Positions 1-39,568 of a stretch of DNA of 39,568 bases are shown here, in pieces; within the stretch, counting starts at the first letter, position 1, and every line of letters starts with the position of its first letter. The DNA lies in NCBI GenBank assembly GCA_937960435.1, contig CALGPN010000022.1, forward strand, positions 1 to 39,568. Direction: 5' to 3'. A program made the translations under genes and the position numbers. A model generated the notes under the pieces. The model was not told where the DNA came from. It searched no databases and saw nothing but the letters and a program-made list of their open reading frames with translations. The DNA comes from an uncultured Desulfosoma sp. (lineage in GTDB: Bacteria; Desulfobacterota; Syntrophobacteria; Syntrophobacterales; DSM-9756).

Positions 1-1182
1 GAGCCCGGTATGGAGGAACGTCCCCGAAGAGGCCATGGTCAGCAGCAAAGCCACCAGCGGCCGGTGGTCGTGACTCGCCGCCGCAACCACCATGGATTTG
101 GTCACAAAACCGCTGAAGAGCGGAAACGCCGAAATGGCGAAGCCTCCAATCATGTACAGGACCAAAGTGATCGGCATGGTCCGGTAGAGCCCGCCCAGCT
201 CAGAGAGCTTCCGCCGGCCCGTCATGTGGATCACCGCCCCCGCACCCATGAAAAGCAACCCCTTATAGAGAATGTGGGCAAAGGCGTGAGAGACCGACCC
301 GTTCAGGGACATCTCCGTCCCGATGCCCACGCCCGTGACCATGTACCCAACCTGGCTGACGATGTGGTACGCAAGGAGGCGTCTCGCGTCGTTTTCCAAC
401 ACGGCGTACACAACGCCGTAGAGTGCCATGATGGTCCCTAGGTAAACGAGAAGCTCCGTCCCGGGAAACACCCGCACCAGCACATAGACGGCCGTCTTCG
501 TTGTGAAGGCCGACATGAAGACGGAGCCTGTGACGGTCCCCTCCGGATACGCGTCGGTCAGCCACGCATGGAGCGGCGGGACGGCCGCGTTGATGATGAC
601 ACCGATGAGCATCATGTAGAAAGCGAGGCTGCCGTTTTGTTCCAGCGGCCCAACCAAGAGGCCTCCACCCCCAAGGTAATGGAGGACCACTCCGCCCAAG
701 AGACACACCCCGCCGAAGGCGTGAACCAAAATGTATCGGAAGCCCGCAGCGATGGCGTCCGGTTCCCGTCGCGCAAAGACCAGGTAGACGGAGGAAAACG
801 CCATGAGCTCCCAGAAGACGAAAAGGGTCAGGAAATCCCCCGCAAAAGTGACCCCCAAGGAGCCGCCAACGTACAGGAGCGCAGCCACGTGCTGGCCCGC
901 TTCATCTACATGGAGGGCATAGACCATGCCGATGAAGGACATGATCGTGAACACCCACCCGAAAACAATGCTCAGCTTGTCTACCGACCCAAAGCACATG
1001 GATTGGCCGAGAAAGTTCCACGTCCAGTAGGTGCCGTGGGGCAGGCCCATCATGAGATACATGGAACCCATCCCCAGGAACGGGATCAGCAGCATGGCCA
1101 CTTTTTGGATCCGCCCGCGCAGGAACGGGAGGACGAATGCTCCGGGGATATAGAAGACGGACGGGTGAATCCACTCAGTCAT
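1..1182 (-). CDS. Proton-translocating antiporter-type complex I subunit (NuoM/NuoN/MrpD-like), partial
   Basis: The frame is open from an ATG at 1182 to the left edge, so the C-terminus lies outside the window. The visible 394 residues form repeated hydrophobic helices of the proton_antipo_M family. They include the WEL motif whose Glu is conserved in NuoL/M/N and MrpA/D, a His-rich helix pair (SHAFAHILYKG), and the segment ending TGRRKLSELGG that precedes the later helices in this family. The ATG lies inside the end of the upstream 85-residue ORF, an 8-bp overlap, so the two are translationally coupled. The protein should move H+ or Na+ in the membrane arm of the complex encoded to the right. 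Whether it corresponds to NuoL, NuoM or NuoN cannot be settled by eye; it reads most like the MrpD-type branch. Confidence 0.88.
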   Translation of the reverse strand, partial: MTEWIHPSVFYIPGAFVLPFLRGRIQKVAMLLIPFLGMGSMYLMMGLPHGTYWTWNFLGQSMCFGSVDKLSIVFGWVFTIMSFIGMVYALHVDEAGQHVAALLYVGGSLGVTFAGDFLTLFVFWELMAFSSVYLVFARREPDAIAAGFRYILVHAFGGVCLLGGVVLHYLGGGGLLVGPLEQNGSLAFYMMLIGVIINAAVPPLHAWLTDAYPEGTVTGSVFMSAFTTKTAVYVLVRVFPGTELLVYLGTIMALYGVVYAVLENDARRLLAYHIVSQVGYMVTGVGIGTEMSLNGSVSHAFAHILYKGLLFMGAGAVIHMTGRRKLSELGGLYRTMPITLVLYMIGGFAISAFPLFSGFVTKSMVVAAASHDHRPLVALLLTMASSGTFLHTGL

Positions 1183-1432
1183 TGTAGTAATCCTCGTCCC
1201 TCATGATGCCGCACTGATGCCCGTAGAACTTGGACCCCAAGATGATCACGACGCAGGACAAAAAGCCGTAAAGAGCCCCCCAACCGGGAATCCTGTCCCA
1301 GATGTACATGGCGTGTTCACGGTGCACAAAGAAGTCCGAGATGAACGTCACAATGAGCATGGCGATCCCGATCTTCTTGACCTTTTTGGAATTTTTCGGG
1401 TCCCCGATAAACAGGACCAATTTTCGGATCAT
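1175..1432 (-). CDS. Small two-helix membrane protein within the complex I operon
   Basis: An 85-residue protein with a basic N-terminus (MIRKLVLF...KKVKK), a first hydrophobic helix at about residues 20-35, a short loop containing HREHAMYIWDRIPGW, a second helix at about 50-67, and an acidic tail ending DEDYYND. Its start overlaps the upstream stop in an ATGA arrangement (1429-1432), and its own stop lies inside the next gene, so it is tightly embedded in the operon. I do not recognise a characterised family. Position and topology suggest an accessory membrane-arm subunit or assembly factor sitting between two antiporter-like subunits. That role is inference. Confidence 0.8.
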   Translation of the reverse strand: MIRKLVLFIGDPKNSKKVKKIGIAMLIVTFISDFFVHREHAMYIWDRIPGWGALYGFLSCVVIILGSKFYGHQCGIMRDEDYYND

Positions 1433-2934
1433 CGGATCACCTCCTTCGCCAGCGTGAGGAAGTAATCGGGAAAGATCCCTATGAGGATGGAAATCACGCT
1501 TGTCAGAACCAGCGGGACCACGACGAATTTCAATTCCCGAATTTCCTCATGGTGTTCCTCCCCATGGCCGTGTCCATGGGCTTCGGCACCGTGCGCCTCG
1601 CTTTCCTTCTCGAAAAACGCCTTGTAGGTTATCGGCAGGAAGTAGGCGGCGTTGAGAAGCGTGCTTGTCACTAAAACCATCAAAATGGGCACCGCATGCG
1701 CCTCGATGGACCCCAAAGCCAGAAACCACTTGCTCGTAAACCCCGCGGCCGGCGGCACACCGATCATGCTCAATGACGCGAGGAAGAACGCCGCCATGGT
1801 CCACGGCATTTTCTTGCCGATGCCCGACAGCTGACTGATCTCGGTTTTATGCGCGCTGCAGTAAATCGATCCGGCGCAGAAGAACAGGGTGATCTTGGAA
1901 AAGGCATGGTTGGCGATGTGGATCATCCCCCCGACCATGCTGCTCGGCGTCAGCAGCACCGCACCCAGGATCACGTAAGAAAGCTGGCTCACCGTGGAAT
2001 AGGCGAGCCGCGCTTTCAGGTTGTCCTTCGTCAAGGCGATCACCGAGGCCATGATGATGGTAAAGGACACCACATAGGCCGCCGTGATCCCTAAGTTCAT
2101 GCGCGACATCAAATCCACCCCGTAGATGTGAAACACCACCCTCAGGATGGAAAAAACCCCCACCTTGACCACGGCGACCGCGTGGAGTAGCGCGCTGACC
2201 GGTGTCGGAGCCACCATGGCCGAAGGGAGCCAGTTGTGGAACGGCATGACAGCGCCCTTGGCGAACCCAAAAAGGAAGAGGAAGAAGGAGCCGAACAGGA
2301 GCGCCGATCCGGTTTGGCTGCGCAGCAACCCTCCCGGCTGAAAATCTGTGGATCCGGCGGTCATGTAGACGATGATGACCCCGGAAAGGAGAAGCGTCTT
2401 GGACAAGCCCAGCAAGTAAAGGAAATATTTGGTCGCCCCTTCCAGAGCCTCCCCCGTTTCCTTGTGCCCGACCAGGGGAACCGTGGCCAGACTGAGGATT
2501 TCATAGAAGAGGAAGAGAGTCACCAAGTTGGCCGAAAAAGCCACCCCCATGGTCGCCGACAAACTGATGGCAAAACATGAGAAATAGCGGGTCTGCGAGT
2601 GTTCCTTGCCGGCCCGCATGTACCCGACGGAGTAAAACGTCGTCACGATCCACAAAAAGGATGAGACCGTCGCGAAGAGCAGCCCGAAGGCGTCCACACG
2701 AAACTTGATGTCGATCCCTTTGTAGAACCCCTCCACCAGGGTCCATTCGATGGTGTGCCCGGAAAGGATCGCTGGCGCCATGGAAATCACAATGGAAAAC
2801 TTCACGATCCCGGCCAGAACCGACCAGAACTCCCGCAAATTGGGCTTCTCCTCGCCGGTCTTCAAGATCAGGGGCACCGCCAGAAGAGACGCCAGCACGG
2901 CCAGAAAGGGTTTGATCGACTGAATCGTTTCCAC
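1429..2934 (-). CDS. Antiporter-like complex I subunit (MrpD/NuoN-type), 501 residues
   Basis: A 501-residue polytopic protein of the proton_antipo_M family. The conserved Glu is in the FYEIL segment (about residue 145), a GFAKGAVMPFHNWLPSAM helix carries a buried Lys and His, and HIANHAFSKITLFF holds the later His/Lys helix. These are the proton-path residues of NuoL/M/N and MrpA/D. A His/Glu-rich cytosolic stretch (GAEAHGHGHGEEHHEE) lies near residues 445-465. It lacks the long C-terminal lateral helix extension of canonical NuoL. It starts 7 bp after nuoK and ends in a 4-bp overlap with the small membrane protein. Function: ion translocation in the membrane arm. The MrpD-like assignment is by motif and length. 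Confidence 0.9.
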   Translation of the reverse strand: METIQSIKPFLAVLASLLAVPLILKTGEEKPNLREFWSVLAGIVKFSIVISMAPAILSGHTIEWTLVEGFYKGIDIKFRVDAFGLLFATVSSFLWIVTTFYSVGYMRAGKEHSQTRYFSCFAISLSATMGVAFSANLVTLFLFYEILSLATVPLVGHKETGEALEGATKYFLYLLGLSKTLLLSGVIIVYMTAGSTDFQPGGLLRSQTGSALLFGSFFLFLFGFAKGAVMPFHNWLPSAMVAPTPVSALLHAVAVVKVGVFSILRVVFHIYGVDLMSRMNLGITAAYVVSFTIIMASVIALTKDNLKARLAYSTVSQLSYVILGAVLLTPSSMVGGMIHIANHAFSKITLFFCAGSIYCSAHKTEISQLSGIGKKMPWTMAAFFLASLSMIGVPPAAGFTSKWFLALGSIEAHAVPILMVLVTSTLLNAAYFLPITYKAFFEKESEAHGAEAHGHGHGEEHHEEIRELKFVVVPLVLTSVISILIGIFPDYFLTLAKEVIR

Positions 2935-2941
2935 GTCCCTC

Positions 2942-3253
2942 TTAACCTTTGCTTAGATTGATTTCGTCCACATCGACGGTCGGCTTGTTGCGGAAAAGCG
3001 CAATGAGGATCGCCAACCCCACGGCAGCCTCAGCTGCGGCAACGGTCATGATCATGAAGACGTACACATGACCATCCAAGCTGTTCAAGAACCGCGAAAA
3101 GGCGACGATGGTGAGGTTGACCGCGTTCAGCATCAGCTCAATGCACATATAAATGATCAAGGCATTGCGATGCGCCAGCACTCCAACCGCACCGATGGAA
3201 AAAAGCACCGCGCCCAACATGAGGTATGCATTCAACGAGACCATAGGCTCCAC
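2942..3253 (-). CDS. nuoK: NADH-quinone oxidoreductase subunit K
   Basis: A 103-residue three-helix membrane protein of the usual NuoK length. It carries the conserved acidic helix [14 protein letters not shown], whose Glu is essential for proton movement in E. coli NuoK, and a second buried Glu in [11 protein letters not shown]. It lies between nuoJ and the first antiporter-like gene, as in standard nuo order. Function: membrane-arm subunit related to MrpC, linking the quinone module to the antiporter subunits. Confidence 0.95.
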
Positions 3254-3270
3254 CCGATAACCCGAAATCC

Positions 3271-3786
3271 TTACGCCTTCGAGTTATCTATCCTCCTCTT
3301 GGCTAGGATCACCGCCCCGACGATTGCCGCAAGTAACAGCACGGACGCGATTTCGAACGGCAGCAAGTACTTGGTGAAAAGCATCCACCCCACCGCCTTC
3401 GTCGTCCCAAACGTCTCGTCCACCGCCGCACCGGCCACGGGCGCCCCGATTTTGTTCATCACCACAACCATGGCTACCATGAGTATTCCCACCACCACGG
3501 TGCCGGCCAACTGGATGAAAAAGACGTTCTTGGCCAGCTTGCCTTCTTTTTCCTCGATATTGAGCAGCATGATGACAAACAGGAACAACACCATGATGGC
3601 GCCCGCATAGACGATCAGCTGGAGCACCGCGATGAGATGGGCATTCAGGAGCGCATAGAGGCCCGCAAGAAAGGACATGGTCGCCACAAGACTCATGGCC
3701 GCCCGCACAGGCCGCTTTGTGGTCACCATCAGCAGGGCTGAAACCACCGCCCCCACGCAGAAGGCATAGAAGATCAGTAGTTCCAT
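3271..3786 (-). CDS. nuoJ: NADH-quinone oxidoreductase subunit J
   Basis: A 171-residue polytopic protein with the conserved NuoJ helix [20 protein letters not shown], which contains the pi-bulge region of helix TM3, and the typical [11 protein letters not shown] loop near residue 22. The ATG at 3786 lies upstream of the nuoI stop at 3774, a 13-bp overlap that implies coupled translation. Function: membrane-arm subunit next to the quinone module. Length is normal for the family. Confidence 0.95.
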
Positions 3787-4397
3787 TTGGAGTATATCCT
3801 TCTCACAAAATAAAGACGCGTCTTGACTTTCCCCTCCGGCCTCAGCAGCTGCTCCTTTTGGAACCGCAACAGGTTCCGATCCCCCTGCGCCAGCCCCTGG
3901 TACTCATCGCTCATGACGATGGCTTCCTTAGGGCAGACCTCCTCGCAATAGCCGCAGTAGACGCATCGGCCCAGATCCAACGTATAACGCGCCGGGTAAC
4001 GCTCCCCAGGAGCCTTTTCCGCCGCCACGATGGAAATGGCGTGAGCCGGGCACATCTTTTCGCACAACCCGCAGGCGACGCATTTTTCGGAGCCGTCCGC
4101 ATGGGCCACGAGCACCGGTCGTCCGCGGTAAGCCGAAGGCAGAGTCAGCTTCTCTTCCGGGTAGTAGACCGTGAAGACCTTGCGTTTCTTTCCGGCCGGC
4201 GGGAAGATGAAACCGAGCATGTTGATGAAAAAGTGCTTGCTGGTGATGACCAGCCCCCGCACGATCTCCGCCACATACAGCTTTTCCCACAGCGTGAGAT
4301 CCAGTCTTCGGCGTACCTTCTTGGCCTTCAGCACCGCCGCGGGAACGCCCACCTGCACGGAGTAGGGACTCTGCCCCAAACCTGTCGTTGTGCTCAT
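3774..4397 (-). CDS. nuoI: NADH-quinone oxidoreductase subunit I (2x[4Fe-4S])
   Basis: Contains two ferredoxin motifs, CVACGLCEKMCP and CVYCGYCEEVCP, which bind clusters N6a and N6b that pass electrons to NuoB. I chose the ATG at 4397, giving 207 residues starting MSTTTGLG, because it forms an ATGA overlap with the nuoH stop. A longer frame reaches 4466 but would lie deep inside nuoH. The N-terminal amphipathic helix and the ITSKHFFINMLG segment match NuoI anchoring to the membrane arm. Acts in the cytoplasmic connecting fragment of complex I. Confidence 0.95.
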   Translation of the reverse strand: MSTTTGLGQSPYSVQVGVPAAVLKAKKVRRRLDLTLWEKLYVAEIVRGLVITSKHFFINMLGFIFPPAGKKRKVFTVYYPEEKLTLPSAYRGRPVLVAHADGSEKCVACGLCEKMCPAHAISIVAAEKAPGERYPARYTLDLGRCVYCGYCEEVCPKEAIVMSDEYQGLAQGDRNLLRFQKEQLLRPEGKVKTRLYFVRRIYSKWNY

Positions 4398-5470
4398 AGC
4401 AGCAAAACCACCAGCCCGGTAATTGAGAGGTTGATGAGGGAAAGCGGCAGCAACATCTTCCAGCACATTCTCATGACCTGGTCATACCGGAAGCGCGGAA
4501 GCGTCCACCGGATGGTCATCTGCAGCCAGATGAAAAACGACACCTTGGCGAAGAAGACGGCAATGTTGACCGCCATGGCCAGGGCGGCGGCGCCGTTGGG
4601 CCCCGCAAATCCGCTGAACCAGGACAGAAGCATCGCGTCCGTGACAAAGGGGATGTGCCAGGCGCCGAAAAACAGGGTGGTCACGATGGCGCTGATGGTG
4701 ACCATCTCCAGGAATTCGGCCATCCAAAACATGACGAACTTCATGCCGCTATATTCGGTAAAGTAACCTGCCACCAACTCCGATTCGGCCTCTGGGATAT
4801 CGAAAGGAATGCGCTTGTTTTCGGCGATGGCGCACGTCATGTAGATGATGAACCCCACGGGTTGAAGGAAAATCCCCCAGCGGAAGAAGTTTTCCTGAGC
4901 GGCCCCGATGTCCGTGAGTCTGAGCGAGCCGTAAACGATGATGATACCGATGATGCTCAGGCCCATGGCCACTTCGTAGGAAAGCATCTGAGCCGAGGCG
5001 CGCAGCCCGCCCAGGAGCGACCAATTGCTCCGGGACGACCACCCGGCCAAAACCGTCCCGTACGTCGCCAACCCCGCCAAGGCGAACACGTAGAGAATGC
5101 CTACATCCAGATCGGCAATCACCAGGTTGATTTCACGCCCGAACAGTTCATACCGGCCACCGAAGGGAATAATGGCGAAAGCGGAGATGGCGGGCACCAA
5201 GGCAATGAACGGCGCCAGCGTGTGGAAAAATTTATTGGCGTTGGCCGGGACGAAATCTTCTTTCGTCAGAAGCTTCACGGCATCGGCAAGGGAATGAAAA
5301 AGCCCGATAGCCGTAAAACCCAAGATGTCCGCTCGGTTGGCGCCGATTCGGTCCTGCATCACGGCGCTCTGTTTCCGCTCCACCCACCCGAGAATCGGCG
5401 CAAAGACGCCGACATTGACGGTGAAGATGAAGACGATCTTGGCAAGGGATTCGATCAGATCTGCAAGCAT
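4394..5470 (-). CDS. nuoH: NADH-quinone oxidoreductase subunit H
   Basis: A 358-residue protein with eight or nine membrane helices. It contains the NuoH signatures WVERKQSAVMQDRIGANR near residue 30 and DIPEAESELVAGYFTEYSG near residue 220; the acidic residues of the latter lie in the loop lining the quinone chamber. It starts 2 bp after the nuoD stop and overlaps nuoI by 4 bp. Function: forms the quinone-binding cavity with NuoB and NuoD and couples quinone reduction to proton pumping. Confidence 0.96.
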   Translation of the reverse strand: MLADLIESLAKIVFIFTVNVGVFAPILGWVERKQSAVMQDRIGANRADILGFTAIGLFHSLADAVKLLTKEDFVPANANKFFHTLAPFIALVPAISAFAIIPFGGRYELFGREINLVIADLDVGILYVFALAGLATYGTVLAGWSSRSNWSLLGGLRASAQMLSYEVAMGLSIIGIIIVYGSLRLTDIGAAQENFFRWGIFLQPVGFIIYMTCAIAENKRIPFDIPEAESELVAGYFTEYSGMKFVMFWMAEFLEMVTISAIVTTLFFGAWHIPFVTDAMLLSWFSGFAGPNGAAALAMAVNIAVFFAKVSFFIWLQMTIRWTLPRFRYDQVMRMCWKMLLPLSLINLSITGLVVLLL

Positions 5471-5472
5471 GG

Positions 5473-6663
5473 CTATCTATCGCATTCTCCGCCGATCATG
5501 TTGATCATGTCGAATGTGGGGACGATATCGGCGAGCAGCCTGCCCTTGACCAATCTCGGCATGGCGGCGGTCAAGGCGAAGCACGGCGGCCTCACCCGGC
5601 ACTTGTACGGTTTCCCGCTGCCGTCGCTCACCAGATAAAATCCCAGCTCGCCGTTTCCGCCTTCCACGGCCAGATACACTTCCCCCGGAGGCGGCTTGAT
5701 GCCTTCGATGACCGTCTTGAAATGATAAATCAGGGAATCGATGCGGCTGTAAATCTTCTCCTTCGGCTCCATGCGCACCTGAGGCATGCGCACGTTGATG
5801 GGCCCGTCGGGCATCTGGGCCAGAGCCTGTTCCACGATTCGCATGCTCTGCTGGATTTCTTCCATGCGCACCAAGTACTTGTCGTAGTTGTCGCCCGTCT
5901 CCCCAATGGGCACTTCGAAATCCATGCGGTCGTAGACCAAGTACGGCTGCGCCTTGCGCACGTCGTACGGCACCCCGCAGGCCCTGAGGCACGGCCCCGT
6001 AAAACCGTAGGCAATGGCTTCTTCAGCGGAAATGGCGCCGACACCGCGTACCCGGTCGATAAAAATGCGGTTCTTGGTGAGCAGCTTGTCCACATCCTTC
6101 CAAAGGCGGCGCACTTCCTTAAACGTGTACTTGACTTTTTCCTCAAACCGCTCGGGTAGGTCGTTTTTGAGCCCCCCAATGCGGATGTAGTTGACGGTCA
6201 CACGGGCCCCGCACAGCGCTTCGATGAGGTCCCAGACCAGTTCCCGAGCTTCCACGAAATAGAGGAAGGCCGTGAAGGCGCCCAATTCTAGGCCGGCCGC
6301 CGCCACATTGGTCAGGTGATCGGAAAGACGCGACAATTCGCAGGCGATCACCCGCAGGTACTTGCACCGCTCTGGGACGTCGATCCCCAGGAGTTTTTCC
6401 ACGGCCAACGCATATCCTGTGTTGTTGATCAGAGGAGAGACGTAATTGAGCCGGTCCGTGTAGGGGATCACCTGCTGCCACGTGCTGTTTTCGCACATCT
6501 TTTCAAAACCTCGGTGGAGGTAGCCGATCTCCACGTCGAGGTCGATGATGGTCTCCCCCTCAAGGGTGGCGAGGAACTTCACCGTGCCATGGGTCACCGG
6601 GTGGGAGGGACCCATGTTGATGACCATGTGTTCCGTATGGAGGTCTTTGGAAATTTCAGACAT
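5473..6663 (-). CDS. nuoD: NADH-quinone oxidoreductase subunit D
   Basis: A 396-residue protein, normal for NuoD. It carries NMGPSHPVTHGTVKF near the start (the His/Tyr loop contacting quinone), the GYLHRGFEK motif, and a C-terminal FDMINMIGGECDR. The four nickel-site cysteines of the ancestral NiFe hydrogenase large subunit are absent, as expected for NuoD. nuoC and nuoD are separate genes here (25 bp apart), not the NuoCD fusion of enterobacteria. Function: quinone-reducing subunit of the peripheral arm. Confidence 0.96.
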   Translation of the reverse strand: MSEISKDLHTEHMVINMGPSHPVTHGTVKFLATLEGETIIDLDVEIGYLHRGFEKMCENSTWQQVIPYTDRLNYVSPLINNTGYALAVEKLLGIDVPERCKYLRVIACELSRLSDHLTNVAAAGLELGAFTAFLYFVEARELVWDLIEALCGARVTVNYIRIGGLKNDLPERFEEKVKYTFKEVRRLWKDVDKLLTKNRIFIDRVRGVGAISAEEAIAYGFTGPCLRACGVPYDVRKAQPYLVYDRMDFEVPIGETGDNYDKYLVRMEEIQQSMRIVEQALAQMPDGPINVRMPQVRMEPKEKIYSRIDSLIYHFKTVIEGIKPPPGEVYLAVEGGNGELGFYLVSDGSGKPYKCRVRPPCFALTAAMPRLVKGRLLADIVPTFDMINMIGGECDR

Positions 6664-6688
6664 GGCTCAGCACATACCCGTTCGGATG

Positions 6689-7207
6689 TTAGTTGACGGG
6701 GCCGATCAAGGGCTGCCTCTTTTTCAGCGGGTAGTCCTTGCGCAACGGATGACCCTCAAAACCTTCGTAAAGCAAGATACGGCGGAGATTGGGATGCCCG
6801 ATGAATTTCACCCCGTACATGTCGTAGGCTTCCCGCTCGAACCAGTCGGCGGCCACCCATACGGACACCACGGAATCAATGGTCGGGTCCGATTCGGGCA
6901 CGAGGGCCTTGAGGCGAACCCTCCGGTTGTGCGGCAGGGAATAGAGGTGATAGACCACTTCGAACCGCGGGTCACGACCCAGATAGTCTACTGCGGTGAG
7001 GTCCATCATGAAGTTGTACAGAAGGTCCGGGTCGTCCCGAAGAAACAAGCAGATGTCGCGGATCTTGTCCTTCTTGACAACGGCCGTATCGTCGCCGCGG
7101 TAACTGTGGGTCCCGACGATGTCGTCCGGGAATTTCTCCATCAGCTTCTTGAGGGTGACGCTTTCCTTCATGAGCCCCATGTCCTCTTCTGTCGAAGGCT
7201 TCAGCAC
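6689..7207 (-). CDS. nuoC: NADH-quinone oxidoreductase subunit C
   Basis: A 172-residue member of the 30-kDa complex I subunit family. The C-terminal signature WFEREAYDMYGVKFIGHPN and the closing GHPLRKDYPL are both present. The ATG at 7207 overlaps the nuoB stop by 7 bp. A later in-frame Met (MGLMKESVT) is a possible alternative start. Function: scaffold protein of the quinone module, without its own cofactor. Confidence 0.95.
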   Translation of the reverse strand: MLKPSTEEDMGLMKESVTLKKLMEKFPDDIVGTHSYRGDDTAVVKKDKIRDICLFLRDDPDLLYNFMMDLTAVDYLGRDPRFEVVYHLYSLPHNRRVRLKALVPESDPTIDSVVSVWVAADWFEREAYDMYGVKFIGHPNLRRILLYEGFEGHPLRKDYPLKKRQPLIGPVN

Positions 7208-7770
7208 CGACTCACCGGCGCCTCACCCCGCGGCCAATCCGTCCACCGTTCCTGTTTGACCTTCTGCTGGAGCAAAAGCAGGCCGTCCAGCACCATTTCC
7301 GGGCGCGGCGGACACCCGGGAACGTAAATGTCTACTGGGATGAGGGTATCGATGCCCTGCACCACGGAGTAATTGTCATAGAAACCGCCGGAGACGGCGC
7401 ATACCCCGAAGGCAAACACCCATTTGGGCTCGGCCATCTGGTTGTAGACCTTCACCAGGATGGGGGCCTGCTTGTGGCTGATGGTGCCCACCACCATGAG
7501 GAGATCGGCCTGCCGGGGGGAAAATCGGGGAAGGGCGGCGCCGAAACGGTCCAAGTCGTAACGCGGGCCGGCCACGGACATGAATTCCATGCCGCAACAG
7601 GCCGTGACAAACGGGTAAAGGAAAAACGAATATTTGCGGGCCCAGTTGACGGCCGCCTCCAGACGGGTCAGGATGACGCTGCCGTCCAAAAGCCGTTCCG
7701 GACCGGCGTCCTCGGCTTTCCCGCCCATGAGATTGCGGGTCACCGTCCACCGTGAGAGCTTCAATCCCAT
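7201..7770 (-). CDS. nuoB: NADH-quinone oxidoreductase subunit B ([4Fe-4S] cluster N2)
   Basis: Carries the N2 cluster ligands: the tandem cysteines in VTACCGMEFM, the Cys in FGVCAVSGG, and the Cys in VPGCPPRPE. I chose the ATG at 7770, giving 189 residues starting MGLKLSRW, with an AAGGGG-type ribosome site about 8 nt upstream and a 10-bp overlap with nuoA. A GTG at 7791 would add seven residues and overlap nuoA further. Function: terminal electron carrier to quinone. Confidence 0.95.
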   Translation of the reverse strand: MGLKLSRWTVTRNLMGGKAEDAGPERLLDGSVILTRLEAAVNWARKYSFFLYPFVTACCGMEFMSVAGPRYDLDRFGAALPRFSPRQADLLMVVGTISHKQAPILVKVYNQMAEPKWVFAFGVCAVSGGFYDNYSVVQGIDTLIPVDIYVPGCPPRPEMVLDGLLLLQQKVKQERWTDWPRGEAPVSRC

Positions 7771-8114
7771 TCCAACGCACCCCTTCGCCACACGTAAATG
7801 AGGCCGACGGCCAGAATAAAGATAAAAATCATCATTTCCACAAAGCCGAACCAGTTCAGCTCACGAAAGAGCACCGCCCAGGGATAGACGAACACGGTTT
7901 CAATGTCGAAAATGACGAAGAAGAGGGCGACCAGGTAAAATTTGACCGAAAACCTTTGCTTCGGGTTGACGATGGGGCTTTCGCCGCACTCAAAGGGCTC
8001 CATCTTGTCGGCAAACTTTTTCTTGGGGCCGATCCAGGTGGTGGCCGCAATCATTCCCGCGGCCGTGGCGGCCGCCAGAAACAGCATGATGAGTACCGGA
8101 ACGTATGGGTTCAT
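7761..8114 (-). CDS. nuoA: NADH-quinone oxidoreductase subunit A
   Basis: A three-helix protein of 117 residues from the ATG at 8114 (MNPYVPVLI), which matches the normal NuoA start and length. It contains the conserved FECGESPI loop and the FDIETVFVYPWAV helix with its acidic residues. An alternative GTG at 8189 is in frame, adds 25 polar residues, and has the better ribosome site (AGGGGAG about 6 nt upstream). The ATG at 8114 has only a weak site. I favour 8114 by homology. First gene of the operon. Confidence 0.93.
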   Translation of the reverse strand: MNPYVPVLIMLFLAAATAAGMIAATTWIGPKKKFADKMEPFECGESPIVNPKQRFSVKFYLVALFFVIFDIETVFVYPWAVLFRELNWFGFVEMMIFIFILAVGLIYVWRRGALEWD

Positions 8115-8437
8115 GAGCGCGATCCGCTTGTCGAATGTTCTTGATCTCCCGGAACCGTCGCCCCCGGGATTGTGATCCTTGTCACGCACCGCTCCCCTCG
8201 GGGCCTGCCGCCTGAGGCGAAATCAGCCAGAAGCCGGCCAGGATCCCCTATCTGGGGTGACACCTATAGCGCCTCTGCGCCAAGGGGTCAAGAAATATTT
8301 CACGAATCCGTCCACCTTTTCTCCCAAAACACCCCCACAGACGGCAGAAAGACCATCCGGGCCCTTCCCGCCGTAGCGGGAACAATCCCACGACCGGCGT
8401 GCGGTCGCCCTGGGCATTCCGCCACGCCGGCCGCTCC
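8115..8437. other. Intergenic gap and nuo leader
   Basis: About 320 bp between the radical SAM gene and nuoA, both on the minus strand. It holds the nuo promoter and a GC-rich untranslated leader with the short inverted repeat CCCCTCGGGG near 8193-8202, overlapping the ribosome site of the alternative GTG start. I see no gene here. Confidence 0.5.
8263..8291 (-). promoter_or_regulatory. Sigma70-type promoter of the nuo operon
   Basis: On the minus strand a TTGACC -35 box (8286-8291) is followed by a 17-bp spacer and a TATAGG -10 box (8263-8268). Transcription should start near 8256, about 140 nt before the nuoA ATG. It is the best promoter match in the gap upstream of nuoA and points into the operon. 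Confidence 0.65.
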
Positions 8438-9835
8438 TTATCCCGTGAAATCCCGACCGGCTCTCCCTTTGACGCGGCCACGAGCCTCCCGAGCTTGCCG
8501 TTTCAGGGCCTCCAGGTCGTCCACCGTAAAATCCGCCCGCCTGCAGGCAAAAAAGGAATTGTTGTGGGTCAAAGGCTCCTCTTCCAGGGGAAAGCCGCTT
8601 GAAGCCACGGCCTTTCTCCACACGGCGGTTCCAGGAATCGGAGAAAACTCCGCCACATAAGGCAAAACGCCCGCCTTTTTCACAAACTCGATCCCCTCCG
8701 CCACCTCGTCAGGCCTCTGGTCGGGAACCCCGGCCAAAAGGTAAACGCCGACCTGGTCCGGAGTGAAACCCGCCCGGTCGAGCGCCTCCACGGCTCTGGA
8801 GAACATGTCCAGCTCCACTTTGCCGCCCCACTGTTTCTGCCGCTCCGAGCGGGTGGTTTCCAAGCCCAGCCTGAGGGTGACAAAGCCGCTTTCGAACAGC
8901 AGACGGCACCATTGAGGATCCACAAGGGCGCGCACATGAAGGGCGTTCGGGGTGTGAAACCGAAAAGACAAACCGGCTCTGCGGAGCTTTTCGGCAAAGT
9001 CCCGAAGAACCCCCCCGCCCGTCAACAGGAGGGCGTCGTCGTAGAAAGCGAAATCCCGGATGCCGGTCCTTTCGTGAAAAGCGACCACGTGGCAAAAGAG
9101 GCGTTTCGACGAAAAACGGATTTTTTGGGGCTGGAGCACCCCTGAGGCGCAGTAGGGGCATCGGTACGGACACCCAAGGGTCAACAGCATGACCCCGTAG
9201 GTGGGGTGCGGGATAAAATCCAAAGCGGGCGGCGGAGCTTCCGATAACTGAAACCACGCCGTCTTGTTTTTGAGCGAAAAGTCGAAGGTCTCCTCCAAAG
9301 CAACGGCCACCCGGCCCAAGGATCCGGAAAAGACGCGATCGGCGCCGGTTCGGCGCCGCGCATGTTCCGGGCACAAGCGGGCGTAAATTCCCCCGAGCCA
9401 TACGGGAACCCGGGGGAAAACGTCCTTGACTTGGGCGATGGTTTCCTGCACGCCCGGATACCAATAGGTCATGAGGCTCGTGACACACACCAGATCCGGC
9501 TTGGGTAAGGCGGCGAGCTTCTTTCGAAAACTATCCGGATGAATGCCGTAACGAAAGAAGGGGCGATTCATCCCGGCCAGAACCTCCGGGACGGGGATGG
9601 GCGTTTTGGGATATTTCCCCGTGCCGAAGGCGTCATCCCGGCCCGGCATGACGCCTGCTCGTCCTTCGGTGTCCGGATCATGCCGATCCAAACAGTCGAT
9701 AAAAAACACCCGACACCCGCCTTCCCGCAACAGAGCGGCGATAAGCAACAGTCCCAGCGGCTTGGCCCACAGGTCGTAGGCCGCAAAATCCGTGATCCAG
9801 GGGTTGATGAGGAGCACCGACGGTTTTCGAATCAT
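8438..9835 (-). CDS. B12-binding-domain radical SAM protein
   Basis: A 465-residue protein. The N-terminal 150 or so residues form a Rossmann-like cobalamin-binding domain ([10 protein letters not shown]..., [15 protein letters not shown]). The radical SAM cluster motif CPYRCPYC lies near residue 225, followed by a TIM-barrel region with [10 protein letters not shown] and a closing segment resembling the HemN/elongator class. The DxHxxG B12 motif is not evident, so cobalamin may not be bound base-off. Members of this group include methyltransferases and ring-contracting enzymes; the substrate cannot be deduced. Strong ribosome site GGAAGGAGAG before the ATG at 9835. It diverges from dtd. Confidence 0.88.
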
Positions 9836-9863
9836 CGGAAACTCTCCTTCCCGTCAAAACCGT

Positions 9864-9891
9864 TTGCCAATGGAAGCGCGGCTTATATATC
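9864..9891 (+). promoter_or_regulatory. Possible promoter of the dtd cluster
   Basis: TTGCCA (9864-9869), a 16-bp spacer and TATATC (9886-9891) lie about 45 bp before the dtd start codon, in the divergent gap with the radical SAM gene. Confidence 0.45.
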
Positions 9892-9933
9892 TTGGTTGCG
9901 TGGCCGAGGTCAAAAATGCGGGAAGGAAGTCTC

Positions 9934-10383
9934 ATGCGGGCTGTCGTCCAAAGGGTTTCCAAAGCCTCCGTCGAAGTCAACGGGCTCACCGTCGGATCCA
10001 TCGGGCCCGGCCTTTTGGTCCTTGTGGGGGTGGGACAGGGGGATACGGAAGAAGACGCCCGCTATCTGGCGGAAAAGATCGTCCATCTTCGGATCTTTCC
10101 CGACGCCGACGACAAGTTGAATCGCTCCGTCCTGGACATCGGGGGCTCCGTTTTGGCCGTGTCCCAGTTCACCTTGTGGGGCGATTGCCGCAAAGGCCGG
10201 CGTCCTTCCTTTGTGGACGCGGCGCCCCCCGATCGGGCAAGAGTCCTCTACGAGGCTTTCCTCCACGCCCTGCGCGACCGTGGCGTCCCCGTGGCCACAG
10301 GCCTTTTCCAGGAAACTATGGCGGTGCACTTGACCAACGACGGTCCGGTCACAATCCTTTTGGACAGCCGCAAGAGCTTTTGA
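9934..10383 (+). CDS. dtd: D-aminoacyl-tRNA deacylase
   Basis: A 149-residue protein from the ATG at 9934 ([13 protein letters not shown]), preceded by the ribosome site GGAAGGA. It carries the two DTD signatures: [17 protein letters not shown] in the middle and [11 protein letters not shown] at the C-terminus; the latter supplies the Gly-cisPro motif that excludes L-amino acids. Function: hydrolyses D-aminoacyl-tRNAs in the cytoplasm, removing mischarged D-Tyr and similar and also Gly-tRNA(Ala). Normal length. First gene of a four-gene plus-strand run. Confidence 0.96.
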
Positions 10384-10418
10384 ACCAAACGCGCACCCTC
10401 TCATCTTCAGGAGAAACC

Positions 10419-10967
10419 ATGAACGAGAAAAATCAGCACACGAGCCAAGAGAACACGCCGAAGCCTGCGGTCACCGGGGAAGAAACGGGGATATTCGTGG
10501 ACCGTGAAGGAGACTGGTTTTACGGTGAGCGGCCCATTTTCCGAAAAGAAATTCTGGAAACCTTCTACGCCTCGCTGCGCCTTCTCGACGACGGCCGTTA
10601 TGTCTTGGAATGGCAAGGACGGCTCTACCCTATCGCCGTCGCCGACACTCCCTTTGTCATCACGCGGGTCGATCGTATCACCAACGGCGCCGAGGAAACC
10701 CATATCCTGCTGACCTTTAAGCACCTCGAGGGCACGGAGCCCCTGGACCCGTCCACCTTATGGGTCGGCCGAGACAACGTGCTCTACTGCCGCGTGAGGC
10801 ACGGCCGCTTCCCCGCCCGATTTTCGCGGCCGGCATACTACCAAGTGGCGCAATGGATCGAGCCGGTGGATAATGATCGGTTCGCCCTGCGCCTCGGCGA
10901 TCGACTCTACCCCATCGCCCAATCGACCGAACACGATGCCGCCTTTCGAAAAGACGGTGCAGCCTAG
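10419..10967 (+). CDS. DUF1285-family protein
   Basis: A 182-residue soluble protein starting MNEKNQHTSQEN at 10419, with ribosome site CAGGAG 8 nt upstream. The core features GIFVDREGDWFYGERPIFRK near the start, then RYVLEWQGRLYPIAVADTPF, and a second half with YPIAQSTEHD near the C-terminus. These match DUF1285, a two-lobed beta-rich family of unknown function. The GRLYPIA and DRLYPIA copies reflect an internal repeat of the fold. It sits 35 bp after dtd. Confidence 0.75.
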   Translation: MNEKNQHTSQENTPKPAVTGEETGIFVDREGDWFYGERPIFRKEILETFYASLRLLDDGRYVLEWQGRLYPIAVADTPFVITRVDRITNGAEETHILLTFKHLEGTEPLDPSTLWVGRDNVLYCRVRHGRFPARFSRPAYYQVAQWIEPVDNDRFALRLGDRLYPIAQSTEHDAAFRKDGAA

Positions 10968-10993
10968 CGGGGCGCCCTTGGCGGATCTCCATC

Positions 10994-11662
10994 ATGCGTC
11001 TTTTGACCGTTTCGGATGTGACGTCACCGGAACTCTTTCCGGTGGCCCACCCAGAGCTCTTCGAACCGCTGGATGCCGTTTTATCCTGCGGGGATGTTCC
11101 GCCTGAATACCTGACGTATCTCGGGCATTTCTTCCGCGTGCCCGTCTACTACGTCCGGGGCAATCACGACATTCGGTATTGCCGCCGGCCGCCTCAGGGC
11201 GCCGTAGACGTCCACGCCCGCCTGGTGAACTTCAAGGGCCTTCGCCTCCTAGGGTTCGAAGGATCCATGTGGTACAACGGCGGCCCGATGCAGTATACGG
11301 AAGCCGAGATGCGCCGGATCCTTTGGAAGACGCGCCCCATGATCTGGTGGCATGGCGGTGTCGATATGGTCATCGCTCACGCGCCGCCTCGGGGCTTCGG
11401 CGATGGGGACGATCCATGCCACCAAGGGTTCCGGTGCTTTGTCCGCTTAATTCGCACCCATAAACCCCGATGGTTCATCCACGGGCATGTGCATCGAGCG
11501 TTTCACGATCCGTCTCACAGGGTGATGCGGCTTGAAGAGACGAACATCCTGAATACTTTCGGCTGGCACATTGTGGATATCGACGATGCGACGATTCCTG
11601 GAAAAGATCGGCCTTTGGACGGCCCGGCCCCCAAAGGACCATGGCGCCGCTTGTTTTCATGA
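10994..11662 (+). CDS. Metallophosphoesterase
   Basis: A 222-residue calcineurin-like phosphoesterase. Metal-binding motifs visible are SD at residues 7-8, CGD near 33, GNHD near 56, IAHAP near 130 and GHVH near 170. The His of the usual DxH first motif is replaced (SDVTSPELF), as I recall from a subset of this family. The substrate is unknown. The start has only a weak ribosome site (GCGGATC). The 3' end overlaps the next gene by 77 bp or more in another frame. Confidence 0.85.
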   Translation: MRLLTVSDVTSPELFPVAHPELFEPLDAVLSCGDVPPEYLTYLGHFFRVPVYYVRGNHDIRYCRRPPQGAVDVHARLVNFKGLRLLGFEGSMWYNGGPMQYTEAEMRRILWKTRPMIWWHGGVDMVIAHAPPRGFGDGDDPCHQGFRCFVRLIRTHKPRWFIHGHVHRAFHDPSHRVMRLEETNILNTFGWHIVDIDDATIPGKDRPLDGPAPKGPWRRLFS

Positions 11663-12665
11663 GCTTCAAGAAAAAAACGGCGCTTTTGAATGCCGCGACC
11701 GCGGAGTACGCACCGTCCCTCTGGCCAAGATCGTGGGCAGTGTGGGACGATACCATGACTTCGATGAACGATTCCACCTGAGAAGCCAAGCCTCATCGGA
11801 ACGGTTCGAACAGATCAAGAACGCCATGCGTCGCGGGACGGTCTTCCCACCGGTCAGGCTGTGGCAGATTCGTGACGCGTATTACGTGGAGGATGGAAAC
11901 CACCGCGTGGCTGCGGCCAAGGCTCTGGAGCACGACGAGATCCTCGCCCATATTGTGGAATTTATCCCCTCGGGCGACAATCTCCAAGACGCCCTCTACC
12001 GGCAGAGAGCTCTTTTCCTGGACCAAACCGGCCTCCACGCGGACATCACCCTCACCGAACCCGGCCAATACGAACGGCTCTCCGCCCAAATCCGGCGCCA
12101 CCACCATCATCTCCAGGCAACGGAACGCGCCGATATTACTTTTCAGGAAGCGGCCAAGGACTGGTACCAGTATATTTATCGGCCGCTGACGACGCTCCTG
12201 TCCAGAGCGCGCCTCACCCAAGGGTTTCCCGGCCGCACCACGGCCGACCTTTACGCCTATGTGTCCGTAAGGTTGTGGGAAAAAGGCGAGAGACGTCACT
12301 ACGGGATCGGCCTTAACGAAATCCTGCCCGACGATATGGAGGCCTTTCGGGAAAAAATGAAAAACGCCGACGCACAGCATTACCCCGAAATGCAGCGGAC
12401 CATCACGGCCTTTGTCCTCATGAACGTTCAGGCGAAAAAGGAAGAAAAAATCGTGGAAAAGCTGTTTCGGCTGGATGAAGTCCACGAAGTGCACAGCGTC
12501 TTCGGCGATGTGGACCTCCTGGTCAAGGTGCAGCTCCGGCGAGATCTTCTCAGTTCCGACGCCGAAACCATCTCGCAGTTCGTCCACGAAAACATCCGCC
12601 AGATCGACGGCGTCATCGCCACCAAAACTTTGATTCCGGGCACATCCCGAATCAAAGAGAAGTAA
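11586..12665 (+). CDS. ParB-like domain protein fused to an Lrp/AsnC-type RAM domain
   Basis: About 359 residues from the ATG at 11586 (MRRFLEKIG); an ATG at 11571 is an alternative. Residues 45-130 read as a ParB/sulfiredoxin-like domain: VPLAKIVGSVGRYHDF, then VEDGNHRVAAAKAL, with the GNHR signature of ParB and DUF4032-type proteins. A middle helical part contains HHHH and DWYQYIYRPL. The last 85 or so residues (from AFVLMNVQAKKEE to TKTLIPGTSRI) match the Lrp/AsnC ligand-binding (RAM) domain. No helix-turn-helix of Lrp type is visible. Function unknown; a ligand-sensing regulator or ATPase-like switch is a guess. It overlaps the phosphoesterase gene. Confidence 0.8.
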   Translation: MRRFLEKIGLWTARPPKDHGAACFHELQEKNGAFECRDRGVRTVPLAKIVGSVGRYHDFDERFHLRSQASSERFEQIKNAMRRGTVFPPVRLWQIRDAYYVEDGNHRVAAAKALEHDEILAHIVEFIPSGDNLQDALYRQRALFLDQTGLHADITLTEPGQYERLSAQIRRHHHHLQATERADITFQEAAKDWYQYIYRPLTTLLSRARLTQGFPGRTTADLYAYVSVRLWEKGERRHYGIGLNEILPDDMEAFREKMKNADAQHYPEMQRTITAFVLMNVQAKKEEKIVEKLFRLDEVHEVHSVFGDVDLLVKVQLRRDLLSSDAETISQFVHENIRQIDGVIATKTLIPGTSRIKEK

Positions 12666-12756
12666 GGAGCCGCCGTGGAGGCCGGCCACGTGCAGCCCCA
12701 TAATCGCCCATGGGTTCGAGGTCCTGTCTCGAAAATAAGAAGACGTGTCCGCGAGG

Positions 12757-13356
12757 CTAGGGCTCCGCGAGCACTTCCTGAGGAATGGTCACGTGAATGA
12801 CCCCCCGAAAGTCACCGGCCCCGTATCCCCGGGCGCGGTCTCCGGGGTAGAGCGCGTTTAGAGCGTTTCTGACATTTTCCGGCATTTTCTCTTCCGAACC
12901 ATGGCAGGTCAAGCAGAGTCCCCCGGTGCGGATCGGTTCGAAATAGTGGTAGGCTTTGTTTTGTAAAAGCAACACAGGCTCCATGGGCGCTTCGGCCTTC
13001 ACCCGGGCCTCCAGATCGGTGAGAATTTTCTCCTCAAAGGCGTCGGGACGATTCATTTCGTTGCGCCACCGGAGGCTTGTGCGTTTGATGGTCATGGCCG
13101 GCAATTCCATCTTTTGAGGGATGTCCCGAGTCAACAACAACGCTTTCTGAGAACACACCCGGATGGCTTGCCCCGGCCCCCCTGCCTGGAGGGCGGCGGT
13201 CAGTTCTTCCTTCAAGACCCGCTGCAACTCCGCCGCGGCATTGGCTCCCAACTGCCGGGCTTTCTCATCTTGGGGCACACTTTCCGCTGCCCCAAGGGTC
13301 ACCACGGCCACAAAACCCAGCCCAAGGATATGTTTCACTAAGCCGCTGAGCCTCAT
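12757..13356 (-). CDS. Periplasmic Tll0287-like (DUF3365) heme-domain protein
   Basis: A 199-residue protein with an N-terminal signal peptide (hydrophobic HILGLGFVAVVTLG, likely cleavage after AAES) and one c-type heme motif, CLTCH, near residue 150. The upstream region (AIRVCSQKA, MTIKRTSLRWRNEMNRPD) and the closing YGAGDFRGVIHVTIP match the Tll0287-like/DUF3365 heme sensor domain. No transmembrane output domain follows, so it is a stand-alone periplasmic cytochrome, possibly a redox or gas sensor. Good ribosome site GGAGG before the ATG at 13356. Divergent from the rhodanese gene. Confidence 0.85.
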   Translation of the reverse strand: MRLSGLVKHILGLGFVAVVTLGAAESVPQDEKARQLGANAAAELQRVLKEELTAALQAGGPGQAIRVCSQKALLLTRDIPQKMELPAMTIKRTSLRWRNEMNRPDAFEEKILTDLEARVKAEAPMEPVLLLQNKAYHYFEPIRTGGLCLTCHGSEEKMPENVRNALNALYPGDRARGYGAGDFRGVIHVTIPQEVLAEP

Positions 13357-13418
13357 GCCGATTCCTCCGTATAAAGAGTCTCCTCATCCAGCATGTTATC
13401 CTCATTCAATTTTGTCCG

Positions 13419-13451
13419 ATGATTGACAGGAGCAAAGTTCTTGTCAATAAT
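13419..13451. promoter_or_regulatory. Symmetric divergent promoter with a 7-bp inverted repeat
   Basis: On the plus strand TTGACA (13423-13428), a 17-bp spacer and AATAAT (13446-13451) point to the rhodanese gene. On the minus strand TTGACA (13442-13447), a 17-bp spacer and AATCAT (13419-13424) point to the heme protein gene. Both come from one palindrome, ATTGACA-N13-TGTCAAT (13422-13448). Confidence 0.6.
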
Positions 13452-13493
13452 TCTTTGGGCGTGCGGGGAAAAGGATCCACAAAGGAGGGAACA

Positions 13494-14069
13494 ATGAAAC
13501 GACGCGCGTCGATCTGGGTTTCCATGTTGGTCCTTGTGGCTTTTTCGGCGGCAGCTTTGGCGGCGGACGTGCCGTCCGATGAAAAGAAGAGAACGAGCCT
13601 CAACAAATACGTCACCGCCTTGGAAGCCTACGAAATGTGGAAGGCCGATCCTCAGAAGGTGGCGATCCTGGATGTGCGAACCCCAGAAGAATATGTTTTC
13701 GTGGGACATCCTGCCATGGCCGTGAATATCCCCTCGGAAGTATGGACCGGCAAGTGGAGCGATGAAAAGAAAGATTTTCCTCTTGCCCCCAACCCGGACT
13801 TCGAAGCCCAAGTGAAAACGCGGTTCAAAACCGACGATACCCTCCTCGTCATTTGCCGATCAGGCCATCGCAGTGCCGCAGCCATCGAGCGTCTGGTCGC
13901 CGCGGGTTTTACGAATTTGTACAATGTTGTCGATGGATTCGAAGGGGATAAGGTCGCCGATGCGGAAAGTTACTTCAAAGGTAAACGAATGAGGAACGGA
14001 TGGAAAAACTCCGGGGCTCCTTGGACCTACGACTTAGACCCGAATCTGGTTTTTATGCAAAAACCGTAA
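13494..14069 (+). CDS. Secreted rhodanese-domain protein
   Basis: A 191-residue protein from the ATG at 13494 with a strong ribosome site (AAAGGAGGG). It has a signal peptide (hydrophobic stretch ending ALAAD). The rhodanese domain starts with VAILDVRTPEEYVFVGHP and carries the active-site loop CRSGHRSAA at about residues 122-130; the catalytic Cys is present. It should act in the periplasm as a sulfurtransferase or persulfide carrier. It shares a palindromic promoter with the heme protein to its left, suggesting joint regulation. Confidence 0.9.
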   Translation: MKRRASIWVSMLVLVAFSAAALAADVPSDEKKRTSLNKYVTALEAYEMWKADPQKVAILDVRTPEEYVFVGHPAMAVNIPSEVWTGKWSDEKKDFPLAPNPDFEAQVKTRFKTDDTLLVICRSGHRSAAAIERLVAAGFTNLYNVVDGFEGDKVADAESYFKGKRMRNGWKNSGAPWTYDLDPNLVFMQKP

Positions 14070-14094
14070 CCTCTTTTCTTCCCCCCACGCCTCT

Positions 14095-14484
14095 TCATCC
14101 ATAGCCCAGCTCTTCGAGCCGCTCATCGCTCAACCCCAATGCGTGGGCCACTTCGTGAACCACGGTCAGTTCAATTTCTTCCATGAGTTCTTCCCGCGTG
14201 GAACAAAGTTCCTCCAAAGGTTCTTGAAAAAGATAAATCGTGTCGGGATAGAGCGGCGGATCCGTCACATGGCGTTCGGTGAGCGGGATGCCGTCATAAA
14301 GGCCCAGCAGCGTCTCCCCGGGAGGCACACCGACCTCTTCCAACATCTCGCGAGTCGGCCGCCGTTCCACCGTGATCACCATGTTCTCTAAATGCCGCCG
14401 GATCTCCCAAGGGATGCGCGCGACGGCCTGTTCCACCAAAGTGTGGAACTCTTTAGGGCTGAGCCGGATTCTTTTTGGAGCCAT
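14095..14484 (-). CDS. Small zinc metallopeptidase family protein (COG3824 type)
   Basis: A 129-residue protein from the ATG at 14484 (MAPKRIRLS), preceded by GGAGG. It has the zincin motif HEVAHALGL (HExxH) near the C-terminus, with a following acidic SDERLEELGYG, matching minimal gluzincin-like peptidases. The conserved LLGLYDGIPLTER and IYLFQEPLEE stretches upstream fit the same family. Peptidase activity in this family is, as far as I recall, predicted rather than shown. It may be co-transcribed downstream of the DUF362 gene (57-bp gap). Confidence 0.85.
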   Translation of the reverse strand: MAPKRIRLSPKEFHTLVEQAVARIPWEIRRHLENMVITVERRPTREMLEEVGVPPGETLLGLYDGIPLTERHVTDPPLYPDTIYLFQEPLEELCSTREELMEEIELTVVHEVAHALGLSDERLEELGYG

Positions 14485-14540
14485 GAGCGTTCCTCCAGAG
14501 GAAGCGTACGAAAGCATGGTCCGGGGGATAACCCCGCAGG

Positions 14541-15866
14541 TCAATGCACCTGGAAAAAGGCCTCGTCGAATTCAGGGCGTCCGGCGTACCTTTTCAGGAA
14601 CCGCCCGGGATACACTGCATGGCTTTTCAGCACGGCCGGATCCATGACAATGCCGGCCTCGTGAAAGGCCCGCGCGATCTGTTCGGGCTTGGGAGGACAG
14701 CCGGGAACGGCGATAGGGTGCGCAATGGACGGGTTGTCCCGATGGCGTTGCGTCATGCATCTGCCCAAGAGGATGGTGTGCTTTTTCCCGGGACTCGGAT
14801 TCATAGCCTTTCCGGTGAGCACCTCCACATCGTCCCAAGGAGTCCCTTGCCACGCGCGGGCGATGGCCGTCAGCACCAGCCCGTTCATGAACGAGCAATA
14901 GGTGCACAGGGTGTCGTCGTATTTTCGGTAGTGGACGCCGCGAATGCCCATTTTGGCCATGGCCTCCGGAAGGCTCCCGTCGGCGTTATAGTCAAAGCCG
15001 TAGGCGTGGGGACGCCGCAGAGCTTCCGGGGATTCTCCGACGACCCTGATGTCGCTGAGATCGGTGGGGCGACCGGCGTCTTCCGCCGCGTAGACCAGAT
15101 GGGGCACGTCACGGACCCCATACCCCAAGAGAAAGGCGCCGACCATATCCGCCGAAAGGATGTCCCGGGAGGCCGTCAGGACCTCCATCCGATGGGCCGT
15201 GCCATCAAAGGCGGGCCCCCTTTCGTTGCTGAAAATGCCGTCTATGACGGTGAAGATCGGGGGCAAGGCTTTCGGCAGAGCGGCCACCATACGGTGCAGA
15301 TTCCAGTGGGGATCGGGGCTGTGGCAACGTTTGCGCGAGGGGATATCGATGAGTCCTTTGAGATTCTTGATGCCGAGGCTCACCACGGTTTGGGCATGGG
15401 TTTTGAGCACCGGAAGATCCACGATGAGGTCGCTATCCAAAGCGTCCACATTAAAAGAAAGCTCCACCCCGTCGGCAACGGCCGTCTTTCGAAAAGGCCT
15501 TTTGAACACATCCACCAGCGTGACGCCGTAGCGTCGAACCACGGTTTCATACCCTAGGGCGCGAAAGGCGTCGTCGGCCAACGTTTTGTCCTTGGGATCC
15601 AAACGGACCATCCCTTCCCCGATCCGGATGGTACCCACCCCCGCATCCCGAAGGCACCGCACCACATCTTCCACCACCCGGGAGGTGGTGATGACCCCCC
15701 ATTTGGGAAACACCGTCGCCGACGTCCAACAGACAATATTCGGTTTGATGAAGACTCGGGTATCGGGTCCTACGGATCCCCACCCGCCGGCGGATTCCAC
15801 CGCCGCCGCCACCGACGCGTAGGGTTTCTCATACCGTACGAGCCCTACCCGAAACGTCCCGTGCAT
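14541..15866 (-). CDS. DUF362-domain protein
   Basis: A 441-residue protein. The N-terminal part has the DUF362 core: VFIKPNIVCW, IRIGEGMV, DLPVLKTHAQTVVSLGIKNL. The C-terminal part holds cysteines in TLCTYCSFMNG and VPGCPPKPEQIA; the latter resembles motifs near iron-sulfur sites in other redox proteins. No classical CxxCxxCxxxC ferredoxin motif is visible, unlike many DUF362 relatives. Clear ribosome site GAAGGAGG before the ATG at 15866. Function unknown; family members have been linked to anaerobic redox chemistry. Confidence 0.85.
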   Translation of the reverse strand: MHGTFRVGLVRYEKPYASVAAAVESAGGWGSVGPDTRVFIKPNIVCWTSATVFPKWGVITTSRVVEDVVRCLRDAGVGTIRIGEGMVRLDPKDKTLADDAFRALGYETVVRRYGVTLVDVFKRPFRKTAVADGVELSFNVDALDSDLIVDLPVLKTHAQTVVSLGIKNLKGLIDIPSRKRCHSPDPHWNLHRMVAALPKALPPIFTVIDGIFSNERGPAFDGTAHRMEVLTASRDILSADMVGAFLLGYGVRDVPHLVYAAEDAGRPTDLSDIRVVGESPEALRRPHAYGFDYNADGSLPEAMAKMGIRGVHYRKYDDTLCTYCSFMNGLVLTAIARAWQGTPWDDVEVLTGKAMNPSPGKKHTILLGRCMTQRHRDNPSIAHPIAVPGCPPKPEQIARAFHEAGIVMDPAVLKSHAVYPGRFLKRYAGRPEFDEAFFQVH

Positions 15867-15972
15867 TCATCCTCCTTCGCGTGAGCCGCTTGCCTAGGTA
15901 TCCTCAAACTCGGTCTTGCGGCGCTGCGCCGCCTCTATGACTGAGGGACATTCATGAGGGAGCCTATGGGCT

Positions 15973-18900
15973 TCACCGGATCGCGGCGTGGTATTCCTGC
16001 AGCGACTTCACCTCACCGTGGCCTCGGCGCCACGCCTCGATTCCCCGAACCGCCGCTTCCGCCGCCGCAATGGTCGTGATGTAAGGGATTTTATACTTTA
16101 CGGCGGTTTTACGGATATACGAATCGTCATACTCACTCCATCGGCCGCTTGGGGTGTTGATGACAAGCTGGATTTCACCGTTTTTCACCGCGTCCACGAT
16201 ATTGGGCCGCCCCTCGTGCATCTTGTCGATGCGCTGGCAGGAAAGGCCGTTTTCCTTAAAAAAGCGGTAGGTGCCGGCCGTCGCCCGGACGGTGAATCCC
16301 ATCTGAGCGAAGCGCTTGGCGACCTCGAGAGCGGCCGGCTTGTCCTTGTCGGTCACCGTAAAGAGCACGCAGCCTTCCTCCGGAAGTCGCTGCATGGCGG
16401 CTTCCTCGGCCTTGTAGAACGCCAACCCGAAGGAGTCGGCCAGCCCCAAGACCTCGCCTGTGGAACGCATCTCGGGCCCCAGGACCGGGTCCACCTCCGG
16501 AAACATGTTGAACGGAAAGACGGCCTCTTTGACGCCGTAGTGGCCGATGTGGCGCCTCTCCGCCAGGCCCAAATCAGCCAATGTTTTCCCGAGCATGAGT
16601 TCCGTAGCCAGCCGCGCCATGGGAATGTTGCAGACCTTGGAAACCAACGGCACGGTGCGGGAAGCTCGAGGGTTGGCTTCCAGCACGTAGACCGTATCCT
16701 TGGAAATGGCGTACTGGATGTTCATCAGACCCACGACGTTCAGTTCCACGGCAATCTTTCGCGTGTATTCTCGAATGGTTTCCAAATGTCGCGCCGGGAT
16801 GCTGATGGGCGGAATGACGCACGCCGAATCCCCCGAATGAATTCCCGCCCTCTCGATGTGTTCCATCACGGCCGGGACGAAGGCGTCCACCCCGTCGGAA
16901 AGGGCGTCCGCTTCCGCTTCGATGGCGTCTTCCAGAAAGCGGTCAATGAGGATAGGCCGATCGGGCGTGACCCCAACGGCCGCACGGACGTACTCGCGCA
17001 GCATCGCCTCGTCGTAGACCACCTCCATGCCGCGGCCCCCGAGCACATACGATGGGCGCACCATCAGGGGGTAACCGATGCGCTTGGCCACTTCCAAAGC
17101 TTCTTCCAGGGTGCTCGCCATGGCCGATTCCGGCATCGGAATCCCCAGAGCCTCCATGCGTTTTCGGAACCGGTCCCGATCTTCCGCCAGATCGATGGCC
17201 TCGGGGGATGTCCCCAGGATCTTCACGCCCCCTTCCGCCAACTCCCGAGCGATGTTCAACGGCGTCTGGCCTCCGAACTGGACCACGACTCCAATAGGTT
17301 TTTCCTTTTCGTAGATGGCCAGCACATCTTCTACGGTCACGGGCTCGAAATACAATTTGTCCGAGGTGTCATAGTCCGTGGAAACAGTTTCCGGGTTACA
17401 GTTGACCATGATGCTTTCATAGCCCATGTCCCGCAGGGCAAAGGCCGCATGAACACAACAGTAGTCGAATTCGATTCCCTGACCGATGCGGTTGGGGCCG
17501 CCGCCCAAGACCATCACTTTGGGCCGATCGCTTGTCTGCACCTCATCCGGCGCATTGTAGGTGGAATAGTAGTAGGCCGCATTCTCTACCCCGCTCACGG
17601 GAAGAATGTGCCACCCCTGAACAATGCCCAGACTCTTTCGGCGCTCCCGGATGGCCGTTTCGCTGATCCCCAGGAGCTGAGCGAGGTAGCGGTCGCTGAA
17701 GCCGTCCTCTTTGGCCCGGCGCAACAGCGCTTCGGGAAGATCACGGCCTCGATACGTGAGGATCTCTTCCTCCAGCTGGACCAGTTCCCGCATCTGTTCC
17801 AGAAAATACGGCTTGATAAAGGTTTTTTCGTAAAGTTTCTGGATACTCGCCCCGCGGCGTAACGCCTCGTAGATGAGAAAATACCTTTCACTGCTGGGTT
17901 CCGAAAGCATCTCCAGAAGTTCTTCCACAGACTTCGTGTGAAAATCCTTAGCGAACCCCAGACCATAGCGACCGATTTCCAGGGATCGCACGGCTTTTTG
18001 CAGGGCCTCCTTGAAATTTTTGCCGATGCTCATCACTTCCCCTACGGCCCGCATCTGCGTGCCCAGCCGATCCAATGAACCGGGAAATTTTTCGAAGGCC
18101 CAGCGCGCAAATTTGGCCACCACGTACTCCCCCCACGGGGCGTACTTTTCCAGGGTGCCTTCCTTCCAGTAAGGAATCTCATCCAGCGTGACCCCGGCGG
18201 CCAACATGGCCGATATGAAGGCGATGGGAAACCCAGTGGCCTTTGAAGCCAAGGCGGAAGATCGCGATGTTCTTGGGTTGATTTCGATCACCACCACGCG
18301 ACCGGTCTTGGGATCGTGGGCGAACTGGATGTTGGTGCCGCCGATGACCTCAATGGCTTCCACAATGGCGTAGGAGGCGTCCTGAAGACGCTTTTGCAAG
18401 GCCGGGTCGATGGTGAGCATGGGCGCCGTACAGAAGGAATCCCCGGTATGAACCCCCATGGCGTCCACGTTTTCGATGAAACACACGGTGATCCGCTGGT
18501 TCTTGGCATCCCGGACCACCTCAAGCTCCAGCTCTTCCCAACCGAGAACCGATTCCTCCACCAGGATCTGGCCCACCATGCTGGCGGCGATGCCGCGGCT
18601 CGCCACCGTGCGCAGCTCTTCCACATTGTACACGAGCCCGCCTCCCGTGCCGCCCAAGGTGTAGGCCGGGCGAATCACCACAGGATAGCCCAACTCGGCG
18701 GCGATCTTTTCAGCCTCTTCCACGCTGAAGGCGGGACGGCTCCGGGGCATTTCAATGCCCAAGCGGTTCATCGTCTCCTTGAAAACGATCCGGTCCTCCC
18801 CTCGTTCGATGGCGTCGGCCTGTACGCCGATGATCCGCACGCCGTAACGATCCAAAATGCCCTGCCGGTGGAGTTGGGCCGTGAGGTTCAGCCCCGTTTG

Positions 18901-19176
18901 GCCCCCGAGGTTCGGCAAGACGGCGTCGGGACGCTCCCTGGCGATGATCTTTTCCAAAGATTCGACGGTGAGGGGTTCCAGGTAGGTGACGTCCGCCATG
19001 CCGGGATCCGTCATGATCGTGGCCGGGTTGGAATTCACAAGCACGATCTGGTAACCCAGTTTGCGCAACGCTTTGCAGGCCTGGGTGCCCGAATAGTCGA
19101 ATTCGCACGCTTGGCCGATAACGATGGGACCCGAACCGATGATCAGCACTTTGTGGATGTCATCTCTTCGAGGCAT
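15973..19176 (-). CDS. carB: Carbamoyl-phosphate synthase large subunit
   Basis: A 1067-residue protein of normal length with two tandem ATP-grasp halves. The N-terminal half starts VLIIGSGPIVIGQACEFDYSG; the second begins near residue 555 with VMVLGGGPNRIGQGIEFDYC. Each half has its own glycine-rich ATP loop (GGTGGGLVYN and GGRGMEVVYD). The C-terminal MGS-like allosteric domain covers about the last 130 residues. Function: makes carbamoyl phosphate from bicarbonate, ATP and ammonia supplied by CarA, feeding arginine and pyrimidine synthesis. No carA lies beside it. The start has a weak ribosome site. Confidence 0.97.
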   Translation of the reverse strand: MPRRDDIHKVLIIGSGPIVIGQACEFDYSGTQACKALRKLGYQIVLVNSNPATIMTDPGMADVTYLEPLTVESLEKIIARERPDAVLPNLGGQTGLNLTAQLHRQGILDRYGVRIIGVQADAIERGEDRIVFKETMNRLGIEMPRSRPAFSVEEAEKIAAELGYPVVIRPAYTLGGTGGGLVYNVEELRTVASRGIAASMVGQILVEESVLGWEELELEVVRDAKNQRITVCFIENVDAMGVHTGDSFCTAPMLTIDPALQKRLQDASYAIVEAIEVIGGTNIQFAHDPKTGRVVVIEINPRTSRSSALASKATGFPIAFISAMLAAGVTLDEIPYWKEGTLEKYAPWGEYVVAKFARWAFEKFPGSLDRLGTQMRAVGEVMSIGKNFKEALQKAVRSLEIGRYGLGFAKDFHTKSVEELLEMLSEPSSERYFLIYEALRRGASIQKLYEKTFIKPYFLEQMRELVQLEEEILTYRGRDLPEALLRRAKEDGFSDRYLAQLLGISETAIRERRKSLGIVQGWHILPVSGVENAAYYYSTYNAPDEVQTSDRPKVMVLGGGPNRIGQGIEFDYCCVHAAFALRDMGYESIMVNCNPETVSTDYDTSDKLYFEPVTVEDVLAIYEKEKPIGVVVQFGGQTPLNIARELAEGGVKILGTSPEAIDLAEDRDRFRKRMEALGIPMPESAMASTLEEALEVAKRIGYPLMVRPSYVLGGRGMEVVYDEAMLREYVRAAVGVTPDRPILIDRFLEDAIEAEADALSDGVDAFVPAVMEHIERAGIHSGDSACVIPPISIPARHLETIREYTRKIAVELNVVGLMNIQYAISKDTVYVLEANPRASRTVPLVSKVCNIPMARLATELMLGKTLADLGLAERRHIGHYGVKEAVFPFNMFPEVDPVLGPEMRSTGEVLGLADSFGLAFYKAEEAAMQRLPEEGCVLFTVTDKDKPAALEVAKRFAQMGFTVRATAGTYRFFKENGLSCQRIDKMHEGRPNIVDAVKNGEIQLVINTPSGRWSEYDDSYIRKTAVKYKIPYITTIAAAEAAVRGIEAWRRGHGEVKSLQEYHAAIR

Positions 19177-19338
19177 GAGCGAACCGCCTTTCCGTGTGAA
19201 GGTTGTGGGCTCAATAAGTTTTCCTGAAATCTCAAGGCAAAGAGCCGGGCATTCGGGGGGCGACTATAGCAAAAAACGGAGGACGGTGTATAGCCTTGGG
19301 AAAAAACCGCGCGGGGGAAAACCCCAAGCGAAAAGATC

Positions 19339-19370
19339 GGGGCCCGACGCCGATGCGCTGAGCCCCTTTT
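19339..19370. terminator. Possible rho-independent terminator
   Basis: GGGGC (19339-19343) pairs with GCCCC (19362-19366), enclosing a smaller CGC/GCG stem. It is followed by TTTT on the plus strand and, read from the minus strand, by a short T-rich stretch (GATCTTTTC). It lies about 90 nt beyond the Tim44-domain gene stop and upstream of carB, so the minus-strand reading makes sense. Confidence 0.35.
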
Positions 19371-19456
19371 CAGTTTCACTAATTGTCCGTTCCCAGCTTA
19401 CACCCACGCGCTAGGGCTGAAGCGACATGGGTAAGGAAGGCCCTCCCGCAGACACT

Positions 19457-20359
19457 CTAGGCGGCCACCTGCTGGATGCCTTCCACGATCCAGCCATGGC
19501 CGTCACCTTGGCGGCGAAAATGCCACAGCTCACGGACCTGCTTGGCCGTTTCCTCTTCGGTTTCACGCATCATGACATCGAAGAGCACGGACGCCACGGT
19601 ATGCCCGTCGAGGTTTCGAACCTCGAGAAGCTCGGGGTTGATCCACAAAAGGGCCGTCCGACTCGGCTCAGGATCCTCCTCGGCTTGGCGGCGGATTTCG
19701 TCGTACACTTCAGGAGACACCGCAGCCTCAATCGCCCGGAGATCCCGCCGGTCCCAGGCGCCCTGCAACTGCACGTAGAGGGCTTTGGCCTTTTCCAGAA
19801 AGGTTTGAGGATCGAAGTCTTCAGGCCACGGCGAATCCTGTCGGCCCCCCGATGCCGCCCCACTCCCGGCCCCGAAACGCTCCGCCTGGCCCGCTCCGAA
19901 GGGATTCCCTCCCGAAGATTCGAATGGCGAGGCTCCATAGCCGGACGCCGATTGCGTCGCCAGGCGGCGGGCTTTGAGAAAGCGAAAGAGGAGAAAGAGC
20001 CCACCGCCGATGACCACAAGATCCAGGAGGCTCGGCCCACCCCACGCATGGCCGCCGCCGAAAAGCATGGATCCGATCAAGCCGCCCAATAGAAGTCCGC
20101 CCAACATGCCGCCCCAGGACCGAGTTGGGGAAAATGCGGAAGGGCTCGGCGTCGTCCCCAGAGCCGTCCGCCCCGCGTCCCTTTCCGGGGCGCTGTAGGA
20201 CCGGGATGGCGCCGGAGCGCTCCGCTGATAACTCGGGCGGCTCCCGAAAGATTTGCCGCCGCCTAACCGGGCCGCTTCCGCTATCTCCCCAAGAAAGTTT
20301 AAAATAAAAAATCCCATAATGAACATCGCCAGCATAAAGACAAAACGCTTCCGATCCAT
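19457..20359 (-). CDS. Tim44-domain membrane protein
   Basis: A 300-residue protein from the ATG at 20359 (MDRKRFVFMLAMF) with ribosome site AAGGAG. Order of parts: N-terminal hydrophobic signal or anchor (residues 6-24); a low-complexity Ser/Pro/Arg-rich stretch; a Gly-rich segment with a hydrophobic helix (GGMLGGLLLGGLIGSML); a second helix (LLDLVVIGGGLFLLF); a Gly/Ser-rich linker; and a C-terminal Tim44-like domain (about residues 185-300, from FDPQTFLEKAKALYVQLQ). Bacterial members are inner-membrane proteins of unknown role; a link to protein translocation is only by name. Confidence 0.85.
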   Translation of the reverse strand: MDRKRFVFMLAMFIMGFFILNFLGEIAEAARLGGGKSFGSRPSYQRSAPAPSRSYSAPERDAGRTALGTTPSPSAFSPTRSWGGMLGGLLLGGLIGSMLFGGGHAWGGPSLLDLVVIGGGLFLLFRFLKARRLATQSASGYGASPFESSGGNPFGAGQAERFGAGSGAASGGRQDSPWPEDFDPQTFLEKAKALYVQLQGAWDRRDLRAIEAAVSPEVYDEIRRQAEEDPEPSRTALLWINPELLEVRNLDGHTVASVLFDVMMRETEEETAKQVRELWHFRRQGDGHGWIVEGIQQVAA

Positions 20360-20498
20360 GGCTCTCCTTTTTCCTGTTGTCCCCCACCGAGGGGGGCATC
20401 GTTCCCCTAAAATATTGCTCAAATAAAACTCATTTCGTAAGCTGAAAAATAACCAACGTGGGAGTCTAGGGCAACAGGAACAGGAAGGAGTCGAAACG

Positions 20499-20819
20499 AT
20501 GATCCTCACCACCACCCCAAACATCGAAGGGCGTACGGTCGCGGCATACCTTGGCATCGTCACCGGTGAAGCCATCATGGGGGCGAATCTCTTTCGGGAT
20601 CTTTTCGCCGGCATCCGCGATATTGTGGGGGGACGATCCGCAGCCTACGAAAAAGAATTGCGTCGGGCTCGGGAGACCGCCATGGAAGAGCTCAAGGCGG
20701 CCGCTTTGAGCCTGGGGGCCGATGCCGTGATCGGCATCGACATCGACTACGAAGTCCTAGGGGAAAAGAACGGGATGCTCATGGTGAGCGTGAGCGGCAC
20801 GGCGGTGCGCCTCGGGTGA
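20499..20819 (+). CDS. YbjQ-family (UPF0145) protein
   Basis: A 106-residue protein with ribosome site GGAAGGAG. It is a typical YbjQ sequence: start [11 protein letters not shown], then [16 protein letters not shown], and the end pattern [17 protein letters not shown]. The family forms pentamers in solved structures and is labelled a putative heavy-metal-binding domain; its role is not established. Divergent from the Tim44-domain gene. Confidence 0.9.
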
Positions 20820-20882
20820 GAGCCTTCCCCACGCCCTTGTCGCCCCCCGTGAAGCGAGAGCGCGGGGTGAGAGGAAAGCTCT
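20819..20882. terminator. Bidirectional terminator-like stem between convergent genes
   Basis: AGAGCCTTCC (20819-20828) pairs with GGAAAGCTCT (20873-20882) with one mismatch, enclosing a second GC-rich stem (CCCCG with CGGGG). It fills the whole 63-bp gap between the convergent ybjQ and thymidylate-synthase-like genes. No long T tract follows. Confidence 0.4.
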
Positions 20883-21662
20883 TTAGGATGTGCCTTCACG
20901 GGTTTTGAGGTAGAGGCGCAGCCGCGCCAAATCGAAGTAGGCTTCGGCCAGCCCCAGCTTTAAGCAGGTGATGAACATCTCCCCGTCCTCCACGCCGATC
21001 TGCTGCGCCATGTACTCTTTGACCAACTGCAGACAGGCCAAATTGGCGGGAAGACCGTTCCAGAGGTTCCAGCTTCGGAAGTGGACACTGAAGTGGAGCT
21101 TGCCGTACTTGATGGCCGTGTCCACCCCGCGCAGGCACTGGGTTGTTCCCGGTTCGTTTTTGTTGAACGCGTTGGAGATGATCCGCGTTCGGATTGCCTT
21201 CCCTGTGGCGCGATCCGTCACGCGGATCACCTCCTCGTAGTCCACCGATTCATCGTAGAAAAGAAGGCTTTCGGGACGTCCCACCGTCATGTAGCAGTGT
21301 TTGGTGCCGGGGCCGTGGGTGCGGTAATAGTCGATGACCCACTCAATCTGCCACGCCAGGTCCTGCCCGTAGGTATAGTGCTCGCCAGGCTGGGCCACAT
21401 CGGTCATGTAATAGGGGAGGTATTTTTCCGCGTAACCCGGCTCCACCGGGTTGGGAATGCCCACCCCCGGCGGGATGTCCGGCTCCAAAGGGCGCGTCCC
21501 GGGATGCGTAATCTGGGCCGAAACGAAATCCAGTTCCCAGCGCTTGGTCGGCGTGCTGCCTTTGTCCACCTTGTATTCCCGGCCCTCCTCCACGGCCTTG
21601 CGCACGAGTTGGTACCACAAATCCGGAATGTCCCGCGCCGTCACAAAGACCGCCTTCAGCAT
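20883..21662 (-). CDS. Thymidylate-synthase-family protein (archaeal-type, altered active site)
   Basis: A 259-residue protein. The C-terminal half aligns by eye to ThyA: TQCLRGVDTAIKYGKLHF places a Cys at the catalytic position, FRSWNLWNGLPANLACLQL matches the RSxD...GLPFN region, and EYMAQQIGVEDGEM follows. Differences from E. coli ThyA: the residue at the Asp169 position reads as Asn (RSWN), and the His-x-Tyr pair near 207-209 is not evident (LGLAEAYFD instead). The N-terminal part differs from classic ThyA, as in short archaeal forms. It could be a divergent dTMP synthase or a related pyrimidine-modifying enzyme. Ribosome site GGAAGGGC. Confidence 0.7.
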   Translation of the reverse strand: MLKAVFVTARDIPDLWYQLVRKAVEEGREYKVDKGSTPTKRWELDFVSAQITHPGTRPLEPDIPPGVGIPNPVEPGYAEKYLPYYMTDVAQPGEHYTYGQDLAWQIEWVIDYYRTHGPGTKHCYMTVGRPESLLFYDESVDYEEVIRVTDRATGKAIRTRIISNAFNKNEPGTTQCLRGVDTAIKYGKLHFSVHFRSWNLWNGLPANLACLQLVKEYMAQQIGVEDGEMFITCLKLGLAEAYFDLARLRLYLKTREGTS

Positions 21663-21843
21663 GTTTTAGCCCTTCCCGTCCCCCGTCGGCTTTCTTCCTT
21701 CCCATGCCCTGCCTATACATCTTAGGCATGCCGAAGGCAACCACCGAAGTGTCCGTGAAGTGAGGTGCACAGCCGAAAAAAGCGGCCGCCGCTTCTCGTC
21801 CGTTTTGGGAAAAAGCCGCCGTCGGGCCGGCTCGATAGAGATT

Positions 21844-23115
21844 CTAAAAACGCCACGAGAAGCCGAAGTCCAGGCTGTTTTCACTCAAAGTCGATTTCAG
21901 CCGTACCGGTTGCCCGGTGATGTCCGTTCCCGTCTCATCGATACTCTTTTCGAAGGCATGGACAAACCCGGCATGCACCGAAAAACGCGACGTGAAATCA
22001 TACCCGACACCCATGGTGAGATGATGTTCCACGATGGCCGGAAATCCAACGATCCGGAAGGTTTCATAGTAATAGGTCGGCATGGTCTTTCCTTGGACGG
22101 AAACCAGCAGCGGCCCGTTGAACCCGTCGTGGGTGTTCAAAGGGTTTTTTCCGTAACAGTATCCGGCACGGAGAGTAAGCTTGGGGAGTGGTTTATACTG
22201 GGCGCCGAAACCCAAAACCCACTGGTCATCCCAGTCGAAATCCTCATAACCGTTGGCTTCGGACCAATTGAGCCACTTCACGTCCGCTTCCAGAAGCAAT
22301 TTGTCATTGAAACGGTAGGCGACGCCAAAGGCGACCTGATGCGGGGATTCCAATTTCAGTCGATCCAGGCTGCCGTCCCCGTCGAAGTCGGCCACATCGT
22401 CATGATTGACGTTTTGAGGCGAGGTGTAGCTGAGCCCGAGAGCGATGTTATCCGTCGCTTTGTAGATCGTGCCCAGTTGGATGCCGATCCCATAGCCGGA
22501 CGAGGATCCCTCACGGAGGTCCAAAGTAGCGTAATCCACGTGGAGCGCCATGCCGAAGGAAACTTTTTCAAAAGGCTGAAAGGCCACGGCCGGGGCGAAT
22601 TTCATAATGGCCAGTTCGGTGTAGGCCCCGGCGACCAGAGGGAAAGAACCCATGGGTCCAAAATTGTAAAAGCCTGCTTGGTCCACCGCCGTGCCCTTGT
22701 AGTCAACGCCCAGTCCGGAAACGCCATAGGCGGACAGGCCGAAGCGCCAAAAAGGCGGCCGATCCGTGATCGGTACCGAAAGACCGATGGCCGGAATAGG
22801 GTACACTTTTTCTTCGCTATCCGCGGCAATGGCCGTGCCCGATGCGGGAAAGCTGATTCGGGTGTCCACCTTGGGCATGAAAAGCGTGCCGCCGAAATTC
22901 ATCTCAGAAGAAGGACAATAGGGCCCAAAGCACATGGCCGCAGGGTTCACGAAAACGGCGCTGATGGCATCCTGGGGGGCGGCCACACCCACACCGCCCA
23001 TGGCGCGAGCCACCGGTCCGACGGCGATCAGGTTATCCCCGTTGGTGGCGGAAGCTGATCCTGCCGTTGCCAAAATTCCCAGAACAATGACGAACGAAAT
23101 CAGCATCTTTTTCAT
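21844..23115 (-). CDS. FadL/OmpP1/TodX-type outer-membrane transport protein
   Basis: A 423-residue protein from the ATG at 23115 (MKKMLISFVIVLG) with ribosome site AAAGGAG. Cleavable signal peptide ending near SASA. The mature N-terminus NGDNLIAVGPVARAMGGVGVA is followed by the DAISAVFVNPAAM segment typical of the FadL plug. Then come many alternating amphipathic strands and a C-terminal aromatic residue (DFGFSWRF) as expected for a beta-barrel. Function: uptake of hydrophobic compounds such as long-chain fatty acids or hydrocarbons across the outer membrane. The substrate is unknown. Confidence 0.9.
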   Translation of the reverse strand: MKKMLISFVIVLGILATAGSASATNGDNLIAVGPVARAMGGVGVAAPQDAISAVFVNPAAMCFGPYCPSSEMNFGGTLFMPKVDTRISFPASGTAIAADSEEKVYPIPAIGLSVPITDRPPFWRFGLSAYGVSGLGVDYKGTAVDQAGFYNFGPMGSFPLVAGAYTELAIMKFAPAVAFQPFEKVSFGMALHVDYATLDLREGSSSGYGIGIQLGTIYKATDNIALGLSYTSPQNVNHDDVADFDGDGSLDRLKLESPHQVAFGVAYRFNDKLLLEADVKWLNWSEANGYEDFDWDDQWVLGFGAQYKPLPKLTLRAGYCYGKNPLNTHDGFNGPLLVSVQGKTMPTYYYETFRIVGFPAIVEHHLTMGVGYDFTSRFSVHAGFVHAFEKSIDETGTDITGQPVRLKSTLSENSLDFGFSWRF

Positions 23116-23408
23116 CGTTGCTCCTTTTTGTGTACCTTTAATTGAATGGTCTCCAAATCCCGCGCCGCCTTCAGGATCATCAAGGTCCCATCCACCTCCT
23201 TTCCCATCTTTTTCTTCCCGACGCCAGGCTCTCAACGCTCTGCGGTCCTTTTTAGGGACCACTCCCTTTGTCCTTCCTGTAACCTTTTCCAATGGGTGTT
23301 TTATTGCCTAAGAGAGCACGATCCGAAAATCTTCACTCGGCGTCCACTTCGGGTTAATGGCCCCCACAACTGTCAACAGCCCGAGAAGGGAAATCGTCGC
23401 ACATTTTT

Positions 23409-24671
23409 CTAGGAAACGACCAGGGCGTCGGCGACCATGGAGGTGAGAAACTGGACGTTGAGACCCAGGCCGTAATGTCGGTTCAAGTCGCTCAGCTGAG
23501 TATGGCAGTTCTCGCAGGCCGTCGCCAGCACCGTCGCCCCCGTCTTCTGGACTTGTTCGGCTTTGACCTTGGCCGATTTCATGCGAAAATCCAACGTGTC
23601 CTCCCCCAAGGCCACCAAACCGCCCCCGCCGCCGCAGCAGTAATTGTAGCGCGGATCGGGCGCCATCTCTCGAAAATCGTCCGTAAGGTGCTGCAAGATA
23701 AAGCGCGGCTCTTCCAAGACGCCGCCGTTTCTCGCAATTTGGCAGGGGTCGTGATAGGTCACGACCTGCCCCTCGAACGCCTTTTTACTCACTCGGATGC
23801 GCCCTTCGCGCAGATACCGCGCATGAACTTCGGTCACGGAAGAAACCTTGAAGGGCTGGGTGCCCGAAAGCTGCTTCATCACCCGATAGGCCGTGCCGCA
23901 CTCGCAGATGCACACCTCCTTGACCTTGAGCCTCAGGGCTTCATTGACGATGCGATCGAGGATCAGCTTGGTTCGGGTGGGGTCCCCCACAAAGGCGCCG
24001 AAATTGACGGCTTCGAAGAAACTCAGGGTCCAGTTTTCTCCGGCGGCGTTAAAGACCGCGGCGGCCGGAATAATGGAATGGGCCCCCGCCAAGGCCACAT
24101 AAAGGAGCTCGGCCCCTTCCACATCCACGGGAATGACCGTCTTGCCTTCGGCCTCCAGCTTCCATTTTTCGACAACCTTTTGTTCCAGGTTTTTAACGCC
24201 TTGGAGGAAGCCCTCCTTGAAAAATTCCAAGGAGCGACCCTTTTCGATGGACGTGTCTGCAAGAAGCGTCAGGATTTCGGGTTCCGCATGAGCGCCCACC
24301 AAAAGCAGTTTGGCAATGGACATGAGCATTTGCGTGTCAATACCAAAAGGACAATAGACCATGCAGCGCCGACATCCCGTGCACGAATAGGCCGCGTCGT
24401 AAAGCTCCTGCAGGGCCGCTTCGGTCAGTTCCTTGGCCTCCCCGTACGAAGGCCACAACTTCCCTTGGCCTTTAAAGTGCTTCTTATAAATACGCCGAAC
24501 GATTTCCGCGCGATAGGCGGCGATGTAGCGGGCCTGAGGCATGGATTGATACACATGACAGGCGGTGGTGCATACCCCGCACCGCGTGCATGTTTCCAAA
24601 TAATACACCATGGCCCGGTTGAGTTTCGTCTGGAAAAGTTTGAGGAGATCCTCTCTCATTTGCTGGTCCAT
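23409..24671 (-). CDS. HdrD/DsrK-like iron-sulfur protein with CCG domains
   Basis: A 420-residue protein from the ATG at 24671 (MDQQMREDLLKLF); a longer open frame to 24908 lies over the upstream gene and is not credible. Two [4Fe-4S] motifs: CTRCGVCTTACHVYQ near residue 27 and CTGCRRCMVYCPFG near 96. The C-terminal half has a partial CCG-like segment (CICECGTAYR) and a full one (YNYCCGGGGGL, then CENCH), the cysteine-rich domain that binds the special cubane cluster in HdrB/HdrD and DsrK. It starts 2 bp after the NarI-like gene. Expected role: cytoplasmic face of a quinone-linked disulfide or persulfide redox complex. Confidence 0.9.
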   Translation of the reverse strand: MDQQMREDLLKLFQTKLNRAMVYYLETCTRCGVCTTACHVYQSMPQARYIAAYRAEIVRRIYKKHFKGQGKLWPSYGEAKELTEAALQELYDAAYSCTGCRRCMVYCPFGIDTQMLMSIAKLLLVGAHAEPEILTLLADTSIEKGRSLEFFKEGFLQGVKNLEQKVVEKWKLEAEGKTVIPVDVEGAELLYVALAGAHSIIPAAAVFNAAGENWTLSFFEAVNFGAFVGDPTRTKLILDRIVNEALRLKVKEVCICECGTAYRVMKQLSGTQPFKVSSVTEVHARYLREGRIRVSKKAFEGQVVTYHDPCQIARNGGVLEEPRFILQHLTDDFREMAPDPRYNYCCGGGGGLVALGEDTLDFRMKSAKVKAEQVQKTGATVLATACENCHTQLSDLNRHYGLGLNVQFLTSMVADALVVS

Positions 24672-24673
24672 GG

Positions 24674-25384
24674 CTAACCTCGCCTTAAGAGGTTCATGGG
24701 CAGGGCCAAGAAGGTGTGCATCATTTTTGTGAACGGGAAAACCATGAGGAACAGATTGGCGAAAAAGACGTGGAGAACCAACATGAAGGCATGGCCCGAA
24801 TAGAGGATTTCGTCCGGCACGAAAGGCTTGAGCATAACCAGGCTCCAGAGGTAGGCCCGGTAGGCGCTTACCCCCATGACGTCGTAGTCGTACCAGCGGC
24901 GGGCCCAATCCATCTGACTGCCGAAGATGATCGTGAGGAAAAGGAGGATCAGGAGGTAATAGTCTTCAGGAACGGAAAGGTCTCGCACGGGAGCATGAAA
25001 CCGACGGAAAAACAAATACAGCACGGACACGGCCGCCACCAAGCCCACAAAGCCTCTACCGAGAAAAACCTCGTGAGGCACCAGTTGAAAAATCGGCCAG
25101 TCGCCGAACAGCTCCAAATGCCCGATAATGAGCAAGAGCACCGCGACGTGGAAAACGGCCAGAAAGAACCACAAGACAGGGCTATGCCGAAAAATCGACG
25201 GCATGAGAAACGTGTCCCCTACGGCATAAAGCCAAGCCGGCTCTTTTTTGGGAAAAATCTGCAATGTGGTCGGATGCGCAGGTCGGCGGGCCGTCTGCAC
25301 GAGACGCCACACCGTGCCCAAAACAAAAACGGCAAAAGCCGCGTACACCATGGGCACCAAGACCAAGTAATAGGCCGTCTGCAT
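24674..25384 (-). CDS. NarI/DsrM-like membrane cytochrome b subunit
   Basis: 236 residues from the ATG at 25384 (MQTAYYLVLVPMVYAAF). Five or so membrane helices; histidines in FHVAVLLLIIGHLELFG and YSGHAFMLVLHVFFANLF are placed as heme-b ligands in NarI/DsrM-type subunits. It is coupled to the HdrD-like gene downstream. Expected to exchange electrons between menaquinone and the iron-sulfur subunit. An in-frame start at 25402 would add six residues. Confidence 0.88.
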   Translation of the reverse strand: MQTAYYLVLVPMVYAAFAVFVLGTVWRLVQTARRPAHPTTLQIFPKKEPAWLYAVGDTFLMPSIFRHSPVLWFFLAVFHVAVLLLIIGHLELFGDWPIFQLVPHEVFLGRGFVGLVAAVSVLYLFFRRFHAPVRDLSVPEDYYLLILLFLTIIFGSQMDWARRWYDYDVMGVSAYRAYLWSLVMLKPFVPDEILYSGHAFMLVLHVFFANLFLMVFPFTKMMHTFLALPMNLLRRG

Positions 25385-25493
25385 GAATTCCCCCCGGCTC
25401 ACGGAAAGCGAACGCTGCGGACCTTAGGCCCGGCTCACGGCCCCCGCCGATTGGGCAGGGGCCCCTGACCGGACGTCAAGATCTTGCCGCAGC

Positions 25494-25736
25494 TCACACT
25501 TTGCGTCTGATGAATATCCGGATAATCCCGTTTTCTTGGATCGTCTCCACGATCTCATTGCCGCTGGTGCGGGCCCACGCCGGAAAATCCGTTAAGGACC
25601 CCGGATCCGTCGTCTGTGCCTCCAGAATCTGGCCCACGGCCACCTCCTTGATCCCCTTGCTCACTTTCACCACCGGCATGGGACACGGAAGCCCCTTCAA
25701 ATCCATCACCTTGTCTGCATGAATGGCCTCGCTCAT
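25494..25736 (-). CDS. tusA: TusA-family sulfurtransferase
   Basis: An 80-residue protein with the family motif LKGLPCPMPVVK (CPxP, catalytic Cys near residue 18) and a C-terminal IIRIFIRRK strand. Strong ribosome site AAAGGAGG before the ATG at 25736. TusA proteins carry persulfide sulfur between partners, for tRNA thiolation, molybdenum cofactor work or dissimilatory sulfur metabolism. Beside dsrE2 and an HdrD-like gene the dissimilatory role is more likely; this is context inference. Confidence 0.93.
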   Translation of the reverse strand: MSEAIHADKVMDLKGLPCPMPVVKVSKGIKEVAVGQILEAQTTDPGSLTDFPAWARTSGNEIVETIQENGIIRIFIRRKV

Positions 25737-25806
25737 GACTTGTCCTCCTTTCTCCGTTGCGGGAACATGTCCCCCTTTTCCCCCTCGGCCATCAAGGCCA
25801 GGAAGG

Positions 25807-26364
25807 TTAGATGAAAAGCTGAATGCGGCTGTCCATGGCCTCTTCGAGAAATTTGGCTACGCCGCAAAAATCCATGGCCGGATATTGGATCATTTCCTCC
25901 CGCTTGAACCCCATGAGTTCCATGGAAAGCTCACAAACATAAATCTGCACGCCCAATTCGCCTGCCAAAGCGATCATCTGGTCCAGACTCGCTACGTTCT
26001 TCTGCTTCATCAGGTTCTTCATCATCGCCGTGCCCAAGCCGCCCATGTTCATCTTGGACAACTTCACCGAACAGGCCCCTTTGGGCAGCATGGTGCCGAA
26101 CATCTTGCCCATGAAATCTTTGTCTTCCACCTTTTTGGCCGGATCGCGCAGAATCGGCGTGGCCCAAAAGGTAAAGAACATGACCACGTCCATCCCCATG
26201 GCTACGGCGCCGGTAGCGATAATGAACGCCGCCAAAGCGCGGTCCAAATCGCCGCTGAAAACAACCATGGAAAGTTTGTTGGACGGCACCCTTCTTTCGA
26301 TCCCCTCCAACTTCGCGCGCAAGTCCGCGACCTGCTTTTCCAACGTTGCCAACTCGTGTGTCAT
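25807..26364 (-). CDS. DsrE2-type DsrE/DsrF-like sulfur carrier
   Basis: 185 residues from the ATG at 26364 (MTHELATLEKQ) with ribosome site AAAGGAGG. An N-terminal coiled stretch (residues 3-25) is followed by the DsrE/F/H-like fold: MVVFSGDLDRALAAFIIATGA, the hydrophobic VVMFFTFWATPIL, and the conserved Cys in IYVCELSMELMG. Length and the hydrophobic helices match the membrane-associated DsrE2 group, which is typically linked to tusA in sulfur metabolizers. The longer frame from 26418 would cross the operator and is not favoured. Confidence 0.88.
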   Translation of the reverse strand: MTHELATLEKQVADLRAKLEGIERRVPSNKLSMVVFSGDLDRALAAFIIATGAVAMGMDVVMFFTFWATPILRDPAKKVEDKDFMGKMFGTMLPKGACSVKLSKMNMGGLGTAMMKNLMKQKNVASLDQMIALAGELGVQIYVCELSMELMGFKREEMIQYPAMDFCGVAKFLEEAMDSRIQLFI

Positions 26365-26391
26365 GACAGCCTCCTTTCTTGGGCCGATTTT

Positions 26392-26406
26392 GTTAACACT
26401 ATGAAC
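26392..26406. promoter_or_regulatory. Candidate MarR operator before dsrE2
   Basis: The word GTTAACACTATGAAC, identical but inverted relative to the copy at the marR start, lies 28 bp upstream of the dsrE2 ATG. Its dyad (TTTGT-TAAC-ACTAT) is weaker than the other copy. Confidence 0.5.
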
Positions 26407-26427
26407 CATTGAGGCCAAAAAATTTTT

Positions 26428-26904
26428 TTAGAACATCTTTTGTTTCACCGCTTCCATGCTGGTGCGTAAACATTCCAGAGCTGTGAGAACTTGCTTGCGC
26501 TCTTCCGGGCCCATTTCCAGGAGGATCATCTGGTGGAGGGTTCCGATGAAGGCGGCGATCTCATCGCAGGCGACCCGGCCCTTAGGGGTGAGACTGATGA
26601 GCTTGATGCGCGCGTCCGCCGGATCATCGATTCGAGCCACCAAGCCTTTTTCCAGAAGACCCGAAATGATTTTTGTGATGCGGCTTTTGGCCACGTCCAT
26701 TTTTTGGGCGATCCCTTTGACGGTCAGGTACTTCTCATCGCGAAAGAGCATGAGGCAGCGCAGTTCGGCGTCAGGAAGGCGAAATTTTTTTGAAAGATGA
26801 GCCGCCCGCGTCTCACAGCAATGCACCACCTCCTCCATGAGGGTTTGAAAGCGCCGCACTTGATACCCAAAATAGTCGTCGGATCGATTGGCCTTTTCGT
26901 TCAT
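26428..26904 (-). CDS. MarR-family transcriptional regulator
   Basis: 158 residues from the ATG at 26904 (MNEKANRSDDYF). The winged helix is clear: KGIAQKMDVAKSRITKIISGLLEKGLVARIDDPADARIKLISLTPKG, covering about residues 66-112, with the DxRxxxxxLT wing motif as DARIKLISLT. A Cys pair (HCCETRAAHL) near residue 28 could serve redox or persulfide sensing, though this is speculation. It sits 63 bp upstream of dsrE2 on the same strand, with candidate operators at its own start and before dsrE2. Confidence 0.93.
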   Translation of the reverse strand: MNEKANRSDDYFGYQVRRFQTLMEEVVHCCETRAAHLSKKFRLPDAELRCLMLFRDEKYLTVKGIAQKMDVAKSRITKIISGLLEKGLVARIDDPADARIKLISLTPKGRVACDEIAAFIGTLHQMILLEMGPEERKQVLTALECLRTSMEAVKQKMF

Positions 26905-26917
26905 AGTGTTAACTATA
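26899..26917. promoter_or_regulatory. Candidate MarR autoregulatory operator
   Basis: On the minus strand ATAGT-TAAC-ACTAT forms a 5-4-5 inverted repeat that overlaps the marR ATG (26902-26904). The embedded 15-mer recurs inverted at 26392-26406. This placement fits MarR repressing its own gene and the downstream sulfur genes. Confidence 0.55.
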
Positions 26918-27113
26918 AAACCCGAATTTTTCGGCGGGTCAAGAAAAAAATTCAGCCGCCTTAAAAAATGAGGCGCTGAAGGCACCCTGGGGACATATCG
27001 CCCGATGTGGCCTTTGCGTCCTGGCGCGCTTGGCTAAAGCTTTTGAATAAAGTGACTCCAAAAGTCCTTGGCCCCTCCTTGGAGCGCGGTCCGAGGGATG
27101 ATTGCCTCAAAGG

Positions 27114-27141
27114 TTGTCTTGCTCTTTATTTTTGTTATCCT
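27114..27141 (+). promoter_or_regulatory. Possible promoter of the coiled-coil gene
   Basis: TTGTCT (27114-27119), a 16-bp spacer and TATCCT (27136-27141) end 12 bp before the chosen ATG. Only a moderate match, and it sits very close to the start codon. Confidence 0.25.
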
Positions 27142-27153
27142 TTGGCCAAAAGA

Positions 27154-28341
27154 ATGATGATGAATCCCCGGTCAGAGGAAAATCCCCAAATGGCTTCCGT
27201 TGCTTTGATGAAAAAACTCAGTGCCTTAGATCCACCGGTTCGAGACGCCCTTCTTGCCGTGATGGAGGAAGTGGAAAGTCGCACACGGGCGGCGACGGAG
27301 TCCGTAACGCGGTCGGCATTCGATGAGCTGACCAACGTGGTCAAGAGATTCGCAGAGGCCCAAGAGTTTACCGCAAAATCCATACAAACCCTCGCCGACG
27401 CTCAAGTGCGGACTGAAGAACGCCTCGCCGCCTTCAGCCAACAAGTCGGAAGCCTTGCCGAAGCCCAGATCCGAAACGAGCAGAGCCTCAGCGCCCTAAC
27501 CGAACGCGTCGACCGCCTCACCCAGCACGTCGAACGCCTCACCGAAGCCCAGGAACGCACCGAACGGCAGCTGGAAAAATTGGCCCAGGCCCAGGAACAA
27601 ACCGAAAGACGTCTCGAAGAACTCGCCCAGGCCCAGCAACGCACCGAACGGCGTCTCGAAGAACTGGCCCAAGCCCAGGCCCTCACCGAACAGCGCCTCG
27701 GCGCCCTGACCGAACGTGTCGACCGCCTCACCGAACGTGTCGACCGCCTCGCCGAAGCTCAGCAACGCACCGAACGGCGTCTCGAAGAACTGGCCCAAGC
27801 CCAGGCCCTTACCGAACAGCGCCTCAGCGCCCTGACCGAACGTGTCGACCGCCTCACCGAAGCCCAGGAAAGGACGGAAAAACGCTTGGACGAACTCGCC
27901 GCCGCCCAAATTGCCCTGCAAGAAACCGTCGAACGGCTAGGGTTTGGCTTGGGAGCCGTCCGCGACCAGGTCGGGGGGCTTTCCCGCACCATGGCCTATG
28001 CCTTGGAAAACGAAGCGTACCGGCATCTACCGAATTTTCTCAAAGAAAGGTACAACATCGACCTCCTCGAGCGTCTTGTGCGGACGGAAATCGCCGGCAG
28101 GGAAGTGAACTTCTTCGGCCGTGTGCGAAAAGACGGGCAAGACGGGCATTTGGTCGGCGAATCCGTGCTTCGGCTTGACGACCGTGCCAAGCTGGCCCAG
28201 CTCCAGGCCACGGTGGACGCAATGGAAGAGGCCCTCGGCGGTCCCGTAATTCCCGTGATCGTCACCCATTTCGCCAAGAAAGAGGTCCTGGAAAAAGCCC
28301 AGCAGCGGGGGATCCTGGTCATTCAAAGTTTTGAGTGGTGA
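27154..28341 (+). CDS. Long coiled-coil protein with a nuclease-like C-terminal domain (DUF3782-like)
   Basis: About 395 residues from the ATG at 27154; the ATG at 27007 extends the frame but adds a segment unlike the rest. Residues 20-110 are helical. About 110-245 consist of repeated units of the type AQAQxxTERRLEEL and LTERVDRL, a long parallel coiled coil. The last 110 or so residues (from NEAYRHLPNFLKERY to IQSFEW) form a globular domain with EVNFFGRVRKDG, VGESVLRLDD and IPVIVTHFAKKEV, resembling PD-(D/E)XK-like domains in DUF3782-type proteins. Function unknown. The repeats look recently amplified at DNA level. Confidence 0.8.
   Translation: MMMNPRSEENPQMASVALMKKLSALDPPVRDALLAVMEEVESRTRAATESVTRSAFDELTNVVKRFAEAQEFTAKSIQTLADAQVRTEERLAAFSQQVGSLAEAQIRNEQSLSALTERVDRLTQHVERLTEAQERTERQLEKLAQAQEQTERRLEELAQAQQRTERRLEELAQAQALTEQRLGALTERVDRLTERVDRLAEAQQRTERRLEELAQAQALTEQRLSALTERVDRLTEAQERTEKRLDELAAAQIALQETVERLGFGLGAVRDQVGGLSRTMAYALENEAYRHLPNFLKERYNIDLLERLVRTEIAGREVNFFGRVRKDGQDGHLVGESVLRLDDRAKLAQLQATVDAMEEALGGPVIPVIVTHFAKKEVLEKAQQRGILVIQSFEW
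27634..27861 (+). repeat. Tandem in-frame repeat inside the coiled-coil gene
   Basis: The stretch 27634-27735 recurs at 27760-27861 with about two differences in 102 bp, a 126-bp period (three 42-bp, 14-residue units). Further diverged 42-bp and 21-bp units occur from about 27500 to 27890. Confidence 0.85.
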
Positions 28342-28373
28342 TTCGCCGTCCTTGGGGTGATGAGAGGGAAAAG

Positions 28374-29198
28374 ATGGCCGGCTTGGCATCCGATGCCGCC
28401 GTTCGGGCGGTGTATTTCGTAGGGGTACTGACCCTGATGGCGGTGTCGGAGGCGGTCTTCCCCCGCCGCAGCCGCGTTCAGCCGAGAACCGGACGATGGT
28501 TCGCCAATCTCGCCATGATCGGTTTAGGCAACATCCTCACCCGCGCGGCATCCCCCGTGGTGCCGGTGGGCGTGGCCGCCCTGGCGGCGGAACGAGGCTG
28601 GGGCCTTTTCAATGCGGTCGATTTTCCTCCCGGCGTCGCTTTCGCCCTTGCCCTGATTCTTCTCGACGGGCTCATCTATTTCCAGCATGTCCTCACGCAC
28701 GCGCTGCCCACCCTGTGGCGCCTCCACATGGTTCACCACGCGGACTTGGACCTGGACTGCACGACAGGCGTGCGTTTTCACCCCGTAGAAATTTTCCTCT
28801 CGGCCGTTCTCAAGAGTGCCGCCGTCGCCGCCCTGGGCGCTCCCGTGAAAGCGGTCGTGGCTTTCGAAATCCTGCTCAACAGCTGCAGCGTCTTTAATCA
28901 CGCCAACGTGAAGCTGCCCTTCCTTTTGGATCGTTTCGTCCGGACCCTGCTCGTCACCCCCGATATGCACCGCGTGCACCATTCGGTCATCATCCGGGAA
29001 ACGCACAGCAATTTCGGTTTCTGCCTGTCCTGGTGGGATCGATTGTTCGGCACCTACAAAGCACAGCCGGAAAAGGGGCACGACGGCATGACCATCGGTC
29101 TGAGCCAGTTCCGGAACCCCGCACAGCTCGGCTTCAGGCACCTGCTTATCCTGCCGATCGTGGGGGATCCCGGCCGGCAACCCATCAACCGGCACTGA
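28374..29198 (+). CDS. Sterol desaturase / fatty-acid hydroxylase superfamily protein
   Basis: 274 residues from the ATG at 28374 ([13 protein letters not shown]) with ribosome site GAGAGGG. Four membrane helices flank the His-box set of the superfamily: [20 protein letters not shown] and MHRVHHS, which bind a di-iron center in characterised members. These enzymes use O2 to hydroxylate or desaturate lipids, which is notable in a probable anaerobe. Its 3' end overlaps the SOD gene tail-to-tail by 14 bp. Confidence 0.92.
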
Positions 29199-29913
29199 GG
29201 TTTTTCGCCGCAAAGGACCAATCGATAAGGTGGTTCAGGACGGCGTGCACATAGTCCGTTCGGCGGTTTTGATAATCCAGGTAATAGGCGTGTTCCCACA
29301 CGTCCACGGTCAGGAGAGGCTTTTGGCCGTGGGCGATGGGGGTGTCGGCGTTGGACGTCTGGACAATCTTGAGCCCCCCGGCATGTTCCACGAGCCACGC
29401 CCAGCCGCTTCCGAAAACCCCCACAGCCGCCGCAAGGAACTGCTCCATGAAGGCTTGAGGACTGCCGAAGTCCTTGATGATCCTTTGCGTCAGGGCCACG
29501 TCGGGTTCTCCCCCGCCCCCGGGTCGCAGGGAACGCCAGTAAAACGTATGGTTCCACACCTGGGCCGCATTGTTGAAAATGGCTTGATGTTCCGCCTTGC
29601 CGGCTGTGGCCGTGATGATTTCATCAAGGCTCATGGTTGCAAACGGCGACCCTTGGACCAGCTCCTTGAGTTTCGTTGCATAGCCTTGATGGTGCTTGCC
29701 GTAGTGGAAAGACACCGTCTTGCCAGAGATGTGGGGCTCCAAAGCATTTTCCGGATACGGCAGCGACGGCACCTCCCAAGCCGGGCCTCCGGAGTCCTTC
29801 TTCCCCCATGCCGGATTCAGAAACCCCGGGTGGGCCAGAACCGCCGCCCCGACCATCGCGCCTTGGACGAACGCTCGCCGGGTGATCCCGCCTTCTCCAT
29901 GTGCTCTCTCCAT
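29185..29913 (-). CDS. Tat-exported iron-type superoxide dismutase
   Basis: 242 residues with ribosome site AAGGAGGT. The N-terminus has a twin-arginine signal: TRRAFVQG followed by hydrophobic [12 protein letters not shown], so the enzyme is exported folded. The Fe/Mn SOD body starts at [12 protein letters not shown]. Metal ligands: His in FHYGKHHQG, His in WNHTFYW, Asp and His in [13 protein letters not shown]. The [11 protein letters not shown] and TSNADTP segments are of the Fe-SOD type. Function: removes superoxide in the periplasm. Convergent overlap of 14 bp with the sterol-desaturase gene. Confidence 0.95.
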
Positions 29914-30172
29914 CCTTGACCTCCTTCGCTATCCTGGACCGCGTCTACGGAAAAATTTATATTACGTTAACGATCCTGGTTGCTTTTGCCCACCCCTGAA
30001 AAGGAAAAAACCCCGCGGTCAATGTGCTCATCTCGTAAAAAGCAAGCTCGTCGGCGATTCACTCGCCCCTAAGTCCGTCTTTACCGTGTGCGGAAAACCA
30101 CATTCCTTTCCACCGCTATCCTTGGGATGCCAGGTGCTCGGGAGGCCGTCGACGCTCTATGGAAGGCGCAAG

Positions 30173-31615
30173 TCATTCTGTCTCGCTCCCCATCCCGTTC
30201 TCCTCTTCGGCGCCATCTCCCGTGACCAGACTCCGCGGAACCGTCGCCACGGGCGTCAACTCGGCCATGGGCGTCCCCGGGGGAGCGACGCCCAAATCTT
30301 GGAACTTTTGGGCGGCGGGCAAAAGGCGACTTTCGAAAGATCCCACCGCGGCGTTGTAGGCTTTGGTGGCCTTTTCCAGCTGACGCCCCATGTCGGCCAT
30401 GTGGCTTGCCATGGTCCGCAACCGCTCGTAAAGCTGCTTGCCGAGTTCGCTGATGTGCTGGGCGTTCTTGGCGAGGCGTTCCTGCCTCCAGCCATAGGCT
30501 ATGGCTCGAAACAAGGCCATCAAGGTGGTCGGTGTGGCGAGGATCACCCGCTTGGCCAGACCGTCTTCAATGAGGGACCGGTCGGCATCCAGCGCTGCAC
30601 TGAAAAAAGATTCCCCGGGGATGAACATGACCACGAATTCCGGCGCTTTCGTAAACTGCTTCCAGTACTGCTTGTCGGCCAACGCGTTCATGTGCGCGCG
30701 CATCTGAGCGGCGTGCCTCGACAGGGCCGCCTGCCGCTTTTCTTCCGATTCCGCCCCCACAGCATCCAAATAGGCGTCCAGAGACACCTTGGCGTCGACG
30801 ACAATTTCACGTTCCGCCGGCAAGTGCACAATGAGATCAGGCCGCCTGCGCCCGTCTTCCCCGGACAGGCTCACCTGTTCGGCAAAATCGCAGTGATCGC
30901 TCATTCCAGCAAGTTCCACGACGCGGTGCAGGGTCATCTCCCCCCATCGGCCCCGAACCTGCGGCTTCCGCAAGGCCGTCACCAAGTTGGCGGTCTCTTT
31001 ACGCAGGTCCTGGTATCCCTCATTCAAAAGCTTGAGATGCGCCGTAAGCCCCGAGTAGGCTTCTTGGCGGGTCTTTTCCACAGCCCGCAGCTGCTCCTCA
31101 AACTTCGCCAGGGTCTCTGCCAGAGGTTTCACCAATCCCTGGATGGCTTGTTCGCGCCGCCCGAAATCGCCGCGCGCTTCGGTCAGGACCTTTTCGAACG
31201 TTTCCTTGGCCAATTGCAAGAAAGCTCGGGAACTGTCCTGGAGGGTATCCCCGGCCAAGGCCCTGAAAGTGTCCGTCAGGCGTGTCCTGGCCTCACTAAG
31301 AAGAGTTCGTTCTTCGTCCAAGCGATGCAGGGTTTCCGCAAGCCGGGTTTCAGCCTCGACTCGCGCCGTGCGTTCGGTCGTCAGTTCCTTTTGCAGCGCC
31401 CCCGCCTGCTCCAGCAGCTTTTGGCACTGGGCCCGAAGCTCCGCCGTGGAACCTTCCAGGGTGGATGCTCGATTTTCAGCCTCATCGGCCCGCCTTTCCA
31501 AAGCTTCCAGCGCCGTCCTGAAGGATTTTCTTCCATGGGCTGCCCCGACAAACCAAAAGATCACTCCACTTGTGACGAACCCTACCAAAGCAAACACCCC
31601 ATGAGAAACATCCAT
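30173..31615 (-). CDS. rmuC: RmuC-family DNA recombination protein
   Basis: 480 residues. N-terminal membrane anchor (residues 7-24), a long coiled coil to about residue 190, then the RmuC domain with [47 protein letters not shown] and [20 protein letters not shown]. RmuC limits inversions and works with nucleases in E. coli; the exact activity is unsettled. Ribosome site GGAGG before the ATG. Confidence 0.95.
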
Positions 31616-32270
31616 AGTTCTGCCTCCAACGAACTTTCAAAAACTTGGCTCCGGGTGCAGCTATAAAAGATTTTGCGTCAAAGCCTGAGACATCTGCGGC
31701 CGCCGATAAACTTGAGCAGGAAAGGAGTTTTTACCATCCCCGGCGATATCAAAACATCAAAAGAACCATCGGTGGCAGACCCTACAAAGCCAACCCGTCA
31801 CCCAAAAGATATTCAAGCGACCCCTCGGTTGTTTTGCGAAAAGACCGCAGCGACACGTCAGCCGATGGGAACAGGGAATCTCATGAACTTGGGTTATAAG
31901 TCATGCGGCCGCCCACCGATCAAATTTTTATGGGCTCTGTCTGACGATCAGCCATGTGAGGATGCCCCGGGTGAGAATCGCCGCAAAGGATGACCTCTCC
32001 CAGATCTATGCCGCCGACTCCAACTGGGTTCACTTTATCGGAAAACCTCATCGGCCGTGTAAAAACCAATGGGGCATCAGACTTTTCTTGATGATTCCTA
32101 AAAAGCTGCTGTAGGGTCTTAATCGGGCCGGTGCCGAGCGTCCTCCTCACGTCCATGGAGGACATGCTCGGGAGCAGGTTATGATCGACGCCGGTCTGAG
32201 ATTCGTTCACTCTTTTTGCCGTTCTTGTGTTCTCTTTTTAATGTGGTGAACACAGGATTTCCCACTAAGC
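31616..32270. other. 655-bp gap, no supported gene
   Basis: Short ORFs of 84-106 residues exist on both strands, but their composition is unconvincing. A 47-codon plus-strand stretch from a GTG at about 31971 (VRIAAKDDLSQIYAADS...) resembles the first strand of a GNAT acetyltransferase but stops quickly at about 32114, so at most it is a remnant. Confidence 0.4.
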
Positions 32271-32594
32271 TCACCTATGCCCATAGAGAATTACGGCGCC
32301 CCCCAGAAGGCTGATTCCCACCCCTATGGAATCCCATTTGTCGGGAACCTTGGCTTCGACAAGCCACAACCAGACGAATGACGCGGCGATATAGATGCTG
32401 CCGTAAACCGCATAGGAACGACCCGCAAAATCTGACTCAACTTTGGTCAAAAAATATGCAAACGCCACGAGAGACACCAGCCCCGGGAAAATCACCCATG
32501 CCGACTTTTTCAGACGCAGCCAGGCCCAGAATGAGAAACAGCCGGCGATTTCGGCAAAAGATGCCAGAACATAATAAAAATAACTTTTGACCAT
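32271..32594 (-). CDS. YnfA/UPF0060 family small membrane protein
   Basis: 107 residues from the ATG at 32594 ([18 protein letters not shown]), ribosome site GGAGGAGA. Four helices with family features: [34 protein letters not shown] and the C-terminal [15 protein letters not shown]. Normal length (about 108). The family resembles small multidrug-resistance transporters; transport function is not established here. Confidence 0.93.
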
Positions 32595-32910
32595 GGAAAG
32601 TTCTCCTCCCATCGTATTATCGAGAGCTTAAAAAACGATATCCATAATTTGAATCGTATCATAATGCCTTGAAAAGTATCAGGTCAATGAAAAATAGACA
32701 GAAATGCGGTGCATGGAGAAGTCGACAGCTGGAATGCAGAAATACACATGCAGCGACGTTGAAACTCTCGGCTTCTTGCCTTGGGAAAGATTGAGCTCGA
32801 GACCGTGCTGCAAACCCGCCCGGCCTTAGGAACGACGGTCATTGGCGCCGTCTTGCCCGCGGAACCATGGTGTGGTCAGTGAGACCAATCCGATGCAGGT
32901 TTTTGGTTTT
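32595..32910. other. Gap upstream of the ynfA-like gene
   Basis: 316 bp between the ynfA-like start and the ChrB-like stop. It holds the AT-rich promoter zone of the former; the rest (about 32690-32910) shows no gene or clear terminator. Confidence 0.5.
32658..32687 (-). promoter_or_regulatory. Promoter of the ynfA-like gene
   Basis: On the minus strand TTGACC (32682-32687), an 18-bp spacer and TATGAT (32658-32663) lie about 65 bp upstream of the ATG. TATGAT is one base from the consensus. Confidence 0.55.
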
Positions 32911-33453
32911 TTAGCGATTCTCGTCGTGGGCATCGAACACCCTCTGCGCGTAGGCGTCGAGCAACGCCTCACAGTTTCGGAGGCGTTTTTTCGCTTCCGC
33001 GACGAGTGTTGCCCCATAGAAGTCGATCTTTCGAATTTTTTCCAACCACGACTGCAGCTTCTTCAACTCCACATCGTTTTCTTCAAGCTCGGCGTAGGTA
33101 AAGTGAGAAGCCGCCGTTTCCTTGGCGATTTCGGCTTCGAAGTCGGCGCACTTGGCGATAAACTCTCGGTATTCCTCGTCTCGATCCGCATTGAAGCGCG
33201 CCACCACCTTTTCTTCCTGTGATCGGTCCAACGCCACCGTTTCCAGGATCACCGACTCGCCGCCCATCTGGGCGATTTCGTTTTCCAGCATCTTCAAGCG
33301 GCGGGCATGATCGTCGGTTTTCGGCAGCACGCAGACTCCGTTTTGGAGGTAGACCGCCCCAAGGCCTTTAAGACGTCGCCACAAGGCGACCCGCTTCCGG
33401 GCCGGTTCCGGCGGGACCTTGTAAACGAGGAGGAGCCAGTTTTGAAAAGCCAC
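32911..33453 (-). CDS. ChrB N-terminal-domain protein
   Basis: About 180 residues. The N-terminus (WLLLVYKVPPEPARKRVALW, then GAVYLQNGVCVLP) matches the ChrB N-terminal domain of chromate-resistance regulators. The rest is helical (KLQSWLEKIRKIDFYGA), and the C-terminal ChrB half is missing. I chose GTG at 33453, which has GGAG 6 nt upstream; a TTG at 33465 in the same frame has none. It follows the P-type ATPase gene by about 95 bp on the same strand and is probably co-transcribed. No chromate transporter chrA is in view, so a role in chromate resistance is uncertain. Confidence 0.78.
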   Translation of the reverse strand: MAFQNWLLLVYKVPPEPARKRVALWRRLKGLGAVYLQNGVCVLPKTDDHARRLKMLENEIAQMGGESVILETVALDRSQEEKVVARFNADRDEEYREFIAKCADFEAEIAKETAASHFTYAELEENDVELKKLQSWLEKIRKIDFYGATLVAEAKKRLRNCEALLDAYAQRVFDAHDENR

Positions 33454-33549
33454 GACCTTCTCCAATGCAACGACTGTAAAAATGTCGAACCGAGCAACAT
33501 GTTCCGGCCGTGATTTTCACCGCATCGAGTTTTTGGTTTCCATCGCAGC

Positions 33550-36192
33550 TTATACGACATTTTTGAGCGCTTGTTGCTTGGAATCGTCAGTCCATGTGAG
33601 CCACTTGAGAATTTCGAGCCAAAAGGCGCCGGCAAGGGCGAGGGACATGGCCAAGGCCCATTCCTTTCCGGAAAGGGGCACGGTGCGGGTGATGGTCCGG
33701 ACAATAGGCGTCGTCGCCACGAGGACAAGCAGCAGGCCGACCCCTGCGCCCCAAATGTTGAGCACGCGATTCGAGAAAAGACCCTGCTTCATCAAAGGCA
33801 TCCGTCGAGAACGGGCGTTGAAAGCCATGCCCACGTGACCTGCCATCCACGTGATGAAGGCCATGGATTGGGCTCGGGCGAGGTCGCCGGTCTGGTACCA
33901 GGTCACGAGATAAGAGAGGCTCACGGCCGCGAACAAGCCGACGGCGGAAAGCACTATGGCGCCGATCATGCCGCGGTTCAAAAAGCGTTCCCGGCGGTCC
34001 CGAGGGGCCCGGCTCATGATGGCGCCTTCGGCTTTTTCTCCCAAAAACCCGGCGGAAGCCGCCAAATCCATGATCAACTCCATAAGGAGGATCTGTGCCA
34101 CCACGAAAGGGACCGGCACGCGTAAGAGTGTGGGCAAGAGCACCGAGGTGGTCAGGGCGACCTTGCAGGCCAGGTAGTAGCGCACCCCCTTGGTCAAATT
34201 GTCGAACAGGACGCGGCCTTCGTGGACGGCCTGGGGAATATTGGCGAAATTGTCATCCACGAGAACCATGTCCGCCGCCGCACGGGCGACATCCGTGCCG
34301 GTGGCGCCCATGGCGATGCCGATATCGGCCGATGAGAGCGCGGGGGCATCGTTGATGCCGTCGCCGGTCACGGCCACACAAGCGCCTTCCTTTTTCAGGT
34401 GCTGCACCAAGCGCAGCTTATGTTCGGGAGAGACCCGCGCATAGAGGCTGACTTTTCGCACGGTCTCCGGCCACTGTGCTTCGGCGAGACGGTCCAGCTC
34501 CTTTCCGGTCAACATGGGAGCGTTATCCTCGAAACCGACTTGCCGGGCCACGGCTCGCGCATTCAGCGGATGGTCCCCGGTGATGAGGATCGGACGGATG
34601 CCGGCCGCGCGGCACTGAGCGATGGCTTCGGCCGCTTCCGGCCGCAATGGATCGGCCAACACCGCAAGCCCGATGAAACTGAGCCCGTCTTCCGCGTCGT
34701 CGATTCCAAGAGGTCTGGTCGCCACGGTTTTTCTCGCGAACGCAAGGACGCGCATGCCTTGGGCCGCGAAACCCGCCGCGTGCTCAAGGATCTCTTCCAT
34801 GCCCTCGAGGGTCAGCGTTTCGGTTTGCCCATCGGAAACCTGAAAACGGCATCGCTCCAGCACAGCCTCGGGAGCCCCTTTGACCCATACCCCGAAGCCA
34901 TCCTTTTCTCGGGTCGTCACGGACATGCATTTGCGGGCGCTGTCAAAACTGTATTCGTCCAGGAGCGGGTGGTCGGCCCGGATCCCCTTCAGGTCGATGC
35001 CATCCTGCACAGCCGCCCGAAGCAACCCGATGTCCAGGGGATCTCCGAAGGATGAGGACTCGTCCCACGAGGCGTCGCTGCAGAGGATTGCCGCGCGCAC
35101 GACATCCTCCTTGCGCGTCGCAGGCCAAATTTCCCGCAGAGTCAGGCGGTTTTGGGTGAGGGTTCCGGTCTTGTCCGTCGCCACCACGGAAAGGGCGCCG
35201 AGCATTTCCACCGTCCTTTGCCTGCGGGCGATGGTTTTTTGTCTGGAAAGCCGATAGGACCCGAACGCGAGAATGACCGCGATGATCACGGGCAGTTCCT
35301 CGGGGACGCTCGCAAAAAACAAAGCCAAGCCCGTCAGGAACATGTCAAACGGCTTTTGTCGGGCCAGCAGCCACCCGCCCAAGGGAATGAGAACGCTCGT
35401 GACCAGCGCCACCCAGACCATCCAGCCGGCCATCTGAGCGAGGGCTTCCTGGATTTGAGTGCGCGGCTCAGCCTCCATTCCGGTCAATTCCGCCACACGG
35501 CCCAATTCGGAGTCACGGCCGGTGGCGACCACCACCGCCAAGCCGCGACCGCGCAAAACCGTGGTTCCGGCAAAGACCATATTGACCCTTTCGGCCAAAA
35601 GGGCGTCAGCGGACAAAATCTTTTCTGCGTCCTTGTCGCTGCCCACGGCCTCTCCCGTAAGCGCCGATTCATCCACCAAGAGGCTGTAACTTTCGATAAT
35701 CCTCCCATCGGCCGCTACCCTACGCCCTGCCTCGAGAACGAGGATGTCTCCGGGCACGACCTCCTCCACCGGGATCTCCTGGGTGCGGCCATTTCTGCGA
35801 ACAACGGCAAACGGCTCGGCAAGACGGCGCAGCGCGGCAATGGCTTTTTCCGAACGGCGCTCGTTGACGATTTCAATGGTCGCGATGACCAAAACCACGC
35901 CAAAAACAATACAGGCGTCCACCACGTTCCCGACCAAGAGGTAAAGAATGCCGACACCCAAGAGCATGAGCAACATGGGTGCCCGGATATGATCAAAGTA
36001 CATCCGCCAAAGCGGCGTTCCTTTCTCTTCCCGGGGGCGATTTGGCCCGTACGCCTCGAACCTGGTTCGTGCTTGGTGATCGTTCAAACCATCCGTTGGT
36101 GATGTTTCCAACATTTCCAGGGCCTGCGCGGCGGACATCTGGTGCCATGCAGGGCGGGTTTTCATCCGAGAAGGATCAAGATCGTTTTTCAT
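33550..36192 (-). CDS. P-type cation-transporting ATPase
   Basis: 880 residues with the N-terminal cation-ATPase domain (MSAAQALEMLETSPTDGL), the actuator motif reading TGEA where TGES is usual, the membrane motif PEELPVI in helix M4, the phosphorylation motif DKTGTLTQN, the KGAPEAVLERC nucleotide-binding stretch, and the hinge TGDGINDAPAL. Helices at both ends give a P2-type layout; no heavy-metal CPC motif is present, so it is not a P1B metal exporter. The ion is unknown (Ca2+, Mg2+ and H+ are all possible). Ribosome site GCGAGGAGAGG before the ATG. Confidence 0.93.
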   Translation of the reverse strand: MKNDLDPSRMKTRPAWHQMSAAQALEMLETSPTDGLNDHQARTRFEAYGPNRPREEKGTPLWRMYFDHIRAPMLLMLLGVGILYLLVGNVVDACIVFGVVLVIATIEIVNERRSEKAIAALRRLAEPFAVVRRNGRTQEIPVEEVVPGDILVLEAGRRVAADGRIIESYSLLVDESALTGEAVGSDKDAEKILSADALLAERVNMVFAGTTVLRGRGLAVVVATGRDSELGRVAELTGMEAEPRTQIQEALAQMAGWMVWVALVTSVLIPLGGWLLARQKPFDMFLTGLALFFASVPEELPVIIAVILAFGSYRLSRQKTIARRQRTVEMLGALSVVATDKTGTLTQNRLTLREIWPATRKEDVVRAAILCSDASWDESSSFGDPLDIGLLRAAVQDGIDLKGIRADHPLLDEYSFDSARKCMSVTTREKDGFGVWVKGAPEAVLERCRFQVSDGQTETLTLEGMEEILEHAAGFAAQGMRVLAFARKTVATRPLGIDDAEDGLSFIGLAVLADPLRPEAAEAIAQCRAAGIRPILITGDHPLNARAVARQVGFEDNAPMLTGKELDRLAEAQWPETVRKVSLYARVSPEHKLRLVQHLKKEGACVAVTGDGINDAPALSSADIGIAMGATGTDVARAAADMVLVDDNFANIPQAVHEGRVLFDNLTKGVRYYLACKVALTTSVLLPTLLRVPVPFVVAQILLMELIMDLAASAGFLGEKAEGAIMSRAPRDRRERFLNRGMIGAIVLSAVGLFAAVSLSYLVTWYQTGDLARAQSMAFITWMAGHVGMAFNARSRRMPLMKQGLFSNRVLNIWGAGVGLLLVLVATTPIVRTITRTVPLSGKEWALAMSLALAGAFWLEILKWLTWTDDSKQQALKNVV

Positions 36193-36984
36193 GAGCCTCT
36201 CCTCGCCCTCTATTTCGGTTCGTGAATTTCACCCGGCCGCGAAGGCGGCTTTCCCAAGTCCATGGCTTTTCGCTTCCAACGCCGCATCATTTGAATGGAA
36301 AGCGATTGTCTTTCGGGCGATTTCATTCGGGAAATCGGCCCATTTGGGGCAAACCTTCCAAAGGTGTTCTGAGCACCCCGCCCCGAAACCCAGAAAAGCT
36401 TGTCTTGCTGAAACCCATCCCGGACCGTCGTTTTCAAGAAATGATTGCCCATGCCGAAAGAGGCGATCCCCGGCACATGAAGACGGCGGACATGAGGGTC
36501 TTTTTCCGGCATGATAAAAACCCGCTTTTGCGTTGCAACGGCCCCACGCCTACGCCGTAGGGCCTTCTCCTCTGGGCGTTCCCGAGAAAACATTGTCAAG
36601 GCCCCCCGTCGTCATCTTACAGTCGCTATACTTGTACTGTAACTGTGGTTACAACTCAAGAAAATTTTCTTTGGGCTCCTTCTTTTTCCCGGTGCCCGCG
36701 ATCCCCGGAAGGGAGATTTCAACAAATGCGGCGTGCACCTCAAGACCAGGCCTTTACCCTCCGCCGGAAAGAGGTTTCGCGCGAGGCGAAGGCGTCGTCG
36801 GAAAGAGCGGCCAAACGGCTCAGCTCCCGTTTACGATCCTCGTCGCCCTTGAATATCGGCCCCGTCTTTACGGCATATCGGCCTGATCCCGAACGGTCGA
36901 AAATTTTCCTATTTGCGGCGGCAAACTGATTGAGGCAAAAACCGGAAAGGCAAGGGGTTCTTAAGTCTCAGCTGATAGGTCAGA
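36193..36984. other. 790-bp gap upstream of the P-type ATPase
   Basis: Several 90-130-codon ORFs on both strands have no recognisable motif. One minus-strand frame (36210-36599) ends 17 bp before the ATPase ATG and could in principle encode a basic protein, but codon usage does not support it. The gap holds a palindrome-rich site around 36617-36660. Confidence 0.4.
36617..36660 (-). promoter_or_regulatory. Promoter-like site nested in two inverted repeats
   Basis: On the minus strand TTGTAA (36649-36654), an 18-bp spacer and TATAGC (36625-36630) read toward the ATPase. TTACAGT-N12-ACTGTAA (36617-36642) brackets the -10 box, and CTTG-N4-GTAAC-N4-GTTAC-N4-CAAG (36631-36660) covers the spacer and -35. 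This is typical of a regulated promoter. The ATPase ATG is about 430 bp away. Confidence 0.4.
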
Positions 36985-37648
36985 CCCTCGGAAAGGCTTT
37001 TGGAAGCTTTGCTGCTCCAGGTGATTGACACCGTTCGAAGCGAACGGTCTCTCATAGAACATCTCGACTTTCGTTTTCTTTTTCGCTGGTTCGTCGGTCT
37101 TTCTCTGGATGAGCCGGTGTGGGACCATTCCACCTTTTCCAAAAACCGGGACCGAATGATCCATGCCGGGTTTCGTTTCTGCACACTGTCTTGGAAGATG
37201 CCCGATCCCAGGGAATTCTCTCCGAAGAGCATTTTTCCGTGGATGGGACGCTTCTGGAATCGTGGGCCTCGCTCAAAAGCTTTCGTCCCAAAGGCGAGCC
37301 GCCGAAGGATCCTTCCGGTGGAGGGAGAAATCCGCAGGTGGATTACCACGGGCAAAAGCGCTCCAATCCAACCCATGCTTCGACGACGGATCCTGATGCC
37401 CGGCTCGCCCGCAAGGGAAAAGGCAAGGAGGCCAAACTCTTCACCGCCGGACACCTTCTTACGGAAAACAGGAATGGAGTGGTCGCGGGTGCGCACGTGA
37501 ACCCTGTGACGGGAACCAGCGCAAAGGCTCGGCCATCGATGGACGCACAACACGCCACGAAGGTTACGGCATCAGCCTTCGGAAACGCAAACGCATCGAG
37601 GAAGTCTTCGGGTGGATGAAAACCTTCGGCGTGAAAGCTCAAGTGTAA
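36985..37648 (+). pseudogene. IS5-family transposase remnant, frameshifted and internally deleted
   Basis: Three pieces in three frames. From 36985: PSERLLEALLLQVIDTVRSE, then FRWFVGLSLDEPVWDHSTF. After a frameshift near 37165-37180: FLHTVLEDARSQGIL, VDGTLLESWASLKSF (first catalytic Asp), GKGKEAKLFTAGHLL. From about 37517: GSAIDGRTTRHEGYGISL, KRKRIEEVFGWMKTFG (catalytic Glu), stop at 37648. The part with the second catalytic Asp is gone, as are the N-terminus and C-terminal end. A TAG in frame at 36976 blocks the 5' side. No terminal inverted repeats could be assigned. Confidence 0.88.
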
Positions 37649-37668
37649 AGTCATTTTTTCGACAAATT

Positions 37669-38124
37669 TTAAAAAAGTCTGTTCGAAATCCAGGGGGGGA
37701 GGCACAACCCCCTATTTGAACATCCTGATAGGTCCTCATCGCAGAGACGCACCTTGTCGTTCTCGATGATCGCCCGGGCCGCGTGGTGGCAGTGGTGCAG
37801 CCGTTCGTTGGCCGGGACCCGCAGGCCCTTGGCCTTGTCCATGGAGTTTACGACCGCCGAACCAGAGAAGGCTTCGGCCGCGGATTCCACTCCCTCTGAC
37901 GTGTGTTTCCATATCCAGTCGTCCAGCTTCTGCTTCCAGCCGATGGAGTTGGTGATGTATTTCGGCCGCTTTTCCGGCCTCGGCTCTACGGTAGCCGCCT
38001 CGGCCTGGGTCTCGAGCGCCTCGAACTCCAGGTCCAAGGCGGCGCCTGCCTGTGCGTCGCACGCAGACAGGTCCGTTTCGAGGGGGAACGCCGGCCGTTC
38101 ACGGTCGGTTGCGAAGAGCTTCAT
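37669..38124 (-). pseudogene. Truncated D12-class adenine-specific DNA methyltransferase
   Basis: The intact start at 38124 has GGAG 6 nt upstream. Residues 55-130 match the beginning of D12-class adenine methylases: YITNSIGWKQKLDDWIW (cf. YIGSKxKL), EAFSGSAVVNSM (cf. the SAM-binding DxFxGSGxV), then HAARAIIENDKVRL, CDEDL. Homology ends near 37730. The last 19 or so residues are unrelated, and the catalytic DPPY region is missing. Substitutions in the SAM motifs support decay. The break faces the transposase remnant, which may have caused the truncation. Confidence 0.72.
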
Positions 38125-38522
<398 letters not shown>

Positions 38523-38858
38523 TTCCTCATTGGCCGACAGAAGAAAAACACAGAGACGGTCTACTGTTTTTTCGACGAGATTCAGGCCGTCCCCGGTTGG
38601 GAGCCCTTCGTGGACCGTTTGTTGCGCACGGAAAAATGCGAGGTGGATCTCACCGGTTCGTCGGCCCGGATGCTGTCTCAGGAGATCGCGACCCAGATGC
38701 GCTGCCCGGCTCTCTGATGGAAGATGTTTCCCTTTTCGTTCAGGGAATTTCTGGACTACAAGGGGATCGAGGATGAGCGGATCGATGCCGGCGGCGGGAC
38801 CATCGAAGTGGTCCCGGCATGGCGGTTCCTCCTCGAACTGCCGGAGGCTTCGGAATAG
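38523..38858 (+). pseudogene. AAA/DUF4143-type ATPase fragment with internal stop
   Basis: The frame reads TVYCFFDEIQAVPGWEPFVD (Walker B region), RLLRTEKCEVDLTGSSARML, EIATQMRCPAL, a TGA stop at 38715, then WKMFPFSFREFLDYKGIE. These are hallmarks of AAA_14 ATPases with a DUF4143 partner domain. The Walker A part upstream and everything after FLDYKGIE are missing; the frame continues into unrelated residues (EVVPAWRFLLELP) until TAG at 38856. Clearly a broken relic. Confidence 0.8.
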
Positions 38859-38974
38859 CTGCACGACATTTCCGCCCTATGCTGCCTGCTGTGAAACGAG
38901 ACGACTCGAAAACGGACCCGCTACCTGCTCGGCAGAGCAGGCAGGGAACGGGAGAATCCGGAAAGGACATTTTC

Positions 38975-39200
38975 GGAGAGCGTGCACAACCCCCAGGGTT
39001 GCACCCGGCCCCTGGACTGCGGGCTTCGAAACGGAGAATCAGGGTAAATCTGCGGGCCGGGCGCCTGGCTGTGCCGGTCACGGCGGACAGGTGAGAGGGC
39101 CGTGGACACGCCGGAAACGACGAGACCCCGAGGGGGTCAACCCACGGAGTCTTGCGTTAAACAAGAGCCGCTGAAGATCAGCGGATTAAATCCGGCTCCC
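38975..39200. other. Inverted-repeat-dense segment, candidate structured RNA or element end
   Basis: Nested complementary pairs in about 220 bp: GTGC/GCAC with AACCC/GGGTT near 38981-39004; CCCGGCCC (39004-39011) with GGGCCGGG (39054-39061); GCCG-GTCA-CGGC flanked by CTGT/ACAG near 39069-39090; GACCCC-GAG-GGGGTC (39123-39137); and at 39164-39197 GAGCC, GCTGA-AGA-TCAGC, GGAT-TAA-ATCC, GGCTC, which folds as a three-way junction. No protein frame here is convincing. It does not match tRNA, RNase P RNA or tmRNA signatures I can check by eye. The flanks to 39351 hold nothing recognised. Confidence 0.4.
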
Positions 39201-39351
39201 CGTGTGCAACCCTCTTCATAACTATTCTGATTCTCCGGCTGTTAACCGAATACCTTCAATATCAACTGGTTACCAAAGAGTAGGCCGTTCCCGGCGGACC
39301 GGAAGCGGCGTTGAATCGCATTTCCCCATCTCCGCCGGATGCCGAAACTCG

Positions 39352-39568
39352 TCACCGCGTCATCAGCGCAAACACACCCCAGCCCAGGTATTCACGGGTG
39401 TAAGTAGCGTAGCGCTCGGGTTCCGAGGTCAGTTGGGCTCGAACCTCTTTCGCCAACTCGTCGTCGGGATTGGCCTCAAGCCATCGGCGCATGGTGAGCC
39501 ATTTGGCCGCCTCGTATCTGTCCCAGCTATCTTCGTCAGCCAGAACCATTTCAACGACGTCATAACCA
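39352..39568 (-). CDS. SAM-dependent methyltransferase, C-terminal part
   Basis: The frame is open through the right edge (GYDVVEMVLADEDSWDRYEA...), so only the last 72 or so residues are seen. The pattern DEDSWDRYEAAKWLTMRRWL, ANPDDELAKEVR and YTREYLGWGVFALM fits the C-terminal extension of class I methyltransferases of unknown substrate, as I recall it. The SAM-binding motifs would lie outside the window. It ends just right of the decayed region, marking the return to ordinary sequence. Confidence 0.75.
   Translation of the reverse strand, partial: GYDVVEMVLADEDSWDRYEAAKWLTMRRWLEANPDDELAKEVRAQLTSEPERYATYTREYLGWGVFALMTR

Follow-up and report, generated by a model that had tools for sequence, protein, structure and literature searches.

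What can a protein do that joins a ParB-like domain to the ligand-binding RAM domain of Lrp/AsnC regulators, without a recognised helix-turn-helix (HTH)? The question is raised by a gene of an uncultured Desulfosoma sp. (assembly GCA_937960435.1, contig CALGPN010000022.1), from which a stretch of 39,568 nucleotides, here called the window, is considered. The gene's first 77 bases overlap the end of an upstream gene for a metallophosphoesterase (MPE), and the features of the pair are as follows.

10994..11662, + strand: partner gene, calcineurin-like metallophosphoesterase (PF00149, E 9.3e-10, 39.7 bits against a cut-off of 21.5)
11586..12665, + strand: ParB-like / DUF4032-like / RAM protein, 359 aa, whole gene (ATG at 11586, stop ending at 12665)
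11688..11969, + strand: ParB/sulfiredoxin/SerK-fold domain, aa 35-128 (fold matches, profile matches, hhalign to the genome's own ParB)
11730..11774, + strand: conserved stretch IVGSVGRYxDFDxxF, aa 49-63 (I49, G51 and F63 in 68/68 aligned rows, D58 in 67/68)
11892..11906, + strand: DGNHR motif, aa 103-107, with GNHR at aa 104-107, containing the GxxR P motif (D103, G104, H106 and R107 in 68/68)
11982..12371, + strand: helical domain related to Pfam DUF4032, aa 133-262 (DUF4032 called on diverse members; helices in the model)
12393..12635, + strand: RAM domain of the Lrp/AsnC ligand-binding type, aa 270-350 (PF01037 and structure match)
12540..12566, + strand: RDLLSSDAE loop of the RAM part, aa 319-327 (conserved among near relatives)

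Domains of the 359-residue protein

A first-pass annotation, made from the sequence, had read the protein as a ParB/sulfiredoxin-like N-terminus, a helical middle and a C-terminal RAM domain, and profiles and a structural model (pLDDT 88.4 for the whole protein, 90.4 for the core) agree with that layout. Structure prediction, which the annotation had named as the check on the N-terminus, returned a ParB/sulfiredoxin/SerK fold, with the core model matching sulfiredoxin (Z 9.8), ParB (9.5), Noc (9.1), SerK (8.0) and SbnI (7.3). Fold and profile matches of this domain were confined to aa 36-139. Pfam does not call ParB_N on the 359-aa protein itself; among the 37 aligned near relatives, 5 gave the call at E<=1e-3, and one of these matches (L054) scored 24.6 bits, below the cut-off of 26.3. 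A profile built from 68 relatives gave weak matches (best E 0.0034) to ParB, Spo0J, sulfiredoxin, SerK and SbnI, all over one segment, and hhalign against the ParB_N domain of the same genome's own ParB gave a probability of 92 (E 6.8e-7). A recent duplication of that chromosomal, canonical ParB was rejected as the origin of the protein: it lies on another contig, and the core profile finds a single core copy in the genome.

Ten core residues were invariant in all 68 aligned rows (I49, G51, F63, D103, G104, H106, R107, F144, W193 and P200). This alignment (A4), used for folding and residue counts, comprises the retained relatives without L022, L030, L035, L050, L069, L085, L088, L089, L092-L094, L096, L100 and the plasmid rows. 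The stretch at aa 49-63 probably precedes the helix equivalent to the ParB C motif. The phosphate motif reads DGNHR or DGHHR throughout (DG[N/H]HR, 68/68), where the genome's canonical ParB has GERR. The fold and the GxxR phosphate motif together place the domain in the ParB/sulfiredoxin (Srx)/SerK fold superfamily, and on this basis we predict that it binds a nucleotide, in our view more likely ATP or ADP than CTP. In PMC12704722, where this motif is described, 11 of 28 purified ParB-fold proteins bound an NTP, and 17 therefore did not; specificity was predicted by neither sequence nor AlphaFold3, and as far as that paper goes no reliable sequence rule separates ATP from CTP binding.

The helical middle is related to DUF4032 (PF13224), which was called neither on the 359-aa protein nor elsewhere in its genome but was called on 15 of 45 diverse family members at E<=1e-3, in one of them (L080) at 49.2 bits against a cut-off of 23.8. 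This DUF4032-related part is common to core proteins across phyla. Against solved structures its best match reached Z 3.1, a value too low to show anything either way.

The C-terminus is a RAM domain. PF01037 matches aa 278-350 above its cut-off (E 3.5e-10), solved stand-alone RAM proteins match at E 3.1e-9, and the model superposes on a stand-alone RAM structure with Z 13.3 (rmsd 1.5 over 79 aligned residues). Within the domain, the RDLLSSDAE loop exceeds that of the stand-alone RAM protein 2e1a by 6 residues, and among the aligned near relatives six of its nine residues (R319, D320, S324, D325, A326 and E327) show at least 90% conservation. In line with the first-pass annotation, no HTH is recognised: neither Pfam nor NCBIfam calls any HTH family on the protein, and the Lrp/AsnC chains among the matches listed align to the model only from residue 267 onward.

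A shared core with exchangeable C-termini

The survey across Desulfobacterota that the annotation had proposed found matches at E<=1e-5 in 18 of 395 genomes of the phylum, 11 of them with the full-length architecture (the source included) and 7 with the RAM part only; in the 10 other full-length genomes the relatives are 46-79% identical over most of their length. Searches of named genomes confirmed relatives on 527 stretches, the best 80 of which were kept. Relatives in 10 other genomes and on 527 stretches lead us to reject a chance origin of the reading frame and its domain architecture. Among the matches listed, the NCBI phyla are Thermodesulfobacteriota, Myxococcota, Spirochaetota, Bacillota, Aerophobota, Bipolaricaulota, Fidelibacterota, Chloroflexota, Deinococcota, Atribacterota and Bacteroidota, an enumeration drawn from ranked rows among the best 80 of 527, many of them metagenome-assembled genomes (MAGs), and not a census. 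Partial relatives occur on four plasmid records (Tsukamurella, Cetobacterium, Rubrobacter). A phage origin was considered and rejected, with zero matches in 50,697 phage records.

What varies across these phyla is the C-terminus. At E<=1e-3, 45 diverse members carried RAM in 6 cases, universal-stress (Usp) domains in 4 and Fer4-type domains in 3; the Usp form, which includes tandem domains, occurs for example in Chloroflexota and Deinococcota, and the 4Fe-4S form in Bacillota. Judged from these domain calls, RAM is one of several putatively interchangeable sensor-type C-termini on a shared core. A quickly built tree of 85 cores has one branch (SH-aLRT 100) that separates all 36 RAM rows from the rest; with this result and a Pfam RAM match in 36 of 37 near-relative alignment members, chance domain calls were rejected. 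RAM acquisition looks like a single gain; Usp labels need two changes on the same tree and Fe-S labels likewise two. A C-terminus classed as "other/none" was assigned to 36 of the 85 rows. Among the best 80 of 527, the RAM form is found mainly in Desulfobacterota, plus two Spirochaetota MAGs, both of which nest inside the RAM clade and represent either transfer or binning error.

The labels were assigned with two purpose-built profiles and a cysteine pattern, by which L057, with its short C-terminus, is the only one of 37 rows without a RAM label, and the Usp label of L089, where 18 residues are left, is doubtful. The tree omits L022, L035, L050 and L069 (near copies or truncated). In L022, L030 and L035 the RAM domain was judged from the tblastn span, and L030 was relabelled RAM in the tree because its RAM frame is interrupted yet the tblastn match covers query positions 1-358. 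An Ardenticatenaceae MAG encodes a tandem pair of Usp-fused core genes (L092:5668-9387) with no adjoining MPE, and a 562-aa Cetobacterium relative (L020:3848-5533) has a long C-terminal half without a Pfam match at E 0.01.

A linked metallophosphoesterase

The first-pass reading of the parts stands, but it overlooked the MPE one gene upstream, along with the cross-phylum DUF4032-related helices and the alternative C-termini. The PF00149 match and the metal-binding motifs identify the partner as a calcineurin-like phosphoesterase: GD, GNH, H129 and the HGH of HGHxH are present in 19/19 sequences and the last His of GHxH in 17/19, so that the metal motifs are mostly intact, the usual first DxH motif being the exception, as its His is missing in this family.

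An MPE lies upstream on the same strand at 38/38 RAM-type loci (L021-L056, L063 and L065) and at 58/80 core loci, both counted among the best 80 of 527. The first genome search found it at 11/11 loci, partly in the same genomes as the named loci, and pair-type MPE (E<=1e-30) and core (E<=1e-10) occupy an identical 11 of the 395 phylum genomes, spanning 8 genera and 6 families, with 6 of the 11 from one family. Even among the 22 loci without an upstream MPE, three of which (L074, L088 and L089) have fewer than 200 bases upstream and do not permit adjacency to be judged, 20 lie in genomes that carry a pair-type MPE (E 1.8e-36 or better). Counted over all 24 genomes searched (22 with unlinked loci and two linked controls), 22 carried it, and it was not found in those of L071 and L089. 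At L085 a converging MPE adjoins the core, and in three such genomes the MPE found elsewhere adjoins a second core copy (L111, L118 and L119). In an Aerophobetes genome the two are fused in a single 503-aa reading frame, with the MPE at aa 17-215 and the core at aa 238-470 (L103:1453-2961); a second core gene of that genome stands apart, with no MPE next to it (L066). Distances between MPEs and those between cores were correlated, with a Spearman coefficient of 0.85 over 58 loci (L001, L019, L020 and L085 included) and 0.58 over 35 loci inside the RAM clade. Common descent accounts for part of both the linkage and the correlation.

Among the best 80 of 527 loci, the MPE is the only gene family that keeps a fixed position from phylum to phylum, and we found no metabolic context shared across loci. 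ABC ATPases, a large generic family, occur at 14 loci of several phyla in varying positions. Genes for 2-hydroxyacid dehydrogenases occur at 5 loci, of which only L051 and L069, both contigs of a single MAG, have one next to the MPE; in L051 a D-2-hydroxyacid dehydrogenase (1343-2578) ends 4 bases before the MPE frame opens, the gene is present in L069 as well, and the L051 enzyme is nearest to phosphoglycerate dehydrogenase models, below their cut-offs. Two other neighbours are bound to a lineage, an amino-acid ABC transporter (up to 7 loci) and glutamate synthase (4 loci). At loci of the Desulfobacula/Desulfotignum type a transporter for polar amino acids, of the ABC class, precedes the pair; it is encoded on the opposite strand in L042, L046, L047, L050 and L054 but on the pair's own strand in L039. 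Glutamate synthase genes follow on the opposite strand in L046, L047, L049 and L054; these assignments come from Pfam on L054 and on one gene of L047. Such a context suits an amino acid as RAM ligand, in this one lineage.

Within the window, dtd (D-aminoacyl-tRNA deacylase) and a gene with a sub-threshold DUF1285 match lie upstream of the pair on the same strand (9937-10967), and the four genes possibly form one operon; dtd and the DUF1285-like gene are apparently not among the families recurring at 3 or more loci. Elsewhere, a myo-inositol-1-phosphate synthase gene precedes the pair on the same strand in Desulfoferrobacter suflitae (L029:3575-4954), a single case. A gene with two Pfam domains that we take to be Rex-like lies near the pair at four Bacillota loci (L059:3720-4418), in a lineage whose cores bear cysteine-containing C-termini (L058). 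Single cases also include glycogen phosphorylase near the Cetobacterium relative and sugar transport genes near the Tsukamurella relative.

Candidate mechanisms and known systems

We propose, with a probability of about 0.5, that the 359-aa protein is the nucleotide-binding and regulatory half of a two-protein module with the MPE, with nucleotide binding, catalysis and a RAM ligand as its postulated elements. From sequence and models, the supporting features are the predicted ParB/Srx fold with its GxxR motif, the DUF4032-related helices, the RAM domain, and an MPE whose gene is closely linked to the core and in one genome fused to it; the usual pairing with one phosphatase-like enzyme points to a two-protein regulatory module in many phyla. 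In such a module the ParB/Srx domain would bind a nucleotide, and the helical domain would close over it or contact the MPE. The RAM domain would build higher-order oligomers and sense a small metabolite, probably an amino acid or a related compound, and ligand binding would shift the nucleotide state and thereby set the balance with the MPE. The MPE would hydrolyse a phosphorylated product or signal, so that the two proteins would either oppose each other on one substrate or act as enzyme and regulator. Ligand sensing cannot be general across the core family, since 36 of 85 rows lack a recognised sensor domain. A ligand-gated nucleotide switch, as the first-pass annotation suggested, is thus a plausible description of the 359-aa protein, and the safer reading is a nucleotide-binding regulator tied to an MPE, to which RAM would add oligomerisation and a metabolite signal.

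Two alternatives compete with this proposal. The protein might be a non-catalytic sensor, binding nucleotide and RAM ligand solely to regulate the MPE as its regulatory subunit. Linkage and fusion with the MPE and the interchangeable C-terminal domains fit such a role; however, the invariance of the acidic residue D103 next to the phosphate motif suggests a role beyond binding, and in some genomes the MPE is not adjacent to the core, and we consider this alternative possible but rather unlikely. Alternatively, the ParB/Srx domain might be a SerK-type kinase that uses ATP or ADP to phosphorylate a free small molecule (an amino acid or polyol, for instance), with the MPE as the matching phosphatase and RAM as allosteric site. 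That a kinase works against the MPE deserves consideration because DG[N/H]HR resembles the DGHHR of SerK and not the GERR of ParB; the phosphoesterase is linked and once fused, the NCBIfam SerK model matches one relative (L009) at E 4e-4, though with only 19.6 bits against a cut-off of 380, and SerK was itself initially annotated as ParB (PMC5120207). On the other hand, SerK E30, the residue mutated, by title, in structures 5x0e, 5x0g and 5x0k, has no clear conserved counterpart, as the profile match starts at SerK chain residue 31 and the conserved D58 and D60 lie nearby, and SerK fits the model no better than ParB or Srx. We regard the kinase as a tentative and rather unlikely option. Extended across phyla, it would yield a module that adds phosphate to one small molecule through a SerK-like ParB-fold kinase and removes it through an MPE dedicated to that task, the balance being set by a plug-in sensor (RAM for amino acids, tandem Usp, 4Fe-4S for redox), a speculative scheme that we hold to be distinctly unlikely as a whole.

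A CTP-dependent ParB-like DNA clamp for DNA segregation or transcription regulation is highly improbable: the ParB-fold match and the fact that RAM domains mostly belong to DNA-binding regulators speak for it, but no HTH is called, ParB chains align to the model over the N domain only, DGNHR replaces GERR, no ParA-type gene occurs among the 7 flanking window genes scanned (nor is the MPE one), and the genome has a separate canonical ParB.

The two-protein module draws on parts of known kinds, and as far as our searches reach, the domain combination and the MPE partnership are undescribed. In the literature searched we found nothing on a ParB-like / DUF4032-like / RAM architecture, no published function for it, in keeping with the first-pass statement that it was not recognised as characterised, and no mention of DUF4032; the publications that combine ParB with a RAM domain concern, by title, Notch and Sa-Lrp. 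ParB-fold nucleotide proteins outside DNA segregation have been surveyed only recently (PMC12704722). With one core in many phyla, one recurrent and once-fused enzyme partner and swappable sensor-type C-termini, the family offers a clean test case. If the kinase/phosphatase reading is true, many entries now annotated as 'ParB' or 'hypothetical' would turn out to be regulators of metabolism, with the RAM form coupling amino-acid sensing to a phosphate-based signal or metabolite.

Among known systems, SerK (TK0378), the ADP-dependent serine kinase of Thermococcus kodakarensis, shares the ParB/Srx fold, as does SbnI, and its DGHHR, with D at residue 69, aligns with DGNHR of the 359-aa protein; Asp69 is presumably catalytic. 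The match to SerK is limited to the N domain, SerK has no RAM, and we know of no MPE partner for it. SerK phosphorylates free serine with ADP (PMC5120207). The canonical ParB and Noc CTPase clamps share the N-terminal fold and the GxxR P motif but differ in their motif residues, as set out above, and here no HTH is called and the window holds no ParA-type neighbour. Sulfiredoxin shares the fold, and its GCHR, whose Cys we take to be the catalytic one, corresponds to GNHR or GHHR here. Lrp/AsnC regulators and stand-alone RAM proteins share the RAM domain, but the N-terminal HTH of Lrp/AsnC is not called in the 359-aa protein, where RAM, with its RDLLSSDAE loop, is instead joined to a nucleotide-type domain. 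DUF4032 proteins share the helical domain, with a profile cut-off that relatives reach and the 359-aa protein does not. The survey in PMC12704722 queried PF02195, which does not call the 359-aa protein, and its main text contains no AsnC, Lrp, RAM, DUF4032, universal stress, Usp, 4Fe-4S, ferredoxin or phosphoesterase. The ParB-CTPase-fold fusions described there are likewise orphan ParB folds joined to other domains, including archaeal fusions to CBS sensors.

Follow-up and report, generated by a model that had tools for sequence, protein, structure and literature searches.

The question raised by this locus is which substrate would be served by an enzyme encoded next to two sulfur carriers of its own. 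In the stretch of DNA analysed (39,568 nucleotides from an uncultured Desulfosoma sp., referred to as the window), a preliminary description had placed a MarR regulator, DsrE2, TusA, a NarI-type cytochrome and an HdrD-type protein on one strand. All five genes were found at positions 23409-26904 of the minus strand, in the order marR, dsrE2-type, tusA, dsrM-like and dsrK/hdrD-like. To our knowledge, two substrates are known for CCG-type membrane reductases, CoM-S-S-CoB and DsrC-trisulfide. A cassette with its own carriers and without DsrC would mean a new substrate class for these enzymes. The features of the locus were as follows.

26912..26942, minus strand: promoter-like element of marR, TTGACC-N19-TATAGT, read from the sequence
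26899..26913, minus strand: putative MarR operator 1, GTTAACACTATGAAC, an exact copy of the 15-bp palindrome
26428..26904, minus strand: marR, MarR-family regulator of 158 aa, from an ATG within the palindrome (PF01047/PF12802; MarR 6e-10)
26392..26406, plus strand: putative MarR operator 2 in the marR-dsrE2 gap, an exact 15-mer match
25807..26364, minus strand: dsrE2B-type sulfur-carrier-like protein, 185 aa (PF13686, 1e-49)
25494..25736, minus strand: tusA, TusA-family persulfide carrier with a CPMP motif (Cys18; PF01206, 2e-20)
24674..25384, minus strand: dsrM-like NarI-family di-haem cytochrome b, 236 aa (Nitrate_red_gam PF02665, 2.5e-14)
23409..24671, minus strand: dsrK/hdrD-like iron-sulfur protein, 420 aa, immediately 3' of dsrM (Fer4_8 1e-12, CCG 7e-12)
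21844..23115, minus strand: OMPP1/FadL-type outer-membrane barrel, downstream neighbour (PF03349, 4e-25)

Homologous loci were gathered by DsrK similarity alone, which yielded 80 loci from Thermodesulfobacteriota, Spirochaetota, Eisenbacteria and Clostridia. Despite this mode of collection, the order dsrE2-tusA-dsrM-dsrK was kept in 56 of the 59 loci with enough flanking sequence, which excludes a chance association; the gene order seen in the source strain, which had been put forward as a point to check, was conserved across phyla. The median gap between dsrM and dsrK was 2 bp, and TusA and DsrE2 were linked to the cassette as strictly as the redox pair. Spirochaetota carried a bare four-gene version (dsrE2-tusA-dsrM-dsrK), and extra genes at some loci encoded rhodanese-metallo-beta-lactamase proteins, ATP sulfurylase or DsrE-like proteins. 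The distribution was patchy inside the host's genus and phylum, and a search for a plasmid-borne cassette gave only a 29% paralogue. By inspection, one spirochaete cassette was divergent from an operon resembling a Psr/Phs-type molybdoenzyme. No published account was found in the mostly open-access papers searched, and the cassette is apparently undescribed so far.

The OMPP1 barrel is probably a part of the cassette, though not an essential one. In 26 of the 51 testable MarR-clade loci, its gene followed dsrK at a distance of no more than 600 bp, and often of less than 100 bp. At the threshold applied, no palindrome was found upstream of the barrel gene, so that only the neighbourhood speaks for its membership; a promoter/operator of its own was rejected on the same ground. 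An S8/FadL transport link was dropped, as the single paper found offered no basis for it.

The DsrM-like subunit aligned with E. coli NarI and kept all four haem ligands, with H85, H95, H211 and H229 (numbered from a GTG at position 25402) corresponding to NarI H56, H66, H187 and H205. The DsrK-like subunit contained two 4Fe-4S motifs and one CCG motif, with ligands conserved at 98-100% in 81 sequences. Its model (pLDDT 89) matched the folds of EtfD and HdrB. The earlier HdrD/DsrK-type label was supported by the Fer4_8 and CCG matches and failed at the equivalog level: the subunit missed the cut-offs for DsrK (NF045796, 254/400 bits), TmcB (218/735) and HmcF (197/750). The DsrK model was its top NCBIfam match; the host's true DsrK scored 757 bits against the same cut-off of 400. 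In a phylogeny with true DsrK and other paralogues, the DsrK-like subunit formed a separate clade (100/99) outside all of these, which answered the earlier question whether it would cluster with a known complex. Cassette and DsrMKJOP K subunits shared 26-29% identity.

The name DsrE2, given to the first carrier in the preliminary description, held at the Pfam level (PF13686) and not at the level of the NCBIfam DsrE2 equivalog (NF047629), against which the protein scored 74 bits with a cut-off of 210. The top structural match of its AlphaFold model (pLDDT 88) was 3pnx, the soluble protein Swol_2425 (TMt 0.92), followed by 2qs7, which is SSO1126/DsrE2B. The protein thus had a soluble DsrE fold, without the two TM helices by which Allochromatium-type DsrE2 is defined. 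One cysteine was 100% invariant in 65 sequences. The only DsrE2B studied, from Metallosphaera, showed no reaction with persulfide, polysulfide or tetrathionate donors (PMC4175335). The second carrier belonged to the TusA family, with PF01206 above the cut-off and a CPxP active-site cysteine (CPMP), and this Cys18 was 100% invariant in 71 sequences; the protein fell below the narrower E. coli TusA equivalog (41 vs 78 bits). The host's two other TusA matches were located in a selenium YedE/YedF/SelD cluster, the YedE of which was the selenium equivalog TIGR04112.

Of 41 testable loci of the MarR clade, 40 carried marR, and three cysteines of MarR (CC and C) were invariant in 41 homologues. In 44 loci, a 15-bp palindrome (GTTCA-N5-TGAAC) lay at the start of marR, and in about 20 a similar one lay upstream of dsrE2. 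In the window, operator 1 overlaps the -10 element and the start codon of marR, the transcript of which is probably leaderless; operator 2 is the identical 15-mer in inverted orientation. The promoter-like element in other loci (40+ homologous upstream regions) read TTGACA-N16/17-TATAGT. The spacer of 19 in the window is non-optimal, and a consensus scan did not list the element. Loci of the other clade encoded an ArsR with conserved cysteines in place of MarR. Its closest PDB relatives were SqrR/BigR; since its cysteines lie about one helical turn off the SqrR positions, plain orthology with SqrR/BigR is not claimed. Some loci had ATATC/GATAT palindromes, which are only suggestive of an ArsR operator.

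Sulfane-sulfur control is proposed on the basis of the invariant MarR cysteines and the palindromes, the precedent for MarR proteins as sulfane-sulfur sensors (PMC11211675), and the cysteines of ArsR with its nearness to SqrR/BigR. The regulators of both clades would thus point to sulfane sulfur. MarR may repress both marR and dsrE2-dsrK through the two palindromes and would come off the DNA once sulfane sulfur has reacted with its cysteines. The marR palindromes also lend themselves to an inducible reporter.

The cluster had been described as distinct from DsrMKJOP, and the wider survey agreed, with many cassette genomes entirely without DsrAB and DsrC. In the host, dsrAB, dsrC and a true dsrK are also present, all on contigs other than that of the cassette. 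Among cassette-bearing genomes, DsrA was missing in 17/44 and DsrC in 13/33 and in 13/20. Therefore, the cassette need not serve sulfite reduction, and something other than DsrC may be its substrate. Among the Spirochaetota and Clostridia tested, no convincing MqnA/MqnD or MenD equivalog turned up, though UbiA-type prenyltransferases were present in all of these genomes. Quinone is therefore an uncertain electron partner in these two groups, and a firm claim of "quinone-less" spirochaetes was dropped because of the UbiA-type enzymes.

We propose, with a probability of roughly one half, that the cassette encodes a sulfane-sulfur oxidoreductase linked to quinone or to the membrane, which would act on sulfur bound to TusA/DsrE2 and be controlled by sulfane sulfur. 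The products of dsrE2-tusA-dsrM-dsrK would form a stand-alone membrane redox module, in which the DsrM-like di-haem cytochrome b would trade electrons with the membrane pool (predicted to be menaquinone in the host) and the DsrK-like subunit would pass them via two 4Fe-4S clusters to a catalytic cluster bound by the CCG motif. Sulfane sulfur would be carried on TusA Cys18 and the cysteine of the DsrE2-type protein, either in persulfide form or in a mixed di-/trisulfide joining the carriers, and would be cleaved reductively to sulfide at the CCG cluster or handled in the reverse reaction. The carriers would fill the role of DsrC-trisulfide in DsrMKJOP and of CoM-S-S-CoB in HdrDE. The earlier suggestion for this locus, that TusA/DsrE2 persulfide may exchange electrons with the quinone pool, is in keeping with all the conserved residues and the thiol-type regulators. 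Given this chemistry, reduction (sulfane-sulfur/polysulfide reduction or an electron sink) appears slightly better than an even bet, and oxidation slightly below one. The proposal is supported by the conserved gene order, by the invariant haem and cluster ligands and carrier cysteines, by the cassette genomes without DsrA or DsrC, by the HdrB-type match of the CCG protein, by the regulators, and by the additional sulfur genes and the Psr/Phs-like operon seen at some loci. Against it stand the unreactive Metallosphaera DsrE2B, the uncertain quinone partner in Spirochaetota and Clostridia, and the shifted ArsR cysteines; persulfide reduction by menaquinol would in addition be uphill unless the proton motive force helps.

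Oxidation also figures in a different explanation, a device for oxidising or detoxifying sulfane sulfur, in which persulfide on TusA/DsrE2 is converted to a di- or trisulfide and electrons pass to quinone, for protection or to feed sulfur oxidation or disproportionation. Electron transfer to menaquinone would be energetically easier, the regulators are of a sulfane-sulfur type, the rhodanese-metallo-beta-lactamase protein and ATP sulfurylase occur at some loci, and the TusA-DsrE modules of sulfur oxidisers hand over sulfur for oxidation (PMC4175335, PMC13293266). We nevertheless regard this explanation as rather doubtful, given the patchy occurrence in the host's genus and phylum and the cassette hosts among Spirochaetota and Clostridia without a convincing menaquinone-pathway equivalog, for which an electron sink looks more useful.

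The cassette could alternatively be a second, DsrM2K2-like DsrMK that acts on DsrC-trisulfide as DsrMKJOP or DsrMK-only enzymes do, with TusA/DsrE2 handing sulfur to DsrC. Consistent with this, the DsrK model heads the NCBIfam matches and the host carries DsrC and DsrAB; moreover, additional dsrMK copies are on record, as is a basal clade of DsrMK-only sequences with Deltaproteobacteria and Clostridia, 7/74 assemblies being without DsrAB (PMC6018796, PMC10504309), and some of these may be the cassette itself. However, the score far under the DsrK cut-off and the separate clade speak against an accessory DsrMK for DsrC, and the cassette genomes without DsrC lower this reading to an unlikely one. 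Least probable is a generic Tmc/Hmc-like transmembrane electron conduit, with TusA/DsrE2 merely as accessory donors of sulfur for cofactors or tRNA. Weak matches to the TmcB/TmcC and HmcF/HmcE models speak for it; against it, the TmcB and HmcF cut-offs were missed 3- to 4-fold, the surroundings of the cassette showed no gene for a cytochrome c, and TusA and DsrE2 are strictly linked to the cassette.

If the cassette is a sulfane-sulfur oxidoreductase acting on its own carriers, it would offer anaerobes a route of sulfane-sulfur respiration or disposal, and the DsrE2B/TusA pair in anaerobes would gain a concrete candidate enzyme as redox outlet. More tentatively, and well short of probable, it may be a DsrC- and DsrAB-free energy-linked oxidoreductase in which a TusA-DsrE2B mixed di-/trisulfide is the "heterodisulfide" of a DsrMK/HdrDE-like enzyme. 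If true, TusA-DsrE2B would join CoM-S-S-CoB and DsrC-trisulfide as a third natural heterodisulfide system, one found in several phyla.

Among known systems, DsrMKJOP similarly combines a NarI-type di-haem cytochrome b with a CCG iron-sulfur subunit of the same cluster-ligand layout. The cassette differs in lacking JOP, dsrC and dsrAB (no dsrJ, dsrO or dsrP was seen among the window's ORFs or in the neighbourhoods of the 80 loci), in its fixed partners tusA and dsrE2, and in a K subunit that scores below the DsrK cut-off, forms its own clade and occurs in DsrC-free genomes. The passages of PMC10504309 on the DsrMK-only clade mention no link to tusA/dsrE2. Membership in Tmc/Hmc was ruled out by the TmcB and HmcF scores and by a cluster without a cytochrome c gene. 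The sHdr systems of Acidithiobacillus, Metallosphaera and Hyphomicrobium (rhd-tusA-dsrE2/dsrE3) also join TusA/DsrE carriers to a heterodisulfide-reductase-like enzyme (PMC4175335), and have repressors sensing sulfane sulfur (PMC12423496), as proposed here. Their enzyme is the soluble HdrC1B1A-hyp-HdrC2B2, whereas the cassette encodes a membrane cytochrome b and a single CCG protein; neither hdrA nor lipoate genes were seen in the cassette, and sHdr membership was ruled out by the missing hdrC1B1A-hyp-hdrC2B2 set. The YTD or type II DsrEFH systems of cable bacteria and sulfur disproportionators likewise pair TusA with a DsrE-fold carrier in Desulfobacterota (PMC13293266, PMC12998232), but they contain yeeE/yedE and a trimeric DsrEFH and are without a dsrMK pair, whereas the cassette lacks YeeE and carries a PF13686-type DsrE2B. 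YTD membership was ruled out, as the operon contains no yedE and the host's YedE-TusA genes form the selenium cluster. The EtfD/EMO-type CCG quinone reductases provide the nearest PDB fold of the DsrK-like subunit (9ojn); the cassette differs from them in having no etfAB and in encoding its cytochrome b in a separate gene. HdrDE of methanogens with cytochromes consists of two subunits, a cytochrome b and a CCG disulfide-type reductase, and reduces CoM-S-S-CoB with methanophenazine. The cassette shares this two-subunit architecture and its CCG fold matches HdrB, a likeness that is architectural only: the cassette is bacterial, with a NarI-type cytochrome and one complete CCG motif, and it encodes two protein carriers where HdrDE uses CoM/CoB.

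The cluster that the preliminary description had proposed at 23409–26904 (MarR-DsrE2-TusA-NarI-HdrD) was recovered with all five genes on the minus strand:

Likely start 26904, minus strand: marR, first gene of the cluster
Likely start 26364, minus strand: dsrE2-type gene (PF13686)
Likely start 25736, minus strand: tusA
Likely start 25384, minus strand: NarI/DsrM-like cytochrome b gene (dsrM)
Likely start 24671, minus strand: DsrK/HdrD-like gene (dsrK)
21844–23115: OMPP1/FadL barrel gene, after the dsrK-like gene
26899–26913: putative operator 15-mer GTTAACACTATGAAC, exact copy at the marR start
26392–26406: the same putative operator 15-mer, inverted, exact copy before dsrE2

A scan with the window DsrK-like protein alone yielded 80 loci in named genomes, whose flanks were then searched with the remaining window proteins. 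The order dsrE2-tusA-dsrM-dsrK was kept in 56 of the 59 loci with enough flank, and thus holds beyond this strain. MarR was found in 40/41 testable loci of its clade, and an OMPP1 barrel lay downstream in 26/51 loci. Cassette hosts were Syntrophobacteraceae, Desulfobacterales, Desulfovibrionaceae, Desulfomonilaceae and Desulfarculaceae, as well as genomes labelled Spirochaetota, Clostridia, Eisenbacteria and Myxococcota. Under strict cut-offs, which make the counts lower bounds, the cassette was present in at least 18 of 395 genomes of the host's phylum and at least 23 of 296 Spirochaetota (whole-genome samples), and in at least 1 of 391 in a single clostridial class, that one being the centre genome. 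It is a patchy trait within the host's genus, since two further genomes of that genus gave no match under strict cut-offs. In a second Spirochaetota group the same four genes stood alone amid housekeeping genes; by inspection, the cassette followed what reads like an rnf operon in one Spirochaetota genome and was divergent from a Psr/Phs-like molybdoenzyme operon in another. The sole rearranged locus (L063, 3569–7254) had its tusA match between dsrM and dsrK, dsrE2 and dsrM matches in broken pieces, and no His seen at dsrM positions 204/211; it is possibly a decaying copy.

Residue conservation was counted over 41 to 81 homologues. The eight Cys of the two 4Fe-4S motifs and the CCG motif (C310, C345-C346, C386xxC389) of DsrK were 98–100% conserved, as were DsrM H85, H95, H211 and H229, the counterparts in the alignment of NarI haem ligands H56, H66, H187 and H205. 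TusA and DsrE2 each had exactly one invariant Cys (Cys18, in CPMP, and Cys162, respectively). The DsrK model (pLDDT 89) matched EtfD and HdrB. The DsrE2 model (pLDDT 88) folds as a soluble DsrE protein, its closest structures being Swol_2425 (3pnx) and SSO1126 (2qs7); it does not resemble the two-helix membrane DsrE2. The cassette DsrKs formed one group in both maximum-likelihood trees that were built (support 100/100 and 100/99; stem about 0.95), apart from the true DsrK and other paralogues that the trees covered; the main gap in placement concerns the archaeal and bacterial DsrMK-only sequences (PMC10504309), which lay outside both trees. Another undescribed-looking DsrMK-type group comprises two more DsrK-like paralogues in a Desulfomonile genome (G027; L102 and L108, about 245 bits), where a weak DsrM-like match adjoins and there is no TusA or DsrE2.

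The marR upstream regions had in common TTGACA-N16/17-TATAGT and a 15-bp palindrome, GTTCA-N5-TGAAC. The palindrome overlaps the start codon as well as the -10 element, so that the marR transcript would be leaderless. A second copy before dsrE2 was also found in about 20 other loci. Over all loci there were 83 palindrome sites versus 19 after shuffling, 64 of the 83 at marR-start or pre-dsrE2 positions. Three Cys of MarR were invariant, two of them adjacent as a Cys-Cys pair; MgrA, OhrR, MexR and MarR are MarR proteins that use Cys to sense sulfane sulfur (PMC11211675). The second clade had an ArsR in place of MarR, itself with conserved Cys (LC and C-x3-C common to 9/11); SqrR and BigR were its nearest solved relatives (PMC12423496), though its Cys are shifted relative to theirs. 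The presence of two unrelated thiol-type regulators on one cassette gives an independent hint that sulfane sulfur is the regulatory signal. ATATC/GATAT-type palindromes 5' of the ArsR gene in five loci (L067, L069, L072, L074 and L080) could be the ArsR operator.

The host genome (3.0 Mb, 61 contigs, the window being contig C22) had Desulfacinum infernum as its nearest named relative (89% DsrK identity). Its dsrAB, dsrC and true dsrK (757 bits) lay on contigs other than the window, and by this gene content the host is a predicted sulfate reducer. The two other host TusA matches sat beside YedE, SelD and YedF in a selenium cluster, so the window tusA is the sole one outside that cluster. Contig C25 of the host carried another DsrE2-family gene (L134, 2689–3517), which lay directly 3' of an ArsR regulator gene, with no tusA or dsrMK nearby. 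The window also encoded a possibly exported Fe-superoxide dismutase, judging by its twin-arginine-like N-terminus (29185–29913, minus strand), and a thymidylate-synthase-like protein (20883–21662, minus strand) nearest to the methanogen-type model TIGR03283, under its cut-off. Divergent from marR was a coiled-coil protein gene (27007–28341, plus strand) of no clear Pfam family, containing tandem repeats of 42 and 126 bp that are nearly identical (126-bp unit, 95% match).

Some Desulfobacterota loci had additional genes: five encoded rhodanese-metallo-beta-lactamase proteins, three ATP sulfurylase and about six a pair of extra small DsrE-like proteins; these neighbours place the cassette in sulfur metabolism but fix no direction. 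Of 44 cassette-bearing genomes, 17 had no DsrA match, among them every Spirochaetota, Clostridia and Eisenbacteria genome tested, and DsrC was not found in 13/33 cassette-bearing genomes or in 13/20 further Spirochaetota with the cassette; some of these genomes are incomplete MAGs, yet the absence pattern tracks lineages.

The most economical reading is that DsrM and DsrK would let the membrane pool exchange electrons with the sulfane sulfur carried by TusA/DsrE2. Reduction fits the fermentative hosts, and oxidation fits the energetics. The one DsrE2B that has been studied reacted with none of the sulfur donors offered to it (PMC4175335). The host carries MqnA/D-type genes. In the Spirochaetota and Clostridia tested, the MenD equivalog was not found and MqnA/D gave weak or no matches, yet every genome tested had UbiA enzymes, which leaves a quinone as a candidate electron partner there.

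No paper describing this combination was found in the literature searched. The cassette has parts in common with DsrMKJOP, sHdr and YTD but lacks a tested defining feature of each; it likewise lacks one of Tmc/Hmc, and the window DsrE2 lacks one of the two-helix DsrE2. With HdrDE it has parts in common at the level of gene architecture.
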